Source: Methanospirillum lacunae
GTDB lineage: Archaea; Halobacteriota; Methanomicrobia; Methanomicrobiales; Methanospirillaceae
Direction: 5' to 3'
Assembly: GCF_003173355.1 (NCBI RefSeq)
Contig: NZ_QGMY01000002.1
Coordinates: 372,001-436,000, forward strand
Length of the DNA: 64,000 nt
Part shown: one piece after another, positions 1 to 64,000 of the stretch
How the letters are laid out: the number at the start of each line of letters is the position of its first letter
How positions within the stretch are numbered: the stretch's first letter is position 1
Position numbers and translations under genes: made by a program
Notes under the pieces: model-generated
Told to the model about the DNA's origin: nothing
What the model saw: only the letters and a program-made list of their open reading frames with translations
The model's database searches: none

Positions 1-788
1 TCATATGAGATGTCACTAGTGATGGGCACATGAACAACTATCTATTCAGATAGTTCATATCTGGAAATTAGAGATTTCAAATCTCATTGATTTCTGCATC
101 TAACAATAAATCCTTTCCGTTTTTCCCGTATCAACTCCAGGAGGCTGTCCTGTTAGATGATTCACGCTGGACAGCCTCCATACTGGGGATTTTTACTGTG
201 CATATTTTTTTCCACCGAATCATCAGATAAACGAATTCATAGATGTTATTTTGGGTACCTTAAATTACGTAAATTTTTGGACTAATTTTTTTTAAAATTG
301 GCAGTTACAGGATTCTTACTTTCTTAATCGAAAAATGCAAGAACATCAAATTTCTAGAGGAACGCTCAGCTAATAATAAGAAATTTCAGGGAGTTATGTC
401 GAGCCATTCTACCCCTAAAGTGGTGACCGGATTGATCCGGTTCATCCGCTGAAAACAGTCCATGCATAATATCCAGAAAATTATAAACGCATTTTTCTGG
501 CATAAGTGTTTCCTGGATCTTTATGGAAGTTAGTGGCTTTGTAGCGAAGGAGCGAAGCGATGGGGTGCAAACCGAACCAAGACACCCACGGAAGAAACGA
601 GTTTCTCTCTCCTGGGGTTTGGCTTGGAGAGAGGGATTAGGGGTGAGAGGCAAGGTCACAGGGGTGAAATATGGAATTATTTTAATATTTTGTTAAAAGA
701 CTCAAAATCGTGATTTAAATAACATTTGGTTTTACTTTTTCATTTCTTATATATTACATTATCTTTTTCGAATCGATCTAATATCAAA
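1..788. other. Gene-poor left end of the window
   Basis: No convincing gene is visible. The stretch is AT-rich and holds one strong hairpin (listed separately). A 97-codon open frame at 366-659 on the minus strand looks like chance translation of a repeat-like intergenic sequence: its start reads like the PLTPNPS-type string often produced by such repeats, and it matches no family I know. The right part runs into the 3' remnant of a transposase at 789. Confidence 0.5.
140..179. repeat. Perfect 11-bp inverted repeat (hairpin)
   Basis: GGAGGCTGTCC at 140-150 is followed 18 bases later by its exact complement GGACAGCCTCC at 169-179. The stem is GC-rich inside an AT-rich surrounding. No immediate T-run follows, so it is not a typical terminator. 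It may be the end of a mobile or repetitive element. Confidence 0.6.
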
Positions 789-1680
789 TCACAAATTTTT
801 TAGTTTTCTGATATTGAGATTCTTTTTTGGTATGATAAGCGGCAAAATCCTATGATTTAAAAGTGGTTCAGCATAATTTTCATATGCGTAACATCCTCTG
901 TCAAGTATTATACTATCGTTCTCTTTCAAAATGCTTCTTCTCATTAATTCAGCGATTATTTCAGAAAAAATTTTCGAATCATTTGGAGAACCTGAATGTA
1001 GCAAAAAAAGTTAATGGCAATAATGATTTTGAATCTATTGCCAGTGTTAGTTTATATCCGATGTAATACTCTTTTGAAGGCGAATATCCCCAGGAATAAG
1101 GTAATGAGTCAAGCTTTGATTTTGAATATTTCCTTCGAAACCAATTCAAATCAATGGATAATGCAGAACCGTCAATTATGATTGTTTGTGACTTTTTAGT
1201 TCTTTTCCTCGGTTTTATAGAATTTAATATTCCATTGGTTAATGCAATGAATTGTTCATCTGAAAATTGACTCGAAAATTGGTAAAGCCAATCGGCAGAT
1301 GGAATCGCCCTAATATTTAGAAATTTTCGTTATTAGGGACGTTTCTTAATTTCACTAATGACATACATGATGTCTATAGAGAAAAACATAGCAACAAATA
1401 TTATTGAAAGATAGAATCGGGCAAATGGACCCGGATTTATACCCGCTTTAGAGATTTCTTGTCCAAATCTGCGTTTATCAAAATTACAAATGACAGTTTC
1501 AAGCAATAACCATTTATGATCGTTAGGATCAACTATAAGTAGAGATTTCATTGTTATAACCAAAAATAAATGTCCTTCTTGTAGCTTAGTTCTTTCGGTT
1601 TGAGTTTCTCCTTTTATCAGAATTAAGGGACATTAGAATACACTTTTCATGAGCCAGTGATATTTGGAGTAGTTAGGGTG
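789..1680 (-). pseudogene. Decayed DDE transposase (IS4/IS5-like)
   Basis: Minus-strand translation gives a continuous transposase-like protein when its disruptions are ignored. These are an in-frame TAA at 1633-1635, a double in-frame TAA TAA at 1330-1335, and a frameshift in the run of seven A at 1003-1009. Recognisable pieces, in order, are FDKRRFGQEISKAGI, IIDGSALSIDLNWFRR (first catalytic Asp), LHSGSPNDSKIF and ILDRGCYAYENY (second Asp). The frame stops at IRKLKNL, before the expected catalytic Glu, so the 3' end is missing. The exact IS family and its terminal repeats could not be fixed. The element is dead. Confidence 0.7.
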
Positions 1681-2162
1681 AATTGGGGCATATTCATCCG
1701 GCTCAACCTAATTCATTTGTAATATTGCGTGCATATGGGCGATTCACTCATCGCCATGAACATTTTTTCCTGGTTATGGCAAAGCCGAGATACAATACTC
1801 CCTACCACCCTATCGATCAGATATTCCGTAAAAAACGTTTCAATCCAATCTGGCTGATAAATATTAGGATATCCAACAATCCGATTAATGATCAACAGAT
1901 CATCTTCATCAAAAAAACCGTTTCGACGGGGTAAGATCAATTTATTCGTGCAATGAGCAGAAGCTAGCCCACCGGTGCAGTGTCACAACCAGGTGTTCTA
2001 TACGATAGTGACCCAACCGGCGACCGCATGGTGCGGGCTCTATTCCCGTGTAATCTGCCAAAATTCTTGAATATTTCATCTCTCATGCTTATTTGAATCT
2101 CCTCAAGAACCATATGTGGGAACAGCCATAAAATACAGCAGAATTCCGGAGCATTCTGGCCC
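1681..2162. other. Intergenic region upstream of thiC with one unassigned frame
   Basis: A 75-codon frame on the minus strand at 1713-1940 has a plausible composition (it contains FFDEDDLLIINRIVGYPNIYQ) but no family I recognise. It may be a gene fragment. I see no thiamine-pyrophosphate riboswitch-like structure before thiC, and no clear promoter. Confidence 0.35.
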
Positions 2163-3395
2163 ATGACACCAACACTAATCCAAGGCGTACATAAAGGAAA
2201 AGTTTCATCAGCAGTTAATTCCATTGCTGCCAGTGAGGGTTTCTCTCCTGAATATGTTCAGGAATGTATAGGATCCGGCAGCATCGTCATCATGCAGAGA
2301 GACGGACACTACACTGGTATCGGAAAAGGGCTGCGTACAAAAATCAATGTCAATCTGGGAACCTCATCCTCGAAAGTCTGTCTTGATGATGAGATAAAAA
2401 AAGCACAAATCGCTGAAAAATTCGGGGCTGACACGATCAGCGATTTATCAATGGGTGGGGATATAGATCGAATCCGGAAGACAATCTTCTCTTCGACCAG
2501 CCTCCCCATCACCACTGTTCCCGTATATCAGACTGTTTCGGAGATTGGCCTGAAGAAGATGACCGCAGACGATATTCTTGAAACGGTCAGGTCTCATGCA
2601 GAAGAGGGTATGAGTTCACTGGTCATCCATACTGTCACTTCAGCAATGCTCGCACAGATCCGGAAAAGAAAGCGTATCCTGGGGGTAGTTTCCAAAGGAG
2701 GATCTATCACCAGTGCGTTCATGGCGATCAACGAATGTGAAAACCCATTCATTGAACATTTCGATACTATCCTCCACATCTGCCAGGACCATGATATTGT
2801 CCTCTCGCTGGGCAATACGGCACGGAGTGGCTGTATCAATGACCAGCGTGATATGCTCCAGCGGATGGAGGAGAAGAACAACGTATATCTTGCAGAAAAG
2901 GCCCATGCTGCCGGGGTTCAGGTTATTATCGAGGGTGCGGGTGGCCACATCCGCCTGGATCGGATCGCCCCGATGATCCGACGCTATAAAAAAATGGCAG
3001 ACTTCCCCCTCTTTGTTGCCGGCCCACTCCCTACAGATATTGGAGTCGGGTATGATCACATCGCTGGCTGTGCCGGAGCAAGTACGGCAAGTGCTGCCGG
3101 TGCTGATTATCTCTGCTATATCACGCCGGCTGAACATCTCGGTCTTCCGACAGTGGATGCTGTAAAAGAGGGGCTGATTGCGTTCAGGATCGCTGCCCAC
3201 ATTGGCGATACTGTTAAGTCGGGAGTTATGGCTGAGGACCGGTCCGTCGCCATGCTCCGTTCCGTTCTTGACAGAGAGGGACAGGTAAGGTGTGCCATCG
3301 ATCCTGAACGGGCCTCCTCACTTTCAGATGGTGAGCCGGAATGCACAATGTGTGGGGATTTCTGTGCGATTAAGATCATTCAGGAACTCCAGTGA
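2163..3395 (+). CDS. thiC: Phosphomethylpyrimidine synthase ThiC
   Basis: ThiC is a radical SAM enzyme that rearranges 5-aminoimidazole ribotide into hydroxymethylpyrimidine phosphate, the pyrimidine half of thiamine. The 410-residue length fits the short archaeal form. The family-typical stretch GADTISDLSMGGDIDRIR lies near residue 80. Glycine-rich barrel segments such as EGAGGHIRLD follow. The C-terminal cluster motif is Cys394, Cys397, Cys401 (CX2CX3C, one residue tighter than the bacterial CX2CX4C). The gene stands alone on the plus strand within the accessory region, with decayed mobile DNA on both sides. It shows no sign of damage itself. Start at ATG 2163, with a weak GGAG upstream. 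Confidence 0.93.
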   Translation: MTPTLIQGVHKGKVSSAVNSIAASEGFSPEYVQECIGSGSIVIMQRDGHYTGIGKGLRTKINVNLGTSSSKVCLDDEIKKAQIAEKFGADTISDLSMGGDIDRIRKTIFSSTSLPITTVPVYQTVSEIGLKKMTADDILETVRSHAEEGMSSLVIHTVTSAMLAQIRKRKRILGVVSKGGSITSAFMAINECENPFIEHFDTILHICQDHDIVLSLGNTARSGCINDQRDMLQRMEEKNNVYLAEKAHAAGVQVIIEGAGGHIRLDRIAPMIRRYKKMADFPLFVAGPLPTDIGVGYDHIAGCAGASTASAAGADYLCYITPAEHLGLPTVDAVKEGLIAFRIAAHIGDTVKSGVMAEDRSVAMLRSVLDREGQVRCAIDPERASSLSDGEPECTMCGDFCAIKIIQELQ

Positions 3396-3402
3396 CGATG
3401 TT

Positions 3403-3419
3403 ACCTGTTCCGGACAGGT
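3403..3419 (+). terminator. Hairpin just after thiC
   Basis: ACCTGT and ACAGGT form a six-pair stem around TCCGG, eight bases past the thiC stop codon. There is only a weak T-rich tail, so the terminator role is tentative. Confidence 0.3.
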
Positions 3420-3646
3420 ATTATTTGAACCAGAATTTTGACAACTATCTTCATCATGAGTTGATTCCATCAGTTTGGTTGAAACCGTAATGGAGACAGG
3501 TAGATGGCAGGTCTGTTTATTGTGGTGGTTTTACAATATAAGATATAATCCTCCTTTAATAGGAATTAATTTGTAAACACTTCATCAATAGACTCCATTT
3601 ATTATTTCATCTGTCCTAATTGGATGAGTATTCAATATCATGAGAT

Positions 3647-3935
3647 TCATGAATCACCCCCGTATTCTCCGTACTCACTCACATTCATCCTGCCTGCTGC
3701 AACAGACCGCTCTTCCTGTGTCCAGTTCACGGTCCCGATTTTCTTACTCAGTGAAACCAGCCCGGACCCGGTGATATCAACACCTCCGGATGTCAGACCC
3801 TCTGACATTCCCCGGACTGCAGTATAATTCCCTGACTCAAGAATTCCCCGGGTCTCGATCTCGGCACAAGGGTCTCATCATCTGACCTGGCAAACATACA
3901 TCGCCAGATCTCAGACTCCGGAGCACTGGTCTGTC
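3647..3935 (-). pseudogene. Remnant of a secreted or surface-protein gene
   Basis: Minus-strand translation gives natural-looking protein that jumps frame once. An upstream piece reads EIWRCMFARSDDETLV. A downstream piece reads IETRGILESGNYTAVRGMSE and later GSGLVSLSKKIGTVNWTQEE, ending ...EYGEYGGDS and a TGA at 3647-3649. The Ser/Gly/Thr-rich composition suggests an extracytoplasmic protein. The 5' part ends near the IS701-type transposase, so insertion may have destroyed the gene. The original function cannot be told. The 250 bases between thiC and this remnant hold nothing else I can recognise. Confidence 0.4.
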
Positions 3936-3997
3936 AGAATACTCCTGGATCCCTGCCGGATCAGTTGACGAGATCCGGGTATGAGTAACAACTTGAG

Positions 3998-4966
3998 TTG
4001 GTAAAATCTGATTGCCATGAACCGTTTGATCGAAATATATATATATCCAATATATTTCGTTGTGTTGATTTTTACAGCATAAGAGGTAGTCTCACTGCAA
4101 AGGAAATTGAATCGTGTGCTGCCAATCCGAAGTCCTTTTTAGAGAGATGTGGATATGCTCCACTATTCACAAACAAGACTAAGAGTGTATTTCACCATGC
4201 GGTGAGTTATATTTCCGGTTTCTTGACTCTGCTATGTGGCTCATATATGAGTAGAATATTCGAGAATATTCCCGAAAGTGGAACTTCTCGAGATTTTAGC
4301 CATTTTATCTCTTCTTCTCCATGGTCTCCCGAAAAAGTGATGAAATTGACACGAACAAATATTATTCACCATTTAGAGCCTAATGGAGCCGTAATTTTTG
4401 ATGAGACTGGTCAACAGAAGTATGGATCTGATTCAGTTGGAACATCACATCAATATCTGGGCACTCTTGGACACACATGTACTGCCCAAGTGGTGGTCTT
4501 TGCGTCATATTGCGTAGATAATGTCTCAAATTTGATTGATTATCGGTTATTTTTACCAGAATCATGGGTTCATAATCACTTTAAAAGTCTAAAAGCAGAA
4601 ATTCCTCTTGACCGAATTGAGCACAAAACAAAGTCTGAACTAGCTTTAGAGATGTTAAACTCATTTATCTCTGAAAAAATTCCATTCTCTTACGTACAGA
4701 CGGATGGGTTGTATGGCAATGATTCAAATTTCATTTCAGGCTTATATCAGAGAAAAGTCTCATTTATCTGTGATATTCTTAGCGATACACTTGTTTACAT
4801 CACCGAGCCCATACAAATAATTCCGGAGCGACAAGGAAACAGAGGTCGCTTTCCTTCAAAGCCAAAGGTACTGAATAATTTTCCTATTCAAGTGAGGTGG
4901 TTAGCCGAGATTCAACAATCTTGGGTTCGGTACCTATCAGATTTACAGATAGAGAAGAATAACTAA
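3998..4966 (+). CDS. IS701-family transposase, C-terminally truncated
   Basis: This is a DDE-type transposase of insertion sequences. The IS701 signature is clear: FDETGQQKYGSDSVGTSHQY at residues 134-153 (catalytic Asp135), QVVVFASY at about 164-171, LPESW at 186-190, and the second acidic motif QTDGLYG around Asp236. The product is 322 residues, whereas family members are usually above 400. The region carrying the third acidic residue is missing or altered, so it is probably inactive. The frame opens with a TTG, and a more 5' original start cannot be excluded. It sits beside the remnant of a surface-protein gene that it may have disrupted. Confidence 0.75.
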   Translation: MVKSDCHEPFDRNIYISNIFRCVDFYSIRGSLTAKEIESCAANPKSFLERCGYAPLFTNKTKSVFHHAVSYISGFLTLLCGSYMSRIFENIPESGTSRDFSHFISSSPWSPEKVMKLTRTNIIHHLEPNGAVIFDETGQQKYGSDSVGTSHQYLGTLGHTCTAQVVVFASYCVDNVSNLIDYRLFLPESWVHNHFKSLKAEIPLDRIEHKTKSELALEMLNSFISEKIPFSYVQTDGLYGNDSNFISGLYQRKVSFICDILSDTLVYITEPIQIIPERQGNRGRFPSKPKVLNNFPIQVRWLAEIQQSWVRYLSDLQIEKNN

Positions 4967-5032
4967 AACCCCCTGTTTTCAGTACCGAGTTTATAAAGAG
5001 TTTTTTAACTCAAATTTTTCGAAAGGGGTTTT
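4965..5032. repeat. Inverted repeat AAAACCCC/GGGGTTTT after the transposase
   Basis: AAAACCCC at 4965-4972 and GGGGTTTT at 5025-5032 are exact complements. Between them lies a smaller hairpin GAGTT-AACTC with a T-rich loop. The structure overlaps the transposase stop codon and could be an element end or a terminator. Confidence 0.4.
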
Positions 5033-5176
5033 AACTATCCTCGAGGATAATCTCATAAAAGTATAGAATATTTGAGAGTATTTTAGAATTAAATCATTTC
5101 TCTATAAGTAGTACCTTTTACAATATTAGTTAAGATACAGAATTTTCGATTCAGTTATGGGCAAATTGGGAATTAT

Positions 5177-6427
5177 ATGAATTTATCACACTTAGGTTTG
5201 TTGGGAATTATTCTATTTTCATTAATTTTAACATTTAACACAATTTCTGCAGCAACCACGGAAAATTGGGAGGAAAACTGGGCCCCATGGGTAACAAATA
5301 CCTCACTCACATCAGCTACGATAAACTGGCGGCAGGATACCACTGGTCCTGGTATTGTTCAGTATGCAAAAACAAGTTCATATGAAAAATCCAAACAATT
5401 CGATGAAGTTGTAACGGATCTAACAGAGAAATCGATGCACCATGTGCTCATATCAGGCCTTGAGCCTGAAACATCGTATACGTACAGGGTACGACCTCTG
5501 ATGAAAGAAGATACCTTTTCACCCAGGAAATTCAGGACATTACCACAGAAAGGACCCTTTACGTTCATTGTTTTAAGTGATACCCAGGAAGGATCCCGAT
5601 ATTCTGAAGACAAACGATTTCATTTTGTTGCAGATGCAATAGCTGAGGAACCTGATGTTCTCTTTATCCTTACCGGTGGCGACCATGCAAGTTATGATGA
5701 TTTTAACAGATGGGGGATTTTCTTCCATAACGCTGAAGGTGTTCTTGGGAACACAACAATCTATCCCACTATAGGAAATCATGAGTACCATGATATCAAT
5801 CATGGCGATGCACCACTTTCAGCAAGCAACTATCATGATGCGTTTAATATGCCACTCACCTATAGTTTTGACTGTGCCGGTATCAGATACCTTATTCTGA
5901 ATTCACAGGATCCAGAAGAGGCATTACTTGTTGGAAGCGATGATCCGCAGCCATCGATGAACACAACCTCAAGCCAGGTTCCCTGGCTCCGGGAAAAACT
6001 TACCGACCCTTCACTTAAAGGAGTGTTCACGATACAGCATTATCCAGACTGGATGAACGGGAGAAAAGAGGTAGATCCCAGACTTGCCTCATGGGATGAA
6101 TTATTTAGGGAACACAATATTAGTGCATCGTTTGCCGGTCATGTCCATGCATATGAACGTTTCCTAATCAACGGGACACCATACTTTATTGTTGGAAATG
6201 CTGGTGGTCCGGCAGTTACAGTTAATCGTACCAGGACGGAAGGATACCAGTTTGGAACAACAAAAAGACTCGGGTATCTGAAGGTCACGGTTAATCCTGA
6301 TGCAAATACTGCAACAGCTGAAGAGAAGGTTGTAGGATATGTAAAAGAGGATAATGACGACGAAACACCGGTAATCTATAAAAAACCAGTCGTTGATGAA
6401 ACGGTAACATTTCCACTAAAACGATAA
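5177..6427 (+). CDS. Secreted purple acid phosphatase-like metallophosphoesterase
   Basis: This is an exported phosphomonoesterase-type enzyme with a dinuclear metal site. Residues 1-25 form a signal peptide (hydrophobic core LGLLGIILFSLILTF, cut near ISA-A). Residues about 33-120 resemble the fibronectin-III-like N-domain of purple acid phosphatases, with a typical VQYAKTSSYE strand. The catalytic domain shows the metallophosphatase blocks in order: LSDTQEG (Asp135), GGDHASYDD (Asp169), GNHEYHD (Asn201-His202), FTIQHYPDW and AGHVHAYER. At 416 residues it is full length. It is a single gene, not in an operon. The natural substrate is unknown; scavenging of organic phosphate outside the cell is an inference. 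Confidence 0.88.
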   Translation: MNLSHLGLLGIILFSLILTFNTISAATTENWEENWAPWVTNTSLTSATINWRQDTTGPGIVQYAKTSSYEKSKQFDEVVTDLTEKSMHHVLISGLEPETSYTYRVRPLMKEDTFSPRKFRTLPQKGPFTFIVLSDTQEGSRYSEDKRFHFVADAIAEEPDVLFILTGGDHASYDDFNRWGIFFHNAEGVLGNTTIYPTIGNHEYHDINHGDAPLSASNYHDAFNMPLTYSFDCAGIRYLILNSQDPEEALLVGSDDPQPSMNTTSSQVPWLREKLTDPSLKGVFTIQHYPDWMNGRKEVDPRLASWDELFREHNISASFAGHVHAYERFLINGTPYFIVGNAGGPAVTVNRTRTEGYQFGTTKRLGYLKVTVNPDANTATAEEKVVGYVKEDNDDETPVIYKKPVVDETVTFPLKR

Positions 6428-6431
6428 CCAC

Positions 6432-6439
6432 TTTTTTTT
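6432..6439 (+). terminator. T8 run after the phosphatase gene
   Basis: Eight consecutive T follow the stop codon of the phosphatase gene by four bases, which fits the oligo-T termination common in archaea. Confidence 0.45.
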
Positions 6440-6651
6440 ATTGCTGGCATAGTGAATCTCATTGTTATGTATAATTACTAATACTCAACGATGATGGAGA
6501 TATCGGAAAATGATTATGGAATTTTTGAAGAAATTAAAGAAAAAGGAGGGGAATATCGTTATGTGTTTCGGGAATCAAGGATTCCTACGAAAGAAAGGTC
6601 CGTTCATCGGGACACCGGAAAGGGATTAACAAACCAGACAAAAGTATCCCT

Positions 6652-7668
6652 ATGTATTCCCGGATACCGGCCATTCTCATACTGCTCTTTATCACGGTTC
6701 TCCTGGCTGCTGTTACCTGCCAGGGGCAGGTTGCCGGAATATTCCTTGCCGTATGGACAGCCGTTCAGAACACGGGAAACAATACCAGCACCCTGCAAGG
6801 ACCGGATGTCATTCCCAGTTCTGATACCGGTTTGTGTGTCGCTCCAGGCGATGAAGAATCATCCATTTCCAAAGGGAACGCCTATATGAAACAGCAGAAG
6901 TTCAATCAGGCGTATAACGCATTCAATCAGACATTACAGTGTAATCCGGCAAGTATCGAGGCATGGTACGGGAAGGCAGCAGCATTACAAACCTTGTGGA
7001 GAATCAGCAAAAAATTCGCAGATTATGCGGGTGATGCTGATGACTATCATGGTGCCGTCCTCTGTTACCGGGAGGCGAAAACCACCCATCCTGACGATCC
7101 GTCAGCCTGGTACGCGGAAGGAAAGAAGATATGTTTCCAGTACAATCAGGATCCTGAACCCGAGGATTCCCCGTATACCCAGGGTCTTGATGCATATCTT
7201 ACCGCAGCAACACAATTTCCCCAGGCAGATGAAGGGGTCTGGTATGGGAAAGGAAGGGAGATATATCGGCAGAACCTGAACGCAGAATCAGTCAGGCAGC
7301 ATGAGGAACAGTTCGATGCCTATGCACAGATTATGAAGATCGATCCCAGGAATGCCGATGTGTACCGGGTGATGGGGAATGCCCTCTATGATGAGGGGAA
7401 GGACAACGAGTCCTATGATGCATACCAGCAGGCGATCAGTCGCGATCCGGAAAATGCCGGAGCATGGTATGGCCTCGGGAATGTATTGCCCTCTTTTAAG
7501 CGATATGACGAGGCCAAAATAGCACATGAAAAGGCATTAGAGCTGGATCCGGAGCTGGGAAATACCTCATGGTACCCCCGCAACGGCTGTGCGATCGACC
7601 CCCGGAACAGCAGGGCTGAAATATGTGTTTCATCGGCTAATGTGCCGGAGAGTGGGTTTCGGGTGTGA
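6652..7668 (+). CDS. Membrane-anchored or secreted TPR-repeat protein
   Basis: Residues about 5-27 (IPAILILLFITVLLAAVTC) form a signal peptide or membrane anchor, followed by a low-complexity linker to residue 70. At least five tetratricopeptide repeats then follow. The clearest are GNAYMKQQKFNQAYNAFNQT from 75 and the later units DVYRVMGNALYDEGKDNESY and AWYGLGNVLPSFKRYDEAK. TPRs are protein-binding scaffolds; the partner is unknown. The last 35 residues leave the repeat pattern and include CAIDPRNSRAEICVSS. A 22-codon mini-frame with a strong AGGAGG lies 24 bases upstream (6560-6628). The start at ATG 6652 was chosen because the signal sequence begins there. Confidence 0.8.
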   Translation: MYSRIPAILILLFITVLLAAVTCQGQVAGIFLAVWTAVQNTGNNTSTLQGPDVIPSSDTGLCVAPGDEESSISKGNAYMKQQKFNQAYNAFNQTLQCNPASIEAWYGKAAALQTLWRISKKFADYAGDADDYHGAVLCYREAKTTHPDDPSAWYAEGKKICFQYNQDPEPEDSPYTQGLDAYLTAATQFPQADEGVWYGKGREIYRQNLNAESVRQHEEQFDAYAQIMKIDPRNADVYRVMGNALYDEGKDNESYDAYQQAISRDPENAGAWYGLGNVLPSFKRYDEAKIAHEKALELDPELGNTSWYPRNGCAIDPRNSRAEICVSSANVPESGFRV

Positions 7669-8181
7669 GGGGGTGAGAGAAATTCTCTAAATGATACAGC
7701 GTTCTTGAAAATACTCTTCTGAAAAATCAGCTCTGTTGAAACCTATTTGATCTGTTTTGTGTGAGAATGCGTGCAGGAGTAGGTATTCGGCGAATCTGAT
7801 TTACAGCGACATTCACCGGTATTCCCGTTATAGCATCCCATACTGACCACCTCCGGGTGACAGAAAGAATGATGACCTCAGAAAATTATACGAGTAGCAT
7901 ACCCCCGCCTGCGTTCCGCGTCCGGCAAGATTAAGAACTGTAGTGCGGGTTTTATCTATTCTAGAGTTTAGCATGTTTCGCCTCGAATTATGAGAATATC
8001 ACCAATCGATTCTGGATACTCGCCCGATTCCATGAAACCTGGTCCGGCGTTCGTATGCCTGAATGATATCTTCTGAAACGGTCCTTGGCTCTGGCATGGA
8101 AGTTGTGATATCACCCGTGGACAAAGCCATATCACAGATAAGACCGGTGATATAAAAGAGTAGTGGGAAAATATAGGTGAT
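7669..8181. other. Intergenic region with a decayed reading frame
   Basis: About 510 bases without an intact gene. On the minus strand, roughly 8097 to 7971, a plausible start reads MPEPRTVSEDIIQAYERR and then stops. A second frame there reads GPGFMESGEYPESIGDILII. The two look like one small gene broken by a frameshift. Nothing in it is recognisable as a family. The rest shows no structure that I can support. Confidence 0.3.
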
Positions 8182-9423
8182 CTAAACTAAGTATTCTTCA
8201 TCCGGATCTTCTAATAAACGTCTACAATGTTCGAATAGAGTTACATCTTCGATTTCTCTTGCAGCTTGTTCACACTTTTCGAGCCAACTAACTTGCTCTT
8301 CTCGATTACCTAACGCTTGACAAATTCTTGAAATAAATAAAAATAATTGTGGATCGACTGTTTTTGATTGAGTAAAGGTGGTATAAATTTCCTTTAAGTC
8401 ATCTAATTTATGATATTTTGAGAAAATAAAAATCAAAGATTCATCTAAAAAATATGAACTAATCGGCTTTTTTTCTTTTATTTCATCTAATATCTGATCT
8501 ATCTTAATTTGCTCTCCTATTTTTATACATTCTTTGGCTGCATAAATTTTATCTGAGAAACTCCAAAATTTAAAATCACTATTTGAAACTTCATGATTAT
8601 TTGAAAAACCAGTAAAGTCAGGAAATAATGTTTCCTTATTAATATTGAAACAGAGATCTAATTTCTCTAAAATTGTGTTTTTAATTGAATATGGTATGAT
8701 GATCTTTTTATCATATTCTAAATCGGGCTTCCCGAATAAAAAAATGGATTGTTGAATTGGTATTCTCTGATTGATGTGAGGGGCTTCCCAATACCAATTC
8801 CTTGGATAAATAGTATAATCGTATGGATTGGTACGATTATCCTTACCTTCATCATCGGTAATATATTCATCCTCTTCAGGAGGTCCCCTCTCTATTCTAG
8901 GCAATTGAACTAAAAAGGAGTCAATTTTTTTCGTGGACAGTGAATAGTAATCTAATGAAGCATATTTTATGTGATCCTTAATATTGATAGCGAAAATTGC
9001 CCCATCTTTACCCTCATTTGAACAACATGCAAAATATAATGGGGGGAGACAATTTAATGAAAAGTCAACTAAACATGTGGCTGCTCCAAAATGTTGTAGT
9101 TCAGCCAGTATTTGCAAATCGTAAGGTCCAATATTTTTATCTCTATCGAATCCTTTTAATTTGTAATCATCTAAAATAGAATGAATATATTGAATATATT
9201 TTTCCATTTGTATTGGAAAATTTAGATTTTCAGTTTTGTATAGTGTTTTTCTAATTCGACGTGCTGCTGATGATGTTAACGGGTATTTTTTATTTGATTG
9301 CCCACGAAATGCATATCTTTGTGATTTGTCAGTAGTTATTGTATTTATTAAAGATATGTAATCTGTAATATTCTCAATGGATACTTCAATTTGATTGTTT
9401 CCATTTAAAACTTCATTAGCCAT
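8182..9423 (-). CDS. FRG-domain protein next to integrase
   Basis: The N-terminal 150 residues carry the FRG domain (named for its Phe-Arg-Gly motif). The blocks are YAFRGQSNKKYPLTSSAARR at 37-56, AELQHFGAATCLVDFS at 107-122, and LPPLYFACC followed by DGAIFAIN to about 148. FRG proteins occur often in mobile islands, and some act in anti-phage defence, but their chemistry is poorly known. Residues 150-413 match nothing I recognise; the C-terminal part is helical and acidic. The gene is clearly AT-rich compared with the chromosomal genes. It starts 31 bases downstream of a dead integrase in the same direction, so it looks like imported cargo. The reading frame is intact. Confidence 0.8.
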   Translation of the reverse strand: MANEVLNGNNQIEVSIENITDYISLINTITTDKSQRYAFRGQSNKKYPLTSSAARRIRKTLYKTENLNFPIQMEKYIQYIHSILDDYKLKGFDRDKNIGPYDLQILAELQHFGAATCLVDFSLNCLPPLYFACCSNEGKDGAIFAINIKDHIKYASLDYYSLSTKKIDSFLVQLPRIERGPPEEDEYITDDEGKDNRTNPYDYTIYPRNWYWEAPHINQRIPIQQSIFLFGKPDLEYDKKIIIPYSIKNTILEKLDLCFNINKETLFPDFTGFSNNHEVSNSDFKFWSFSDKIYAAKECIKIGEQIKIDQILDEIKEKKPISSYFLDESLIFIFSKYHKLDDLKEIYTTFTQSKTVDPQLFLFISRICQALGNREEQVSWLEKCEQAAREIEDVTLFEHCRRLLEDPDEEYLV

Positions 9424-9454
9424 TATTAAGTAAATTTCTTTAAAAAATTATAAA

Positions 9455-10628
9455 TTAGTTCTGGTTTTCATTTGCATATCGCAAGAATTCATCATCAGAC
9501 TCAATCGTTGCTTTATCCAATCCATGACCGCAAATATGGCAATGCCGGGATATCGGGCTGTTCATCTCCTTACAATGAGGGCAGATCTTCGGCTCAAGTG
9601 CATCACCGGATACCTGGGTTGTCGTTGGTTCAATTCCATACAACTTACAGATCTCCCGGTCTATATCGGCCACGGTCAGATGAGCATAACTGATGAACAT
9701 CAGGGAATCTATAGACCCCCACATCATGAGTTTGATGACAGATTCCCCGACACCCTGTTGAATGAAATGGGTGATCCGGGAATGTCTGAATATATGAGGG
9801 GTGATATGTTTGGTGATACCTGATCGCTGGCAGATTCGGCCAAGTTGCCTGGCTACAGCCGGATAGGTGAGAGGGCATCTTCTCTCATTGAGAAATACGA
9901 AGGCATCATCAGTGATCTCTTCCGGGTAATCACTCTTCCATTTGATCAGGTGTTCTTTTGACATGACCAGTCTGATGTACCGGGGCTTTCCGGTCTTGAA
10001 CGTGACATTCACGATTACCCCGGTCCCATCGAATTTCAAGGCTCCCCATTTCATCTCTCCGATTTCTCCAACTCGAAATCTGCCTTCATATAATGTGATG
10101 AGAAGTGCCCTGTCTCTGGGGGTCATGCAGGCGGTAAGGAGTGCCTGAAGTTCATCATTTGTCAAGAGATCTGATGCTTTTTTTGTGCTGACCTTTCTTC
10201 GAAGTTTTATTGCTCGGATTTTTTCTCAGAAATGGATATCTCTTTATTTTCGATGAGCCAGAGAAAGAACCGCTTGCAGATATGGATGATATCGACCCGT
10301 GAATTTTGAGAAAATGGACTGTCACGTGCTGATAATGCCGAATTAAGTTTGTCTATTCCCGGTATATGTCTGGAATTGTATTTTCCCGGTAGGGTTTGAT
10401 GAATCGGCGAAGAGTGATAAGGTTACATGTGATCTTTTGAGCCCGTCTTATACTAATATTGTTGGTGATCTTTCGCTCAGTAATGAAGGCAGAGATGAGG
10501 AGGGCATCATCCTGGATAATATGATCTTCACGAATTACACGAGCGAGAGCCCTATCAGCATAATCTATTTTGACACAATGAAACCTGCCGTTATCAGACA
10601 GTAAACGGCGGGGTACATGAACAGGCAT
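9455..10628 (-). pseudogene. Tyrosine recombinase/integrase, frameshifted
   Basis: This is a site-specific recombinase of the XerC/D-phage integrase superfamily with an archaeal C-terminal zinc ribbon. The catalytic half (9455-10165) is one frame: Arg31 in EGRFRVGEIG, His124/Arg127 in HIFRHSR, Trp149 and nucleophile Tyr160 in FISYAHL, then CPHC...CHIC around 195-212. The N-terminal core-binding half is split. One piece at 10353-10628 reads DALLISAFITERK and ends at IYRE. A second in another frame reads DIIHICKRFFLWLIENKEIS and breaks at a run of six A near 10218. With two frameshifts the enzyme is probably inactive, unless the catalytic half is made alone. Confidence 0.8.
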
Positions 10629-10985
10629 CTGACTGGATCGAAAAAATGATTGTTATCGCGATACACGCGAATTTATGCGATAACCGGAAACTCAAACAAC
10701 GGGTTCAATACCCTTTTATGTTTTATATATGCCTGAAATCGCAGCACACCTCGTAATTATTTGAATTATTCTATATAGATATGATAATTATGGTACCCCA
10801 AGTTTTGATAAAAAGAATCTGTAGATAATTTTTTTCCAAAATTTAACTATGGTATGTATAAAAGATATTCAATCGAGGAACAATTATTTGAACGTCACTA
10901 TCTCAAAAAAAAGAAACATCACTGATCACTCTTTCTTTTTATTTTCCTTACATACAGGATTTTACAGATTGAAACTGACAACCCC
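10629..10985. other. AT-rich gap between integrase and toxin-antitoxin genes
   Basis: No gene is visible. Just upstream of the integrase lies an inverted repeat GTTATCGC (10652-10659) / GCGATAAC (10677-10684), which overlaps the 13-bp copy of the tRNA-Gly end. A T-arm-like string CGGGTTCAATACCC follows near 10703. Together these look like a recombination site. The remainder is AT-rich with no supported structure. Confidence 0.5.
10675..10687. repeat. 13-bp direct repeat of the tRNA-Gly 3' end (possible att site)
   Basis: ATGCGATAACCGG here is identical to 12693-12705, which is the 3' acceptor end of the tRNA-Gly gene. It lies about 47 bases upstream of the integrase remnant and inside an inverted repeat. 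Tyrosine integrases commonly use tRNA 3' ends as attachment sites and leave such copies. Confidence 0.5.
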
Positions 10986-11240
10986 TTATCCTTCGACTGG
11001 GCATGAAACTTCTGAAGTTGTCTGATATCTTCTTACATCAATGAGTGTTCCCTGATGCTGTATCTCTTCAGCCATATTATAGAGCCGCTTGGCAACCTCG
11101 CCCTCTATATAATCCTCGCCACAGACCTCACAGATCTCAGCCGGCACATCACGCATAACCAGAGTAAAATCATCGCGAGTGAGAAGTACTGACGTAACTC
11201 CGGGCTTTGTCTCTCCCCGCTTACACATAATACATTTCAT
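10986..11240 (-). CDS. YgiT/MqsA-type zinc-finger antitoxin
   Basis: This is a small protein of 84 residues with two CXXC pairs: CIMC near residue 3 and CEVC near residue 38 in AEICEVCGEDYIEGEVAKRL. That is the hallmark of the YgiT-type (MqsA) zinc-binding fold. Proteins of this kind neutralise a partner toxin and usually repress the shared promoter. The start codon overlaps the end of the upstream DUF4258 gene by four bases, the tight coupling expected of a toxin-antitoxin pair. Full-length MqsA also carries a C-terminal helix-turn-helix that this short version lacks, so DNA binding is uncertain. Confidence 0.75.
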   Translation of the reverse strand: MKCIMCKRGETKPGVTSVLLTRDDFTLVMRDVPAEICEVCGEDYIEGEVAKRLYNMAEEIQHQGTLIDVRRYQTTSEVSCPVEG

Positions 11241-11572
11241 AGTTCCCTCCTGGTTTTCCCTGAAACAAAGTGATCGTCATCAGGTTCGTATGCGGTAATA
11301 ACTATGATATCACCAGCATCACAGTTAAACGCAGCGACAACATGAAGCATCCGAGCACGGGCAAACCCACAAATCAGATAACTTGGCAAAGGATAATCAT
11401 CAGGATACTGTTCAATTACCTTTCCGGTGAGGATGATCTCTTCAATATCGTCCTCCGAGATACGCCGAATATACATTTGTTCGAATGCATGCCTGCGGAT
11501 AGTTATTTTGTGAAAACCAAAATCCGGAATGACTTCTGACAAAGTCCTGGATCTATTTGAAGGACTATCCAT
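11237..11572 (-). CDS. DUF4258 protein, probable toxin of the pair
   Basis: This is a 111-residue protein of the DUF4258 family, seen here as ITIRRHAFEQMYIRRISEDD and then IEEIILTGKVIEQYPDD, PSYLICG and VVAAFNCDAGDIIVITAYEP. DUF4258 proteins are small, RelE/MqsR-like in general shape, and often precede a YgiT-type antitoxin, as here (overlap of four bases). Toxicity by mRNA cleavage is an inference from that arrangement, not visible in the sequence. The frame is intact, unlike the neighbouring MNT/HEPN pair, so this is the one toxin-antitoxin module in the region that may still work. Confidence 0.7.
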   Translation of the reverse strand: MDSPSNRSRTLSEVIPDFGFHKITIRRHAFEQMYIRRISEDDIEEIILTGKVIEQYPDDYPLPSYLICGFARARMLHVVAAFNCDAGDIIVITAYEPDDDHFVSGKTRREL

Positions 11573-11833
11573 ATGTTCTCCAGATTTTAATACAAACCAA
11601 GATGAACGATCTATTCATCCTATTATCCATTACTTTTCTTTTACAAGGTTTATTATTTCTGGATATCATTCCGTATTCATTTCTCCATCCTAAACATCGC
11701 CGTTTTTTTCCTCGGTCATTTATCGAGTATATTCCTCACCTGCTCTGCTATGAGCAAATATACCTGACCATCCACCGGAATCGTCACCTTCACACCCTGA
11801 GTTGCTTCCGAAAATCTGCCCGGAAATAATAAT
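11573..11833. other. Short gap with a possible gene tail
   Basis: Between the DUF4258 gene and the promoter of the MNT remnant, the minus strand from about 11826 to a TGA at 11716-11718 reads FPGRFSEATQGVKVTIPVDG followed by QVYLLIAEQVRNILDK. This looks like the C-terminus of a lost gene, but no start is present. Confidence 0.2.
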
Positions 11834-11835
11834 AA

Positions 11836-11848
11836 GATATATAAATAG
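11836..11848 (+). promoter_or_regulatory. Archaeal TATA box before the MNT gene
   Basis: GATATATAAATAG lies 29 bases upstream of the ATG at 11878. That spacing suits a TATA box driving a nearly leaderless transcript. Confidence 0.5.
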
Positions 11849-11877
11849 GTGTATCAATCAATATATTTCTGATAATT

Positions 11878-12196
11878 ATGGCCCATGCACCAGGTTATTC
11901 AGTTCCTTCAAAGGAGCACATAAATCAATAAATTAAAACACGTTCACGAATATCTTGTTCAGGAATACCGGATATCAGAGATTGGACTTTTTGGATCGGT
12001 AGTCAGGGGAGAAGCCACTTCACAGAGTGATCTGGATATATTAGTGTCATTTTCTGAAACCCCGGATATGTTTACCTTTATGAGACTGGAGCAATATTTA
12101 ACAGATACACTTGGAATAAAAGTTGACCTCGTACTTAAAAACTCATTAAAACCCCATATCGGCAAGAATATTCTTTCTGAAGTTGTGGACGCATGA
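11878..12196 (+). pseudogene. MNT-domain nucleotidyltransferase (MntA-like antitoxin), frameshifted
   Basis: The gene begins at ATG 11878 with MAHAPGYSVPSKEHINQ and hits a TAA at 11929-11931. A frame open from 11924 continues as the real family sequence: VHEYLVQEYRISEIGLFGSV, then SDLDILVSFSE with the GSxxRG...DxD metal-binding signature, then GIKVDLVLKNSLKP. This is the minimal nucleotidyltransferase of HEPN/MNT (type VII) toxin-antitoxin systems, which modifies and inactivates its HEPN partner. One frameshift near codon 16 separates start and body. Its stop overlaps the start of the HEPN remnant. Confidence 0.7.
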
Positions 12197-12348
12197 ATCG
12201 GGATTACCTGGATTATCTGCTGTATATTTGTCAGATGATAGATAAATCACGAAATTTCCTCGGTCATATCTCCAGCAGATCCCTGCGGGAAGACGATCCA
12301 ATTGCGGCTATCTCATGCTTTTCGGATTCATTACGGAATCATGAGTAA
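12193..12348 (+). pseudogene. HEPN toxin (HepT/DUF86) remnant
   Basis: ATG 12193 overlaps the MNT stop in an ATGA arrangement. The product starts MNRDYLDYLLYICQMIDKSR, typical of the HepT/DUF86 N-terminus, then drifts and stops after 51 residues. Full proteins are about 110-140 residues and carry the RX4-6H ribonuclease motif, which is missing here. With the MNT gene frameshifted too, the whole module is dead. Confidence 0.6.
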
Positions 12349-12658
12349 TAAAATACGGGCTCTATCCTTTATTTGGCCCATAAATCTCTATCAAATAAGA
12401 GTATTGATCCCTCCTTGCGGACAAAAAAATTTCACATACACACACACTCGCACACCTTCACAAAGATGATATCCTGCACTATATGATTTCACATATTCCG
12501 TAATAAGTACATAAAAAATTATTATTATTACTATTATTATGATCTAGGCCCGGATATTACGTGAATTCATCACGGAAATATTCTGCATTATGTCCGAAAC
12601 ATTCCGAAACTTCGCATCAATACTATGTTCATCAGAATAATTGATTAGAAAGTTTTTG
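12349..12658. other. AT-rich spacer between the HEPN remnant and tRNA-Gly
   Basis: No coding sequence is visible. It includes a CA-rich stretch at about 12437-12460 and an ATT/ATTA simple repeat at about 12516-12541. This is the junction between the accessory region and the chromosome. Confidence 0.4.
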
Positions 12659-12687
12659 AAAAAAAGTAAACCGGCCAAAGGCCGTTT
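12659..12687 (-). terminator. Terminator of tRNA-Gly
   Basis: Downstream of the tRNA on the minus strand, CGGCC-TTT-GGCCG forms a hairpin (12672-12684). It is followed by a run of seven T (complement of 12659-12665). Confidence 0.6.
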
Positions 12688-12692
12688 GTTCA

Positions 12693-12705
12693 ATGCGATA
12701 ACCGG
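12693..12705. repeat. 13-bp direct repeat, tRNA-Gly copy
   Basis: ATGCGATAACCGG covers the 3' acceptor strand of tRNA-Gly and matches 10675-10687 exactly. This would be the attachment site at the chromosomal side of an integrated element. Confidence 0.5.
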
Positions 12706-12764
12706 GGATTGAACCCGGGCTAAAGGCTTGGGAAGCCTCTGTCATGCCACTAGACTATTATCGC
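12694..12764 (-). tRNA. tRNA-Gly (anticodon CCC)
   Basis: The minus strand folds as a complete tRNA. The acceptor GCGATAA pairs with TTATCGC and the discriminator is A. The anticodon stem GAGGC/GCCTT surrounds the loop TTCCCAA (anticodon CCC). The T-arm is CCGGG-TTCAATC-CCCGG. No CCA is encoded and there is no intron. Its 3' end points into the accessory region. Confidence 0.92.
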
Positions 12765-12787
12765 AGATGCGATATTCTATTGGACTT

Positions 12788-13729
12788 TTATTCATTTAAA
12801 GATTTATTAGTCGCACCTACTTCTTCCCGGAGATTCTGGATCTCATGAAGCATCTCCCGCTGGTATGCAAGCAACATGTCAGACTGAATACCAAACATGA
12901 AAATCTGAAGCCCGGCGATGACCAGCATCATGGAGAGGATGGTGAGTGGAATATGATCGATCTTTTTGAACCACTCACTGATAATATACAGTCCCATGAC
13001 CACACCGGACATGGTAATCACAGCACCAATAAGCCCGAAATAAAATATCGGATTATTCAGTTTGGCAAGCCGGTAAATTGTCCGTCCGATCTTGATACCA
13101 TCATGAATGGGATCAAGTTTCGTGACAGTCCCAACCCTCACCCCGTACTTCACCGGGATGACAGCAATCCGATCTTTGTTCTTGACTGCCTCTGATGAGA
13201 TCTCGGTCTCAATACCGAACCCTTCTTCATACAAATGCATTCGTTTAAGCGAAGAAAGGGTGAATGCCCGGTACCCGGAGAGAATATCATACAGGTACCG
13301 CCCGTGAGCCACCTTAAAGAGCCAGTTGAGAATGCGATTCCCGGTAAGGTTCAGCCGGTGAAATGATGAGTAATTATCCTGTACGAGCCGGTTCCCGATT
13401 GACTGATCATGCCCCATTAAAAGAGGCTTCAGAAGAAGCACTGCATCTTCAGGATCATACGTGCCATCACCATCAAGGAGCAGGATATAGGGTTTTTCCA
13501 GGACTGAGAGTGCCTGAATAAATGCATTGCCTTTTCCTTTTCCGGTCTGAACAACGACCCGGGCTCCTGCAGTTGTTGCAATCTCCCGTGTTTTATCTGA
13601 ACTTTTTCCATCGATCACCAGGATGTCAGAATATCCCAGTTCAAAAAACCGATGAATCAGGCCGCCAATTGTAGGTTCTTCATTCAGAGTTGGAATGAGC
13701 ACACAGACCTGATCCTTCTCGATATCCAT
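12788..13729 (-). CDS. AglJ-like family 2 glycosyltransferase
   Basis: This is a GT-A fold glycosyltransferase acting on a polyprenyl phosphate carrier, as in archaeal N-glycosylation. VCVLIPTLNEEPTIGGLI near the start is the nucleotide-sugar site, LLLDGDGTYDPED carries the metal-binding acidic motif, and NRLVQDNYSSFHRLNLTGNR follows. Two membrane helices close the protein (NPIFYFGLIGAVITMSGVV and IPLTILSMMLVIAGLQIFMF). This layout matches the dolichol-phosphate glucose/mannose synthase group that includes AglJ. Start at 13729 (MDIEKDQ) was preferred, because an earlier ATG at 13771 would overlap the divergent DUF99 gene. It ends 24 bases before tRNA-Gly, whose promoter must lie partly in this gene. 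Confidence 0.8.
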   Translation of the reverse strand: MDIEKDQVCVLIPTLNEEPTIGGLIHRFFELGYSDILVIDGKSSDKTREIATTAGARVVVQTGKGKGNAFIQALSVLEKPYILLLDGDGTYDPEDAVLLLKPLLMGHDQSIGNRLVQDNYSSFHRLNLTGNRILNWLFKVAHGRYLYDILSGYRAFTLSSLKRMHLYEEGFGIETEISSEAVKNKDRIAVIPVKYGVRVGTVTKLDPIHDGIKIGRTIYRLAKLNNPIFYFGLIGAVITMSGVVMGLYIISEWFKKIDHIPLTILSMMLVIAGLQIFMFGIQSDMLLAYQREMLHEIQNLREEVGATNKSLNE

Positions 13730-13765
13730 TATGTACATATTATCGCATGGATATATGGTTCTTTC

Positions 13766-14347
13766 ATGCAACTCCAGAAATCAGGTATCCGGGTTTTAGG
13801 GATTGCAGAGAGCTGTTCATCACGGGAGAAGTCCCATCTCTGCGGTGTCGTGATGCGTCGTGACCTCCATGTTGATGGATTTGTCTTTGGAACCGTAACC
13901 GTCGGAGGTGACGACGCAACCAAAGAGATACTCAGAATGATCAGAGAACTAAACCGCCAGGACCTGAATCTGATCATGCTCAGCGGATGTGTCATCGCCT
14001 GGTATAATATTATCAATCCGTCAGAAATTCACACATCGACAAAAATCCCGGTTATCTGTGTCTCATATGAAGAATCTGAAGGACTTGTGGATCACATCCT
14101 GCTTCATTTCCCGGGAGATGTTGACCGAGTTGCCAGGTACCAGAATCTTGGAGAACGAACTCAAGTTGCACTACCTACCGGGTATTCTCTTTTTGCCCGG
14201 GGATGGGGACTCACAGAAAAAGAGATGACAAAGGCTTGCAGACTTTTCACTCATCATGGTAAAATCCCTGAACCACTCAGGGTTGCCCGCATTGCAGCCC
14301 GGAGTATGACAGAATATCTCAGGCACGAAACTGATGCTGCGATATGA
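13766..14347 (+). CDS. DUF99 family protein (UPF0215)
   Basis: This is a conserved archaeal protein of unknown function, related in fold to endonuclease V. Typical features are GIRVLGIAESC at the start, CGVVMRRDLHVDGFVFGTVT, LNLIMLSGCVIAWYNIINP, IPVICVSYEESEGL and the C-terminal PEPLRVARIAARSM. At 193 residues from ATG 13766 it has the usual length. It is divergent from the glycosyltransferase with only 36 bases between starts. Its end overlaps the convergent pilin-like gene by 29 bases, which is odd and could cause antisense interference. Confidence 0.82.
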   Translation: MQLQKSGIRVLGIAESCSSREKSHLCGVVMRRDLHVDGFVFGTVTVGGDDATKEILRMIRELNRQDLNLIMLSGCVIAWYNIINPSEIHTSTKIPVICVSYEESEGLVDHILLHFPGDVDRVARYQNLGERTQVALPTGYSLFARGWGLTEKEMTKACRLFTHHGKIPEPLRVARIAARSMTEYLRHETDAAI

Positions 14348-14918
14348 TCCGGTAACCTGTATGGTCTGAATAAAAATTCTCTTTCAGCCAGTCCTGCATG
14401 TAATATGAGTGAAGAAGATTCCCGGTCAGGGGAGTCAGAGAATGATCATTGGATTTTTGAAAAATCCGGAGCTCCACAAGATCTCCAGGGCGGTAATATC
14501 CATTGGTCAGATCGATCCCGATCTCTTCATTCGGCGAGAAAAAATCACCTCTGCATCCGGTTCCTCCAATCGTTGCGACACCAAAATGCCTGGTTGGGAT
14601 AAAATCCGTTCCGTGTAGCGTATAAATTTTCGCATAGAGTTTTTCGTGACCGTTATAAAACTCTGCCATCAGATCACTGTTCTTATATTCAACAGTGCCT
14701 TTATTTTGAATATTAACCCGGCTGGCATCATTCATAGTGCCCGAGGGGGTCGTATGAAGAACGGAGGTTACCTGAATTATCGGAGGTGCAAGGTGATCCT
14801 GGGAATTAAAGGATAAGAAACTCAGCAGAAAGATGAGAACAATCGCGACAAGAATGAGCGTAACTGCCACCAGGATGATTGCTCCTGTCGTAGAGGAGTC
14901 TCCTGGTTCTTTATGCAT
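14319..14918 (-). CDS. Type IV pilin-like secreted protein
   Basis: From ATG 14918 the protein begins HKEPGDSSTTGAIILVAVTL. A short charged leader is followed by a hydrophobic helix (GAIILVAVTLILVAIVLIFL), as in archaeal type IV pilin/DUF1628-type N-termini, where a PibD-like peptidase cleaves before the helix. The rest (about 165 residues) is predicted extracellular beta-rich sequence, with IQVTSVLHTTPSG and NIQNKGTVEYKNSDL resembling the domain that follows the helix in such proteins. The ligand or assembly partner is unknown; no pilus motor genes are adjacent. Its 3' end overlaps DUF99. Confidence 0.65.
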   Translation of the reverse strand: MHKEPGDSSTTGAIILVAVTLILVAIVLIFLLSFLSFNSQDHLAPPIIQVTSVLHTTPSGTMNDASRVNIQNKGTVEYKNSDLMAEFYNGHEKLYAKIYTLHGTDFIPTRHFGVATIGGTGCRGDFFSPNEEIGIDLTNGYYRPGDLVELRIFQKSNDHSLTPLTGNLLHSYYMQDWLKENFYSDHTGYRIISQHQFRA

Positions 14919-14976
14919 AATATAAAAACTGCACAAAGTCCTATCAAGATTACGAAATTACTTTCAGAAGTTAAAG

Positions 14977-14983
14977 AAAAAAA
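14977..14983 (-). terminator. T7 run after glnA
   Basis: On the minus strand CTTTTTTT follows the glnA stop codon directly, which suits an archaeal oligo-T terminator. Confidence 0.45.
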
Positions 14984-14984
14984 G

Positions 14985-16316
14985 TTAGAAGTTGTTGATG
15001 TACCGCTCGATTTCCCATGGGTGAACGGTAAGGCGGTAGTCATCAGTCTCTGCAATTGCGATCTCGGTGAGGTTATCGACAACGTGCTTTCCGAGTGCGT
15101 CACAGATGACCTTGTCCTTGAGAAGCTCGTCGTTTGCCTCTTTCAGTGAACCTGGAAGCATCTCGATACCGAGCTTGACACGCTCTTCTTCGCTCAGGTG
15201 ATAGATGTTGACATCGGTTGGTGCCGGTGGCATGATCTTGTTCTTGACACCATCGATACCTGCTGCAATCATTGCTGCGAAGAGAAGGTATGGGTTACAG
15301 GTTGGGTCCGGGCTACGGAGTTCTGCACGGGTACTGTTGCCACGTGCTGCCGGGACACGGATCATTGCTGAGCGGTTTGCTGCACTCCAGGTGATGTAGA
15401 CCGGTGCTTCGTATCCTGGAACCAGACGCTTGTATGAGTTAATGGTTGGGTTGCCAAGACGGGCGATTGCCTTTGCGTGCTTCATCAGACCGCCGATATA
15501 GTATAATGCAGTCTCTGAGAGCTGCTTGTCTGCCTTTGCATCAAAGAACGTGTTCTTGCCGTCTTTGCTGAGTGAACCATGGCAGTGCATACCGGTACCG
15601 TTGATTCTTGCAATCGGTTTTGGCATAAAGGTGATATGCATGTCATTGAGCAGTGCAAGGGTCTTTGCTGCAAACTTAAAGGTGATTACCTTATCTGCAA
15701 CTGCGAGTGCGTCTCCGTACTTAAAGTCGATCTCGTGCTGTGAGTCTGCGACTTCGTGGTGTGATGCTTCGATCTCAAAGCCCATGTCAGTAAGGGCAAG
15801 AACGATCTCACGACGAAGGTCTTCTGCCTTGTCATTTGGAGCGAGATCAAAGTATCCACCATGGTCTACGAACTTGGTCGTCGGGTTGTCTTCCTCATCA
15901 CGCTGGAAAACAAAGAATTCAAGTTCAGGACCGGTGTTAAAGGTGTATCCGAGTTTTTTGGCTTCTTCGAGATTCTTCTTAAGAACGTATCGTGGGTCAC
16001 CTTCGAATGGCTTGTCACCATAGGTGTACACATCACAAATGAACCGTGCGACCTTCTTCTCTGATGGTCTCCATGGGAGGATTGCGTATGTGCTGATATC
16101 GGGCTTGAGAATCATATCTGACTCATTGATTCTGGTGAATCCCTCGATGGATGAACCATCAATCCAGATTCCCTCAGTGAGTGCCTTCTCAAGCTGGAAG
16201 GTCGGAATTGCGACGTTCTTTGGAATACCAAGAATATCGGTGAACTGAAGTCTGATGAATCCTACATCATCAGCCTTTACCCGAGCGATCATCTCGCTGA
16301 CCTTTGCATCTGACAT
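14985..16316 (-). CDS. glnA: Glutamine synthetase, type I
   Basis: This enzyme makes glutamine from glutamate, ammonia and ATP. It is the entry point of ammonia assimilation. At 443 residues it is the GSI-alpha size. Key blocks are DGSSIEGF at 53-60, ELEFFVF (metal Glu), ASHHEVADSQHEIDF, FMPKPI with NGTGMHCH, and YEAPVYITWSAANRSAMIRV. I did not see the Tyr-containing adenylylation segment of GSI-beta enzymes, so control by PII/GlnK-type proteins or NrpR is more likely. The gene is divergent from the glutamate synthase operon, with a 19-bp palindrome between them. Confidence 0.96.
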   Translation of the reverse strand: MSDAKVSEMIARVKADDVGFIRLQFTDILGIPKNVAIPTFQLEKALTEGIWIDGSSIEGFTRINESDMILKPDISTYAILPWRPSEKKVARFICDVYTYGDKPFEGDPRYVLKKNLEEAKKLGYTFNTGPELEFFVFQRDEEDNPTTKFVDHGGYFDLAPNDKAEDLRREIVLALTDMGFEIEASHHEVADSQHEIDFKYGDALAVADKVITFKFAAKTLALLNDMHITFMPKPIARINGTGMHCHGSLSKDGKNTFFDAKADKQLSETALYYIGGLMKHAKAIARLGNPTINSYKRLVPGYEAPVYITWSAANRSAMIRVPAARGNSTRAELRSPDPTCNPYLLFAAMIAAGIDGVKNKIMPPAPTDVNIYHLSEEERVKLGIEMLPGSLKEANDELLKDKVICDALGKHVVDNLTEIAIAETDDYRLTVHPWEIERYINNF

Positions 16317-16482
16317 TGAAACAAGCTTCTACCTTGCAATATAAAAAAATAACTTTTGCGATAGAAATAACTAAATGGCAATAGGCAAAAAACGAGATCA
16401 GGTTGCTCAGTAATACAAGACAACCGGTTTTACCTTTCCTATACTGAGCGGTATGATGTGTATATAGTTTAGGTACATGATA

Positions 16483-16501
16483 TTTATCAGAATCTGATAA
16501 A
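16483..16501. promoter_or_regulatory. 19-bp palindrome between glnA and the glutamate synthase operon
   Basis: TTTATCAG-AAT-CTGATAAA is a perfect inverted repeat, 167 bases upstream of glnA and 174 bases upstream of the first glutamate synthase gene. Its central place between two co-functional divergent units suggests an operator. It does not match the GGAA-N6-TTCC NrpR pattern that I know from methanogens. Confidence 0.45.
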
Positions 16502-16674
16502 CACTGCCGGTTATCACACACTTATTTTCTTGCCGGATGGTTTATTCCATCTACTCATGTTAATATGATCGAAGAACGTATAAAAGAGGTTACAACAAAA
16601 AAGCCTCCAGCCGGGGAATCATATCCGGATGTAAATGGCAGTATAATTGCCGACTTTTTGGTGTATGTGGTGAT

Positions 16675-17727
16675 ATGTGCGGAATAATAGGCGTGATTGA
16701 TAAGACTCGCGAAACGATGGATGGGTCTGCAATCAGAGAAGCCCTCGCGATTATGGATGAACGAGGCAATGGTGAGGGCGCGGGATATGCTGCATACGGA
16801 GTATATCCGGATTACGCAGATCTGTATGCAATACATGTATTTTATGATAATATTGTCGAACCCAAGGAAAAAGTCGAGGAACTGCTTGAAACCTGGGGAA
16901 TGGTTGAGCATGATGAAGAGATCCCCACCCATGAAACCGGCCGTATAAAGAAGGTCCATATCCCATGGCGATATTTCTTCAGGCCAAACCGGAAACTGAT
17001 GCCACAGAGTGACACTCCTGAAGATGACATCGTCACTCAGCTGGTGATGCATGTTAATACGAAAATACCCGGGGCACTCGTCTTTTCATCAGGAAAGAAT
17101 ATCGGTGTCTTCAAGGCATCAGGATGGCCTGAAGAAGTTGCAGACTTTTACCGGGTTGAGGATTATGAAGGATATCTCTGGATAGCTCACAACCGGTATC
17201 CAACAAATACAGCAGGCTGGTGGGGAGGAGCTCATCCATTTAATCTTCTGAACTGGAGTGTCGTCCATAACGGTGAGATCACATCATATGGAACAAACCG
17301 GAGATATATCGAGAGCTTTGGATACATCTGCCGGATGTACACTGACACTGAAGTAGTTGCATACCTGATGGACCTGCTTGCAAGAAAGCACAGGCTCAGC
17401 CCTGAGCATGCAGTCCGTGCACTCGCCCCTCCGTTCTGGGAAGAGATCGAACGGATGGAACCCTCAGAGCAGGAACTCAATACTGCAATCCGCCTAACTT
17501 ACGGCCAGGCAATGATGAATGGGCCATTTGCAATAGCAGTGGCATCCCACGACTCACTCGTAGGATTCTCAGATAGGATCAAACTGCGGCCTCTCGTCAT
17601 CGGTGAACATGATCAACGTCTGTATGTCTCAAGTGAAGAGGCAGCAATCAGGACCATGGACCCTGATGTCAAGAAGATCTCAATGCCCCGTGCAGGTCAG
17701 CCTATCGTTGGGAGGGTTGTGGCATGA
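16675..17727 (+). CDS. Glutamate synthase, class II glutamine amidotransferase subunit
   Basis: This subunit hydrolyses glutamine to supply ammonia for glutamate synthesis. Cys2 directly after the initiator Met (MCGIIGVIDK) is the N-terminal nucleophile of class II amidotransferases. Further signatures are WIAHNRYPTNTAGWW and HNGEITSYGTNRRYIE around residues 165-205, then YTDTEVVAYL. At 350 residues it equals the separate amidotransferase domain of the large bacterial GltB, here split into its own gene. It overlaps the next gene by four bases (ATGA), so translation is coupled. Confidence 0.92.
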   Translation: MCGIIGVIDKTRETMDGSAIREALAIMDERGNGEGAGYAAYGVYPDYADLYAIHVFYDNIVEPKEKVEELLETWGMVEHDEEIPTHETGRIKKVHIPWRYFFRPNRKLMPQSDTPEDDIVTQLVMHVNTKIPGALVFSSGKNIGVFKASGWPEEVADFYRVEDYEGYLWIAHNRYPTNTAGWWGGAHPFNLLNWSVVHNGEITSYGTNRRYIESFGYICRMYTDTEVVAYLMDLLARKHRLSPEHAVRALAPPFWEEIERMEPSEQELNTAIRLTYGQAMMNGPFAIAVASHDSLVGFSDRIKLRPLVIGEHDQRLYVSSEEAAIRTMDPDVKKISMPRAGQPIVGRVVA

Positions 17728-19235
17728 TCATCGGATCACGCCCGCTCAAATTCCAGGTAACCCTTGATCATGATCAGTGCATGCTCTGTGGCCGGTGTGT
17801 TGATAACTGTTCTTACAATGTCTTCCGGATGGAAGATGGAAGAATAAAAGTCAACTCCCGGAATTGCGTTGCCTGTCACCGCTGTCTATCCCAGTGTCCC
17901 CGTGATGCAATCATGATCACAGAACGGCCATGTGATTATCGAAGTCACCCGGTATGGACTGACCGTGTTCGTGAAAATGTCTATAAGCAGGCTGAATCAG
18001 GAAAAATTCTCTCCGGTGGAATGGGTAACACCGGGGATTATCCTATTATATTTGATAGGATAGTTCTGGATGCCTGCCAGGTTACCAACCCAAGCATTGA
18101 CCCTCTTCGCGAACCGATGGAACTCCGGACATATATTGGTAAAAAGCCACGAAAGCTCGATATTACCTATGGTCCGGGCAATGATGTCGAGTTGAAAACT
18201 AAGCTTGTGCCAAACCTCAAACTCGAAACCCCGATCATGATCGGGCATATGAGTTATGGAGCAATCTCTCTGAATGCCCAGATGGCAATGGCTAAAGCGG
18301 TTTCACGAATCGGATCATTTATGGGAACCGGTGAAGGAGGACTCCATGAGGGACTCTACCCGTATCAGAACCATATGATTGTTCAGATTGCATCTGGTCG
18401 GTTTGGTGTTGATGTTAATTACCTGAACCGGGGAGCAGCCATTGAGATCAAGATCGGACAGGGAGCAAAACCCGGTATCGGTGGACACCTTCCCGGTGAG
18501 AAAGTCTGTGCAGATGTCTCATGCACCAGGATGATTCCTGAAGGCAGTGATGCAATCAGTCCGGCTCCTCATCATGATATCTACTCAATCGAGGATCTCA
18601 AGCAGCTTGTTCTCAGTCTGAAAGAAGCAACAGAACATCAGAAACCTGTATTCGTAAAAATTGCAGCAGTTCATAACGTCGCAGCAATTGCAGCCGGTAT
18701 TGCAAGGTCAGGTGCTGATGCTGTGGTTATCGATGGATTCAGGGGTGGAACCGGTGCAGCACCGGCTGTCTTCAGAGACCATGTAGGTATTCCGATTGAA
18801 GCAGCAGTGGCAGCAGTAGATACCAAACTCCGTCAGCAGGGAATCAGGAACGAAGTTTCAATCATCGCTTCCGGTGGTATCAGACACAGTGCTGATGTCA
18901 CCAAGGCGATATGTCTCGGTGCAGATGCAGTATATATTGGAACGGCTGCACTGGTTGCGATGGGATGCAGGGTCTGTGGAACCTGTTACCGGAACCTCTG
19001 TGCCTGGGGAATTGCAACGCAGCAGCCTGATCTTGTTGCCCGTCTCAACACTGATGAAGCATCGAGAAATGTTGAAAACCTGATTCATGCATGGACACTT
19101 GAACTGGCAGAACTGATGGGAGCAGCCGGAATCAACAGCATTGAGTCACTTCGTGGAAACCGTGACCGGCTCAGGGGATACATGCTTGATGAGTCGATGC
19201 TGAATGTTCTTGACATTAAACCGGTGGGGGCCTGA
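17724..19235 (+). CDS. Glutamate synthase, FMN/iron-sulfur synthase subunit
   Basis: This is the catalytic centre that makes glutamate from 2-oxoglutarate and ammonia on FMN. The N-terminus holds a two-cluster ferredoxin domain: Cys19, 22, 25, 29 and Cys48, 51, 54, 58. The FMN-binding barrel follows with IMIGHMSYGAISLNAQMAMA, GEGGLHEGLYPY and VVIDGFRGGTGAAP. The cysteines in MGCRVCGTCYRNLCAWGI (around 415-430) bind the 3Fe-4S cluster. This is the archaeal-type stand-alone form. It lies between the amidotransferase and GXGXG genes, which it needs for a complete enzyme. Confidence 0.94.
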   Translation: MIIGSRPLKFQVTLDHDQCMLCGRCVDNCSYNVFRMEDGRIKVNSRNCVACHRCLSQCPRDAIMITERPCDYRSHPVWTDRVRENVYKQAESGKILSGGMGNTGDYPIIFDRIVLDACQVTNPSIDPLREPMELRTYIGKKPRKLDITYGPGNDVELKTKLVPNLKLETPIMIGHMSYGAISLNAQMAMAKAVSRIGSFMGTGEGGLHEGLYPYQNHMIVQIASGRFGVDVNYLNRGAAIEIKIGQGAKPGIGGHLPGEKVCADVSCTRMIPEGSDAISPAPHHDIYSIEDLKQLVLSLKEATEHQKPVFVKIAAVHNVAAIAAGIARSGADAVVIDGFRGGTGAAPAVFRDHVGIPIEAAVAAVDTKLRQQGIRNEVSIIASGGIRHSADVTKAICLGADAVYIGTAALVAMGCRVCGTCYRNLCAWGIATQQPDLVARLNTDEASRNVENLIHAWTLELAELMGAAGINSIESLRGNRDRLRGYMLDESMLNVLDIKPVGA

Positions 19236-19236
19236 G

Positions 19237-19983
19237 ATGTCTGTTGTTGAGATCGATGCAAAGGGCATGCATTACACCCCTTTGAATAAACTGATCAGGC
19301 AGGCTGTCGCAGATGGTGTAGACGAGATAGTGCTGAAGAATGTGATGGGCCAGCGGTTCATCGGTGACGGACTTACCGGGAATGTCAAGATAACAGTTGA
19401 AGGCGTTCCCGGTGGCGACCTGGGCATGTTCATGAAAGGGCCCACTGTCATCGTGAAAGGCAATGCAGATCATGCTCCCGGTAACACGATGGATGAAGGT
19501 CTTATCGTCATTCACGGAAGCAGTGGTGATGCGACAGCACACAGTATGCGAGGAGGCCGTGTTTATGTCAGAGATGACATCGGATACCGTGGTGGAATCC
19601 ATATGAAACAGTATATGGAGAAAAGACCGGTCCTTGTTATCGGTGGTAATGCACGGGCCTTCCTTGGTGAATTCATGGCAGGAGGACTTATCGTCCTGCT
19701 CAGACTTGGCGAAAAAGAACCTAAACCATTTGCCGAGATGAGCCTAGCAAGTGGTATCCACGGCGGGGCAATCTACATCAGGGGACCGGTAGAGAAGTGG
19801 ACACTTGGGATCGGTGCATCTGCACGTGAAGCAACAACAGAGGATCTTTCTGTAATTGAACCGTTTGTCAAAGAGTTTTCTGAGCACTTCGGTTATAATC
19901 CTGCAGATATTTTATCATCTTCCTTTACAAGGATAGCACCGGTTAGTGCCAGACCATTCGCTAGTAAGTATATCTGGGAGTGA
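19237..19983 (+). CDS. Glutamate synthase, GXGXG structural domain subunit
   Basis: This is the right-handed beta-helix domain that forms the C-terminal part of bacterial GltB, encoded separately here (248 residues). The repeating glycine pattern is clear: GDGLTGNVKITVEGVPGGDL, then VIVKGNADHAPGNTMDEGLI, MRGGRVYVRDDIGYRGG and FMAGGLIVLL. The domain links amidotransferase and synthase in space. ATG 19237 was taken as the start: it lies one base after the preceding stop codon, and the earlier in-frame start would reach 30 bases into that gene. Confidence 0.92.
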   Translation: MSVVEIDAKGMHYTPLNKLIRQAVADGVDEIVLKNVMGQRFIGDGLTGNVKITVEGVPGGDLGMFMKGPTVIVKGNADHAPGNTMDEGLIVIHGSSGDATAHSMRGGRVYVRDDIGYRGGIHMKQYMEKRPVLVIGGNARAFLGEFMAGGLIVLLRLGEKEPKPFAEMSLASGIHGGAIYIRGPVEKWTLGIGASAREATTEDLSVIEPFVKEFSEHFGYNPADILSSSFTRIAPVSARPFASKYIWE

Positions 19984-19987
19984 GCAG

Positions 19988-21004
19988 ATGGCTGATACAA
20001 AGAGTTACAAGGATCTGAGCAAGGAGGTCTGGGACGCAGGTACTTGCAGCGGATGTGGAGCATGTGTGGCTGTATGTCCTGCTGATGCACTGTTTTTCAT
20101 TGAAGAGCCCGGAATTAATCATCCCTCCTCATCAGGGTACTGTAAGATGGCAATTGATTCTGTCCCCTGTGGGGCATGCTATGATGCTTGTCCCCGGACA
20201 CGTGAACAGAAAAAAGAAACCCTCGGTTCATACAAAAGCCTGCTCAAGGCCAAGGCAACAGGCCCTGTTCCTCACCAGCAGAACGGAGGTGCTGTAACAG
20301 CAATTCTGATGGCAGCACTGGAGAAGGGTTTGATTGATGGTGTTGTCACACTTACAGAGGACCGGTGGAGTCACCGCCCACGTTCGATCCTGATAACAAA
20401 TGAAGGTGAACTGGTTGAACATGCGGGCTCACGATATAACTGGTCTGTGCCGGTTCTCCGATCACTTAAGGCAGCAGTTGTTGACAGGAAACTGAAACAT
20501 ATCGCCGTCGTGGGAACACCCTGTGTCGTGCAGGCAGCACGAGGCATGAAAAATTCTAAAAATGATCTTCTGGTTCCGTATGGAAGATCCATTCGTCTGA
20601 TTATCGGGCTCTTTTGCACAGAGAGTTTTGATTATCATACCCTGATGGAAGACATTCTGAAACGTTCAGGTCTTGCACCTCATCAGATTGCCAAGATGGA
20701 TGTCAAGGGAAAACTGGAGCTTACTCTTACAGACGGTTCATCCAGCACACTCTCACTTGATGAGGTAGCAAAAGCAGTACGGCAGGGATGCCATACATGT
20801 GGAGATTTTTCTGCCCTTGATGCAGACATTTCTGCAGGTTCAGTAGGAACTCCTGCTGGATACACTACGCTGGTGGTTAGGACTGAAGATGGTGAGGGAT
20901 TTGTTGAGAACGCTGTATCGACTGGCAAACTAACTACCGAACATGAAGTCGATACCGGAATAATTGAAAAACTTGCAGCTTCAAAACAGAAGCGATTGAA
21001 CTAA
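19988..21004 (+). CDS. FrhB-type F420-binding iron-sulfur flavoprotein of glutamate synthase
   Basis: This is a homologue of the F420-binding beta subunit of F420-reducing hydrogenase (FrhB/FpoF/FdhB family), 338 residues from ATG 19988. The N-terminal cluster Cys20, 23, 26, 30 (CSGCGACVAVCPADAL) and CGACYDACPR bind iron-sulfur centres. NGGAVTAILMAALEKGLIDG, VVGTPCVVQAARG and GLFCTESFDY mark the FrhB domains. The end shows CHTCGDFSALDADIS. It lies four bases after the GXGXG gene and no NADPH-type GltD gene is nearby. The likely role is to feed electrons from F420H2 into glutamate synthesis; this is an inference from family and position. Confidence 0.85.
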   Translation: MADTKSYKDLSKEVWDAGTCSGCGACVAVCPADALFFIEEPGINHPSSSGYCKMAIDSVPCGACYDACPRTREQKKETLGSYKSLLKAKATGPVPHQQNGGAVTAILMAALEKGLIDGVVTLTEDRWSHRPRSILITNEGELVEHAGSRYNWSVPVLRSLKAAVVDRKLKHIAVVGTPCVVQAARGMKNSKNDLLVPYGRSIRLIIGLFCTESFDYHTLMEDILKRSGLAPHQIAKMDVKGKLELTLTDGSSSTLSLDEVAKAVRQGCHTCGDFSALDADISAGSVGTPAGYTTLVVRTEDGEGFVENAVSTGKLTTEHEVDTGIIEKLAASKQKRLN

Positions 21005-21100
21005 TCTCTTTTTATACATCTTTTGATTTGATTGCGAAACGATCATGAATATATAGAACTATTAAGAGATAGATAGTAGGATACCAATATCTGATAGCCA

Positions 21101-22114
21101 ATGGACGATAGCAGTTCTGAAGATATCCCCCCTCACAGTCGGCTCAGTGCTGGCTGCACACTCTGTTTTGAGGGGGCTAAACTGGTTCTTTTTGTTACCG
21201 GCCTCTGCCAGAGAACATGCTGGTACTGTCCGTTATCCGGGCAGCGAAAAAACAAGGACGTCATTTTTGCAAATGAGCATGCGATCACTTCTCCTGATGA
21301 GATGATTGCAGTTGCTCATAAGATGACCGCACTAGGCACCGGGATTACCGGAGGCGAGCCGTTTCAGGTTATTGATCGACTGGTCACCTATGCAACAGCG
21401 TTAAAAAATGAGTTCGGGCCTTCCCATCAGATTCATCTTTATACAGGAATTGCCCCATCTCGTGATCAACTGATGCAAATCCGGGGCCTGGTTGATGAAA
21501 TAAGGCACCACCCTCCCCATGAAACCTGGTCCTCTATTAAAAACAGCGATTTTCATGAATCCATCAAAACTGCCAGGGAACTGGGATTTGATGTAGGGGT
21601 AGAAGTTCCATCCCTGCCTGGAATTGAGGCATTTCTTGCAATAATCGATGACCTTGATTTTTTGAACATCAATGAATTAGAATGGGGAGAGTCGAATGCC
21701 TCTGAAATGCGGGGTCGGGGTTTTGAACTCCGGGGCGATGTATCAAACGCTGTCAGAGGTGGAAAAGAAGCAGTCGCACCGATCCTCTTTCATTCAAAAG
21801 TTCACTGGTGCTCATCTGATTTCAAAGACCGGGTGCAGCTCCGGATGCGTCTGAAGCGGATAGCATCTAACACGGCACGGGAATTTGATGAGATCACCCC
21901 TGACGGCACAATCGTGTACGGCGTTTGTGAATGTGACGGCGGGACGTCACCGGTTCCTGATGATCTGGATACAGATCTGTATTCCCGGTTTGATGATCGG
22001 ATAGAGATGGCCTGGTGGGCTCTTGAATCACTAGTTGAAGTTATGCCTGGCAAAAAATATGTTATAGAACGATACCCTGATAACGGGCTGGTTGTTGAGG
22101 TGACTCCTCTATGA
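21101..22114 (+). CDS. Radical SAM protein, archaeal, upstream of cis-prenyltransferase
   Basis: The radical SAM cluster motif is Cys36, Cys40, Cys43 (CQRTCWYC), preceded by another pair Cys19/Cys22 (CTLCFEG). GITGGEPF near residue 85 is the GGE motif that binds the SAM amino group. The C-terminal part has HWCSSDFKDRVQLRMRLKR and VYGVCECDGG, with further cysteines that could hold an auxiliary cluster. The substrate is not recognisable. The stop codon overlaps the start of the cis-prenyltransferase gene (ATGA), so the two are co-translated. A link to lipid-carrier chemistry is possible but unproven. Confidence 0.75.
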   Translation: MDDSSSEDIPPHSRLSAGCTLCFEGAKLVLFVTGLCQRTCWYCPLSGQRKNKDVIFANEHAITSPDEMIAVAHKMTALGTGITGGEPFQVIDRLVTYATALKNEFGPSHQIHLYTGIAPSRDQLMQIRGLVDEIRHHPPHETWSSIKNSDFHESIKTARELGFDVGVEVPSLPGIEAFLAIIDDLDFLNINELEWGESNASEMRGRGFELRGDVSNAVRGGKEAVAPILFHSKVHWCSSDFKDRVQLRMRLKRIASNTAREFDEITPDGTIVYGVCECDGGTSPVPDDLDTDLYSRFDDRIEMAWWALESLVEVMPGKKYVIERYPDNGLVVEVTPL

Positions 22115-22887
22115 TACGGTCTCTCATTGAACCTCTCTATGAGTACTTCATCACTCGTCAGTGTCAGCATATTCCTACGCACATAGCAATCATCCAGGAT
22201 GGTAACCGTCGTTTTGCCAAAAAGAAAGGACTGACTACATCCTATGGTCACCGGGTTGGGGCAGACCGGACTGAAGAGGTTCTTGACTGGGCACAACAAC
22301 TTGGAATCCGGTATATCACGCTGTACATATTTTCAACTGAAAATTTCAATAGGACTGATTCAGAAGTCTCTGATCTTTTTACCCTGTTCAAGGAAAAACT
22401 GGCAAGCATCATCGATGATGAACGGGTTCACCGATATGGGATCAGAATCCAGATGATCGGTGATCGGGAATTGCTTCCAGAAGATCTCAGAGATGCAGTT
22501 GAGCGTGCAGAAGCAGCAACAGCTCACTATGATAATTTTTATCTGAACATGGCCCTGGCGTATGGTGGCAGAAATGAGATTCTGCAGGCTACAAAGAATA
22601 TATTAGGCGATGTCAGGGATAGTAAAATAAAAACAAGTGATATATCTGAAGATCTTCTTGAAGAATATCTGTACGGTAAGAATATAACAATTCCACCAGT
22701 GGACCTGATTGTCAGAACCGGTAACGAGTGCAGGATGTCAAATTTCCTTCCATGGCTTGCAAATGGTCATGAATCGGCAGTTTATTTCTGTGCTCCGTAC
22801 TGGCCGATGTTTAGAAAACTCGATATGCTCAGAGCTATCCGGGTTTATTCACAGCGAAAGGCAATGCTCAAACAAGTAGAAGCATAA
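22111..22887 (+). CDS. uppS: Cis-prenyltransferase, catalytic subunit (UppS family)
   Basis: This enzyme adds isopentenyl units in cis to an allylic diphosphate, making the long polyprenol carrier for glycans. The catalytic block is IAIIQDGNRRFAKKKGL, with Asp30 and the diphosphate-binding GNRR. Also present are YITLYIFSTENFNR, QMIGDRELLP, YGGRNEI and DLIVRTGNECRMSNFLPW. At 258 residues it is full length. The C-terminus (YSQRKAMLKQVEA) lacks the RxG motif that homodimeric enzymes use in the active site. A second family member that has RxG but lacks the DGNR motif lies at 23720-24346, so this may be the catalytic half of a heteromer. Confidence 0.92.
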   Translation: MIRSLIEPLYEYFITRQCQHIPTHIAIIQDGNRRFAKKKGLTTSYGHRVGADRTEEVLDWAQQLGIRYITLYIFSTENFNRTDSEVSDLFTLFKEKLASIIDDERVHRYGIRIQMIGDRELLPEDLRDAVERAEAATAHYDNFYLNMALAYGGRNEILQATKNILGDVRDSKIKTSDISEDLLEEYLYGKNITIPPVDLIVRTGNECRMSNFLPWLANGHESAVYFCAPYWPMFRKLDMLRAIRVYSQRKAMLKQVEA

Positions 22888-23335
22888 TGATATTTTTTTA
22901 AAATTTCGATTTAAGATATTATCACCTGATTTTTCTTTCTTATCTGAACCAGGGTAAATGTAATGATTATTTAAGAAGTTTAATACTGACTCGGATTCTA
23001 CCCATCCGATATCAAGTTGGTTTACGATCTGATTGATCTTTATAATCTGGTTTTCGAATTCGGCAAATTTGTCAGGACAATAAGATTCTGTCAATAAAGC
23101 AATAATTGTGAGTGGATTTCTGATTCCATTATGAAGTATGGCGAGTTCAGCAAAATTACGCTTGATTTGAGTTAATGCTATAGTTTTCTCTACCTCAAGT
23201 TGCTTTTCCCTGGTGATATCTTTCCCTGGGTTATGACTCCAATAGGGCATCCGTTTGATCATTTATCGTTGTAGCATTCCAGATAACAGGGATTAAAACT
23301 CCGTTTGGACGGATAATTGGCATCTCTTTTTCTTA
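22849..23335 (-). pseudogene. PAS/sensor histidine kinase fragment
   Basis: The minus strand preserves the C-terminal part of a PAS-containing sensor kinase of the type common in Methanospirillum. A PAS tail (EMPIIRPNGVLIPVIWNATT) lies in one frame. After a frameshift near 23240 comes GKDITREKQLEVEKTIALTQ, with the kinase-box-like ILHNGIRNPLTIIALLTESY and a C-terminal LDIGWVESESVLNFLNNHY. The rest of the sensor is absent and the 3' end runs 39 bases into uppS antisense. No ATP-binding domain follows; some methanogen proteins of this group also lack it. Not functional as it stands. Confidence 0.6.
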
Positions 23336-23719
23336 TATTCTCCCATGAACCATATCAATATTAAAAAGGAATTATTTGGTGATGCTGGGTACCTTAATGG
23401 GTTAATTGTCAAAACAACCTGTGATTTGATAAACCATCCAAAAGTCCGACATAGCCGAGGGTTACAGAAATTGATGCCCAAATAATTAGGATGTATCCCT
23501 AATGTACGGCTTCTGAAGTGAAACGATAAAGGGATAATTTTAACCACTTGAAATATCTATTATCACTTCTAGGTATCACATGATTTCACATTATAAATCG
23601 ATTTTTGACTTGTCTCCAGGATTTAAAGTAATAGGCAGAAAATAGGTGACGGTTCAAGAAATTTTGTCGTTTTGTATTAAATTTCCTATAAATAGCATCT
23701 CATGTTTGAGTGCCGATTA
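23336..23719. other. Gap between kinase fragment and second cis-prenyltransferase
   Basis: No intact gene. A plus-strand frame of 46 codons at about 23345-23485 (MNHINIKKELFGDAGYLNGL...) is open but unrecognised. The remainder is AT-rich and shows no supported feature. Confidence 0.3.
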
Positions 23720-24346
23720 TTATGCGCCAAACCGTCGTATACGAGACTGGAAATCACGAAAAGACCTTAAGATATCTACTTTTCTGAGTTCTCGCCAGTT
23801 CAGGTCCAGGAAAAATAATTCTGAGTACACTGATTGCCAGATCAGAAAGTCAACCAGGTGCGAACCCCCAGTCTTTATAACAAAGTCCGGCTGATGCTGA
23901 AAAGTCAGGTACTCTTCAAGCTTCTTCTCATCAATATCCTGTGGATCGGTGTGTTCATCTGCCATCTTCCTGATGGCATCAATGATCTCTTCACGTCCTG
24001 ATTTCCCTACTGCCACTGCAATAGGTATTCCTGATCCTGAATCCTCGGTAGTTTTTCCATAATGCAGGATCAGATGTGCCTTACTTGAAATGGTTCTTAT
24101 TACATTGAGATAAGGTGGATTGGGTTCAGGATCCCTGGTACTGATATGAATTGTAATACTTATAATTCCAGAATCATTTCCATAATGTCTAACAACATCT
24201 GATGATATTGAAAGACACCAATCTACCACCTGATTTATCTTTCCCGGGTCGTCCCGCATCTCCTCATCAGAGATCATAAAGCAGAGGTACCGGGGAATAC
24301 GCTCCAGGTTTCGCGCGATCCACCATTCATAAAACCTGTATAACAT
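23720..24346 (-). CDS. Cis-prenyltransferase homologue lacking catalytic motif (NgBR-like subunit)
   Basis: The C-terminal half is clearly UppS family: DEKKLEEYLTFQ, PDFVIKTGGSHLVDFLIW, YSELFFLDLNW and the ending FRDFQSRIRRFGA. The N-terminal catalytic block is gone: where HxxxIMDGNRR is expected there is PRYLCFMISDEEM, with no Asp-Gly-Asn-Arg. The final R-F-G gives the RxG motif that the catalytic paralogue at 22111-22887 lacks. This is the division seen between NgBR/Nus1 and DHDDS in eukaryotes, and to my memory in a Methanosarcina two-subunit enzyme. ATG 24346 (MLYRFYEWW) aligns best with the paralogue start; an upstream ATG at 24373 is possible. Confidence 0.8.
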   Translation of the reverse strand: MLYRFYEWWIARNLERIPRYLCFMISDEEMRDDPGKINQVVDWCLSISSDVVRHYGNDSGIISITIHISTRDPEPNPPYLNVIRTISSKAHLILHYGKTTEDSGSGIPIAVAVGKSGREEIIDAIRKMADEHTDPQDIDEKKLEEYLTFQHQPDFVIKTGGSHLVDFLIWQSVYSELFFLDLNWRELRKVDILRSFRDFQSRIRRFGA

Positions 24347-24553
24347 GGGCGTATTCTCCAAATATGGGGGCAATATTATCTGATGCGAACCAAATAGCCG
24401 GAATTTGAATCATTCATCCCGCAGGTTGGTTCTTGGACCAGCCTTATTAGTTTTTTTCATGAAGTATAAAAGGATTCGATCAACCTCTTTCTTTTTTCTT
24501 TCCTTTGATCTGGCACAGTTAATATAATTGCAGGTCAACTGATAAACAGAGCG

Positions 24554-25261
24554 ATGTACAAATACCTTACCGGTATCGATAATATTGACCAGCGGACAGG
24601 TGGTTTAAACCCGGGTACAAATCTCCTCATCCTCGCTCCAGCATTTACGAATGGTGAGCAAGTCGCAACGTACCTTGCAAAACCCAGGAAGGGGGAGTAT
24701 ATGATAGTCCTGACTACCGAGAATCAGGCAACAGATTTGCTTGATTTTTTCAAAGGAAATAATATAGATACAAATTATATTGGAATTATAGATGCAATCA
24801 GTAAAAGTAGTTCAGGTCCGGGGCAGGATAGTCAGAAAGTAAAATATGTGGGTAGTCCGAATGACCTTACCGGGATGGATATCAGATTCTCTCAGCTTAC
24901 TGAAGAAATTATGAAAGGAGAGTTCACTGAAGATCTAAACCAACTCTTTCCTACTCCAATCAGATATTGTGTTCTCTCACTTACATCCCTTCTGATGTTC
25001 CGTAAAGTAGATGTTATCTACCAGTTTCTTCACATCATCACTTCAAAACTAAAGAAGATGGGTTCTATTGGGGTATTTCTGATAAATAGTGAGTCATTTG
25101 ATCAGAAGACCATAGCTATCGTAAAACAACTGATGAATATGGTTGTTGAGATAAAGAGTGACGACAACGGTACATCAATGCGAATTCAGGGAACGATGGG
25201 AGTTGCAATGAACTGGAAACAGTTCCAGGTGGAGAATGGGTCAGTCATCTTCACGTCCTGA
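24554..25261 (+). CDS. KaiC/RadA-like ATPase homologue without P-loop
   Basis: This is a 235-residue protein of the archaeal KaiC-like/Rad55-type RecA-fold group. The N-terminus YLTGIDNIDQRTGGLNPGTN matches the KaiC start (G-x-x-x-L-D-x-x-x-G-G-x-x-x-G). The expected Walker A sequence GxxGxGKT is replaced by LAPAFTNGEQVATYL, with no Lys-Ser/Thr. YCVLSLTSLLMF occupies the Walker B position but has lost the Asp. ATP hydrolysis is therefore unlikely; a structural or regulatory role is more plausible. It ends 49 bases before dphB in the same direction. Confidence 0.7.
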   Translation: MYKYLTGIDNIDQRTGGLNPGTNLLILAPAFTNGEQVATYLAKPRKGEYMIVLTTENQATDLLDFFKGNNIDTNYIGIIDAISKSSSGPGQDSQKVKYVGSPNDLTGMDIRFSQLTEEIMKGEFTEDLNQLFPTPIRYCVLSLTSLLMFRKVDVIYQFLHIITSKLKKMGSIGVFLINSESFDQKTIAIVKQLMNMVVEIKSDDNGTSMRIQGTMGVAMNWKQFQVENGSVIFTS

Positions 25262-25310
25262 TTTTAAACAATTAACGTTAATCTGACCCGAAATTATAAC
25301 TGAAGATACT

Positions 25311-26060
25311 ATGTTGACATTTGTAGGCCTTGGCCTCTACGATCTTGATGATGTTTCGCTTAAAGGTATGCATGCCATAGAAGAGGCTGACCATGTTTAC
25401 CTTGAATCATACACGTCACGTCTGATGGGAACAGACCTGGCAGCAATGGAGAAACGGTACGGAAAACCGGTCCATATCCTAAAACGTGAGGATGTTGAGC
25501 AGCATCCTGAATCGGTTCTAGCCGCTGCAAAGACTGGCAATGTTGTATTTCTGACTGGGGGGGATCCCATGGTCTCAACAACTCATTCTGATATCAGGAT
25601 ACGAGCTGCAGAGCAGGGTATTTCAACCCGGATTGTCCATGGAGCATCCATTGCAAGTGCAGTATGTGGTCTTTGTGGACTGCAGAATTACCGGTTCGGT
25701 AAATCCTGTTCCGTTCCGTATCCTGCAAAGAACTGGTTTCCAAAAACTCCGTTTGAAACAATAAAGGCAAATCAGAAAGCAGATCTTCATACCATCGTCT
25801 TTCTGGATATCCAGGAAAATAGATACATGAGTATCAGTGAAGCTGTTGAGATTCTTGAGAAACTCTCTGCTGAAGATGGCACTCGAATTCACTTGTACGT
25901 GGGAATAGCACGGGCTGGATCGCCTGAACCTGTTGTGATTGCAGGATCTGCAGAAAAGATGGTAAAAGCAGACTTCGGATCTCCACTTCATATTCTGGTT
26001 ATCCCGGCTCAGTTACATCCAGTTGAAGAAGAGTATCTTAGAACCTTTGCGGATCTGTGA
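25311..26060 (+). CDS. dphB: Diphthine synthase
   Basis: This S-adenosylmethionine-dependent methyltransferase builds diphthamide on the conserved histidine of elongation factor 2. It belongs to the tetrapyrrole-methylase fold: [20 protein letters not shown] at the start, [31 protein letters not shown] (SAM loop), [20 protein letters not shown] and [10 protein letters not shown]. At 249 residues it is normal length. It overlaps the next gene (DUF357) by four bases. Confidence 0.94.
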
Positions 26061-26650
26061 AAGTTATGAATCCAGGATCGTTAGAGCAGTACAGATCTGA
26101 TCTATCTCTGGCATATTCCAATGCAGGATCATTTCAACTACCAAAAACCCCGCTTGGTGCTGTTACTGCTGGCATCAGAGAGATGATATCTTCCTATCTC
26201 ACTGATTCAGAGGTCTTTTATCAACGGGAGGACCTCGTAAATGAATACGCTGCCCTTCTCTATGCACATGGCTGGTTTGATGCGGCTATCTATCTCGGTT
26301 ATCTCACTGGCCTGACTCCGCCAATCTATCTTCCTGAAGATAAATCCATCCCTTGTGATCAACATGAACGGCTTTTAGAAAAACGTAACCGGTATGAATT
26401 GATGTTACATGATGCACTTGGATCTATAGAAATTGCACCTCCATCCGGTTCACCGCTCTATACTGCGGCAGTTTATATCAGAAAAAAAGGTGAAGATGTA
26501 TTTTTGAATAATCCTGTGACTGGATATATGCAGGAATTAGGACTGATTAGTTATGGCTATGGGTGGATAGATGCCGGACTCCGTGCAGGGTTATTCAACA
26601 TTGTGGCAAATCCCCATCTTTTTACAACTGAAACTGATCCTGATCTGTGA
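26057..26650 (+). CDS. DUF357-containing protein
   Basis: This is a conserved archaeal protein with the DUF357 helical domain ([20 protein letters not shown] and the later [16 protein letters not shown]). A preceding half contains [20 protein letters not shown], echoed at the end by [20 protein letters not shown], so it may have arisen by duplication. The function is unknown. A GTG start at 26057 couples it to dphB; an ATG at 26066 is the alternative. It ends exactly where the convergent hisE ends, with no spacer. Confidence 0.75.
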
Positions 26651-26947
26651 TCAGGGTTTTCTCCGTGATTCAAGTTCTGCATAAACCGCTGATGGGTCGA
26701 CCTCTGCAGCCTTGAGAGCAAGTAGAGTGTGGTATAGCAGGTCAGCAGCTTCGCTGGCAATTGCTTTCGGTTCTTTATTTTTTATAGCGATGATAAATTC
26801 AACCGACTCTTCACCCACCTTTTCAAGAGCCTTGTCAACTCCTTTGCGGTGTGTTAAAATATGGGTTGTATATGACCCTTCAACAGGATGAGCAGCCCGA
26901 TCTTCAATAATCGTCCAGAGTTCTTCAAGAATGGCTGAACTGGTCAT
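26651..26947 (-). CDS. hisE: Phosphoribosyl-ATP pyrophosphatase
   Basis: This enzyme performs the second step of histidine biosynthesis, phosphoribosyl-ATP to phosphoribosyl-AMP. It is a 98-residue all-alpha MazG-like protein with LEELWTIIEDRAAHPVEGSY, KVGEESVEFIIAIKN (acidic metal ligands) and EAADLLYHTLLALKA. It overlaps the upstream nusA-like gene by four bases; no other his genes are in the window. Confidence 0.93.
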   Translation of the reverse strand: MTSSAILEELWTIIEDRAAHPVEGSYTTHILTHRKGVDKALEKVGEESVEFIIAIKNKEPKAIASEAADLLYHTLLALKAAEVDPSAVYAELESRRKP

Positions 26948-27387
26948 GCGGCCTCTCCTTCCGGAAAGACCTCTCCGACCTCCATTCCAAAAAATCTTCT
27001 AACCAGAGCACGTGCTTTTTCAATTGTACATCCATTCTTTCCGATGGCGATTCCTACTTCACTACGGGTAGCCACGAATGTATTGATCTTGCTGGTGTCA
27101 GGATCGATTTCTATCCTGAGGATTTTTGCAGGTTTGAAGATATTTGCAAGAAAGTCATCAAGCTTCTCGGCATACTCAACCATCTCTACTTTTCTGCCAA
27201 GAACATTCTGAAGTCTTCTGATATTATCTCCTTTTTTACCTATTGCGTATCCCATGTCACCAGCTTTTATTACGTAAATAATGCGGTCAAATTTTTCGTC
27301 GATGACACAATCGAGTGCAGTGGATTTGGTGAGGATGCGGATCTCCTCGATATATCTACGCTCTTTAAATCCAAGTGTACGTTCCAT
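26944..27387 (-). CDS. nusA: Archaeal NusA-like transcription factor (two KH domains)
   Basis: This is a short archaeal NusA of 147 residues made of two KH RNA-binding domains. The GXXG loops are AIGKKGDNIRRLQ (about 50-62) and AIGKNGCTIEKARALVRRFF (about 117-136). It is thought to act in transcription elongation or termination. In many archaea it lies beside RNA polymerase or ribosomal genes. Here it is coupled to hisE by a four-base overlap, an unusual pairing. Confidence 0.88.
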   Translation of the reverse strand: MERTLGFKERRYIEEIRILTKSTALDCVIDEKFDRIIYVIKAGDMGYAIGKKGDNIRRLQNVLGRKVEMVEYAEKLDDFLANIFKPAKILRIEIDPDTSKINTFVATRSEVGIAIGKNGCTIEKARALVRRFFGMEVGEVFPEGEAA

Positions 27388-27622
27388 GAATGAACAATCT
27401 CCATATTCGCTGAGAGAAGTATCCGATAGATGGCTTTCCGAAATAACAAAAGATCCATACCCTCCCCTGGCATATAGTGAAAATACAGGGGCTGGAATAT
27501 ATTGAACATTTCTTTTGACTGGAAGACCGTTTTAATATTGCCGATATAATACTTAATAATTACTTTTTATTCGGTTGTTACTATCTAAAATTACTACAGA
27601 AACGGAGATCTCAAGTGAGAGA

Positions 27623-28063
27623 TTAGAAGTGAGGCAGTGCCCGCTGGCCGCTGCCTACCCGGGGGTGTGATCCGAGTGTTGTACTGATGGGGAGCCGTGC
27701 TACCGGTGCGTAGGATGATCGCCTAGAGAGTAGTGAACGAAGTGAGTCTATGGATGTAGTAAACTTGGTCCCATCTACAAATTCAAAATTCAGTGCCTTG
27801 CCTGAACTTGAAAGATATGCAATTCCTGCAAGAGCACCGACATATTGTTTCCAGTTGGTACGAAGTTTGTATGTACGGGCTGATATTGATCCACGTAGTG
27901 CCTGGACAAGTTCATCAACCTGAATACCATATCTTCTTCCTTCGATTACTACTTCTACAATCTCGGTTGGGTTTCCTGTTTCATCAATGGTTACCATGCG
28001 GCTTTTCTGAATAAATCCTGCTTTTTCCAGCATAATCTTCACGTTCCTGTCTATTGATACCAT
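27623..28063 (-). CDS. Uncharacterised 146-residue protein
   Basis: I do not recognise this protein. Two halves are visible. The N-terminal part includes MVTIDETGNPTEIVEVVIEG and YGIQVDELVQALRG, a beta-hairpin-rich region. A middle segment reads QYVGALAGIAYLSSSGKALN, followed by a Ser/Arg/Pro-rich, probably disordered tail (SLLSRRSSYAPVARLPISTT). Codon use looks like the surrounding chromosome. It stands alone between nusA and the cfbC-like gene. Confidence 0.55.
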   Translation of the reverse strand: MVSIDRNVKIMLEKAGFIQKSRMVTIDETGNPTEIVEVVIEGRRYGIQVDELVQALRGSISARTYKLRTNWKQYVGALAGIAYLSSSGKALNFEFVDGTKFTTSIDSLRSLLSRRSSYAPVARLPISTTLGSHPRVGSGQRALPHF

Positions 28064-28218
28064 TCGGGAACGTGGTATATAAAGGCTAAAATAACAGGGT
28101 GAAAGTGTTTGGAAATATTATTGATTTAAAAAAATATTTGATATAAATTCATATTTTTAAAAAAATTACAATAATTCGAGTGAATAATGTGGGTGGTTCA
28201 CTTTCGCAAAACTCAAAA

Positions 28219-29058
28219 TTATCTTTCCCTGACTCCGGATCGAGGGGTCAGGAATGATCGTCCCATCTGTTCAAGTTCCTCCATCTCCAGAAATGACGGG
28301 ATAATAAATGAGGTATTTGTCATAACTGCTTCAGCTAGTTCACGATACCTGCCTGCCTGATCAGACTCCGGCTCATATTCGATTACTGTCATGGTGTTGA
28401 GCTCAGCATGCTGGACTATTTCATCCCTAGGAATATACGTGAGGACACGTGATCCAACTGATTTTGCGAATGCCTCAACCAGTTCTTTCTCCCCCGGTGT
28501 ATTACGGGCATTACAGATAATTCCTCCAAGACGACAGATTTGTCGGGAATTTTGGGATATTCTGGCGATGGCTTTACAAATATTGTTGGCTGCGTACAGT
28601 GCCATCAGTTCGCCTGAAGTCACCAGATAGATCTCCTGGGCATATCCTTTTCTCATTGGCATGGCAAACCCGCCACAGACCACATCTCCAAGAACATCGT
28701 ACAGGATAACATCCCCTTTGAATGCATCAAGCCGTTCAAGGAGTTGGAATGTGGCAATTATCCCCCGACCTGCACAACCAACCCCTGGTTCCGGTCCGCC
28801 TGCCTCGACACACCGGATCCCCCTGTAGCCCTCAAAAATGACATCTGAAGAACCAAGGTTTGCTTCTCCCTTTTCTCTGATCAGGTCCAGAACTGTAGGG
28901 ATCAGCCTTCCCTGCATCAGCATCCGTGTGCTGTCACGTTTAGGATCACACCCGATCTGCATCACGGCAAGGTTCCGATCTGCCAGAGCTGCAGAAAGGT
29001 TAGAAGAGGTGGTAGATTTCCCAATACCCCCTTTGCCATAGATGGCGATCTGTTTCAT
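28219..29058 (-). CDS. cfbC: NifH-like ATPase, probable CfbC of coenzyme F430 synthesis
   Basis: This is a homodimeric iron-sulfur ATPase of the nitrogenase reductase fold. P-loop GKGGIGKS at 8-15; cluster ligands Cys95 (GVGCAGRGI) and Cys128 ([10 protein letters not shown]); [10 protein letters not shown] near 36. The stretches [13 protein letters not shown] and [18 protein letters not shown] resemble CfbC, which with CfbD reductively cyclises Ni-sirohydrochlorin diamide for F430. No cfbD or nitrogenase genes are in the window. A nitrogenase-type NifH is less likely because its partners are absent and the CDPKADS segment reads CDPKRDS. The 155-base gap before it is AT-rich. Confidence 0.75.
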
Positions 29059-29223
29059 TGCTCATACGTGGGAGTGGGAGTGGTATAAGGATTTTAGTGT
29101 AACACGGTATGATTTGATTATGTGAAAGGAAATGTCAGGTATTCTAAAGTATACAATTGAATCTCTTTCATTTCATCAGGCATTTTTTAAAAAAGGGTTT
29201 TCTGAATCAATCAAATGTTGCCA

Positions 29224-30195
29224 TTATCCTTTCAATTGTTTAGAATCAATGTGTATCCGGTGATTGATGATTTGCCAGGAGATGATAAGTCGCACGAGAT
29301 CTGAACCTGCAATGACCTCCTTTCCTGTAAAAATATCTATCGGATGAACATCTGTCTGTTTTTCGATGTTACGTTCAATCCTGTGAATTGTCTCGTGGGA
29401 GAGTTCTCCATCTATGGTCAAAGATCTGATCCTGCGATTATCGAGATCAAGGGTCCCACATTCCAGTAAGAAATCATGGGTTGAACGGGTAAAAAGTCCG
29501 CACAGATCGATATTGAGTTCGACATCTTCAAAGCAGGTTTCGGGAGGTTTCATGCCAAGAGTAATTCGGTAGACATTACGGGAAATCCCGAGTGCTTTGC
29601 TATATCCAGAATAAGCGATTCTGATGACTGTTCCCGCTGATGCACGCTGTGGGAGGACAAACCTTCTGTAATCAGGTTCACGTTTCTGGATCTCCTCAAG
29701 GGCTGCCTCGGGAGTGTAGTTTCTTTTGCCAACATCTCGTCTTAATTTCCAGTCGTACTTTACTTCATTATCAGGATCTACGAAGATGGTGTAATCCATG
29801 TGCTGTAATAGAGCAGGTGTGGCAAAGGGATGGAGCCCCTCAAGAATAATAAATTTTGTCGGGTAAAATGTAATCGGATTTTGAAATGTTCCGGTTGCAT
29901 GCGAGTACACCGGTTTTTCTATAGGTTTGCCCATTTTCAGGGTTGCAACATCACGTGCCAGACGGTCTAGATCATTTGCTACCGGATTGAGAGGAGTGAT
30001 CTTCCGTTGCGCCCGTTCGTTCCGGTCATAAAGATGGTAATCATCCAATGTAATTGTTGAAACAATATCAGGTCCGAAGATTGCAGTGATAGCATCTGAA
30101 AATGTGGTCTTTCCGGATCCTGAATCACCTGCAACGCCAATGATATAGATATATGACGATGCCTGAATGCTGTCGTGAAAAGTAACCCGTGTCAT
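29224..30195 (-). CDS. prk: Archaeal phosphoribulokinase
   Basis: This kinase phosphorylates ribulose 5-phosphate to ribulose 1,5-bisphosphate. In Methanospirillum it is known as part of the RuBisCO-linked reductive hexulose-phosphate pathway. P-loop GDSGSGKT at 23-30; substrate and catalytic region TLDDYHLYDRNERA, YSHATGTFQNP, IILEGLHPF and KYDWKLRRDVGKRNYT. Start ATG 30195 (MTRVTFHDS) gives 323 residues; the longer frame adds an unlikely N-terminus running into dfx. It is 50 bases downstream of the superoxide reductase gene on the same strand, so the two are probably co-transcribed. RuBisCO is not in the window. Confidence 0.88.
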   Translation of the reverse strand: MTRVTFHDSIQASSYIYIIGVAGDSGSGKTTFSDAITAIFGPDIVSTITLDDYHLYDRNERAQRKITPLNPVANDLDRLARDVATLKMGKPIEKPVYSHATGTFQNPITFYPTKFIILEGLHPFATPALLQHMDYTIFVDPDNEVKYDWKLRRDVGKRNYTPEAALEEIQKREPDYRRFVLPQRASAGTVIRIAYSGYSKALGISRNVYRITLGMKPPETCFEDVELNIDLCGLFTRSTHDFLLECGTLDLDNRRIRSLTIDGELSHETIHRIERNIEKQTDVHPIDIFTGKEVIAGSDLVRLIISWQIINHRIHIDSKQLKG

Positions 30196-30245
30196 TTGGT
30201 TTGTAAAAAAATGGAATATTCTGGCAGATATCTGCTTTAATAGGA

Positions 30246-30626
30246 TTATTTTGCACTGGTCCACAGACCATGGACTGTGCAGTATTCTCTTGCAACTACG
30301 TCAGTTGTTTCACAGGGGAATTCTGCTTCTGGTTTTTCACCGGGAGAGAGTCTTTTGATGAAGTAATAGGCTCCACCATGAACCTCGATCCATTCAATGT
30401 AGTGCTTTTCTTCCATCGGATGAGGCACTTCACCACACTTGACAAGGATACCTGTTGCAGTTTTCTCAATAACTGGAACATGTTTTTCCTTTCCCTGATC
30501 TGCAGTTTTTTCTACCTGTTTTACCATATCAGCGCCGCAACAAACCAGGTTGCCGGCAGCCGGGTGAAAAACAACGGTAATATTTCCACACTTCTCACAT
30601 TTGTATACTTCATAGAGTTCTGTCAT
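30246..30626 (-). CDS. dfx: Desulfoferrodoxin (superoxide reductase)
   Basis: This is a 2Fe-type superoxide reductase that removes superoxide without making oxygen, suited to strict anaerobes. The desulforedoxin-type rubredoxin site is Cys10, 13, 29, 30. The catalytic iron site is His49, His69, His75, Cys116, His119, with HPMEEKHYIEWIE in between. At 126 residues it is the standard length. It is first gene of a pair with prk. A 31-bp near-palindrome lies 67 bases upstream. Confidence 0.95.
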   Translation of the reverse strand: MTELYEVYKCEKCGNITVVFHPAAGNLVCCGADMVKQVEKTADQGKEKHVPVIEKTATGILVKCGEVPHPMEEKHYIEWIEVHGGAYYFIKRLSPGEKPEAEFPCETTDVVAREYCTVHGLWTSAK

Positions 30627-30692
30627 GTTCTCCTCTTTGCAGACTGAAAGGATTCTGCACGTACTGTTGATTTAGCAGACTGTGAGATAATG

Positions 30693-30723
30693 ATTGTTAT
30701 CACCGAACGTTCGTAATGACAAT
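30693..30723. promoter_or_regulatory. 31-bp imperfect palindrome upstream of dfx
   Basis: The arms ATTGTTATCACCGAAC (30693-30708) and GTTCGTAATGACAAT (30709-30723) are near-complements meeting at the centre GAAC|GTTC. There are two mismatches and one unpaired base. The position, before a superoxide-stress gene, fits an operator for a redox regulator. Confidence 0.45.
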
Positions 30724-31098
30724 AATAAATGAAGAGCGGAAAAGCGGGATATTGGATAGCATATTCAGAGTAAAGCGGAAGGTCCCGCCTGGAAAAAAAG
30801 GAAAATCCGGGTCTTTATAATACAAATAATAATAATTATTATATTATTATGTACTTAAAGCGGGAGCTTACGTGTATGTATTATCTTCCATACCCGTTAT
30901 CCTTATACTCCATATGCATCTAACTCCCGCCTTCCCGCTCTCTTTATGTATACGAGGAATAGATCAGTTCATTATTCAAACGAAAAAAGAATTGCTGGTC
31001 GATTTCTCCCGAATATATATCCGACTTTCCGCCCTGAATATTTCACGTTGACAATGGTGGTGATATCTGAATTAAACCAAGGAAAAAACTGAGAAATA
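30724..31098. other. Long non-coding region with repeated GCGGGA motifs
   Basis: No gene is visible between fprA and dfx. The motif GCGGGA or its complement occurs at least five times (30744, 30783, 30860, 30925, 30933), several as AAAGCGG. The pair AGAGCGG at 30733 and its longer inverted partner near 30923-30941 could fold across the region. The centre (about 30814-30850) is an ATT/AAT-rich symmetrical stretch with TATA-like sequences. This could be a regulatory region or a small RNA gene; I cannot decide. Confidence 0.4.
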
Positions 31099-32289
31099 TT
31101 ATTTAATTACCAATGTGTCCTGACTGTGTTTTTCTGCAATACTATTAGCAAGTGCTTGTAACTCGACCTGGGCTTTCTCATTCGGTGCGCCCTGAATATA
31201 TACCGGGCTTAACAGTTCTGCCTTGATATGTGAGATCATAGATGTAAGGGTATCCACTGTCTTTCCTCCCCACCCGTATGACCCGATGATTGATGCATAT
31301 CTGGTTTTAGGTTTGATAAGGTTGGCAAGATAGGCAACTGAGACCATGTCAGGATGAGGACCGAAGAGAACCGTTGGTGTAGCAAAGACCACTGTTGCAG
31401 CATCGACCAGTTCCATTGCAAGCGCTCCTGTATCCGGATTTGTAACTTTGAATGGTTTCACTCCGACTCCACGCTCTAGAAGCAATTCGGTAAGGAAATT
31501 CATCATCTGGCTGGTACTTCCATGCATGGAGACATAGGGTATGAGAACAAGATTTTTCACCCGGTCACTGGTCCATTCTTCATACAGATCCAGAATCAGT
31601 GATGCCGGTTTTACCAGGGGACCATGACTCGGTGCAATGATCGAGATCTTCATCTCCTTCAGCTGGCTCATGTACTTGACGATACTTGACCTGAAGGGCA
31701 TCATGATCTCACCATAATACCTCTTTGCCAGGATCTCCTCACGGGCCATGTCCTGCACAAACAGATCTGATGTAGCATAATGAGAGCCAAATAGGTCACA
31801 TGAGAAGAGGATCTCCTCTTCAGGGCAGTAGGTCATCATCGTCTCTGGCCAGTGAACCCAGGGCGCTGATATGAATGAGAGTGTCCTATCTCCCAGATTG
31901 ATAGAATCGCCAGAGTTTACAACCTGACATCGTCCTGCTGGGACATCAAGCAGAAGAGCGAGAAGTTCCTGACATTTCTGTGAACAACAGACTTTCGCTC
32001 CCGGAAAGAGTTCAAGCAGCATCGGCAGGCATCCTGCATGATCCTGTTCGGCGTGATTGATAACGATGTAATCAAGCCTGTTAATGCCGAGTCTTATTAG
32101 GTTTCCAATAAATTCTTCTTGTTTCGACGGATCTGACGTATCAATGAGCGCTGTCTTTTCGCTTCCTTTAACGTAATATGAGTTATATGATGTTCCTTCA
32201 GGAAGGGGAACCAGTTCATCAAATATCCGTCGGTTCCAGTCAATGACACCAACTGTATAGATCTGCTCACTTATTTGACGGACAGCCAT
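31099..32289 (-). CDS. fprA: FprA-type A flavoprotein (F420H2 oxidase-like)
   Basis: This is a di-iron flavoprotein that reduces oxygen to water, using F420H2 in methanogens. The metallo-lactamase-like half carries NHAEQDHAG (His79, Glu81, Asp83, His84) and IAPSHGPLV. The flavodoxin half begins near residue 255 with LIPYVSMHGSTSQMM, the FMN phosphate loop, and has IGSYGWGGKTVD. ATG 32289 (MAVRQISEQIY) gives 397 residues, the normal size. An earlier start would run into the upstream HDAC-like gene. It is last in a hydantoinase-HDAC-fprA run. Confidence 0.9.
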   Translation of the reverse strand: MAVRQISEQIYTVGVIDWNRRIFDELVPLPEGTSYNSYYVKGSEKTALIDTSDPSKQEEFIGNLIRLGINRLDYIVINHAEQDHAGCLPMLLELFPGAKVCCSQKCQELLALLLDVPAGRCQVVNSGDSINLGDRTLSFISAPWVHWPETMMTYCPEEEILFSCDLFGSHYATSDLFVQDMAREEILAKRYYGEIMMPFRSSIVKYMSQLKEMKISIIAPSHGPLVKPASLILDLYEEWTSDRVKNLVLIPYVSMHGSTSQMMNFLTELLLERGVGVKPFKVTNPDTGALAMELVDAATVVFATPTVLFGPHPDMVSVAYLANLIKPKTRYASIIGSYGWGGKTVDTLTSMISHIKAELLSPVYIQGAPNEKAQVELQALANSIAEKHSQDTLVIK

Positions 32290-32359
32290 GGTAATCCTCG
32301 GCCAGCATTGCTGGCTAATACATGTCAGATAGGATGGATAACTGGATAAAGGGATAAGA

Positions 32360-33439
32360 TTATCTGAAACAACTCCAATAAGGAGCCAGGATATGCCTGA
32401 GTTCATCGGTTGTTTTCATTACATGAGATAGTGCCGTATCTGAAACTGACCGGTGAAGAAGCCCTAGGAACGTATCTGGTTCTCTGATATGAGAGATATC
32501 AAGTCCTGCCATGGCAGCGATGATACCAAGGTTAATATACGGAAGCCCTCCTTCAACGCTGTATCCGCCTTCCAGGATCACAACCAGTCGTCCCATACAG
32601 ATGCTATCAGCAAGGATGCATATCTCCTGCATCATGGTAGCATAACCTCTGGCAGTTAGGGCGAGACCAGTAAGAGGATCAGTGAAATGGTTGTCCTGTC
32701 CGGCAGAGATGACGATACAATCAGGCTGAAATTCCTCGGCAAGGGGGATGATGATCTCACGAAGCAGGTAATGGTATACCTGATCTGAACTGCCACCAGG
32801 AACTGGCATGTTTACCGTGTACCCTGTTCCCTCTCCCGTTCCGATCTCATCAATCTGGCCGGAACCTGGATAAAACGGAAACTGGTGTATTGAACAGAAG
32901 AGAACTGAGGGATCGTCTTCAAAGATATCCTGGGTTCCGTTGCCATGATGAGCATCCCAGTCCAGAATCATAACCCGTCTCATCCCTCTTCGCTGGCACT
33001 GTCTTACTGCAATAGCCACATTGTTGAGATAACAAAAGCCACCTCCATGAGAACGCCCGGCATGGTGGCCCGGAGGACGAGAGAGGACAAAAGCATTTCT
33101 CACTTCCTGGTTAAGAACAGCGTTTACTGCAGTAACTGCTCCACCGGCTGCGAGCAGTGCATCACTAATAAGGCCCCTAGGGATCAGGGTATCATAATCG
33201 ATCATACCCCTGGTAATGCTTGCTTCTTCAAGAAATTTCAAATAAATTTCATCATGAACTAAAAGCACCTCACTTCTCGTTGCTTTTCTGGGTTCTATCA
33301 GACGGATATCTGAAAGATCAAAGATCCCTTCCTCGGTTAACTGATCTATGGTATAGGCAAGGCGTTCACTTCTTTCCGGATGGGTTGGGCTCTGCTCATG
33401 GCGAAGATAGGCCTGGGCAAAGATGATCCCCGTGGTCAT
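32360..33439 (-). CDS. Histone deacetylase-family (class II-like) amidohydrolase
   Basis: This is a zinc amidohydrolase of the arginase/deacetylase fold, 359 residues. Motifs: RPPGHHAGRSHGGGFCYLNN (121-140), LDWDAHHGNGTQ with zinc ligands Asp162 and His164, and ISAGQDNHFTDPLTG with the third ligand Asp. The end has LEGGYSVEG. Prokaryotic members act on acetylpolyamines or other acetylated amines, and some may deacetylate proteins; the substrate here is not visible. Its start overlaps the hydantoinase stop by four bases. Confidence 0.9.
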   Translation of the reverse strand: MTTGIIFAQAYLRHEQSPTHPERSERLAYTIDQLTEEGIFDLSDIRLIEPRKATRSEVLLVHDEIYLKFLEEASITRGMIDYDTLIPRGLISDALLAAGGAVTAVNAVLNQEVRNAFVLSRPPGHHAGRSHGGGFCYLNNVAIAVRQCQRRGMRRVMILDWDAHHGNGTQDIFEDDPSVLFCSIHQFPFYPGSGQIDEIGTGEGTGYTVNMPVPGGSSDQVYHYLLREIIIPLAEEFQPDCIVISAGQDNHFTDPLTGLALTARGYATMMQEICILADSICMGRLVVILEGGYSVEGGLPYINLGIIAAMAGLDISHIREPDTFLGLLHRSVSDTALSHVMKTTDELRHILAPYWSCFR

Positions 33440-34881
33440 AGTGCCTCTGAAGTAATACCGGGTGCTATTCCAATCACAAAATCGGTTATTCTTGCCTGTA
33501 TTCTTCCTCCCCGTACCACATTATATGCCGAATACTGACTGGTTACCAGTTCATCCAGGTCTTTTTGGGGTGCTCCTTCACTTTTCCCCATGGTCCTGAC
33601 CAGTTCACCGGTATGGATAAGAAGTTCCTCGTCGCTGATGCCGGGTGGAAGCGGATGATCAATTCCGTTTAAGGTAAGGACACCGCGTTGGGAGTCTGCG
33701 TGAGCATGGATTTTTATACTGATTCGTGACACTGCTGCACCGACAGCGTTAGCTGATACGGCATGGTCGGGTACAAAAAATTTAACTCGTGCTTCATTTG
33801 CAAGATCTGGTATCATATAGGGGGCAAGAAACCCGGCACCCACGATCATTACGGGGTCCATTTTGTGAATAATGGCTCCAAGAGTCTCAAGATATTTGGT
33901 GTATGCATCTTTTGCTTTTATTTGATCCAGACAACATGAACGCGATGTGTCACCGATATCAGCACCGAGTACATTGAGGGCATCTGTCAGAGTTGGTTCA
34001 GTACCGCCGAATGCTCTGGCATTGCCGGATCTGAACTGCATCAGATCATCTCTGATGCACGAATCTCCTCCTAATGGAACTGTCTCTGCTGACACTGCCT
34101 GAACAAGGGTCCTCTTTCCCTGTACAAATAGTGTCTCCAGCATTGGTTTTCCCTCTTTTATGGGAACAAGATCAGTAGTAGTCCCTCCAATATCAACTAC
34201 CAGGCAGTTCTTCTTTTGAGAAAGATAACCCGCCCCGATGGCTACTGTTGCAGGACTTGAATGATAAAGAAGGGAAGGATTTTCAATAGCCCGGTCATGA
34301 CCGCAGAGCCCACCGTCTGATGTTACAAATAGTGAGTCTGGATGCGAAATCCTGATTTTTTTTGAGAGTGCAGCGACTTTGGCTTTTATTCCGGCATTGA
34401 TCCTGGTGGTTGTGATACGGGCAGGGAAATTGAGACCGCCGAGGGGAGCACTTGTTGCGATCTGTTCATCATCAAAGAACATTCTTGCAATATCCCTGAC
34501 AATCTCTTCCTGAATAGGATTTCTAACCGAAAATTTACCTGCAATCGCAATCCCTTCTGCGCGACACCCCTTGAGAAGTCTTTCGACCTCTTCTGTATCA
34601 ACTGGTTCTAATATATTGCCACGTGGGCCAACCGCACCTTTCACTGCGCCCCCGTACACGAGTCCCGGACCAGGGATGGTTATGGTCCTGATTCTTCCGA
34701 TATTGCCTGTAACCATCGCGTTCAGCGGTTGGGATGTACTTATTGCAAGTCTCCCGTCTTTTCCAGCGGCGTTGAGAGCGAATTCAAGACCTTTTGAATT
34801 TGGGACTTTTATTGTCCGGATTTCGCCATCAACCAGTGCAATATCAGTATTTGTCCCGCCAATGTCAATTCCGGTGAACAT
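33436..34881 (-). CDS. Hydantoinase/oxoprolinase-family protein (HyuA-like)
   Basis: This is an ASKHA-fold protein, 481 residues. The phosphate-1 loop is GIDIGGTNTDIALVDG at the start; a second nucleotide loop is VVDIGGTTTDLVPIKEG near 225. SDGGLCGHDRAIENP and VPLGGDSCIRDD follow. Family members cleave hydantoin or oxoproline rings with ATP. In methanogens related proteins occur in methanofuran (MfnF) and methanopterin contexts, but MfnF is shorter, so that assignment is not made. It is first gene of the operon with the HDAC-like gene and fprA. It is divergent from the 35020 gene. Confidence 0.82.
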   Translation of the reverse strand: MFTGIDIGGTNTDIALVDGEIRTIKVPNSKGLEFALNAAGKDGRLAISTSQPLNAMVTGNIGRIRTITIPGPGLVYGGAVKGAVGPRGNILEPVDTEEVERLLKGCRAEGIAIAGKFSVRNPIQEEIVRDIARMFFDDEQIATSAPLGGLNFPARITTTRINAGIKAKVAALSKKIRISHPDSLFVTSDGGLCGHDRAIENPSLLYHSSPATVAIGAGYLSQKKNCLVVDIGGTTTDLVPIKEGKPMLETLFVQGKRTLVQAVSAETVPLGGDSCIRDDLMQFRSGNARAFGGTEPTLTDALNVLGADIGDTSRSCCLDQIKAKDAYTKYLETLGAIIHKMDPVMIVGAGFLAPYMIPDLANEARVKFFVPDHAVSANAVGAAVSRISIKIHAHADSQRGVLTLNGIDHPLPPGISDEELLIHTGELVRTMGKSEGAPQKDLDELVTSQYSAYNVVRGGRIQARITDFVIGIAPGITSEAL

Positions 34882-35019
34882 TGCCCCTCCTAAAACTCCT
34901 CTCTGAATAACTTCCCTGACTGTGAATTATTTGAAGATTACCGGGACCGGTTTTGATTCTGAATATATATGTCAGGAACCTGAAATACTTTGATCAATTG
35001 GTGTTGGTCTGCTGAAATC

Positions 35020-36141
35020 ATGACGCTTCAGTGTGAGGATGGGGAAAGTGTCCTGAAGAAGACCATCGCAGCGGTGTTCTTCACTCTGAAAGTTCGTCAC
35101 ATCTCCAAGGTGTATGTGACTGATAGACGTATAGTCATCAAAAACCGCAAAAATGAATATATAAAGATTTCGTTTGATCATATACATGAAATAACTGTTG
35201 AAGACCAATACCGGCTCTGTATCAGATGCAATACTCCACAACGGTTTTTTACAGAACGTGAAGAATATACGCGTCTTTACTTGCATGGATTAAAGAAAAA
35301 AGAAGGAGGTGTTATTGCTCCTCTGGAAGATGCAAAGTGGCCGGATGCATGGAGACGGTACTTAAATTCCCTTGTAAAGAAATACCAGACCGCTGTGGCG
35401 AAGAAAAAGCGGGAGATGCAGAATCAAGAGGAGGAACTGCTTTTCATCGAAGGGATACAGCGAAGACCCAACGGGCTTGATCCATTCGCCATTGTAAAAA
35501 CCAAGGAGAAGGTTCATGTCTGGTTCGATGACAACGAACTCAATGTATGCACCGTGTATGCCACGAGTGATCATCTCCTGGTCAAAATAAAGTCATCTGA
35601 TTATCTTGTTGTTCCGTATTCTGTGATTTATAATTCCGGCCCTGAAGGAAAAGATCGTTTTTGTATCACCTTCTCCTTTTCACAAGAGATTGAGGGATTT
35701 TCATCACCGTTATTAAAGATGTATATTAAGCGTATTCCTGAGCCCGGTGAGGAATACCCTGCAAAAGTACAGGAACGGTGGATGGAAGGATGGCAGGAGT
35801 TCTTCAACCAGGTAACATCCGCGTTTAAGGCACATAAAGGGGCGATTAGCCACGATGAAATGCTTGAGATGCTTGTAGAAATGAAACACAGTCCCACCAA
35901 GTATTCTCTTAGTAATTATGCCAAACAGGGATGGGATCGTGCCTGTGGGCTTGCCGTGGATAGGTTCGGAGGAATGGATGACCTCTATCTGTTCCAGACA
36001 TTTTTGCTCAAAGAATATGAGGATATGAAGAACCGAGGGGTTGCTGAACCGGATCCGGCACGCCAGGAGGCCTACATGGGTTCAGAAATGGCGTACAACG
36101 CAATTTTGGCTTACATTAACCAGCATACCCGCTCCCGTTAG
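35020..36141 (+). CDS. Uncharacterised protein with PH-like N-terminal domain
   Basis: I do not recognise the family. From ATG 35020 the product has 373 residues. The first 90 (KVYVTDRRIVIKNRKNEYIK and the following IHEITVED) look like a bacterial PH/GRAM-type domain. A second similar beta unit (LLFIEGIQRRPNGLDPFAIV through VYATSDHLLVKIKSSDYLVV) lies at about 140-210, joined by a charged helix (KKYQTAVAKKKREMQNQEEE). The C-terminal 110 residues are helical. No signal peptide or membrane helix is present. A TATA-like AATATATATG lies about 50 bases upstream. Confidence 0.55.
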   Translation: MTLQCEDGESVLKKTIAAVFFTLKVRHISKVYVTDRRIVIKNRKNEYIKISFDHIHEITVEDQYRLCIRCNTPQRFFTEREEYTRLYLHGLKKKEGGVIAPLEDAKWPDAWRRYLNSLVKKYQTAVAKKKREMQNQEEELLFIEGIQRRPNGLDPFAIVKTKEKVHVWFDDNELNVCTVYATSDHLLVKIKSSDYLVVPYSVIYNSGPEGKDRFCITFSFSQEIEGFSSPLLKMYIKRIPEPGEEYPAKVQERWMEGWQEFFNQVTSAFKAHKGAISHDEMLEMLVEMKHSPTKYSLSNYAKQGWDRACGLAVDRFGGMDDLYLFQTFLLKEYEDMKNRGVAEPDPARQEAYMGSEMAYNAILAYINQHTRSR

Positions 36142-36218
36142 GTTTAACTCCGGTTTATGTTTCACCTCTTCCCGATACAAATGACAGGATATTTACCTCA
36201 TGCTCTGCACCAGAGAGT

Positions 36219-36761
36219 ATGGATCCTGAAGAGGAGGCAGTGCGGACCATCGCTAACCTGATGGCCGCAAGCGTCCGTACTGCACCGAAAGGGAAAGGTA
36301 CTGACACCATCGAGACAAAGGTTCTGTACGGGCAAGATCTTGTGGACCTTGCACGGGAGATGGAGAATGTTGGAACCAGAATTGGATTTCAATTCTTTAT
36401 GCGTGATGCAAAAAATATCGCCGTTGCATCAGCATGTGTGCTCATCGGGTGTCACGGCGAACAACACCTGGGATTAAACTGCGGTGGGTGTGGGTTTGAT
36501 ACCTGTAAAGAGATGGCAGAAGCATTTGGAAAGAGAAAAGATGGTTCTCTTTATAAGGGCCCAGTCTGTGCCATACGGATGGCAGATCTTGGGATTGCCG
36601 TAGGTTCAGCAGTTAAAACTGCCCAGATTCATAACGCTGATAACCGCGTCTTTTTTTCGGCAGGAGTGGCAGCACTATCTCTTGGTCTTCTTCCCGGATG
36701 TACAACTGCATATGCGATCCCACTCTCGATAACTGGGAAGAATATTTTCTTTGATCGGTAA
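36219..36761 (+). CDS. DUF2148 ferredoxin-domain protein
   Basis: This is a 180-residue protein of the DUF2148 family. The N-terminus EEEAVRTIANLMAASVRTAP and KGKGTDTIETKVL are typical. The cysteine motif is around ASACVLIGCHGEQHLGLNCG with GCGFDTCKEM, likely binding an iron-sulfur cluster. The function is unknown; members occur widely in anaerobes. It is eight bases upstream of the beta-RFAP synthase gene in the same direction, so the two form an operon. Confidence 0.8.
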   Translation: MDPEEEAVRTIANLMAASVRTAPKGKGTDTIETKVLYGQDLVDLAREMENVGTRIGFQFFMRDAKNIAVASACVLIGCHGEQHLGLNCGGCGFDTCKEMAEAFGKRKDGSLYKGPVCAIRMADLGIAVGSAVKTAQIHNADNRVFFSAGVAALSLGLLPGCTTAYAIPLSITGKNIFFDR

Positions 36762-36769
36762 CCCGGATT

Positions 36770-37837
36770 ATGACAATATTGAAAATTCGTGGAGGAGATC
36801 TCGATCTTGTCGAGTATGAGTTCAACTCATTCAAGGCTGGTGAGAACCTGGATACTGCCGGGCTTCAGGGATCATATGAACTGAATATCAGAGATGAGCC
36901 AGTCAGCGTCAGAGCACCCGGGCGAATACATCTCACGGTTCTTGATATGAACCGGTTTGCACCAGGTCATCCGGGAGGAGGTGGAATTGGGTTTGCAATA
37001 CAGGTGTATGCCCATGCAACTGCCAGGGCAATCCCTTCCGGGTACGAGATTACCTATAGCAGACCTGCCATCATCGAGCACTTTCTCATATTATTCTCCC
37101 GGGTTGTCGGATACACCGGCGGGTTTGCTGTGGAGGCTCGTGATCATGAGTACAAGCATGTAGGGCTTGGCTCCACCAGTACCATTTTGACAACCATCGC
37201 ATCTGCAGTGAACAAAGTACTAGGAGAACCTCTGACGCTCGATCAATTGAGGACTCTGATCGGTCATAACTATGTGGAAGAGACTGAGGGAGGACTTGTG
37301 GCATTCGGTTTTGAGACCGGTGTAGGTCCTGCTGTCAGCACCTATGGTGGAATGGCTGTTATGGGAGATGACCTGGCCCTGGTTTATCGCCATGAGTTTG
37401 CTGCAGATAAACATGTGCATATTGTCATTCCTCCAAGTTCTATCTCTTCGGCTGGAGAGGAAGAGTTTGCTCTCCTTATGAACAAGGCACGAACCCTTGA
37501 TTACCGGGACAGGGAACAGAAGGCATACTGCACATTAATGGACTTTATCCCAGCACTGGGATGCAGCGATCTCCAGCGGATGGGTGACGTGATGTGGGAG
37601 ATCGAGTTCAGGGGATCGAAGCGTGCTGAGGTTGAGCACCACTCGTTTGAACTCTATCACTACATGAATCGACTCAGGAAAGCAGGTCTTGAATTTGTCG
37701 GGATGAGTTCTGTCGGACCGTCAATTGCTATCATTACTGCATTGTCTGCGGATGAAATCAAACACATCCTCAAGCCCATGGATCTAACTATTGCTATCAG
37801 TACTCTGGTTGATAACCACGGGCTTGTTTTTCAGTGA
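36770..37837 (+). CDS. Beta-ribofuranosylaminobenzene 5'-phosphate synthase-like (GHMP family)
   Basis: Beta-RFAP synthase joins 4-hydroxybenzoate (or 4-aminobenzoate) and PRPP, the first committed step of tetrahydromethanopterin. The gene encodes a GHMP-fold protein of 355 residues. APGRIHLTVLDMNRFAPG is the N-terminal motif. HVGLGSTSTILTTIASAVN near residue 130 is the glycine-rich phosphate loop. GFETGVGPAVSTYGG follows, and MSSVGPSIAIIT is the third motif. Methanogens need this enzyme, and mptE of the same pathway is at 57278. A related GHMP function is possible. Confidence 0.82.
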   Translation: MTILKIRGGDLDLVEYEFNSFKAGENLDTAGLQGSYELNIRDEPVSVRAPGRIHLTVLDMNRFAPGHPGGGGIGFAIQVYAHATARAIPSGYEITYSRPAIIEHFLILFSRVVGYTGGFAVEARDHEYKHVGLGSTSTILTTIASAVNKVLGEPLTLDQLRTLIGHNYVEETEGGLVAFGFETGVGPAVSTYGGMAVMGDDLALVYRHEFAADKHVHIVIPPSSISSAGEEEFALLMNKARTLDYRDREQKAYCTLMDFIPALGCSDLQRMGDVMWEIEFRGSKRAEVEHHSFELYHYMNRLRKAGLEFVGMSSVGPSIAIITALSADEIKHILKPMDLTIAISTLVDNHGLVFQ

Positions 37838-37925
37838 GGGATCAAATCCCGATCTCACCCCTTTGTTCAAAAGGCATAATCTCTGTGAAGGGTAACATGG
37901 TGAGAATGATTTTCGGAGCAGGGGA

Positions 37926-38621
37926 ATGAAACCACTGGGATGTACCCTCTCCGGTGGGCTGGTTTTCTTTTCACCGGTAATCAATCGGGTGTTACGGCTC
38001 ACAATTCCATTCCTCCTGGGAATCGGGATGATTCTGTTCTATTACTCGATATATGATTATAACACATTTCTACAACTAACCAGCCTGGCTTTTCTATATT
38101 TTATACCCCCTGCCGGGAAAGAAAGCCTGATTCCTGCTGCCATTGCAATGGGCCTCCCCTGGCTTACCATATGCGCCACACTTACATTCATTGATATTAT
38201 TTCATGCCTATTTATGCTCTGGAATTTTGAGATCCTTGTATTAATTCCGTTCATTGGCCCCAAACTGATACAGTTCATGCGGAGGGGCAATGATGTTTTA
38301 GCAAAACATGCATGGCTTGAACGACTGTATCTTGTCGGTCTTGCACTGTTTGTCTTTCTTCCTCTCCAGGGGACCGGGGCTGTTTCAGGAACCGTGCTTG
38401 GGAAGATGGCAGGGATGCCTCCGCTTGAGATCTTTTGTGCAATCAGTATCGGTTCAGCCCTTCACAGTTTGGTCATCGGGTTATCAGCATATGCCCTGAA
38501 TAAGTATCTTGGTCTCAATCTCTGGTACCTGGTGGTTTTTATCCTTGCGATTATTGTTGTAATATCGGTGGGCTCATATTTCTGGTATCGAAATGTTGAG
38601 ACAACATGTTCTCAAGAATAA
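37926..38621 (+). CDS. Small multidrug export-type membrane protein (COG2426)
   Basis: This is an integral membrane protein of 231 residues with about five to six helices, e.g. LTIPFLLGIGMILFYYSIY, WLERLYLVGLALFVFLPLQG and LVVFILAIIVVISVGSYFWY. The motif FIPPAGKESLIPAAIAMGLP near residue 60 and PLQGTGAVSGTVLGKMAGMP are typical of the family named small multi-drug export protein. The transport role is not proven. It is convergent with the DedA-family gene. Confidence 0.75.
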   Translation: MKPLGCTLSGGLVFFSPVINRVLRLTIPFLLGIGMILFYYSIYDYNTFLQLTSLAFLYFIPPAGKESLIPAAIAMGLPWLTICATLTFIDIISCLFMLWNFEILVLIPFIGPKLIQFMRRGNDVLAKHAWLERLYLVGLALFVFLPLQGTGAVSGTVLGKMAGMPPLEIFCAISIGSALHSLVIGLSAYALNKYLGLNLWYLVVFILAIIVVISVGSYFWYRNVETTCSQE

Positions 38622-38648
38622 GTTGTTGATGATTGACACTCCAGATCT

Positions 38649-39299
38649 CTAATTTCTGTGGACGCGGGACTGGATCCAGGAATAGAAAATTAGGGCAAAT
38701 GATCCAAGAATGCTTAAAAAAAAGAGTATTGAGACTCCGGCAAATATGATGCTTCGGTATGCAGCGAGCCAGGGAACGATAGCACAGAGATATCCAAACC
38801 CGCATACCAGTGGCGGCCAGAGAAATGCACCGAGAATATTATATGCGGTAAAATGGTTGGGTTTCATCCTGCTGATTCCGGCAAGAAACGGAATGACTGT
38901 CCTGAGGATTGGGATGAAACGTCCGATGGTGATAGCCGTGTTTCCCCATTTGCAGTAAAATTCACCACTGCGCTTCAGATCCTTCTCAGTGACAACTCGT
39001 GAGAAATGTCTGGTAACAAAAGGCAGACCAACGTGGTATCCGAGCCGGTAACTGAGTTCATATCCAAAGAATCCTGCGAGAGTATACACGATGAAGAGGT
39101 ATGATATATCTAAAAACCCTCCTGCAGCTAGCATTCCTGTGAGAAAGAGCAGAGAATCTCCGGGAAGCCATATCATGGGGGGTACACCGTTCTCAAGCAG
39201 AATTACCAGGAACAGGATAAGGTAAAATGCAGGACCGGCAGTGTCAGCAGCATTGGTGATATCACCTGTCAAAAGCTGGGACAGAGTTTCGGTTAGCAT
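38649..39299 (-). CDS. DedA family (VTT domain) membrane protein
   Basis: This is a polytopic membrane protein of the DedA/SNARE-associated family, which scrambles or transports lipids and affects membrane homeostasis. Motifs: ILLENGVPPMIWLPGDSLLF, YELSYRLGYHVGLPFV, FYCKWGNTAITIGRFIPILR followed by TVIPFLAGISRM, and four to five hydrophobic helices. Polyprenyl-phosphate flippases belong to this family, which is of interest beside the polyprenol genes, though here it is distant from them. The start is uncertain: ATG 39299, 39326 and 39365 are all in frame. Confidence 0.85.
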   Translation of the reverse strand: MLTETLSQLLTGDITNAADTAGPAFYLILFLVILLENGVPPMIWLPGDSLLFLTGMLAAGGFLDISYLFIVYTLAGFFGYELSYRLGYHVGLPFVTRHFSRVVTEKDLKRSGEFYCKWGNTAITIGRFIPILRTVIPFLAGISRMKPNHFTAYNILGAFLWPPLVCGFGYLCAIVPWLAAYRSIIFAGVSILFFLSILGSFALIFYSWIQSRVHRN

Positions 39300-39420
39300 C
39301 AGAGAAGATATATCGTGTTCCCCCATTTCTAGTATGCTGCAACACAGATCCAACGCTTTAACCATTTTAGAGTAGACTTTCCTCTACCTGAGCCGGCAGA
39401 ACCGGACGGAGTCTCCTCCC

Positions 39421-39762
39421 ATGCATGAATACGGGATAGCTTATGATATTGTTGAGACTGCACGGCGTGCGGCTATCGAGCACCATGCCAGGGCGGTCAC
39501 GAAAGTCTGCGTGGATGTCGGTGAGATCTCGATGATCAACCCTGATCAGGTTGAGTTTCTCTTCAATACCCTCATTGAAGATGAACCACTCTTTGCCGGT
39601 GCCAAGATGGTCTGTTCGGTAATACCGCCTGAAACGCATTGTGAGTGCGGGTATGTGGGCAATGAGATCTATATCTGCCCAAAGTGTGGTGCACTTCCAT
39701 CTATTGAGAAGGGGAGGGAGATCGTGGTTACTAATATTGAGATAGAGGCTGAAGGGGAATGA
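39421..39762 (+). CDS. hypA: Hydrogenase maturation nickel metallochaperone HypA
   Basis: HypA helps insert nickel into [NiFe]-hydrogenases. The 113-residue protein starts MHEYGIAYDIVETARRAA, with the nickel-binding His2. It carries a zinc site made by CECGYVGNEIYICPKCG, with the cysteines in two C-x-C/CXXC pairs. The stop overlaps the start of hypE by four bases. Methanogens of this group carry several [NiFe]-hydrogenases that need this function. Confidence 0.93.
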   Translation: MHEYGIAYDIVETARRAAIEHHARAVTKVCVDVGEISMINPDQVEFLFNTLIEDEPLFAGAKMVCSVIPPETHCECGYVGNEIYICPKCGALPSIEKGREIVVTNIEIEAEGE

Positions 39763-40754
39763 AAGTAACACTGATGCACGGAGCCGGCGGCGAAGTGATG
39801 GGTGAGGTGATAGACATCGTCTCAAAGATCACCAATAAGAACGCCGGAGGAATCGGTCTTGAATCACTTGATGACGGAGCTGTTATCCCGATAGGAAACT
39901 CCCAGGTCGTCTTCACAACAGATTCACACATTGTCCGTCCTCTCTTTTTCCCGGGAGGAGATATCGGCAGGATCTCGGTCTGTGGGACTATCAATGATAT
40001 CGCTATGATGGGTGGAAAACCGATCGCAATTTCCTGTGGGTTGGTTCTTGAGGAAGGATTTGAGTTTGAGGATATCAACCGGATTGTTGCCTCAATGAAT
40101 GATGCCCTCAATGAATCCGGTGTAGCCCTCGTTACCGGTGATACCAAGGTAATGGAGAAAGGCAGTCTTGATAAGGTCATGATCAACACTGCTGGTATCG
40201 GTGTGGTAGAAACTGTGGTCCGTGACTGTGGCCTGCAGGTCGGTGACGTGATCATTGTTTCCGGTACCCTGGGTGATCATGGGTTTGCGGTCCTTGCGAG
40301 CCGTGAGGGATTCGAGTTTGGCGATCAGATAATCTCAGATGTTGCCCCTCTTTCCGGGATGGTGCAGGAAGCAATGAAAGCAGGTTGTATTCATGCAATG
40401 AAGGATCCCACCCGTGGGGGATTTGCAAGTGCGATCAATGAGATGGCTCGAAAGTCAGATGTCCAGGTACGGATATCCGAAGAAGCCCTGCCGATCCGGT
40501 CTGCAGTGAAGAGTGCCTCAATGCTGCTTGGTATTGATCCACTCGAAGTTGCCAATGAAGGAAAGGTTGTTATGGGAGTTAAGGCTGAAGATGCTGAAAA
40601 GATCCTTGATGCCCTTAAGTCTCATAAATATGGAAAAGATGCTGCAATAGTTGGAAGAGTGGTTTCAGGAAAGGGAGTAATCATGGAGACCGCTGCTGGT
40701 GGTGAGAGGTTTATTGAGACCCCCCTTGGTGATCCGGTTCCGAGGGTGTGTTAG
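39759..40754 (+). CDS. hypE: Hydrogenase maturation protein HypE
   Basis: HypE dehydrates a C-terminal thiocarboxamide to thiocyanate, the source of the cyanide ligands on the hydrogenase iron. The PurM-like fold is visible: MHGAGGEVMGEVIDIVSK at the start, DDGAVIPIGNSQVVFTTDSH, CGTINDIAMMGGKPIAISCG and DPTRGGFASAINEMA. The protein ends in the required C-terminal cysteine (PRVC). At 331 residues it is normal. It is co-translated with hypA. Confidence 0.95.
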   Translation: MKVTLMHGAGGEVMGEVIDIVSKITNKNAGGIGLESLDDGAVIPIGNSQVVFTTDSHIVRPLFFPGGDIGRISVCGTINDIAMMGGKPIAISCGLVLEEGFEFEDINRIVASMNDALNESGVALVTGDTKVMEKGSLDKVMINTAGIGVVETVVRDCGLQVGDVIIVSGTLGDHGFAVLASREGFEFGDQIISDVAPLSGMVQEAMKAGCIHAMKDPTRGGFASAINEMARKSDVQVRISEEALPIRSAVKSASMLLGIDPLEVANEGKVVMGVKAEDAEKILDALKSHKYGKDAAIVGRVVSGKGVIMETAAGGERFIETPLGDPVPRVC

Positions 40755-40830
40755 AACTGATTATTGTATTATTAAAAATAGTGATAATTTTTTGAATATT
40801 GATATATGGCATCTTGTCAGGTAATCCATA

Positions 40831-42393
40831 ATGATTAAAAAAAGCATATATGGACATTTTTCTTTCTTTGATACAAAAGAGAAATTATTTCAATTGGGTC
40901 TTCTTTTTGCAATAATTATTGGATTTTATTATAAATTATTATCATACTCAAATATTATTTTAGATAGCGATTCTGCCCAATTCGGGCTATATAGTTATTC
41001 TATGGCTCACGGAAATATCTTGTTTCATGAAATGTATTTGTCAAGTTCTGGGAAATATTTCCTGGAATTACTAATCTTCCATCTTTTCCCACAATTTTTA
41101 TCAAATTATGATCCAATAATTCTGAAATTATCATTATTTTTAATATTTGCTTTAACGGTATTCATTTTTTCATTTTTTGTGTATTATATCACAAAAAAAA
41201 TTACAAGTGCTTTGATTTTTGCAGCCTTGTTTGTTTCCTTAAATTCTTCAGCATTTAGTTCATTTGCTGATATTTCTCATATGTTTTCAGTTTTATTCTG
41301 TGGTTTGGCTTTAATTTTCACCTGTTATTTTATATCAAAGAATCATGAACAAAACTATATCTTAAAATCCCTCATTTTGATAATTATCTTTAGTTTCTGC
41401 ATTTCAATAGCATCCTATTCTGATCCCTATGTAATACTATGCTACACCATGCCAATAATCGGAGCATATCTTTTCTTTTTTAATAATAAAACAAAGATTA
41501 CAAATTTATTTTTTATTTTTGTTGCAACTTTTTCACTTATTTGTTATTTGTTTGGAGATTGGATCATTCAAACGATAATTCCGGATCCACCACGGATTAT
41601 TCCATATATGCCTTTAGAAATGCAGCCATTTACTCATATTATTCCCTATATATTGTTCTTTTTAGAAGGATTTTCACGTATACTTAATAACAATCTTTAC
41701 CAGTTATGGGATGGGTTCACCATCGAAAATATTGGTGTTAGTATTGTAATAATTGCAATTTTTGTTTATCTTCTTTCCATATATCTGGTTCATCGAAATC
41801 TGATAATTTTTAAAAATAAGTTTTTTTCAGCCTATCTCATTCTTGCATTTATGGTTTTTTTTATTTTTTATGTTTTTACTAGTATGAGTGCAGAAGGATT
41901 ATCGCATCAAAAATATTTACTATATCCAATCATTGTAGTTCTTTTGTTGATATCACTCTCTTACTCTTCAAAGAATCAAATATTTACGATACTCATATGC
42001 TTATTCATCTGTTTTGGATTAATTGGGAATTTTTATTCCAATCCAAAATTTGAAATTGATTCAAATCAGAATCAAACAGAACTCATAGATTTTCTAAAAA
42101 ATAATTCATTGTATTATGGCTACAGTGATTATTGGGATTCTAATTTAATCACGTATCTTTCAAAATTTGATGTAACTGTAAGGGCATTAACAATTGATGG
42201 AAATGAGAGCGTCCAGACGTATCCGTATAATAATAATGATAATTGGTATAATTATCCAGATGGGGCAGATGTTTTCATTCTTACAAGAAAAGAAAACACA
42301 TTATTGACTGATGAAAGCCTTGCCCACGTTTTAGATATTGATCCACCGAAAAAAGTGATGCATAGCAATGAATACACAATATATGTGTGGTAA
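40831..42393 (+). CDS. AT-rich multi-pass membrane protein, glycosyltransferase (GT-C)-like
   Basis: The 520-residue product has about ten to eleven hydrophobic helices followed by a soluble C-terminal domain of about 120 residues. The N-terminal loop has DSDSAQFGLYSYSMAHGNIL, in the position where GT-C glycosyltransferases of the PMT/ArnT type keep acidic residues (here Asp-Ser-Asp). That is suggestive only. The gene is far more AT-rich than its neighbours, full of TTT/ATT codons, and lies between hypE and a helix-turn-helix gene, which points to transfer. Function unproven. Confidence 0.6.
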   Translation: MIKKSIYGHFSFFDTKEKLFQLGLLFAIIIGFYYKLLSYSNIILDSDSAQFGLYSYSMAHGNILFHEMYLSSSGKYFLELLIFHLFPQFLSNYDPIILKLSLFLIFALTVFIFSFFVYYITKKITSALIFAALFVSLNSSAFSSFADISHMFSVLFCGLALIFTCYFISKNHEQNYILKSLILIIIFSFCISIASYSDPYVILCYTMPIIGAYLFFFNNKTKITNLFFIFVATFSLICYLFGDWIIQTIIPDPPRIIPYMPLEMQPFTHIIPYILFFLEGFSRILNNNLYQLWDGFTIENIGVSIVIIAIFVYLLSIYLVHRNLIIFKNKFFSAYLILAFMVFFIFYVFTSMSAEGLSHQKYLLYPIIVVLLLISLSYSSKNQIFTILICLFICFGLIGNFYSNPKFEIDSNQNQTELIDFLKNNSLYYGYSDYWDSNLITYLSKFDVTVRALTIDGNESVQTYPYNNNDNWYNYPDGADVFILTRKENTLLTDESLAHVLDIDPPKKVMHSNEYTIYVW

Positions 42394-42436
42394 AAATACT
42401 TTCTATTTTTATATTTATGTGAATCTTTTATAGAAT

Positions 42437-42805
42437 ATGACTCATTCAGATGATCAATCAGGTTATCATAGATCTGAGTGGCGAAAGATATCTCAGGATT
42501 TAACCGGCCGGGAAATAGTATATTTCATCTCTGGTTCTCCGGATGGAGTCAGGGAGACAAAGATCAAATCTTTTATGCACGATGTTTTCCGATTTTCATT
42601 TAGTGGGTCAATAGAACCGCATCTGGAGAAAATTGAGAAGGATGGCCTCATCTCAAAAGAAACGACCCGAAGTGGCGCCCGGATCTGGCATGCAAACCAC
42701 GACAAGGTAATTGAGATGGTTACGAATGAACTTGATGAGATGAAATACCGGGAAAAGGAACTTCGTGAGCTCCATGCATTCCTGATTAATACCTATGGTG
42801 ATTGA
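42437..42805 (+). CDS. Winged-helix-like protein
   Basis: This is a 122-residue protein with a region resembling a winged helix-turn-helix: IEPHLEKIEKDGLISKETTR and SGARIWHANHDK, followed by a helical tail (VIEMVTNELDEMKYREKELR). Regulation of transcription is likely, but the targets are unknown. It follows the AT-rich membrane gene by 43 bases in the same direction and might control it. Confidence 0.5.
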   Translation: MTHSDDQSGYHRSEWRKISQDLTGREIVYFISGSPDGVRETKIKSFMHDVFRFSFSGSIEPHLEKIEKDGLISKETTRSGARIWHANHDKVIEMVTNELDEMKYREKELRELHAFLINTYGD

Positions 42806-42947
42806 CAGATAATTTTTATATCTGAATAAATAAGTAAAATTTTTCTGATTTGATAAATTAATCAAATATAGCCTATTATCTGATTGAATTATGAAATCTG
42901 GCGTTTCTATTATCTGTGTTTGTAAAAAAGAGACGGAAAATTTCAAA

Positions 42948-43022
42948 TGCTGATATGGGGATTTGAACCCCAGTCGAAGGAGTGAGAGTCCCACATGATT
43001 GACCGAACTACACTATATCAGC
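42948..43022 (-). tRNA. tRNA-Glu (anticodon CTC)
   Basis: The minus strand gives acceptor GCTGATA pairing with TATCAGC, discriminator A, the archaeal tRNA-Glu D-arm GTGTAGTTCGGTCAATCAT, anticodon loop CTCTCAC (anticodon CTC), and T-arm TGGGG-TTCAAAT-CCCCA. No CCA is encoded. A T-rich stretch follows on the minus strand about 15-25 bases downstream. Confidence 0.9.
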
Positions 43023-43128
43023 AGGTGCCTACATATTTCAGTCATTTATCTATATGAACGTGTCTGTATTCAATTGCTCGTGTTCACCACAACTATATCT
43101 GGCTATTACTCCTATTAATTAGGAATAT

Positions 43129-44241
43129 ATGGCAGGAATTGAGGATCAAATAAAAGAAATAGAGGACGAGATCCAGAAAACTGTCTATAATAAAGCTACT
43201 TCCAAGCACATCGGGCGGCTGAAGGCCAAGCTTGCCAAGATGAAAGAGGATGCTGTCAACCGTGCAATGAAAGCCGGTGGCGGTGGCGAGGGATATTCAG
43301 TAAAAAAATCCGGAGATGCAACCGTCGTTCTCGTGGGTTTCCCGTCAACTGGTAAGTCCACTCTTTTAAATAAACTGACCGGGACCGAGAGTGAGACTGG
43401 CGCATATGCATTTACGACCCTGACAGTAGTACCTGGAGCTCTCGAACATAAGGGGGCAAAGATTCAGCTTCTTGATATTCCCGGTCTTATTGCCGGTGCT
43501 GCGATGGGCAAAGGGCGTGGGAAAGAAGTAATTGCTGTTGTCAGAACAGCAGATATGATCGTTATCCTCGTAGACGTTTTCAACGAGAAACACGTGGATG
43601 TTCTGATTCGTGAACTATACGATGCAGGGATCAGAATCAATGTGCCAGAGCCTGATATTACTATCAAAAAAACTTCACGCGGCGGTGTCAGGCTCAATGC
43701 TGTTGGTACACTTGATCTTGATATCGAGGAAGTACGATCAATTCTTACTGAGAACCGGATTGCAAGTGCTGACATCCTCATCCGTGGCAACGCAACCCAG
43801 GATGATCTTATTGATGCCTTGATGGGAAGCAGGGTGTATGTACCTGCTATCGTAGTCGTCAACAAGATCGATCTTATTGACGAAGCAGAACGTACACGGA
43901 TTGAGGCTGACCTTACTGAACGGTTTGAGATGAGTCCGGTGATGATTTCAGCTGCTGCCGGATATCACATGGAAGAACTCAAGGATGCGATTTACGACAG
44001 CCTTGGATTCATGCGTCTGTATCTTAAACCGGTTGCCGGACCAGCTGATCTGGATGAACCCCTGATTATGAGACTCGGGGCAAAAGTGGAAGATGTCTGC
44101 CACAAACTTCATCGTGATTTCTACGATAAATTCAGGTATGCAAGGATATGGGGGGATTCAGTCAAGCACGAGGCTCAACGTGTCGGGCTTACCCATACTC
44201 TTGCAGATGAGGATATACTCCAGATTATCATTGAGCGGTAA
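43129..44241 (+). CDS. DRG-family Obg-like GTPase with TGS domain
   Basis: This is a developmentally regulated GTP-binding protein of the Obg superfamily, associated with ribosomes in archaea and eukaryotes. An N-terminal coiled region is followed by G1 GFPSTGKSTLLNKLTG near residue 78, G2 in AYAFTTLTVVPG, G3 DIPGLIAGAAMGKGRGKEVI and G4 NKID. The C-terminal TGS domain ends with HTLADEDILQI. At 370 residues it is typical. It ends 14 bases inside the convergent trm1 gene. Confidence 0.93.
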   Translation: MAGIEDQIKEIEDEIQKTVYNKATSKHIGRLKAKLAKMKEDAVNRAMKAGGGGEGYSVKKSGDATVVLVGFPSTGKSTLLNKLTGTESETGAYAFTTLTVVPGALEHKGAKIQLLDIPGLIAGAAMGKGRGKEVIAVVRTADMIVILVDVFNEKHVDVLIRELYDAGIRINVPEPDITIKKTSRGGVRLNAVGTLDLDIEEVRSILTENRIASADILIRGNATQDDLIDALMGSRVYVPAIVVVNKIDLIDEAERTRIEADLTERFEMSPVMISAAAGYHMEELKDAIYDSLGFMRLYLKPVAGPADLDEPLIMRLGAKVEDVCHKLHRDFYDKFRYARIWGDSVKHEAQRVGLTHTLADEDILQIIIER

Positions 44242-45343
44242 GACAGTCACGAAGTGTTTCAAGAGGGGCATTGGTCTTAATGCAATATCCTGAGTAATGA
44301 ACTCTTGAGGCAGAATATCCCATATTTTGTAATGATTCAAGGACTCCGGCGATAGGGCCTGGAGATACCCTGTATGCTTTTGCAAGTTTGTGGTAATCGT
44401 ACGAGAACGAAATCACGGGTTCCTGCATGCAACAGGTCAGGATTTTTCCGAGTTCATCTGGTGAAGAAATCCCACTGCCTGGTAGACGTTCATTCATAAC
44501 CGATAAAAATTCAGGATCCTGAATTGCTCCGGTCCAGAGCGGCCCGATAGTGTTTAATTGTTTGCCACAATGGGGGCAGACTTTAGGTTCGGGAAAAAAA
44601 CCAGATCCTTCGGTCCGGTACGGGCATCCCGTACATTGGTATATATATCCCATCTGTGCCAGGGTTTGATCTGCTGCCTGGGTGCCACGGGCAAGTTTGA
44701 GGTGAAGCCTGACAAAGTGCTCGTGGGCAAAACAGAACTGTGGTATTATCCCGCGGTCATATCTAGCTGTCATCCGTGCAGCATATCCAAGTAGAATCCG
44801 CAAACCGACCTCTGCATGGTAGTCGGTATTCATGGGTCGTGCCATGTATCTCCTGATTCCTGCCTTGAGATGTGCTCCACAGAGAGGAGCTGTATCTGTT
44901 GCAGTAATGCCTATCATCCGTACCGAACTTCTGATACCGGCATCAATGAATGGTGCCGGTGTTCCGAAAGGATCAAGATCGACAAAATCGAATGGCTCTT
45001 CTGACATAAGCGCATTGGCATCCCGGCAGGTGGCACTGGCGTCAATACCCAGATGATCGATATTTTTTTTAATGAGAGTTGTTGCATCAGGGTCGCGGTC
45101 ATTTATCGTCACTGTGGTCCCTGTTTCATACCCTACCCGGCAACCTCTGATACCACTAGCTCCCATTGCATCAAGATATGTTCTTGGCTCTGTGCAGGCT
45201 GCAACGATCACAGTAGCGTCACGATTCAGTGCCATTCTCGGATTGTAGAAGATAGGAGCGCTGCCTGGAGGAAACGTTGCAGTACTATCATGTATGGGAA
45301 CCCACAGGGTGGTTTTCCCTTCTTCTATCAATTCCAGTTCCAT
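44228..45343 (-). CDS. trm1: tRNA (guanine26-N2)-dimethyltransferase Trm1
   Basis: This SAM-dependent enzyme dimethylates G26 of tRNA. Motifs: NPRMALNRDATVIVAA near the start, AMGASGIRGCRVGYETG, DVDLDPFG-type sequence FDFVDLDPFGTPAPFIDAGI, and the zinc-binding CTGCPYRT...CPHCGKQ near residue 240-260. At 371 residues it is full length. The extreme 3' end overlaps the GTPase gene antisense. Confidence 0.93.
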   Translation of the reverse strand: MELELIEEGKTTLWVPIHDSTATFPPGSAPIFYNPRMALNRDATVIVAACTEPRTYLDAMGASGIRGCRVGYETGTTVTINDRDPDATTLIKKNIDHLGIDASATCRDANALMSEEPFDFVDLDPFGTPAPFIDAGIRSSVRMIGITATDTAPLCGAHLKAGIRRYMARPMNTDYHAEVGLRILLGYAARMTARYDRGIIPQFCFAHEHFVRLHLKLARGTQAADQTLAQMGYIYQCTGCPYRTEGSGFFPEPKVCPHCGKQLNTIGPLWTGAIQDPEFLSVMNERLPGSGISSPDELGKILTCCMQEPVISFSYDYHKLAKAYRVSPGPIAGVLESLQNMGYSASRVHYSGYCIKTNAPLETLRDCLTAQ

Positions 45344-45403
45344 TCGTTGAAAAAATGGCTGTTCGATAGACTTATACCTTCCCGTATGCCACCTAATAGG
45401 GCA

Positions 45404-45478
45404 GGACGTGTGGCCTAGTCAGGATATGGCGTCAGCCTCCTAAGCTGAATGTCGGGGGTTCAAATCCCTCCACGTCCG
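45404..45478 (+). tRNA. tRNA-Arg (anticodon CCT)
   Basis: The plus strand folds as a tRNA: acceptor GGACGTG with CACGTCC, discriminator G, anticodon stem TCAGC/GCTGA around the loop CTCCTAA (anticodon CCT), and T-arm GGGGG-TTCAAAT-CCCTC. A TATA-like TTATAC lies about 30 bases upstream. No CCA is encoded. Confidence 0.92.
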
Positions 45479-45496
45479 TACCTCTTTTGGAATTGT

Positions 45497-46342
45497 ATGA
45501 AACCTGCAGCTTTTATCAGGATCATCAGGCCACTCAATGCTGTTATGGCCGGATTTGCTGGCGTTCTCGCCTTTGTCATTGCTACCGGCACGCTGCTACC
45601 ATCAGTTTTGATCATTTTTTTTATGGTTCTCCTGATAACAGCGGCGGGAAATGTGATTAATGACTATCATGATGCGGCAATTGATGCGATTAACAGGCCG
45701 GATAGACCGATTCCCTCTGGTGAGATCAGCCAGAAGACAGCGCTTGTGTATGCGATACTGCTCTTTCTCATTGGGAATGCCATTGGCATCGCATTTGCTC
45801 CTCTACCCCTGATCATTATCGCGGTTGTAAATTCTGTATTACTCTGGGGATATGCGTCCCACCTCAAGGTTATGCCTCTACTTGGAAACCTTGCAGTCTC
45901 ATACCTCTCGGCTAGTATCTTTCTCTTTGGAGGGGCCCTTGAAGGATGGGAAGGTGTGATTGCAAACCTCCCGGTTGCAGGTGCCAGTTTTGGTGTTATC
46001 CTGAGTCGTGAACTTATCAAAGATGCAGAAGATATGCAGGGCGATAGAGTTCACGGAGCACGAACACTGCCAATCTTATACGGACTTAAAAGCACTGTTC
46101 TGGTGGCAGTCGCATCTGCCACGCTCGGGGTTATCATATCGCTTTTCCTCTATTTCAGGTGGGGAAATTATTACCTGATCGGAATAATTCCTGTAGATAT
46201 TGTAATCCTTTATGGAGCATTTCGTGCGTTCTGGTGCAGAACATCTGAAGAAATAAAAGAGTCACGTAGTTCATTGTTCATCAAAGTCGGGATGTTTGCC
46301 TCGCTGTTGATATTTCTGCTCTCAGCAGTGCTCTTTCGATAA
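45497..46342 (+). CDS. Digeranylgeranylglyceryl phosphate synthase (UbiA family)
   Basis: This is a membrane prenyltransferase that attaches the second geranylgeranyl chain in archaeal ether lipid synthesis. The aspartate-rich motif NDYHDAAIDAINRPDRPIPS is at residues 52-71, and a second motif reads ELIKDAEDMQGDRVHGARTL. About eight to nine membrane helices are present. ATG 45497 (MKPAAFIRIIRPLNA) gives 282 residues; an earlier in-frame ATG at 45449 lies inside tRNA-Arg and is rejected. Confidence 0.92.
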   Translation: MKPAAFIRIIRPLNAVMAGFAGVLAFVIATGTLLPSVLIIFFMVLLITAAGNVINDYHDAAIDAINRPDRPIPSGEISQKTALVYAILLFLIGNAIGIAFAPLPLIIIAVVNSVLLWGYASHLKVMPLLGNLAVSYLSASIFLFGGALEGWEGVIANLPVAGASFGVILSRELIKDAEDMQGDRVHGARTLPILYGLKSTVLVAVASATLGVIISLFLYFRWGNYYLIGIIPVDIVILYGAFRAFWCRTSEEIKESRSSLFIKVGMFASLLIFLLSAVLFR

Positions 46343-46349
46343 AATAGTG

Positions 46350-47051
46350 TTAAGAGGAATATTTTTCAAGCTCCTGCGGTACGTCTGCACGACTGACACC
46401 AAGAAGAGCAATCTGGTATACCTCATCCCAATTGACAGCAGTTTCAACACATCCATCGCGGGTGGTAACAATTCCCATAGAAATAAGGTTAAGTTGTCCT
46501 GCCATCTCGGTTCCTTCTTTGATTTCTATCAGGCACCCAATACCGATGATTGCTTTGGGTTTGTATCGTTTCACCATTCTCTTGATAAATGAAGAACCAG
46601 GCACAATGAAGAACTTGTATCCCATTTTTTCAAGAAGGGGTTTTGCAACACCGATCTGACATAATCCACACGAACGACAGTTGAGCCCCTCTTCGTGTAA
46701 ATGAGCAGGACACGCTCCAGAGCGGAGACATTGTGGAATAAAAACGGCACGCTCAGGAATAGGGATTACCATGAATGCCTTTCTGTTCAGTGTGTTCTGC
46801 AGAGTTACCATGATACGCAGAAACTCCTGGTCCTCAACACCAACAAGTTTAAAGAGGCCTCGCATCATGCCTTCGAGGAATATAAGGCCCGCTCGCATGA
46901 ATCTCGGGAAGAGAAGGTTTCCTGTTCGTATTGCGTAAACTGTTAAAAAGAGAAGGATTAATCCACAAATCAGACAACCAAGGATAAAGAGGACGGTTAC
47001 CTCGCCTATTAACGTAATCAGATGAGGGTAGAGATCAAAGACTGATGTCAT
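46350..47051 (-). CDS. DUF116 membrane-anchored protein
   Basis: This 233-residue protein has two N-terminal hydrophobic helices (LITLIGEVTVLFILGCLICG, and one that follows), then the DUF116 domain: IFIPQCLRSGACPAHLH-like PQCLRSGACPAHLHEEGLNC, then CRSCGLCQIG with more cysteines, KFFIVPGSSFIKRMVKRYK, and AIIGIGCLIEIKEG. The cysteines suggest an iron-sulfur or zinc site. The function is unknown. It overlaps mtnA by 17 bases at its 5' end and is the last gene of the HdrA-like cluster. Confidence 0.82.
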   Translation of the reverse strand: MTSVFDLYPHLITLIGEVTVLFILGCLICGLILLFLTVYAIRTGNLLFPRFMRAGLIFLEGMMRGLFKLVGVEDQEFLRIMVTLQNTLNRKAFMVIPIPERAVFIPQCLRSGACPAHLHEEGLNCRSCGLCQIGVAKPLLEKMGYKFFIVPGSSFIKRMVKRYKPKAIIGIGCLIEIKEGTEMAGQLNLISMGIVTTRDGCVETAVNWDEVYQIALLGVSRADVPQELEKYSS

Positions 47052-48117
47052 GATCCTGTTGTAAGCTCCTCTTTCTGATTGCTCTGATCTCGGCTAGATC
47101 ATCAGGCAGAGTGAATATACCATGTTCTGTGATGATCCCCGTTACCAGTGATACTGGTGTTGCATCAAATGCCGGGTTGTATACATTTACTGTATCTGGT
47201 ATCGTTCTTCTCCCTCCAAAGTATGCGATTTCATCTCGGGATCGTTCTTCTACAATGATGTCTGCTTCAACAGACTCCTCATCAAAGGTTGAAAATGGAG
47301 CCGCAACATAGAACGGTATCTCATGGGCATGTGCACAGATGGCATGCATGTAGGTTCCGATCTTGTTAAAGACAGCATCACCCGTAATTCGATCAGCTCC
47401 CACAACCACGAGATCAATCATCCCTTTTCTCATGAGTGATGCAGCCATTGAATCGGTGATAACTGTGACATCGATCCCATCCTGTGCAAGTTCCCAGGCT
47501 GTCAGTCTGGCACCCTGAAGAAGTGGTCTGGTCTCGCAGGCATATACCTGAACTAATGTACCGGCCTGTACCGCTGACCTGATGACGCCGAGTGCAGTGC
47601 CCCATTCACTGCATGCTAATGCTCCTGCATTACAGTGGGTGAGAATCCTGCATGAAAGAGGAAGAACTTTTCGTCCATGTTCTCCAATCGCATGACAGGT
47701 TCTGCTGTCTTCATCAGCTACGTTTTCAGCTTCACTGACTGCCCGATCCCGGGCTGATGTTATTGTCTTTTCCTGCTTTACAACAGTGAGGACGCGATTA
47801 ATCCCGTAAAACAGGTTAACTGCTGTAGGTCGGGTGGACCTGAGCAAATCTGCTGCAGCTGAAACTTCCTGTTGAAAAATTTCTGGATCAGATGTTGTGC
47901 TGGTCAGTGTTGCGAGGGCGACCCCATATGCTCCAGCTACTCCGAGCGCTGGTGCTCCCCTGATGTCGAGACATTTTATAGCATCAACCAGACTGTTGAC
48001 TGTTGCTATAGAATCCACGCGGTATTCTTCTGGAAGTCGTGTCTGTACTATGTACCTGATCGCAGGAATCTCCGGGTGAAAGGTTACGGGTCTTAGTGGG
48101 GTATCAGAGGGCTGCAT
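47035..48117 (-). CDS. mtnA: S-methyl-5-thioribose-1-phosphate isomerase
   Basis: This enzyme isomerises methylthioribose 1-phosphate to methylthioribulose 1-phosphate, salvaging sulfur from methylthioadenosine. It belongs to the eIF2B-related family. Active-site cysteine in LTHCNAGALACSEWGTALG; aspartate in VVVGADRITGDAVFNKIGTY; N-terminal DIRGAPALGVAGAYG. At 360 residues it is the usual length. A ribose-1,5-bisphosphate isomerase is a related alternative, but the motifs favour MtnA. It overlaps the HdrA-like gene by 14 bases. Confidence 0.85.
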   Translation of the reverse strand: MQPSDTPLRPVTFHPEIPAIRYIVQTRLPEEYRVDSIATVNSLVDAIKCLDIRGAPALGVAGAYGVALATLTSTTSDPEIFQQEVSAAADLLRSTRPTAVNLFYGINRVLTVVKQEKTITSARDRAVSEAENVADEDSRTCHAIGEHGRKVLPLSCRILTHCNAGALACSEWGTALGVIRSAVQAGTLVQVYACETRPLLQGARLTAWELAQDGIDVTVITDSMAASLMRKGMIDLVVVGADRITGDAVFNKIGTYMHAICAHAHEIPFYVAAPFSTFDEESVEADIIVEERSRDEIAYFGGRRTIPDTVNVYNPAFDATPVSLVTGIITEHGIFTLPDDLAEIRAIRKRSLQQDHDISL

Positions 48118-49402
48118 GCTCCCCCTTCATGCATCTGATGACCGCACGCATTGCTGCAGCTCCGCCTTCGGCAACAGTATCTGGTATATCCATCGGTTCC
48201 CGGCAGGTTCCTGCGAGGAATATGCCGGGTCTTATTGCTGAAATATGTTCAGATTTTTGATCAACGCTGGCATAGAATCCGGTGTCGTCCAGGCTGATAT
48301 TTAACCGCTTGGCAATCTCCGCAGCATCGGTCTGGGGTCTGATTCCGACAGAAAGGACTACCAGATCCGCGTCAATTTTTATGATTTCCTGGTTTTCCGT
48401 GTTTTCAACATGAACTCTGATGTGAGCATTATTCTGATAAAGATCTCCGGGAAGACCTCTCACAAATCTCACTCCTGCACGAATTGCCCGCTCATAGAAT
48501 TCTTCGTAACCCTTTCCATATGCCCTGATGTCCATGTAAAGCACGGTTACCTCGGTGTCTGGAGATTTTTCTTTGATGAGCAGGGCATTTTTAATGGCGT
48601 ACATGCAGCACACGGCTGAACATGAAGGAGATCCGATTGCACAATCACGAGAGCCTACACACTGGATAAAAACAATCTTCTTTGGCTTGGTACCATCTGA
48701 ACGTTTTTTTAAGGCTCCACTCGTTGGCCCGCTTGCGTTGATCATCCTCTCGAATTCGATACTGCTTATAACATCAGGAATTCTGAGGTAATGATACGCA
48801 GGCTTCTTTGTAGCATCAAATACTTCATACCCGGTTGAGACAATAACCGCTGAAGCTTTGATGAAGGCCTGCTCTTCTCCATCCTCATGATCTCTAAGAA
48901 TTGCCTTCTTTCCACAGACACTATAACAGAGTCCGCAGTTGATACAGTGTTCTGCATCTCGGATTACAATATTTGGAACAACCTGTGGATGGGACTTGTA
49001 GATAGCTTTACGGACTCCAAGTCCTGCGTCAAATTTATTGTATACCTCAACAGGACATATCGCAACACAGTCGTCACATCCGGTACATTCAGACTCTTTT
49101 ATGTAACGGGGATGCCTGGTGACATGTACTGTGAAATCTCCCACATCACCTTCAATACGTGTTACTTCAGTACACGTGTGGAGAGATATCTTTGGATGTC
49201 GGGCAGCATCCACCATTTTTGGACTGAGAATACACATGGAACAGTCATTGGTTGGGAAGGTCTTGTCCAGCATTGCCATGTGTCCGCCAATGGTCGGCTC
49301 ACGCTCGATCAGGTGAACATGGATATTATGATTTGCCAGATCGAGAGCCGCAGTGATACCTGCAATACCGCCACCGATGACAACAACCTCACTCACCCGC
49401 AT
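48104..49402 (-). CDS. Short HdrA-like FAD/iron-sulfur protein
   Basis: This is related to the flavin-bifurcating HdrA of heterodisulfide reductase but only 432 residues (HdrA is about 650). FAD site VVIGGGIAGITAALDLA at the start, then GGHMAMLDKTFPTNDCSMCI; two ferredoxin-type clusters in CTGCDDCVAICP and CINCGLCYSVCGKKA; CVGSRDCAIGSPSCSAVCCM; NADH/flavin-fold end FLAGTCREPMDIPDTVAEGG. It lacks the N-terminal extension and the C-terminal ferredoxin domain of true HdrA. It is between mtnA and a gamma-carbonic anhydrase gene, overlapping both by 14 bases. No HdrB/C genes are in the window. The electron partner is unknown. Confidence 0.85.
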   Translation of the reverse strand: MRVSEVVVIGGGIAGITAALDLANHNIHVHLIEREPTIGGHMAMLDKTFPTNDCSMCILSPKMVDAARHPKISLHTCTEVTRIEGDVGDFTVHVTRHPRYIKESECTGCDDCVAICPVEVYNKFDAGLGVRKAIYKSHPQVVPNIVIRDAEHCINCGLCYSVCGKKAILRDHEDGEEQAFIKASAVIVSTGYEVFDATKKPAYHYLRIPDVISSIEFERMINASGPTSGALKKRSDGTKPKKIVFIQCVGSRDCAIGSPSCSAVCCMYAIKNALLIKEKSPDTEVTVLYMDIRAYGKGYEEFYERAIRAGVRFVRGLPGDLYQNNAHIRVHVENTENQEIIKIDADLVVLSVGIRPQTDAAEIAKRLNISLDDTGFYASVDQKSEHISAIRPGIFLAGTCREPMDIPDTVAEGGAAAMRAVIRCMKGEHAAL

Positions 49403-49880
49403 GCTCCCGTGCCAGTTTCACGTACGATGAGGCATTCTGTAATGTGGCAGCAACCTCTTCATCTGTCACCTGCCTTACTACTTTTCCCGGAACACCGAGT
49501 ACTAATGATCTGGGAGGAATTTCCTTTCCTTCTGAAACCAGGGCCCCAGCTCCGATGATACTCTCCTCACCAACAATTGCACCGTTCAGAACGATGGCCC
49601 CCATCCCGACAAGAACTCTATCCTTGACTGTGCATCCATGTAAAATAGCGCCATGTCCAACAGAGACATCTTCACCGATAGAAACTGCATGGCCCGTAGA
49701 TGTATGTACAACACAATTATCCTGAATATTGGAACGTGCACCGATGGATATCTGATCTTTATCTGCCCGTATCACCGCTCCATACCAGATCCCGATATCA
49801 GGGCCTGCAGCGACCTCTCCTATGACGGTAGCATTCGGTGCAACAAATGCAGCCTGTGGAATATGCTGATGGATATTCAT
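49389..49880 (-). CDS. Gamma-class carbonic anhydrase-family protein
   Basis: This is a left-handed beta-helix hexapeptide protein of 163 residues from ATG 49880. The metal-ligand region is NIQDNCVVHTSTGHAVSIGE with GHGAILHGC (three His), and the repeats AAGPDIGIWYGAVIRAD and LVGMGAIVLNGAIVGEESII. Such proteins may hydrate CO2 or, in shorter forms, do something else. The product of the longer frame (start 49979) has an unlikely Arg-rich N-terminus. It is first in a compact operon with the HdrA-like, mtnA and DUF116 genes. Confidence 0.85.
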   Translation of the reverse strand: MNIHQHIPQAAFVAPNATVIGEVAAGPDIGIWYGAVIRADKDQISIGARSNIQDNCVVHTSTGHAVSIGEDVSVGHGAILHGCTVKDRVLVGMGAIVLNGAIVGEESIIGAGALVSEGKEIPPRSLVLGVPGKVVRQVTDEEVAATLQNASSYVKLAREHAGE

Positions 49881-50076
49881 ACGTTGGTACGGAATTTCCC
49901 TACAAACCAGACCTGGCCGGGAATAAATCCGTTCACTCCTGTGTACATATCGGCGAAAGGGCATAAAAGGATCAACCACCGGTTCCGTGGTTCACGAATG
50001 AACCCGATGTTCTGAAACCAGATTTGACAATATTATGAATATCCATAAACGTAAGGGAACATAACCATGTTCAGAC

Positions 50077-50571
50077 ATGAAGGTGATGGTTGGGGGAACC
50101 TTTGACCCTCTGCATGACGGGCACCGGTTTCTTATCAGTCGTGCCTTTGATATTGCCGGTCCGGACGGAAAAGTAATTATTGGTTTGACCAGCGATGCTT
50201 TCGCAGATCGTAAATCTCATCCGATTCATCCTTATAAAGATCGGGAAGCAGACCTGCTGGCATTTCTAAAAGAAAAAAACGTACCCCCTATCTGGATGAT
50301 AGAAGAACTTCATGACAGGTTCGGATCAACCCTCGATGCTGACTTTGATGCCCTTATTGTGAGTGAAGAGACATTTCCTGTAGCTAAAGAGATAAACCAG
50401 TTACGTAGGAATAAAAAACGTCCATGTGTTGAGATCCATCAAATCAGATGCGTGCTCGCAGAAGATGGAAAATGGATTTCCAGTACCAGAATCTGGCGTG
50501 GAGAGATCGATGTGCATGGCCATGTTATCGATCACCAGTCCCAGGCTTCCACCAAATCAGATGATGTGTGA
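50077..50571 (+). CDS. coaD: Phosphopantetheine adenylyltransferase (archaeal type)
   Basis: This makes dephospho-coenzyme A from phosphopantetheine and ATP. It is a nucleotidyltransferase of the HIGH superfamily: VGGTFDPLHDGHRFLISRAF near the start, the H-x-G-H motif HDGH, and ISSTRIWRGEIDVHG near the C-terminus (ISSTxI-type motif). At 164 residues it is the archaeal form. It overlaps the convergent pyrI gene by 15 bases. Confidence 0.93.
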   Translation: MKVMVGGTFDPLHDGHRFLISRAFDIAGPDGKVIIGLTSDAFADRKSHPIHPYKDREADLLAFLKEKNVPPIWMIEELHDRFGSTLDADFDALIVSEETFPVAKEINQLRRNKKRPCVEIHQIRCVLAEDGKWISSTRIWRGEIDVHGHVIDHQSQASTKSDDV

Positions 50572-51024
50572 TGATATGTCAGACCCGATAACTGTGTCAC
50601 AATAATCACAAATAAGTCGTTTTCCCTGAACTGAGAACCTGCTGCTCACCGGCTCATTGGTATTGGTAATACAGCACGGGTTTGGACACCTGAGAACTCC
50701 GATAAGGGTGTCCGGAATATCTACACCTTTCTTCTCAACAACCCTTCTTTCTCTGATAATATTGATTGTTGCCTTAGGAGCGATGAGGGCAATCCTGTCT
50801 ACTTCCTCGTCCTTGAGCTCCCTGTTCTCTATCTTGACAACATCTTTTCTACCAAGAGCGCTACTCACCACATTGGTGGCAACACTGACACATTCATTTG
50901 TGCTCCCTGTAATTCCTAGGATCCGAAGAACAATCAGGGCTTCGCCACCAGTAATGTGATCGATCACAGTTCCGTTCTGAATTGCGCTTATCAGCAGCCC
51001 TTCCTGGTACTTGTCGCTGTTCAT
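50557..51024 (-). CDS. pyrI: Aspartate carbamoyltransferase regulatory subunit
   Basis: This is the allosteric partner of PyrB in pyrimidine synthesis. It has an N-terminal nucleotide-binding domain (LLISAIQNGTVIDHITGGEA, VSVATNVVSSALGRKDVVK) and a C-terminal zinc domain with cysteines in CPNPCCITNTNEPV and LICDYCD. At 155 residues it is complete. It overlaps pyrB by four bases. Confidence 0.95.
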   Translation of the reverse strand: MNSDKYQEGLLISAIQNGTVIDHITGGEALIVLRILGITGSTNECVSVATNVVSSALGRKDVVKIENRELKDEEVDRIALIAPKATINIIRERRVVEKKGVDIPDTLIGVLRCPNPCCITNTNEPVSSRFSVQGKRLICDYCDTVIGSDISSHII

Positions 51025-51917
51025 TGCATCACCTCCAGGAGCATTGCCATCCTGACCGGTACACCATTTCGTGCCTGCTGAAAGTACCGTGCATAGGGAA
51101 GTGAGTCAACAGCCGGATCTATTTCATCAACCCGGGGAAGGGGATGTAACAAGATCAGGTTGTCCTTCACGCCCTGAAGGAGAGATGGCGTTATCCGGTA
51201 GCTTGCCGCCACATCGAAAAATGAGGCAGGGTCAGGGAATCGTTCGCGCTGGAACCTCGTTACGTACAGTACGTCAAGGTCACGGATGATCTCCTCGATT
51301 GAATCATGTTCGATGACTTCACACCCTGCTTCTCTGAGATCATGCTTGAGTGACTCTGGCAATCCGAGCCCTTTTGGGGAGATTGCATGTATCTCGGCAT
51401 TGTACCTGGTTAACGCATACGCAAGAGAATGAGTAGTCCGGCCGTACATCAGATCTCCGACGAGCCCTATCTTTATCCGGTCGAGGGGCATGGACTGGTG
51501 AATTGTATACAGATCAATGAGTGTTTGAGATGGGTGCTGACCAGCCCCGTCACCGCCGTTAATGACCGGTACATCTGCAAATTCACTTGCAAGTCTTGCG
51601 GCCCCGACTTTTGGATGCCTGAGGACGATTGTATCAGCATACCCGCTGACAACCCTGATAGTATCAGCAAGTGTCTCACCCTTTGCCATCGAACTGACCT
51701 CAACACCGCCAAGGTTCATGCATGATCCTCCAAGACGCAGCATTGCGGATTCAAACGACATTCGTGTCCTGGTACTTGGTTCAAAAAAGAGGAGCCCGAG
51801 AATTTTTCGTTTGAGCGGCTGTGCATCAGCACCGTAAACAGCGATTCTGGCTGCCCTGTCTATCAGGTGATCAATCTGATTACGATCCAGATCTCTGATT
51901 GAAATATAATGTCTCAT
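51021..51917 (-). CDS. pyrB: Aspartate carbamoyltransferase catalytic subunit
   Basis: This condenses carbamoyl phosphate with aspartate, the committed step of pyrimidine synthesis. Signatures: FFEPSTRTRMSFESAMLRLG (carbamoyl phosphate binding), NGGDGAGQHPSQTLIDLYTI, and YVTRFQRERF and LLHPLPRVDEID near the end. ATG 51917 (MRHYISIRDLDRN) gives 298 residues. An earlier start adds eight residues without clear homology. Confidence 0.96.
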   Translation of the reverse strand: MRHYISIRDLDRNQIDHLIDRAARIAVYGADAQPLKRKILGLLFFEPSTRTRMSFESAMLRLGGSCMNLGGVEVSSMAKGETLADTIRVVSGYADTIVLRHPKVGAARLASEFADVPVINGGDGAGQHPSQTLIDLYTIHQSMPLDRIKIGLVGDLMYGRTTHSLAYALTRYNAEIHAISPKGLGLPESLKHDLREAGCEVIEHDSIEEIIRDLDVLYVTRFQRERFPDPASFFDVAASYRITPSLLQGVKDNLILLHPLPRVDEIDPAVDSLPYARYFQQARNGVPVRMAMLLEVMQ

Positions 51918-51980
51918 GTGTGATGCCCTGCCGGTTGTCATAAACCGGTACGGTGGGATCTCACATCAATCTGATCAAGT

Positions 51981-54900
51981 TCAGACAGTTGGTAGTCTGC
52001 TTTTGATCTGTTTCAGGGCTTCACGACAGGCATTGCTCACTTCAGGATCCGGATCCTGAACTCCGCGGGCAAGAATATCCATGCTTGGTGGACCTATCTT
52101 GATTAGTGTATCCCAGTCTTCTCGTGCAAAGAGGTAACTCAACCGATCTGTGGTGTACTTTGGCTCCCACCCAAATCCCTGAAGCAGTCGGACAACATCC
52201 TGGCGCACTCTTCGATCCGTGTCAGTGAGCGCCTGGATAAGCATGAACATTGCAGGTTCTCCGATCTTTCCTATCCCATTGATAGCCGCCGCCCTGATGT
52301 CTCCGTCTTCATCTTTGAGAGCTGTTAGCAGTTGATCAAGAACGGGAAGACCAATATCGCCCATTGATTCAATGGCCGCAACCCTTACTTCACGATCTTC
52401 ATCCTGCAATGCACTGGTAAGTGGGTCAAGCGCTTCTCGCCCAAACTTTCCAAGTTCATGAACAGCTGCAATCCTGATTCTGCGGTCTGAATCATGAAGT
52501 GATTTGAAGATGATAGGGGCAGATGAGGGATCCTTAAGATCCCCGAGGAGGTGAATGAGGGGTATCATTCTAAGATCCCGATCTTGCAGTTGTTCCATTA
52601 CCTGGTGGACCCTTGTGATCACCTGCGCTTTCATACTTGCAAATGTCTGTAAAACCAGATGTGGTGTCGTCTGTTTGGTCCAGCTTAACAGAGCACTGAT
52701 AATGGGATCTATTACCGTGGTTCCTTTACTCACCAGAATACCCGTGAGCATCCTTTGCATTTCTGGGTCCTTGAGACTGAAAAGATGGTGCATCTGTGGA
52801 GCATCATTCATTGAGATATCCAGGATCATAGACATCAATGAGATTCCGCGCTCACTTCCCTGCTGCCCTGTTGTCTCGAGTGCTTTAAACTCATCAAGCA
52901 GACGTGGTAATGCCACTCCTCCCATATTAGCAAATATACTGCTAATCAGCGGAACCATCGTCTTATCTTCGTTAAAGAGATTAAAGAGGGGAGGAATTGC
53001 AGGTTCCCCTATTCTGGCAAGTGATAGTCCTGCATAGTTGACGACCTCCTCATCCTGATCATTAAGCAAATCCATCAGAGAGGGAACTGCTGGCTCTCCA
53101 ATTGATCCAAGTGCTGCGACAGCATAGACTACGAGTTCAGGATCCCTCAAAATCTCAATAAGAGCAGGAACAGCGGCAGGTCCCATTTTTACCAGAAACG
53201 AGGTGAGAACCAGTTTCTGTTCCTCATCTTCTTCGTGTTTCAAACTTTCTATCAATGGTTTTATCGCAGATTCTCCAAACTGTCCGAGGAGATCACCTGC
53301 AAACTGGACCTGATCAGCGTCACCAGTATTGATCAAATTGATGAGATGGGGAATTACCTGCTCTGGAGAGGACCTGATAATCTCACGTATTGTATCCAGG
53401 CTGACTCCTTTTCCCTGTTTCATCATCTGTTCTATGAAAACTCCGGGTTCCTTTTCAAATGATATTGCTAAAAGATCCTTAATTGCCCTGGTAAGATCAG
53501 GTCCTGCCGACCCAAGCGCATTGAGTAATTCTGGAACTGCTTTTGCTCCCTGATTTTTGATAATACTGTATGCATGAGTCTGTCCCGGGCTTCCCGGGAC
53601 AATCATCGGGATGAGGTAGGGCACAGCATCACTCCCGATATCAGAAAGAATCGAACTAATCTTTGCCGGATCTGCTGATAATGCGTCACCAAGTGCGTCT
53701 GCCAGGTCAGGTGCTGCATCAGAACCCATCTGTCTGAGTGCTGTATCTGCAAGCATCGCAGCATTCTCATTACCTGAAGAGAGAACATGAATGAACCGGG
53801 GCGTCACCATGTCACCCATCTGCATCAATTCATCCATTGCCGCTTCACGAACCCTGTTGTCATGATTAGAGAGGGCTTCAATTAGAGGATCAATGGCCCT
53901 TACCGGATCGATCTCCCTCAGCATTCGAATGGCAAATGTGGCAGTCTTTCCTCCACGGGTTGGAATGGCATCTTCCAGGATCGGAAAAGCCAGTCTGCCC
54001 ATTTCTCTGAACACCCGTGACACCGGACCGGTTGCTTCATCTCCTCTTTCTTCAATCTCCTGAAGTAACCAGGGAGCTGATACCGATCCCAGCCTTGGAA
54101 GAATGCCTGAAATTGTCTTGGCAATATCAGCTGAAGGATTGAATAGCGCCTGAGTAAGGTGAGGAATTCCCGGTTCACCGATTCGTATCAGGACTGAACT
54201 GATCTGTTCCCGGTCATTCTCTTTGTGAAGTGGAATCTCCCTGATAAGGTGTTCAACAACAGGTTCCCCTATCCTTATCAATGCGTTCTCTGAAACCGCT
54301 CTAATCTCCGGATCTTCATCGTATAATCCCCTGATAAGGGGCACGATAGCTGCATCACCGATCTCCATGAAGACCTTGAGTGCCATTGAGGAGGTAACCG
54401 GGTTGGGATCTTTTAGTGAATCATACAGAGGTTCAAGAGCAGGTCTGCCAATCTCCTGAATAATATAGAATTTAAGATCGCGGGTTTCATCCCGGTCCTG
54501 TGAGCATGAGGAGAGTAGATCAGCAACGACCTGATCACCAAGGAGAATAAGAAGTGCGGCCGAACGCGCCCTGACCTCCTCATCCTGATTATCAAGAGCC
54601 TGGATCAGGTATGGGACAGCTTCACGACCGGCTGTCTCGATCATGGCTTCTGCCATCCGTGCAGTACGACGCTCTTCAGAACCCAGGGCACTAACCAGGA
54701 TTGGAAGAACTGGTTTGCCATAACTAAGAAGAGTATATGAAGCCCGTTCCTCTCCTGCTTCATTCAGGATTGGAGTACATGCCAGGATTTCCTGAACAAC
54801 CGACGGGCCAAGTCTGAGCAATGTTCTGTGCAGCCAGCGTGTGACTGTTTCATCAGCGCTGTTGTAACTCTCTATCAAAGGGCGGACTGCTGGTTTTCCT

Positions 54901-55124
54901 ATAAACTCAAGCGCTTCTGATGCTGCATCCACGACTCTGGGATCAGGGTCACTGAGAAGTGATATTAATTCAGGAACTGCACGCGGTGTCTGCATCCTCC
55001 CAAGAGCAAGTGCAGATTCTACCCTGAGGGGCGTATCAGAAGATGTTCTGACAATTTTTATTAGTCCGTCAAGATCCCCTTTCAGTCGCATCCGTTCAGG
55101 ATCAGGTCTGAATACTGAGATCAT
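51981..55124 (-). CDS. Giant HEAT-repeat protein (PBS-lyase-like repeats)
   Basis: This 1,047-residue protein is almost wholly made of about thirty HEAT/PBS-lyase repeats with the pattern AVPxLIxxLxDxDxxVRxxAxxAL. Clear units include ALGRMQTPRAVPELISLLSD near 46, AVAALGSIGEPAVPSLMDLL near 655, and IRIAAVHELGKFGREALDPL and VRVAAIESMGDIGLPVLDQL near 880-940. Such repeats make an alpha-solenoid for protein-protein binding. No catalytic domain, signal or membrane helix is visible. PBS-lyase-type repeats also act on tetrapyrrole proteins, but the scaffold role is the safer reading. It follows pyrB by 63 bases on the same strand, as an upstream gene. Confidence 0.88.
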   Translation of the reverse strand: MISVFRPDPERMRLKGDLDGLIKIVRTSSDTPLRVESALALGRMQTPRAVPELISLLSDPDPRVVDAASEALEFIGKPAVRPLIESYNSADETVTRWLHRTLLRLGPSVVQEILACTPILNEAGEERASYTLLSYGKPVLPILVSALGSEERRTARMAEAMIETAGREAVPYLIQALDNQDEEVRARSAALLILLGDQVVADLLSSCSQDRDETRDLKFYIIQEIGRPALEPLYDSLKDPNPVTSSMALKVFMEIGDAAIVPLIRGLYDEDPEIRAVSENALIRIGEPVVEHLIREIPLHKENDREQISSVLIRIGEPGIPHLTQALFNPSADIAKTISGILPRLGSVSAPWLLQEIEERGDEATGPVSRVFREMGRLAFPILEDAIPTRGGKTATFAIRMLREIDPVRAIDPLIEALSNHDNRVREAAMDELMQMGDMVTPRFIHVLSSGNENAAMLADTALRQMGSDAAPDLADALGDALSADPAKISSILSDIGSDAVPYLIPMIVPGSPGQTHAYSIIKNQGAKAVPELLNALGSAGPDLTRAIKDLLAISFEKEPGVFIEQMMKQGKGVSLDTIREIIRSSPEQVIPHLINLINTGDADQVQFAGDLLGQFGESAIKPLIESLKHEEDEEQKLVLTSFLVKMGPAAVPALIEILRDPELVVYAVAALGSIGEPAVPSLMDLLNDQDEEVVNYAGLSLARIGEPAIPPLFNLFNEDKTMVPLISSIFANMGGVALPRLLDEFKALETTGQQGSERGISLMSMILDISMNDAPQMHHLFSLKDPEMQRMLTGILVSKGTTVIDPIISALLSWTKQTTPHLVLQTFASMKAQVITRVHQVMEQLQDRDLRMIPLIHLLGDLKDPSSAPIIFKSLHDSDRRIRIAAVHELGKFGREALDPLTSALQDEDREVRVAAIESMGDIGLPVLDQLLTALKDEDGDIRAAAINGIGKIGEPAMFMLIQALTDTDRRVRQDVVRLLQGFGWEPKYTTDRLSYLFAREDWDTLIKIGPPSMDILARGVQDPDPEVSNACREALKQIKSRLPTV

Positions 55125-55209
55125 ACTTCAATGCCCCCCATTTTACCACCATCTGTTATATGGATTGATTTTTCAGGAAATTATTAATAGATTCTTAATC
55201 TGATCACGA

Positions 55210-55398
55210 TCAGTCGTACTTACCACGCAGGCCAGACCATCCTGTGTATCCGCAGTACAGGCATCCAACTCCGTTACAATGTCTGCACATCCGTTCAGGG
55301 GATGTTACCTCTACTGTTCCTTTCTTGTCGCAAAAACAGCATCCTTCACCTGCACAGTGCTGGCAGGTGACTCCGATATATTCTGTTGTATCTGCCAT
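55210..55398 (-). CDS. Small DnaJ-type zinc-knuckle protein
   Basis: This 62-residue protein holds two repeats of the C-x-x-C-x-G-x-G-C-x-x-C type: CQHCAGEGCCFCDKKGT and CRHCNGVGCLYCGYTGW. They resemble the zinc-binding cysteine-rich region of DnaJ and probably bind zinc or act in thiol chemistry. It is separate from any J domain. It starts MADTTEYIG, with ordinary codon use. It lies 85 bases upstream of the HEAT-repeat gene on the same strand. Confidence 0.7.
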   Translation of the reverse strand: MADTTEYIGVTCQHCAGEGCCFCDKKGTVEVTSPERMCRHCNGVGCLYCGYTGWSGLRGKYD

Positions 55399-55460
55399 AC
55401 GGACTCAGGGGAAGTATGATCAGATAAAAGCAACGAAATTATAAGAACACTATAAAAGAG

Positions 55461-55533
55461 CGGGCCTGAAGGGACTCGAACCCCTGACCTACAGATTAAG
55501 AGTCTGTCGCTCTACCGACTAAGCTACAAGCCC
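55461..55533 (-). tRNA. tRNA-Lys (anticodon CTT), copy 1
   Basis: The minus strand folds with acceptor GGGCTTG/CAGGCCC, discriminator G, D-arm TAGCTTAGTCGGTAGAGC, anticodon loop CTCTTAA (anticodon CTT), and T-arm AGGGG-TTCGAGT-CCCTT. No CCA is encoded. It is identical to the copy at 55665-55737. Confidence 0.93.
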
Positions 55534-55664
55534 TTGTGCCTTATCATATAGACTATGTGGGCATATGAATGTTTTGTATTCAGTGTTGTAAAAATATTGA
55601 ATGGTCATGATGGGATATGATATCATGAGAAAAACTTTCATTCAAAAAAAGAAACATAAAAGAA

Positions 55665-55737
55665 CGGGCCTGAAGGGACTCGAACCCCTGACCTACAGAT
55701 TAAGAGTCTGTCGCTCTACCGACTAAGCTACAAGCCC
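55665..55737 (-). tRNA. tRNA-Lys (anticodon CTT), copy 2
   Basis: This copy is base-for-base identical to the tRNA-Lys 204 bases to its left. The identity extends a little past both ends (TAAAAGA on one side, TTGTGCC on the other), pointing to a local tandem duplication. Confidence 0.93.
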
Positions 55738-55821
55738 TTGTGCCATAACATGTTAGTATATCTAGAATAAAAATATTTCGTGGCCTGGTTTAAACGTATA
55801 AACGCTTAATATAATAGTGTT

Positions 55822-57288
55822 ATGCAGGATTATCGCCTCCCGGGAGTTCCCGGCAACAGAACCTATCTGATCTGCGGGTGCGGGAGTGTGGGGTATCTTA
55901 TTCTGGAGGAGCTCAAAAAGGAGGGCGGAAGACTCCTCTGCATGGATAATAATCCCGAACGGGTTCAGGAGCTAAGAGAACAGAAGATAGAGGCATTCCT
56001 GCGTGATATGCTCGATGCCGATATGCTCCATGGTATCGCAGATTTTAATGTGGCTTTTGTTGTCAGCGATAGCCATGAAGCAAACAGTGTGGCCATGCGA
56101 ACGATCAGGGAGAAGTACCCGCGAGTTCATGTGGTTGCACGTGCGGTAGATCCTATTAGTGAGAAAGATCTCATACAGGAAGGTGCTGACCTGGTCCTTT
56201 ACCCACAACAGGTTGTCGCATCAGCTGCAATAGATCATCTTCAGAAATTTCAAAAACATCATCTCTCCAAGCAACTGTTTGATATTCTAAGTTCCTGGAC
56301 CGGGACACTGGGAATCATTACCCATACTAATCCTGATCCTGATGCAATATCAAGTGCCATGGCTTTGGCCGCAATATCAAAAAAGGCTAATCCACAACTT
56401 GAAACTCATATCCTGTACGATGGAATCATCGGTCACCAGGAGAACAGAACTCTTGTAAACCTTCTTGATATCAAGATGGAGAAAGTACGACCTGAAACAC
56501 TTGCAGAGTGCTCGCATCTCGCCCTTGTTGATAGTAAAGGGCCAGGCATCAACAACGGTCTGCTTTCAACAACTCCTGTTGATATCATCATCGATCATCA
56601 TTATGAACCACAGGCAGGAACTGTCATCCGGGCTCCTTTTGTTGATGTCAGGCAGAGTGCGGGAGCCTGTGCAACGATTCTTACAGAATACCTGATAGAA
56701 CTGGAGATTGAACCTGACCAGATGGTTGCAACCGCACTGCTTTATGGTATCAGGGCTGATACAAAGCAGTTCAGAAGGAATGTAACTCCCAGGGATCTTG
56801 AATACTCGGCATTTCTGCTCAAGTACAGTGATGAAGACCTGCTTGAGAAGATCATGTCACCCCAGTATGCTCATGAGACGATCGATATCATTGGGGATGC
56901 AATCAACAACCGCAAGACCAAGAATGGTTATCTCTTCTCAAATGTCGGGTATGTTCGCAACCGTGATGCCCTTCCACAGGCTGCTGATCTGCTCATCAAC
57001 CTGGAGGGAATAAGCACGGCTCTTGTGTACGGGATTACTGATGATGCGATCATCATGTCTGGCCGCAACCGCGACCTTCGGTTGAACCTCGGGAATGTGA
57101 TGAGCGAGGCCTTTTCTGATCTTGGTGATGCCGGTGGTCATGCAACAATGGCTGCTGCAAGTATTCCGCTCCATGTTTTCTCATCAGTGCGGGAGAAAAA
57201 AGGGCTTCTTGAAATGGTTATAGAGCCGATCCTGCAGAATTTTTACCGGCTCGTCGGGTTGCTGGAGGACGAGACCGGTGAGGTATGA
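55822..57288 (+). CDS. RCK-N/DHH-DHHA1 phosphoesterase fusion
   Basis: The first about 130 residues are a TrkA/RCK-type NAD-binding domain (YLICGCGSVGYLILEELKKE, then MDNNPERVQEL). The rest is a DHH phosphoesterase: THTNPDPDAISSAMAL near 166-180, LVDSKGPG, IIIDHHYEP (the DHH motif), GIRADTKQF, and the DHHA1 domain ending DAGGHATMAAASIPLHVF. Related enzymes cleave cyclic dinucleotides or short nucleic acids; RCK domains also bind such ligands. The substrate here is unknown. The gene overlaps mptE by 11 bases. Confidence 0.87.
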   Translation: MQDYRLPGVPGNRTYLICGCGSVGYLILEELKKEGGRLLCMDNNPERVQELREQKIEAFLRDMLDADMLHGIADFNVAFVVSDSHEANSVAMRTIREKYPRVHVVARAVDPISEKDLIQEGADLVLYPQQVVASAAIDHLQKFQKHHLSKQLFDILSSWTGTLGIITHTNPDPDAISSAMALAAISKKANPQLETHILYDGIIGHQENRTLVNLLDIKMEKVRPETLAECSHLALVDSKGPGINNGLLSTTPVDIIIDHHYEPQAGTVIRAPFVDVRQSAGACATILTEYLIELEIEPDQMVATALLYGIRADTKQFRRNVTPRDLEYSAFLLKYSDEDLLEKIMSPQYAHETIDIIGDAINNRKTKNGYLFSNVGYVRNRDALPQAADLLINLEGISTALVYGITDDAIIMSGRNRDLRLNLGNVMSEAFSDLGDAGGHATMAAASIPLHVFSSVREKKGLLEMVIEPILQNFYRLVGLLEDETGEV

Positions 57289-57904
57289 AGACTGGGAACC
57301 ACTCTACCACGAGATATGTGAGTACTTTTCTTTTGATCCTGATGACGATGAACGGGCAGCGCATGTAGCCGTCGATCTTTCATCATCAGATGCAACCAGT
57401 GACCTTGTAAACCTGATATCCGGACATCCGGTTACCGTATGTGGTAATGCCCCCTGTTTAAAGAGCCAGGTACAGGCAGATAACATAACTGGCGTGGTTA
57501 TTGCTGCAGATGCCGCTGCCAGCGTCCTGCTCTCATGCGGAGTGAGACCAGTTGTCATTGTCACTGATCTCGATGGGATTGATGAGTATGCGATTGATCT
57601 CAACAATAAAGGGACGATTATGGTCGTTCATGCACATGGTGACAATATACCCCGGATTAAAACATGGGTCCCTAAATTTACAGGCCCTTTGATCCTTACG
57701 ACTCAAGGGCGACCTTTTAAGAATATCCACAATTTTGGTGGTTTTTCAGACGGAGATCGAGCGGTATACATGGCCCGCGATTGTGGGGCGTCTGCAATAC
57801 ATCTTCTAGGGTTTGATTGTGATGATCAGTCTGTTACACCAGTAAAAAAGGGAAAATTAATCTGGGCACGCAGACTTCTCTCTGAAATTGGATATGACTG
57901 CTGA
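57278..57904 (+). CDS. mptE: 6-hydroxymethyl-7,8-dihydropterin pyrophosphokinase MptE
   Basis: This activates hydroxymethyl-dihydropterin for tetrahydromethanopterin synthesis, replacing bacterial FolK. It belongs to the DUF115 family: VTVCGNAPCLKSQVQ, VVIAADAAASVLLSCGVRP, PVVIVTDLDG, VVHAHGDNIPRIKTWVPK and HLLGFDCDD. At 208 residues it is the normal length. It is coupled to both neighbours by short overlaps. The other enzyme of the pathway in the window is the beta-RFAP synthase candidate at 36770. Confidence 0.9.
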   Translation: MRYEDWEPLYHEICEYFSFDPDDDERAAHVAVDLSSSDATSDLVNLISGHPVTVCGNAPCLKSQVQADNITGVVIAADAAASVLLSCGVRPVVIVTDLDGIDEYAIDLNNKGTIMVVHAHGDNIPRIKTWVPKFTGPLILTTQGRPFKNIHNFGGFSDGDRAVYMARDCGASAIHLLGFDCDDQSVTPVKKGKLIWARRLLSEIGYDC

Positions 57905-59561
57905 AGCCTGGATCATTGACGGTTATGTCGACGAACCAGCCTGTCTCGGCGTTCCGCCATATATCTCACCTTATATCAGAACTGTCGCCGGCGTGCTCAT
58001 ATCCCACGGGTTTTCTGTCAGATATTGTACCATTGATCAGGTAAGAGGAGATCATACCTTTCTCACACGGGCTGACAGATCTGATATTGTTGTGATGATT
58101 GCAGGAGTTACAGTCCCTGGCAAATACCTTGGTGGAACTCCTGCTGGATATACTGATATCAGGCAGATTGGATCGTCCCTTCGAAATCCGACTACATATC
58201 TTGGCGGCCCGGTTCTTTTTGGGTCCTCGCCTGGAGGTGGGATGAAAGCCATGCGCCAGGAGGAATTCGGATTTGATCAATTGTTACAAGGATCTCCTGC
58301 CACGGCTCTGGATTCAATCCTGAATGGATCAAACTCAGTTGCTTCCCATTCGTACTCTGTTGAGGATGAATGGGCAATTGCCGGTGCTGGTATTGTCAGA
58401 GATCATCCTCTCTTCCCATATGTCCTCTGCGAGCTGGAGACTTCACGCGGCTGTTCACATGCAGAATCCGGAGGATGCTCGTTCTGTACCGAGCCATTTT
58501 ATGGTAAACCGGTATACCGGGATATTACCGGGATCCAGGCAGAAGTTCAAGCCCTCTCAGATCATGGGGTAAGGCATTTCAGGCTCGGCCGGCAACCGGA
58601 TCTTCTCACGTATCAGGCTGGTCCTGGAGAGTTTCCAGTCCCAAGGCCTGAAATTCTTGAAGAATTATTTACGGGAATCCGAACTGCTGCACCTGAGATC
58701 CAGACCCTGCACATCGATAATATCAACCCGGGAACAATAGCACGACATCCGGATGCCTCAAGAGAGGCGCTTTCTGTTATAGTCAAAGGTCATACTCCCG
58801 GCGATGTTGCAGCATTTGGGATGGAGACCGCTGATCCTGCTGTTGTCAAAGCCAACAACCTCAAGGCTGATCCTGATATGGTGATGGAGGCTGTCAGGAT
58901 TGTCAATGAAGTTGGTGTTTCTCGGGACAACGGAGTTCCTCACCTGCTCCCAGGCCTGAACTTCATTTGTGGACTAGCCGGTGAGACTTCTGACACGTAC
59001 CGCTTGAACAGGGAGTTTCTAGAAAGAATCATGAGAGAGAACCTTCTTGTCAGAAGAGTAAACATCAGGCAACTGATGCCATTTGAGGGAACCCGTGCAT
59101 GGTCAGAACATGCTCTTCCGGTAGATGAGCGACTCTTTCGTCAGTTCAAGGAGGATGTACGAAAACGGTTTGATCTTCCGATGCTCAAAATGGTTTACCC
59201 GGTAATGACTGTCTTACGAGATGTCATTATTGAAGAATCTGGTGATACCTCGTTTGGAAGACAACTGGGCTCTTATCCCATTCTGGTTGGTATACCTCTG
59301 AAGATCCCAGTTAAAGCAATCCTGAACGTAGTCATTGTGGATCATGGGATGCGTTCTGTGACTGGTCTGCCCTGGCCTGTCCCGATCAATGATCTTCCTG
59401 CAAAAGTCATCAAATGGATACCCGGGCTCCCCAAATCTGCTCAAGCCCGGATTCTTGCCAAACGTCCTTTCAATACATTGGAGTCACTTGAAAAGGCAAC
59501 TGGAGTCAGGCTCCAGCCTGACCTTTTTGTATTTACATCTCCCGCAGTTCCATCACTGTGA
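57894..59561 (+). CDS. Radical SAM protein with C-terminal helix-hairpin-helix
   Basis: This large radical SAM enzyme has about 555 residues from ATG 57894 (a TTG at 57888 is possible). The cluster motif is unusual: CSHAESGGCSFC near residue 188, with spacing CX7CX2C. The N-terminal 180 residues look like a Rossmann-type domain (TYLGGPVLFGSSPGGGM). The barrel continues with FRLGRQPDLLTYQ, LHIDNINPGTIARHP, GMETADPAVVKANNLKADPD and GLNFICGLAGET. The end has a helix-hairpin-helix (IPGLPKSAQARILAKRPFNT). The substrate is unknown; the HhH suggests nucleic-acid binding. Confidence 0.82.
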   Translation: MTAEAWIIDGYVDEPACLGVPPYISPYIRTVAGVLISHGFSVRYCTIDQVRGDHTFLTRADRSDIVVMIAGVTVPGKYLGGTPAGYTDIRQIGSSLRNPTTYLGGPVLFGSSPGGGMKAMRQEEFGFDQLLQGSPATALDSILNGSNSVASHSYSVEDEWAIAGAGIVRDHPLFPYVLCELETSRGCSHAESGGCSFCTEPFYGKPVYRDITGIQAEVQALSDHGVRHFRLGRQPDLLTYQAGPGEFPVPRPEILEELFTGIRTAAPEIQTLHIDNINPGTIARHPDASREALSVIVKGHTPGDVAAFGMETADPAVVKANNLKADPDMVMEAVRIVNEVGVSRDNGVPHLLPGLNFICGLAGETSDTYRLNREFLERIMRENLLVRRVNIRQLMPFEGTRAWSEHALPVDERLFRQFKEDVRKRFDLPMLKMVYPVMTVLRDVIIEESGDTSFGRQLGSYPILVGIPLKIPVKAILNVVIVDHGMRSVTGLPWPVPINDLPAKVIKWIPGLPKSAQARILAKRPFNTLESLEKATGVRLQPDLFVFTSPAVPSL

Positions 59562-60666
59562 AGATATCTGATTTTGTGATAATTCCGATAACTGAACCGT
59601 TCTCTATCACAGGTATTCTGCCGATGTTGTACTCTGTCATGATCCTGAGTGCATCAAAAACCGGGGCATCGGGCGTCAGGGTGATAACATCACTTGTCAT
59701 GGTATCCTTCACCTGCATAGCATCACGGTCAATAGACGAGACGCGGGAGAGATCATCCAGGGTTATGATCCCTGCCAGATATCCGCGATCAATAACCGGA
59801 AACCCAAGATGTTTTGTCTGATACATCAGGGATATCACTTCTGTGAGTGGCATACCCGGTTGAACTGAAATGACCGGCCTTGACATGATCTCTTTTGTTG
59901 TGACATCCCTCAGCAGGAATTTATACCTGGTAACATCGGACTCCTGTCCTGCGCCAATGTAGATGAAGAAGGCAATAAGGATGAGAATTGGGGAGAAGAT
60001 AACAAGTCCAATGAGACCAAATATGACTGCAAATCCTTTCCCTACTGTGGATGCGATACTGGTTGCCTTATGCAGGGGCATTCTGAGCGCAAGATATGCA
60101 CGCAGAACTCGTCCCCCATCCATTGGAAAAGCCGGGAGAAGGTTGAAGATAAAGAGGAGGATGTTTAGAATTGCCAGATATCCACATGTATACATAACCA
60201 TTCCAGCAATTGCCGGATCGTTGAAGAGGAAAGGGGTGGCATAAAGCAGTGCGGCACTAATTAATCCCAGGACCAGACTCATAGCCGGTCCGGCCAGGGC
60301 CATCCAGAACTCAACCCGGGGATCGGTTTCGCGATCATCAATTGATGCAACACCCCCGAAAAACAGGAGTGTGATGCTGTTGATTGTGATTCCTGCCCTG
60401 CGTGCGATGAGCGAGTGGGCAAGTTCATGGATAAAGACACCCAGAAACAGTCCGCACGCTATCACAAACCCAAGAAGATAGGGGATGTATCCCTGGGTGA
60501 TCAACTGATCGTCTATCTGAATATGAAAGAGATCAGATACCATAGAGACTGTATACGAGATATCAGTCCCAATAAGCCAGGCAAATATTGGAATTATCAG
60601 GAGAAAGGTGAAATGTATCATTACCGGAATTCCAAAGAGCCGTCCGATCCTGAATGATCCATCCAT
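59533..60666 (-). CDS. Site-2 protease (M50) with CBS domain pair
   Basis: This intramembrane zinc metalloprotease of 377 residues has six or so helices. The metal motif is HELAH at 80-84; the third ligand lies in NLLPAFPMDGGRVL near 175. The C-terminus is a pair of CBS domains (ITLDDLSRVSSIDRD, then MTSDVITLTPDAPVFDALRI and IIGIITKSDIFT-like end), which probably sense adenosyl nucleotides and gate activity. The substrate is unknown. The 3' end overlaps the convergent radical SAM gene by 29 bases. Confidence 0.9.
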   Translation of the reverse strand: MDGSFRIGRLFGIPVMIHFTFLLIIPIFAWLIGTDISYTVSMVSDLFHIQIDDQLITQGYIPYLLGFVIACGLFLGVFIHELAHSLIARRAGITINSITLLFFGGVASIDDRETDPRVEFWMALAGPAMSLVLGLISAALLYATPFLFNDPAIAGMVMYTCGYLAILNILLFIFNLLPAFPMDGGRVLRAYLALRMPLHKATSIASTVGKGFAVIFGLIGLVIFSPILILIAFFIYIGAGQESDVTRYKFLLRDVTTKEIMSRPVISVQPGMPLTEVISLMYQTKHLGFPVIDRGYLAGIITLDDLSRVSSIDRDAMQVKDTMTSDVITLTPDAPVFDALRIMTEYNIGRIPVIENGSVIGIITKSDIFTVMELREM

Positions 60667-60850
60667 AGTACAGTATTCGTAGAGATCAATAAACAGATGG
60701 TGATGGGATGATCCTGTCTACCTTTTTAAAAATCATATTAGGCAACAGTCCTGATATGTAGAGGTAGATACTGATCAGGTCAGTCTAAATCAGTTTGGGC
60801 GGAAAAAAATACCTACTTTTTTATGGATATGATATAAATGTCAATGGAGT

Positions 60851-61111
60851 ATGAAGAATCAGATTACTGACCTTATCGGCCTTAAGATATACTCTGAGAA
60901 CGGAATGTTCATCGGTGAGGTTGAAGACCTTGTTCTTGACATCGATTCAAAAAGAATCGATTCAATAGCGGCAGGAAAACTTAATCCTGAAGTCATTGAG
61001 GTCAAGACGCATAAAGGTATCAAGATCCCCTTCAGGCTGGTTAAGAGTATCTCTGATGTGGTCGTGATACGTCATATTCAGAATATGTTCAAAGAGGAAA
61101 CAGATCTCTGA
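60851..61111 (+). CDS. PRC-barrel domain protein
   Basis: This 86-residue protein is one PRC-barrel: ITDLIGLKIYSENGMFIGEV, EDLVLDIDSKRIDSIAAG, GIKIPFRLVKSISDVVVI. Small archaeal PRC-barrel proteins are abundant and may help cell division (CdpB-type in haloarchaea) or RNA processing. The role here is unknown. The preceding 180-base gap holds a T/A-rich promoter-like stretch. Confidence 0.85.
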   Translation: MKNQITDLIGLKIYSENGMFIGEVEDLVLDIDSKRIDSIAAGKLNPEVIEVKTHKGIKIPFRLVKSISDVVVIRHIQNMFKEETDL

Positions 61112-61199
61112 TCTGTTCAATAATCTACAATATTCCATATTCTGAATCTGACTCTCCCGATATGTACAACTTTTCGCCTGGAACTGGGCAGGATTATTT

Positions 61200-61928
61200 G
61201 TGAAAGAACGGGAGATATATACCGGAATTAAGGCCCTTGCACCTGTCATTATCAGATTAGATGGAAGGGCTTTCCATCAGTTTCTTGCGCAACTGTCACT
61301 CAAACGCCCTTTTGATGAGGGGTTTTCGAAGGCGATGGTTTCTGTCTGCACTTCACTTCTGACTGAAAGTGGGCTGTCTCCTCTTTTTGCGTACACGTTC
61401 TCTGATGAGATCAGTATCTACCTTGATGAACTGCCATTTGAGGGGCGCGTTGAGAAACTTACATCAGTGATCGCTTCAATTGCGTCAAGTTGCCTGACCA
61501 TGGCACTAAAACCTGCATCACCCATATCGTTTGATGCACGTATCATCCCCGTTGAGAAGAGTATGGTAGCAGACTACCTGAACTGGCGTCAGAAAGAGGC
61601 ATGGCGTAACCACATCAACGGGTATACTCAGGTACTCCTTCTCCAGGACGGCCTAAACCGGACAGAAGTACAGCGTCAACTAAACGGTGTAGGTGCACGG
61701 GAACTTCATGAGATCTGTTTTCAGCATGGAGTCAATCTTGCACAGACTCCTTCCTGGGAACGGCGGGGGATTATGGTGTATCATACTCTAATCACGAAAG
61801 AAGGATACAACCCGGTAACTAAAGAAAAGACAATAGCGATCCGGAGAAAGGTGTATGTTGATCGTAACCCTCCAGTTTTTTCAACAGAAGAAGGGAAAAA
61901 ATTTGTTGAAGAGATAACTGGATCATAA
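61200..61928 (+). CDS. thg1: Thg1-like tRNA-His guanylyltransferase
   Basis: Thg1-family proteins add nucleotides in the 3'-to-5' direction, placing or repairing the 5' end of tRNA. Motifs: PVIIRLDGRAFHQFL near residue 15 (metal-binding Asp), TFSDEISIYL near 66 (second metal site), SFDARIIP and YLNWRQKEAWRNHINGY. At 242 residues it is the archaeal size. The start is GTG 61200. No tRNA-His is in the window, so whether it adds G-1 or repairs tRNAs is open. Confidence 0.9.
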   Translation: MKEREIYTGIKALAPVIIRLDGRAFHQFLAQLSLKRPFDEGFSKAMVSVCTSLLTESGLSPLFAYTFSDEISIYLDELPFEGRVEKLTSVIASIASSCLTMALKPASPISFDARIIPVEKSMVADYLNWRQKEAWRNHINGYTQVLLLQDGLNRTEVQRQLNGVGARELHEICFQHGVNLAQTPSWERRGIMVYHTLITKEGYNPVTKEKTIAIRRKVYVDRNPPVFSTEEGKKFVEEITGS

Positions 61929-61965
61929 TTTAAGAGAACTTTTTTCCAGCTTTTTTCGTAGGCGA

Positions 61966-63150
61966 TTAAACCTGTGATACCCGTTTCAGTATGTACTCAT
62001 AAACGTGCTGACAGTTCTCAAGCATTGATACCGGAACCCGTTCATTTACTGAATGAAGAAGATTCAGGTCACCTGGTCCATACATTACCACTTCTGCCCC
62101 ATGAACCCGAAGATACCGGGCATCTGATCCAGCCTGACTCACACCCGGTTCTGCTGGTACATGAAGTACTGATTGTATCCCCTCACAAAGAAGTTTTGTA
62201 AGAGTCCCAGGCCTGCTGATTGATGGTTCTGATGACTCCAGGATCTCAATTACCGCATCAGGAGCTGCAGCCTGCATAAGTGGGATCACATCGCTGATTT
62301 TACATCCCCATGGGATTCGCATATCCAGCGAAAGATCACAGTGCTGTGCAACTACGTTCATTCTCTCTCCTCCTTCAATAAAACCTGGATTATACATAAT
62401 TCGGGATAGAATCCGATCAGCATCAACTGCCATCAGACCTGTCAGGGTCTCAAGGGCTCTGCCAGTTGTTTTGATTGCATCTGCTGCCACAGGATCGATT
62501 GGCCAATCACGCTCATGTAATGTTTGACAGAAGTTGAGGTAACGGCAGGCCTGCATTATCGCAGAATTGCCCAGAACCGGGTGCATGGCCGCATGCCCTG
62601 ATTTGCCTGAAAACCGGATACGTGTCCTGAGTACTCCTTTCTCTCCGATTATCGGGGATGCCGGGGGTGTTGGTTCAGCTATGATGGCATTGCATGGTTT
62701 TAGTATCCCCTCACCAACAAGTTGTTCCATCCCGAATTCGCCTTTTCCCTCTTCATCAGCGACGAATGCGATGTCAACACCGGGATCACCTTCTGTTTCG
62801 ATAATATTGCTGAGTGCAACAAGCAGAGCTGCACATCCTCCCTTCATATCAGTTGAGCCACGACCATGAACAAATCCCTCTTTTATCAGACCGGTGTATG
62901 GTGGATATGTCCATCCGTCATCAAGAGCAGGAACAACATCAACATGCCCACAGAGGAGAAGTTTTCCTTTAGGTTCAGCAGACAGGAGGTTGTGCCGTCT
63001 CCCTCTGGTAACTGTTTGTGTTTTAAGGCCTATTTTATCACAGAATTCCCTGATGTATGCGATAACCTCATCAGTATAACCGGGTGGATTATCTGATCGT
63101 ATCTGGACCAGATCTGAACATATCTTGGTAACGTCAGTAGTGTTTTTCAT
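61966..63150 (-). CDS. M20-family metallopeptidase (DapE/ArgE-like)
   Basis: This di-zinc amidohydrolase of 394 residues has LLCGHVDVVPALDDGWTYPP, GRGSTDMKGGCAALLVAL, FVADEEGKGEFGMEQL, and the C-terminal GSDARYLRVHGAEVVMYGPG and HSVNERVPVS. Homologues deacylate amino-acid intermediates (succinyl-diaminopimelate or acetylornithine) or cut dipeptides. The exact substrate is unclear, and methanogens often use other lysine routes. It overlaps the upstream gene by four bases. Confidence 0.85.
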   Translation of the reverse strand: MKNTTDVTKICSDLVQIRSDNPPGYTDEVIAYIREFCDKIGLKTQTVTRGRRHNLLSAEPKGKLLLCGHVDVVPALDDGWTYPPYTGLIKEGFVHGRGSTDMKGGCAALLVALSNIIETEGDPGVDIAFVADEEGKGEFGMEQLVGEGILKPCNAIIAEPTPPASPIIGEKGVLRTRIRFSGKSGHAAMHPVLGNSAIMQACRYLNFCQTLHERDWPIDPVAADAIKTTGRALETLTGLMAVDADRILSRIMYNPGFIEGGERMNVVAQHCDLSLDMRIPWGCKISDVIPLMQAAAPDAVIEILESSEPSISRPGTLTKLLCEGIQSVLHVPAEPGVSQAGSDARYLRVHGAEVVMYGPGDLNLLHSVNERVPVSMLENCQHVYEYILKRVSQV

Positions 63151-63653
63151 CTACAAGACCTGGTAAACTCATCCAGTTTTGTTGCAACAGAAGATTTTTT
63201 GTATAAAGCAGAAATGAACGATCGATCAAACATCTCGTCAATCATGATCTGAAGGGTTTCTGGTGGAACCGGTCTTCGTTCATCAGGGTTCAGGATTATC
63301 CGAAATGATCTGTACGAGGCAGGATCGGTGGATGAATAGATCTTCTGGACAAACAGAGGGAACTTTTCATAATCCTCCGGATGATTGGCTTCAAGCCAGA
63401 TCATAAATTTGGGAAACACTCCCATCGGTTCGTCTTTTCCCTGGTCTGTCCGGTGTTTGAGATATTCACGGCTCATCAGGTTGCGGGGAGAGTCTGCATT
63501 GAATGCAAGGACTGATATTGAATAGTCAAGATGTGCCATTGCATCAAAATACCAGAAACTGAGAACCGGGTGAAAATCAGAGGGGTCTTCGAGGATAAGA
63601 GATTTGTTGTAAAGGGCTTGGAGTACACGGGCGTACTCGTTGACTTCCAGCAT
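63147..63653 (-). CDS. Uncharacterised 168-residue protein
   Basis: I do not recognise this family. The soluble protein contains PVLSFWYFDAMAHLDYSISV, FPKFMIWLEANHPEDYEKFP and TLQIMIDEMFDRSFISAL, is acidic and mostly helical, and has no signal peptide. ATG 63653 (MLEVNEYARV) is chosen. It is translationally coupled to the M20 peptidase downstream and lies about 40 bases after the moaA stop. Confidence 0.55.
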   Translation of the reverse strand: MLEVNEYARVLQALYNKSLILEDPSDFHPVLSFWYFDAMAHLDYSISVLAFNADSPRNLMSREYLKHRTDQGKDEPMGVFPKFMIWLEANHPEDYEKFPLFVQKIYSSTDPASYRSFRIILNPDERRPVPPETLQIMIDEMFDRSFISALYKKSSVATKLDEFTRSCR

Positions 63654-63694
63654 ACACAAAAGTAGACGGGAGAAGATAAAAAGCGTCTCTGCCG

Positions 63695-64000
63695 TCAGGA
63701 GTTGTACGGTTCTCTGAGGCCTATTGCCTGCTTAAAGAGAGCGTCAAGTTCTTCCCCTTTCTTCCCTCTGATATCCACAAGGTTATCTGACCTGAGAAGG
63801 CAGGGTTTCAGTTTTCCGTCAGAAGTAACCCTGAGCCGATTACAATGTTTGCAGAATTCTGAATTGTGAAAAGGCCTGACAAACTCGATCTCTGCCCCGC
63901 TGTAACAGTATTTTTTCCTGTGATGCATCCTTCTGGTGATCACCCGTTTTGATGATGCAGCGATATGATCCTCGAGATCTGACAGATCTGCATGGTATGG
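63695..64000 (-). CDS. moaA: GTP 3',8-cyclase MoaA, C-terminal part (cut by window edge)
   Basis: The frame stays open to the right edge of the window. It shows the MoaA C-terminal region: EIEFVRPFHNSEFCKHCNRL and RVTSDGKLKPCLLRSDNLVD, with the second 4Fe-4S cluster ligands CX2C...C. This radical SAM enzyme starts molybdopterin synthesis from GTP; methanogens need it for molybdenum or tungsten formylmethanofuran dehydrogenase. The N-terminal SAM domain lies outside the window. Confidence 0.88.
   Translation of the reverse strand, partial: PYHADLSDLEDHIAASSKRVITRRMHHRKKYCYSGAEIEFVRPFHNSEFCKHCNRLRVTSDGKLKPCLLRSDNLVDIRGKKGEELDALFKQAIGLREPYNS

Follow-up and report, generated by a model that had tools for sequence, protein, structure and literature searches.

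The window, a stretch of 64,000 nucleotides from contig NZ_QGMY01000002.1 of Methanospirillum lacunae, contains two convergent genes of the cis-prenyltransferase family (Pfam PF01255), referred to here as A and B, a radical-SAM-like gene upstream of A and the remnant of a histidine kinase gene between A and B:

21101..22114, + strand: radical-SAM-like gene (Fer4_12, E 7.6e-6), with a conserved linkage upstream of A
22111..22887, + strand: gene A, 258 aa, putative catalytic subunit of a cis-prenyltransferase (PF01255, TIGR00055, residue table, AlphaFold2 model)
22849..23262, - strand: dead remnant of a histidine kinase gene, confined to the H-box region; on the opposite strand it overlaps the 3' end of A
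22888..23719, no strand: gap of 832 bp between the stop codons of A and B (48-62 bp in the closest relatives)
23720..24346, - strand: gene B, 208 aa, putative non-catalytic, RxG-bearing subunit with a cis-prenyltransferase fold (PF01255, alignments, model)

Gene A matched PF01255 over its full length (positions 1-215 of 219, E 7.5e-70) and scored 241 bits against NCBI TIGR00055, for which the cut-off is 109.6. Its product contains DGNRR and ends in ...YSQRKAMLKQVEA, that is, without RxG, and its AlphaFold2 model, built from an alignment of related loci, had a pLDDT of 85.0. Gene B matched only the C-terminal half of PF01255 (107-219, E 2e-22), and its product has no DGNxR and ends in ...RIRRFGA. 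The initial annotation had described the first protein as bearing DGNRR but no terminal RxG and the second as having lost DGNRR and ending in R-F-G; both readings were borne out, the two open reading frames being where they had been placed, and so was the start proposed for B, as the ATG at 24346 (208 aa) fits the relatives better than a longer TTG start at 24373. A single-chain homodimeric UppS has the catalytic residues and RxG on one chain, and neither A nor B does. Human DHDDS and NgBR chains as well as bacterial UppS were among the cis-prenyltransferases matched by the model of B, obtained in the same way (pLDDT 85.5), along almost its entire length (Foldseek E 1e-9 to 1e-7). Judged by this predicted structure, therefore, B is a cis-prenyltransferase fold with its active site lost, rather than a fragment.

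Partition of the active-site residues between A and B

For residue scoring, E. coli UppS was aligned with 97 A and 85 B proteins from across Halobacteriota. UppS S71, N74, R77, R194, R200 and S202 were invariant among the 97 A proteins, D26, N28 and R30 were kept in 96 (the remaining row is gapped there), E81 in 95 and H43 in 94. In the 85 B proteins the catalytic positions were substituted or lost through deletion, and a minority retained R194, R200 or S202. The arginine preceding RxG (UppS R241) was found in 85/85 B proteins and the RxG arginine itself was R in 82 and K in three of them; the A proteins had variable residues at the aligned RRxG positions, where the motif is unconserved. Since 78 of the 80 named B loci keep a terminal RxG and the other two have KFG, this ending is beyond chance. 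The division of labour proposed at the outset, like that of DHDDS and NgBR, thus holds residue by residue in these 97 A and 85 B proteins.

The position of UppS E213, a residue important in UppS, is occupied by Glu in 85/85 B proteins and by V, I, T, L, F or Y, never Glu, in the A proteins ungapped there, 65 A proteins with an insertion at that position having been omitted from this scoring; human DHDDS has Cys.

Some A proteins carry an R-x-G within their non-aligned, variable tails, which we take as chance. One A protein (L078, genome G160, family f9) has the tail IRTWQVRRFGGQKYK, i.e. RRFGG, with RxG near the expected place; species of the same genus carry RRYSS where this protein has RxG.

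Occurrence and arrangement of the pair in Halobacteriota

The window genome (3.74 Mb in 25 contigs, 99.9% complete) has exactly two PF01255 genes, A and B, and no single-chain cis-prenyltransferase with DGNxR and RxG beside them. Within the order Methanomicrobiales the family was present in 60 of 61 genomes, nearly always as one full-length and one C-terminal-half PF01255 match. Across Halobacteriota, 195 of 197 genomes have the cis-prenyltransferase family and the B profile matched in all 195, counts that do not represent independent events, as the genomes, all from within this phylum, are species representatives; the other two of the 197 sampled genomes, both from the same taxonomic family, had neither A nor B. 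Individual inspection of twelve genomes whose scores were low or unusual showed that these, too, have a separate B, which ends in RRFG or RRYG and has no DGNxR. Taken together, these surveys indicate that a split cis-prenyltransferase is the rule in Halobacteriota, including the Methanomicrobiales that have no other cis-prenyltransferase. In one family (f15; loci L256 and L257, genomes G077 and G069) B is shortened to 164-168 aa with the RRFG end kept, and may represent a minimal RxG partner.

The convergent stop codons of A and B lie 832 bp apart in the window. The initial annotation had placed the genes about 0.8 kb apart on opposite strands, with a dead kinase fragment in between, and had guessed that they were once closer, all of which agrees with the present results. 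The gap measures 62 and 48 bp in the two nearest relatives, so the 832-bp spacing is a recent gain, and other relatives have a gap of 2 bp or overlapping 3' ends. The kinase fragment is a 137-aa open frame that resembles the H-box region found in many of the genome's histidine kinases, with identities of up to 51% over short stretches, and 18 related regions elsewhere in the genome match its residues ~10-110. Neither an ATPase part nor a further clear kinase remnant was found within the A-B insert, and comparison of the insert DNA with its own genome yielded only short weak matches, some of them in kinase genes, and no intact mobile element.

All 67 named Methanomicrobiales loci with the complete pair showed the convergent orientation, as did 38 of 39 pairs from further genomes, partly of the same species as the named loci. 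Approximately half of the gaps are no longer than a few tens of bases, the lower extreme being an overlap of the 3' ends (about -30), and the remaining ones amount to some hundreds of bases or more. A gap of ~760-820 bp recurs in Methanoregula (L152, L175, L180, L190, L208 and L209 among these loci); it contrasts with the near-zero gaps elsewhere and is independent of the 832-bp gain in the window.

A proposed heteromeric enzyme and its alternatives

The reviews consulted treat heteromeric cis-prenyltransferases mainly as eukaryotic, and the literature searched contained one archaeal case. In M. mazei, MM_0618 and MM_1083 are described as a heteromeric cis-prenyltransferase with C45-50 products and a presumed role in the synthesis of the glycosyl carrier lipid (Emi et al. 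2019, BBRC 520:291, as cited in PMC8131916). In a genome of 5,751,492 bp that we assign to Methanosarcina, A and B have counterparts with 48% identity over 249 aa and 30% identity over 223 aa, respectively, and in a 4.14-Mb genome likewise assigned to this genus A and B are 552 kb apart, consistent with the expected distance of MM_0618 from MM_1083. We infer that the Methanosarcina A and B genes are the counterparts of MM_0618 and MM_1083. A Methanosarcina enzyme had been mentioned in the initial annotation, aptly in that the Methanosarcina pair is orthologous to A and B, its assignment to the MM_ locus tags being presumptive. Both pairs combine an RxG-less catalytic subunit with an RxG subunit in what is presumably a carrier-lipid enzyme. 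They differ in that the two Methanosarcina genes are roughly 0.5-1 Mb apart, whereas those of M. lacunae are neighbours; in that the Methanosarcina A has a C-terminal extension and the M. lacunae A is short; and in that some Methanosarcina species, the one with the 5,751,492-bp genome among them, have a third gene of the MM_0014 type, which M. lacunae does not. The M. lacunae pair would belong to an already known kind of enzyme, and the generality of the split in the phylum, of which we found no description in the literature searched, is the added value.

Gene content, residue partition, the fold of each chain, co-occurrence, selection, gene arrangement and orthology to the Methanosarcina pair make it highly probable that A and B are one enzyme, with A as the catalyst and the tail of B completing the active site. 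In the human complex, the C-terminus of NgBR crosses the interface into the active site of DHDDS, where the backbone of L291 and G292 contacts the substrate phosphate and R290 lies between the two sites (PMC7573591). By analogy with the M. mazei and human enzymes, A would carry out the chemistry, its intact P-loop (DGNRR) together with RTG-x-x-x-R-x-S and related residues binding both isopentenyl diphosphate and the allylic diphosphate. B would be a pseudoenzyme that uses the dimer face typical of cis-prenyltransferases to pair with A, its C-terminal RRFG tail crossing the interface to complete the active site of A. The product may be a medium-length polyprenyl diphosphate serving as glycosyl carrier lipid for N-glycosylation, a role suggested by the M. 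mazei enzyme and by three genes for STT3-type oligosaccharyltransferases above the family cut-off in the genome. Assembly of the human complex into a tetramer is due to a C-terminal domain of DHDDS (251-333); given that A ends at residue 258 without this extension, a simple heterodimer seems likelier than a tetramer.

The loss of RxG alone is no proof of dependence on a partner, because M. mazei MM_0014, which is also RxG-less, is active partnerless and yields C25-40 products (PMC8131916). A could accordingly work alone as an RxG-less homodimer in the same manner, with B being regulatory or an unrelated pseudoenzyme. However, A is not close to MM_0014, as its match to the structure of that enzyme (7caq, E 1.9e-15) is far weaker than that to bacterial UppS (E 2e-48) and the TLGG tail of MM_0014 is absent from it. 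Furthermore, B accompanies A in every family-bearing genome sampled, and in alignments of relatives the C-terminal end is the most conserved part of B, all of which renders a self-sufficient A improbable.

The loss of the catalytic residues and the presence of a genuine pseudogene next to B might also be taken to mean that B is a decaying duplicate, as the adjoining kinase fragment is. Comparison of the window species with the two relatives closest to it gave dN/dS values of 0.07-0.09 for B and 0.02-0.04 for A; at about 0.09 B is under strong purifying selection and hence no decaying copy, and its open frame and conserved tail are maintained throughout the phylum, so that we regard decay as practically discounted. 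Somewhat less remote, but still very unlikely, is that B forms homodimers or joins a partner other than A, and that its activity is a different one. Yeast Nus1 is able to homodimerize by itself (PMC7573591), which lends some plausibility to self-pairing, but the aligned B proteins have lost the catalytic residues and the genome offers no further cis-prenyltransferase for B to complete. A heteromeric enzyme of A and B is our preferred reading.

Relation to eukaryotic and bacterial enzymes, and neighbouring genes

Human DHDDS and NgBR are mutated in glycosylation disorders. Like this complex and its yeast equivalent (Rer2 or Srt1 with Nus1), the Methanospirillum pair consists of a DGNRR-type subunit without RxG and a non-catalytic RxG partner, and the catalytic subunits of human and archaeal pairs alike have no Glu equivalent to E213. 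On the other hand, Methanospirillum B shows no membrane anchor and A does not have the C-terminal helix-turn-helix of DHDDS. The homodimeric bacterial UppS has the same fold, and all of its active-site residues are present if A and B are counted together; both residue sets are on one chain in UppS, whereas in Methanospirillum they are divided between A and B.

The B profile scored 120 bits against bacterial UppS and 47 bits against NgBR. Two approaches to a possible orthology of B and NgBR were discarded: with the N-terminal half of B, NgBR chains came first in the PDB but with an E of 0.23, and the fold search with the B model gave Z 12.0 for an NgBR chain (6z1n_B) and Z 12-14 for UppS and plant enzymes, which does not separate an NgBR-like from a UppS-like B. 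It is a tentative and rather doubtful proposition that the split is ancestral to the whole phylum, having arisen once from a duplicated homodimer before the classes diverged, and that DHDDS/NgBR descends from it. The survey makes the origin of the human complex testable by phylogeny, and the archaeal pairs constitute small natural systems, free of the human C-terminal domain, in which the function of the RxG partner can be studied.

The radical-SAM-like gene shares 4 bp (ATGA) with the start of A and is probably co-transcribed with it. In 131 of 132 Methanomicrobiales loci scored by script, a set that includes some species twice, the gene immediately upstream of A is a homologue, and in the odd one the homologue also adjoins A. 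It was likewise found within 0.5 kb upstream of A in 28/28 loci of family f9, where there is usually space for one small gene between the two, and near A in three further genomes (L238, L240 and L242). We found no description of this conserved linkage in the literature searched; as far as known, the radical-SAM-like gene is associated with the pair and is not part of the enzyme. Elsewhere in the window, a glutamate synthase, read by eye, is seemingly split at 16675-19983 into separate open reading frames with domains of the amidotransferase, ferredoxin/FMN-binding and glutamate-synthase C-terminal types, and a gene of the phosphoribulokinase/uridine kinase family (PRK, E 1.2e-42) lies at 29224-30264 on the - strand.
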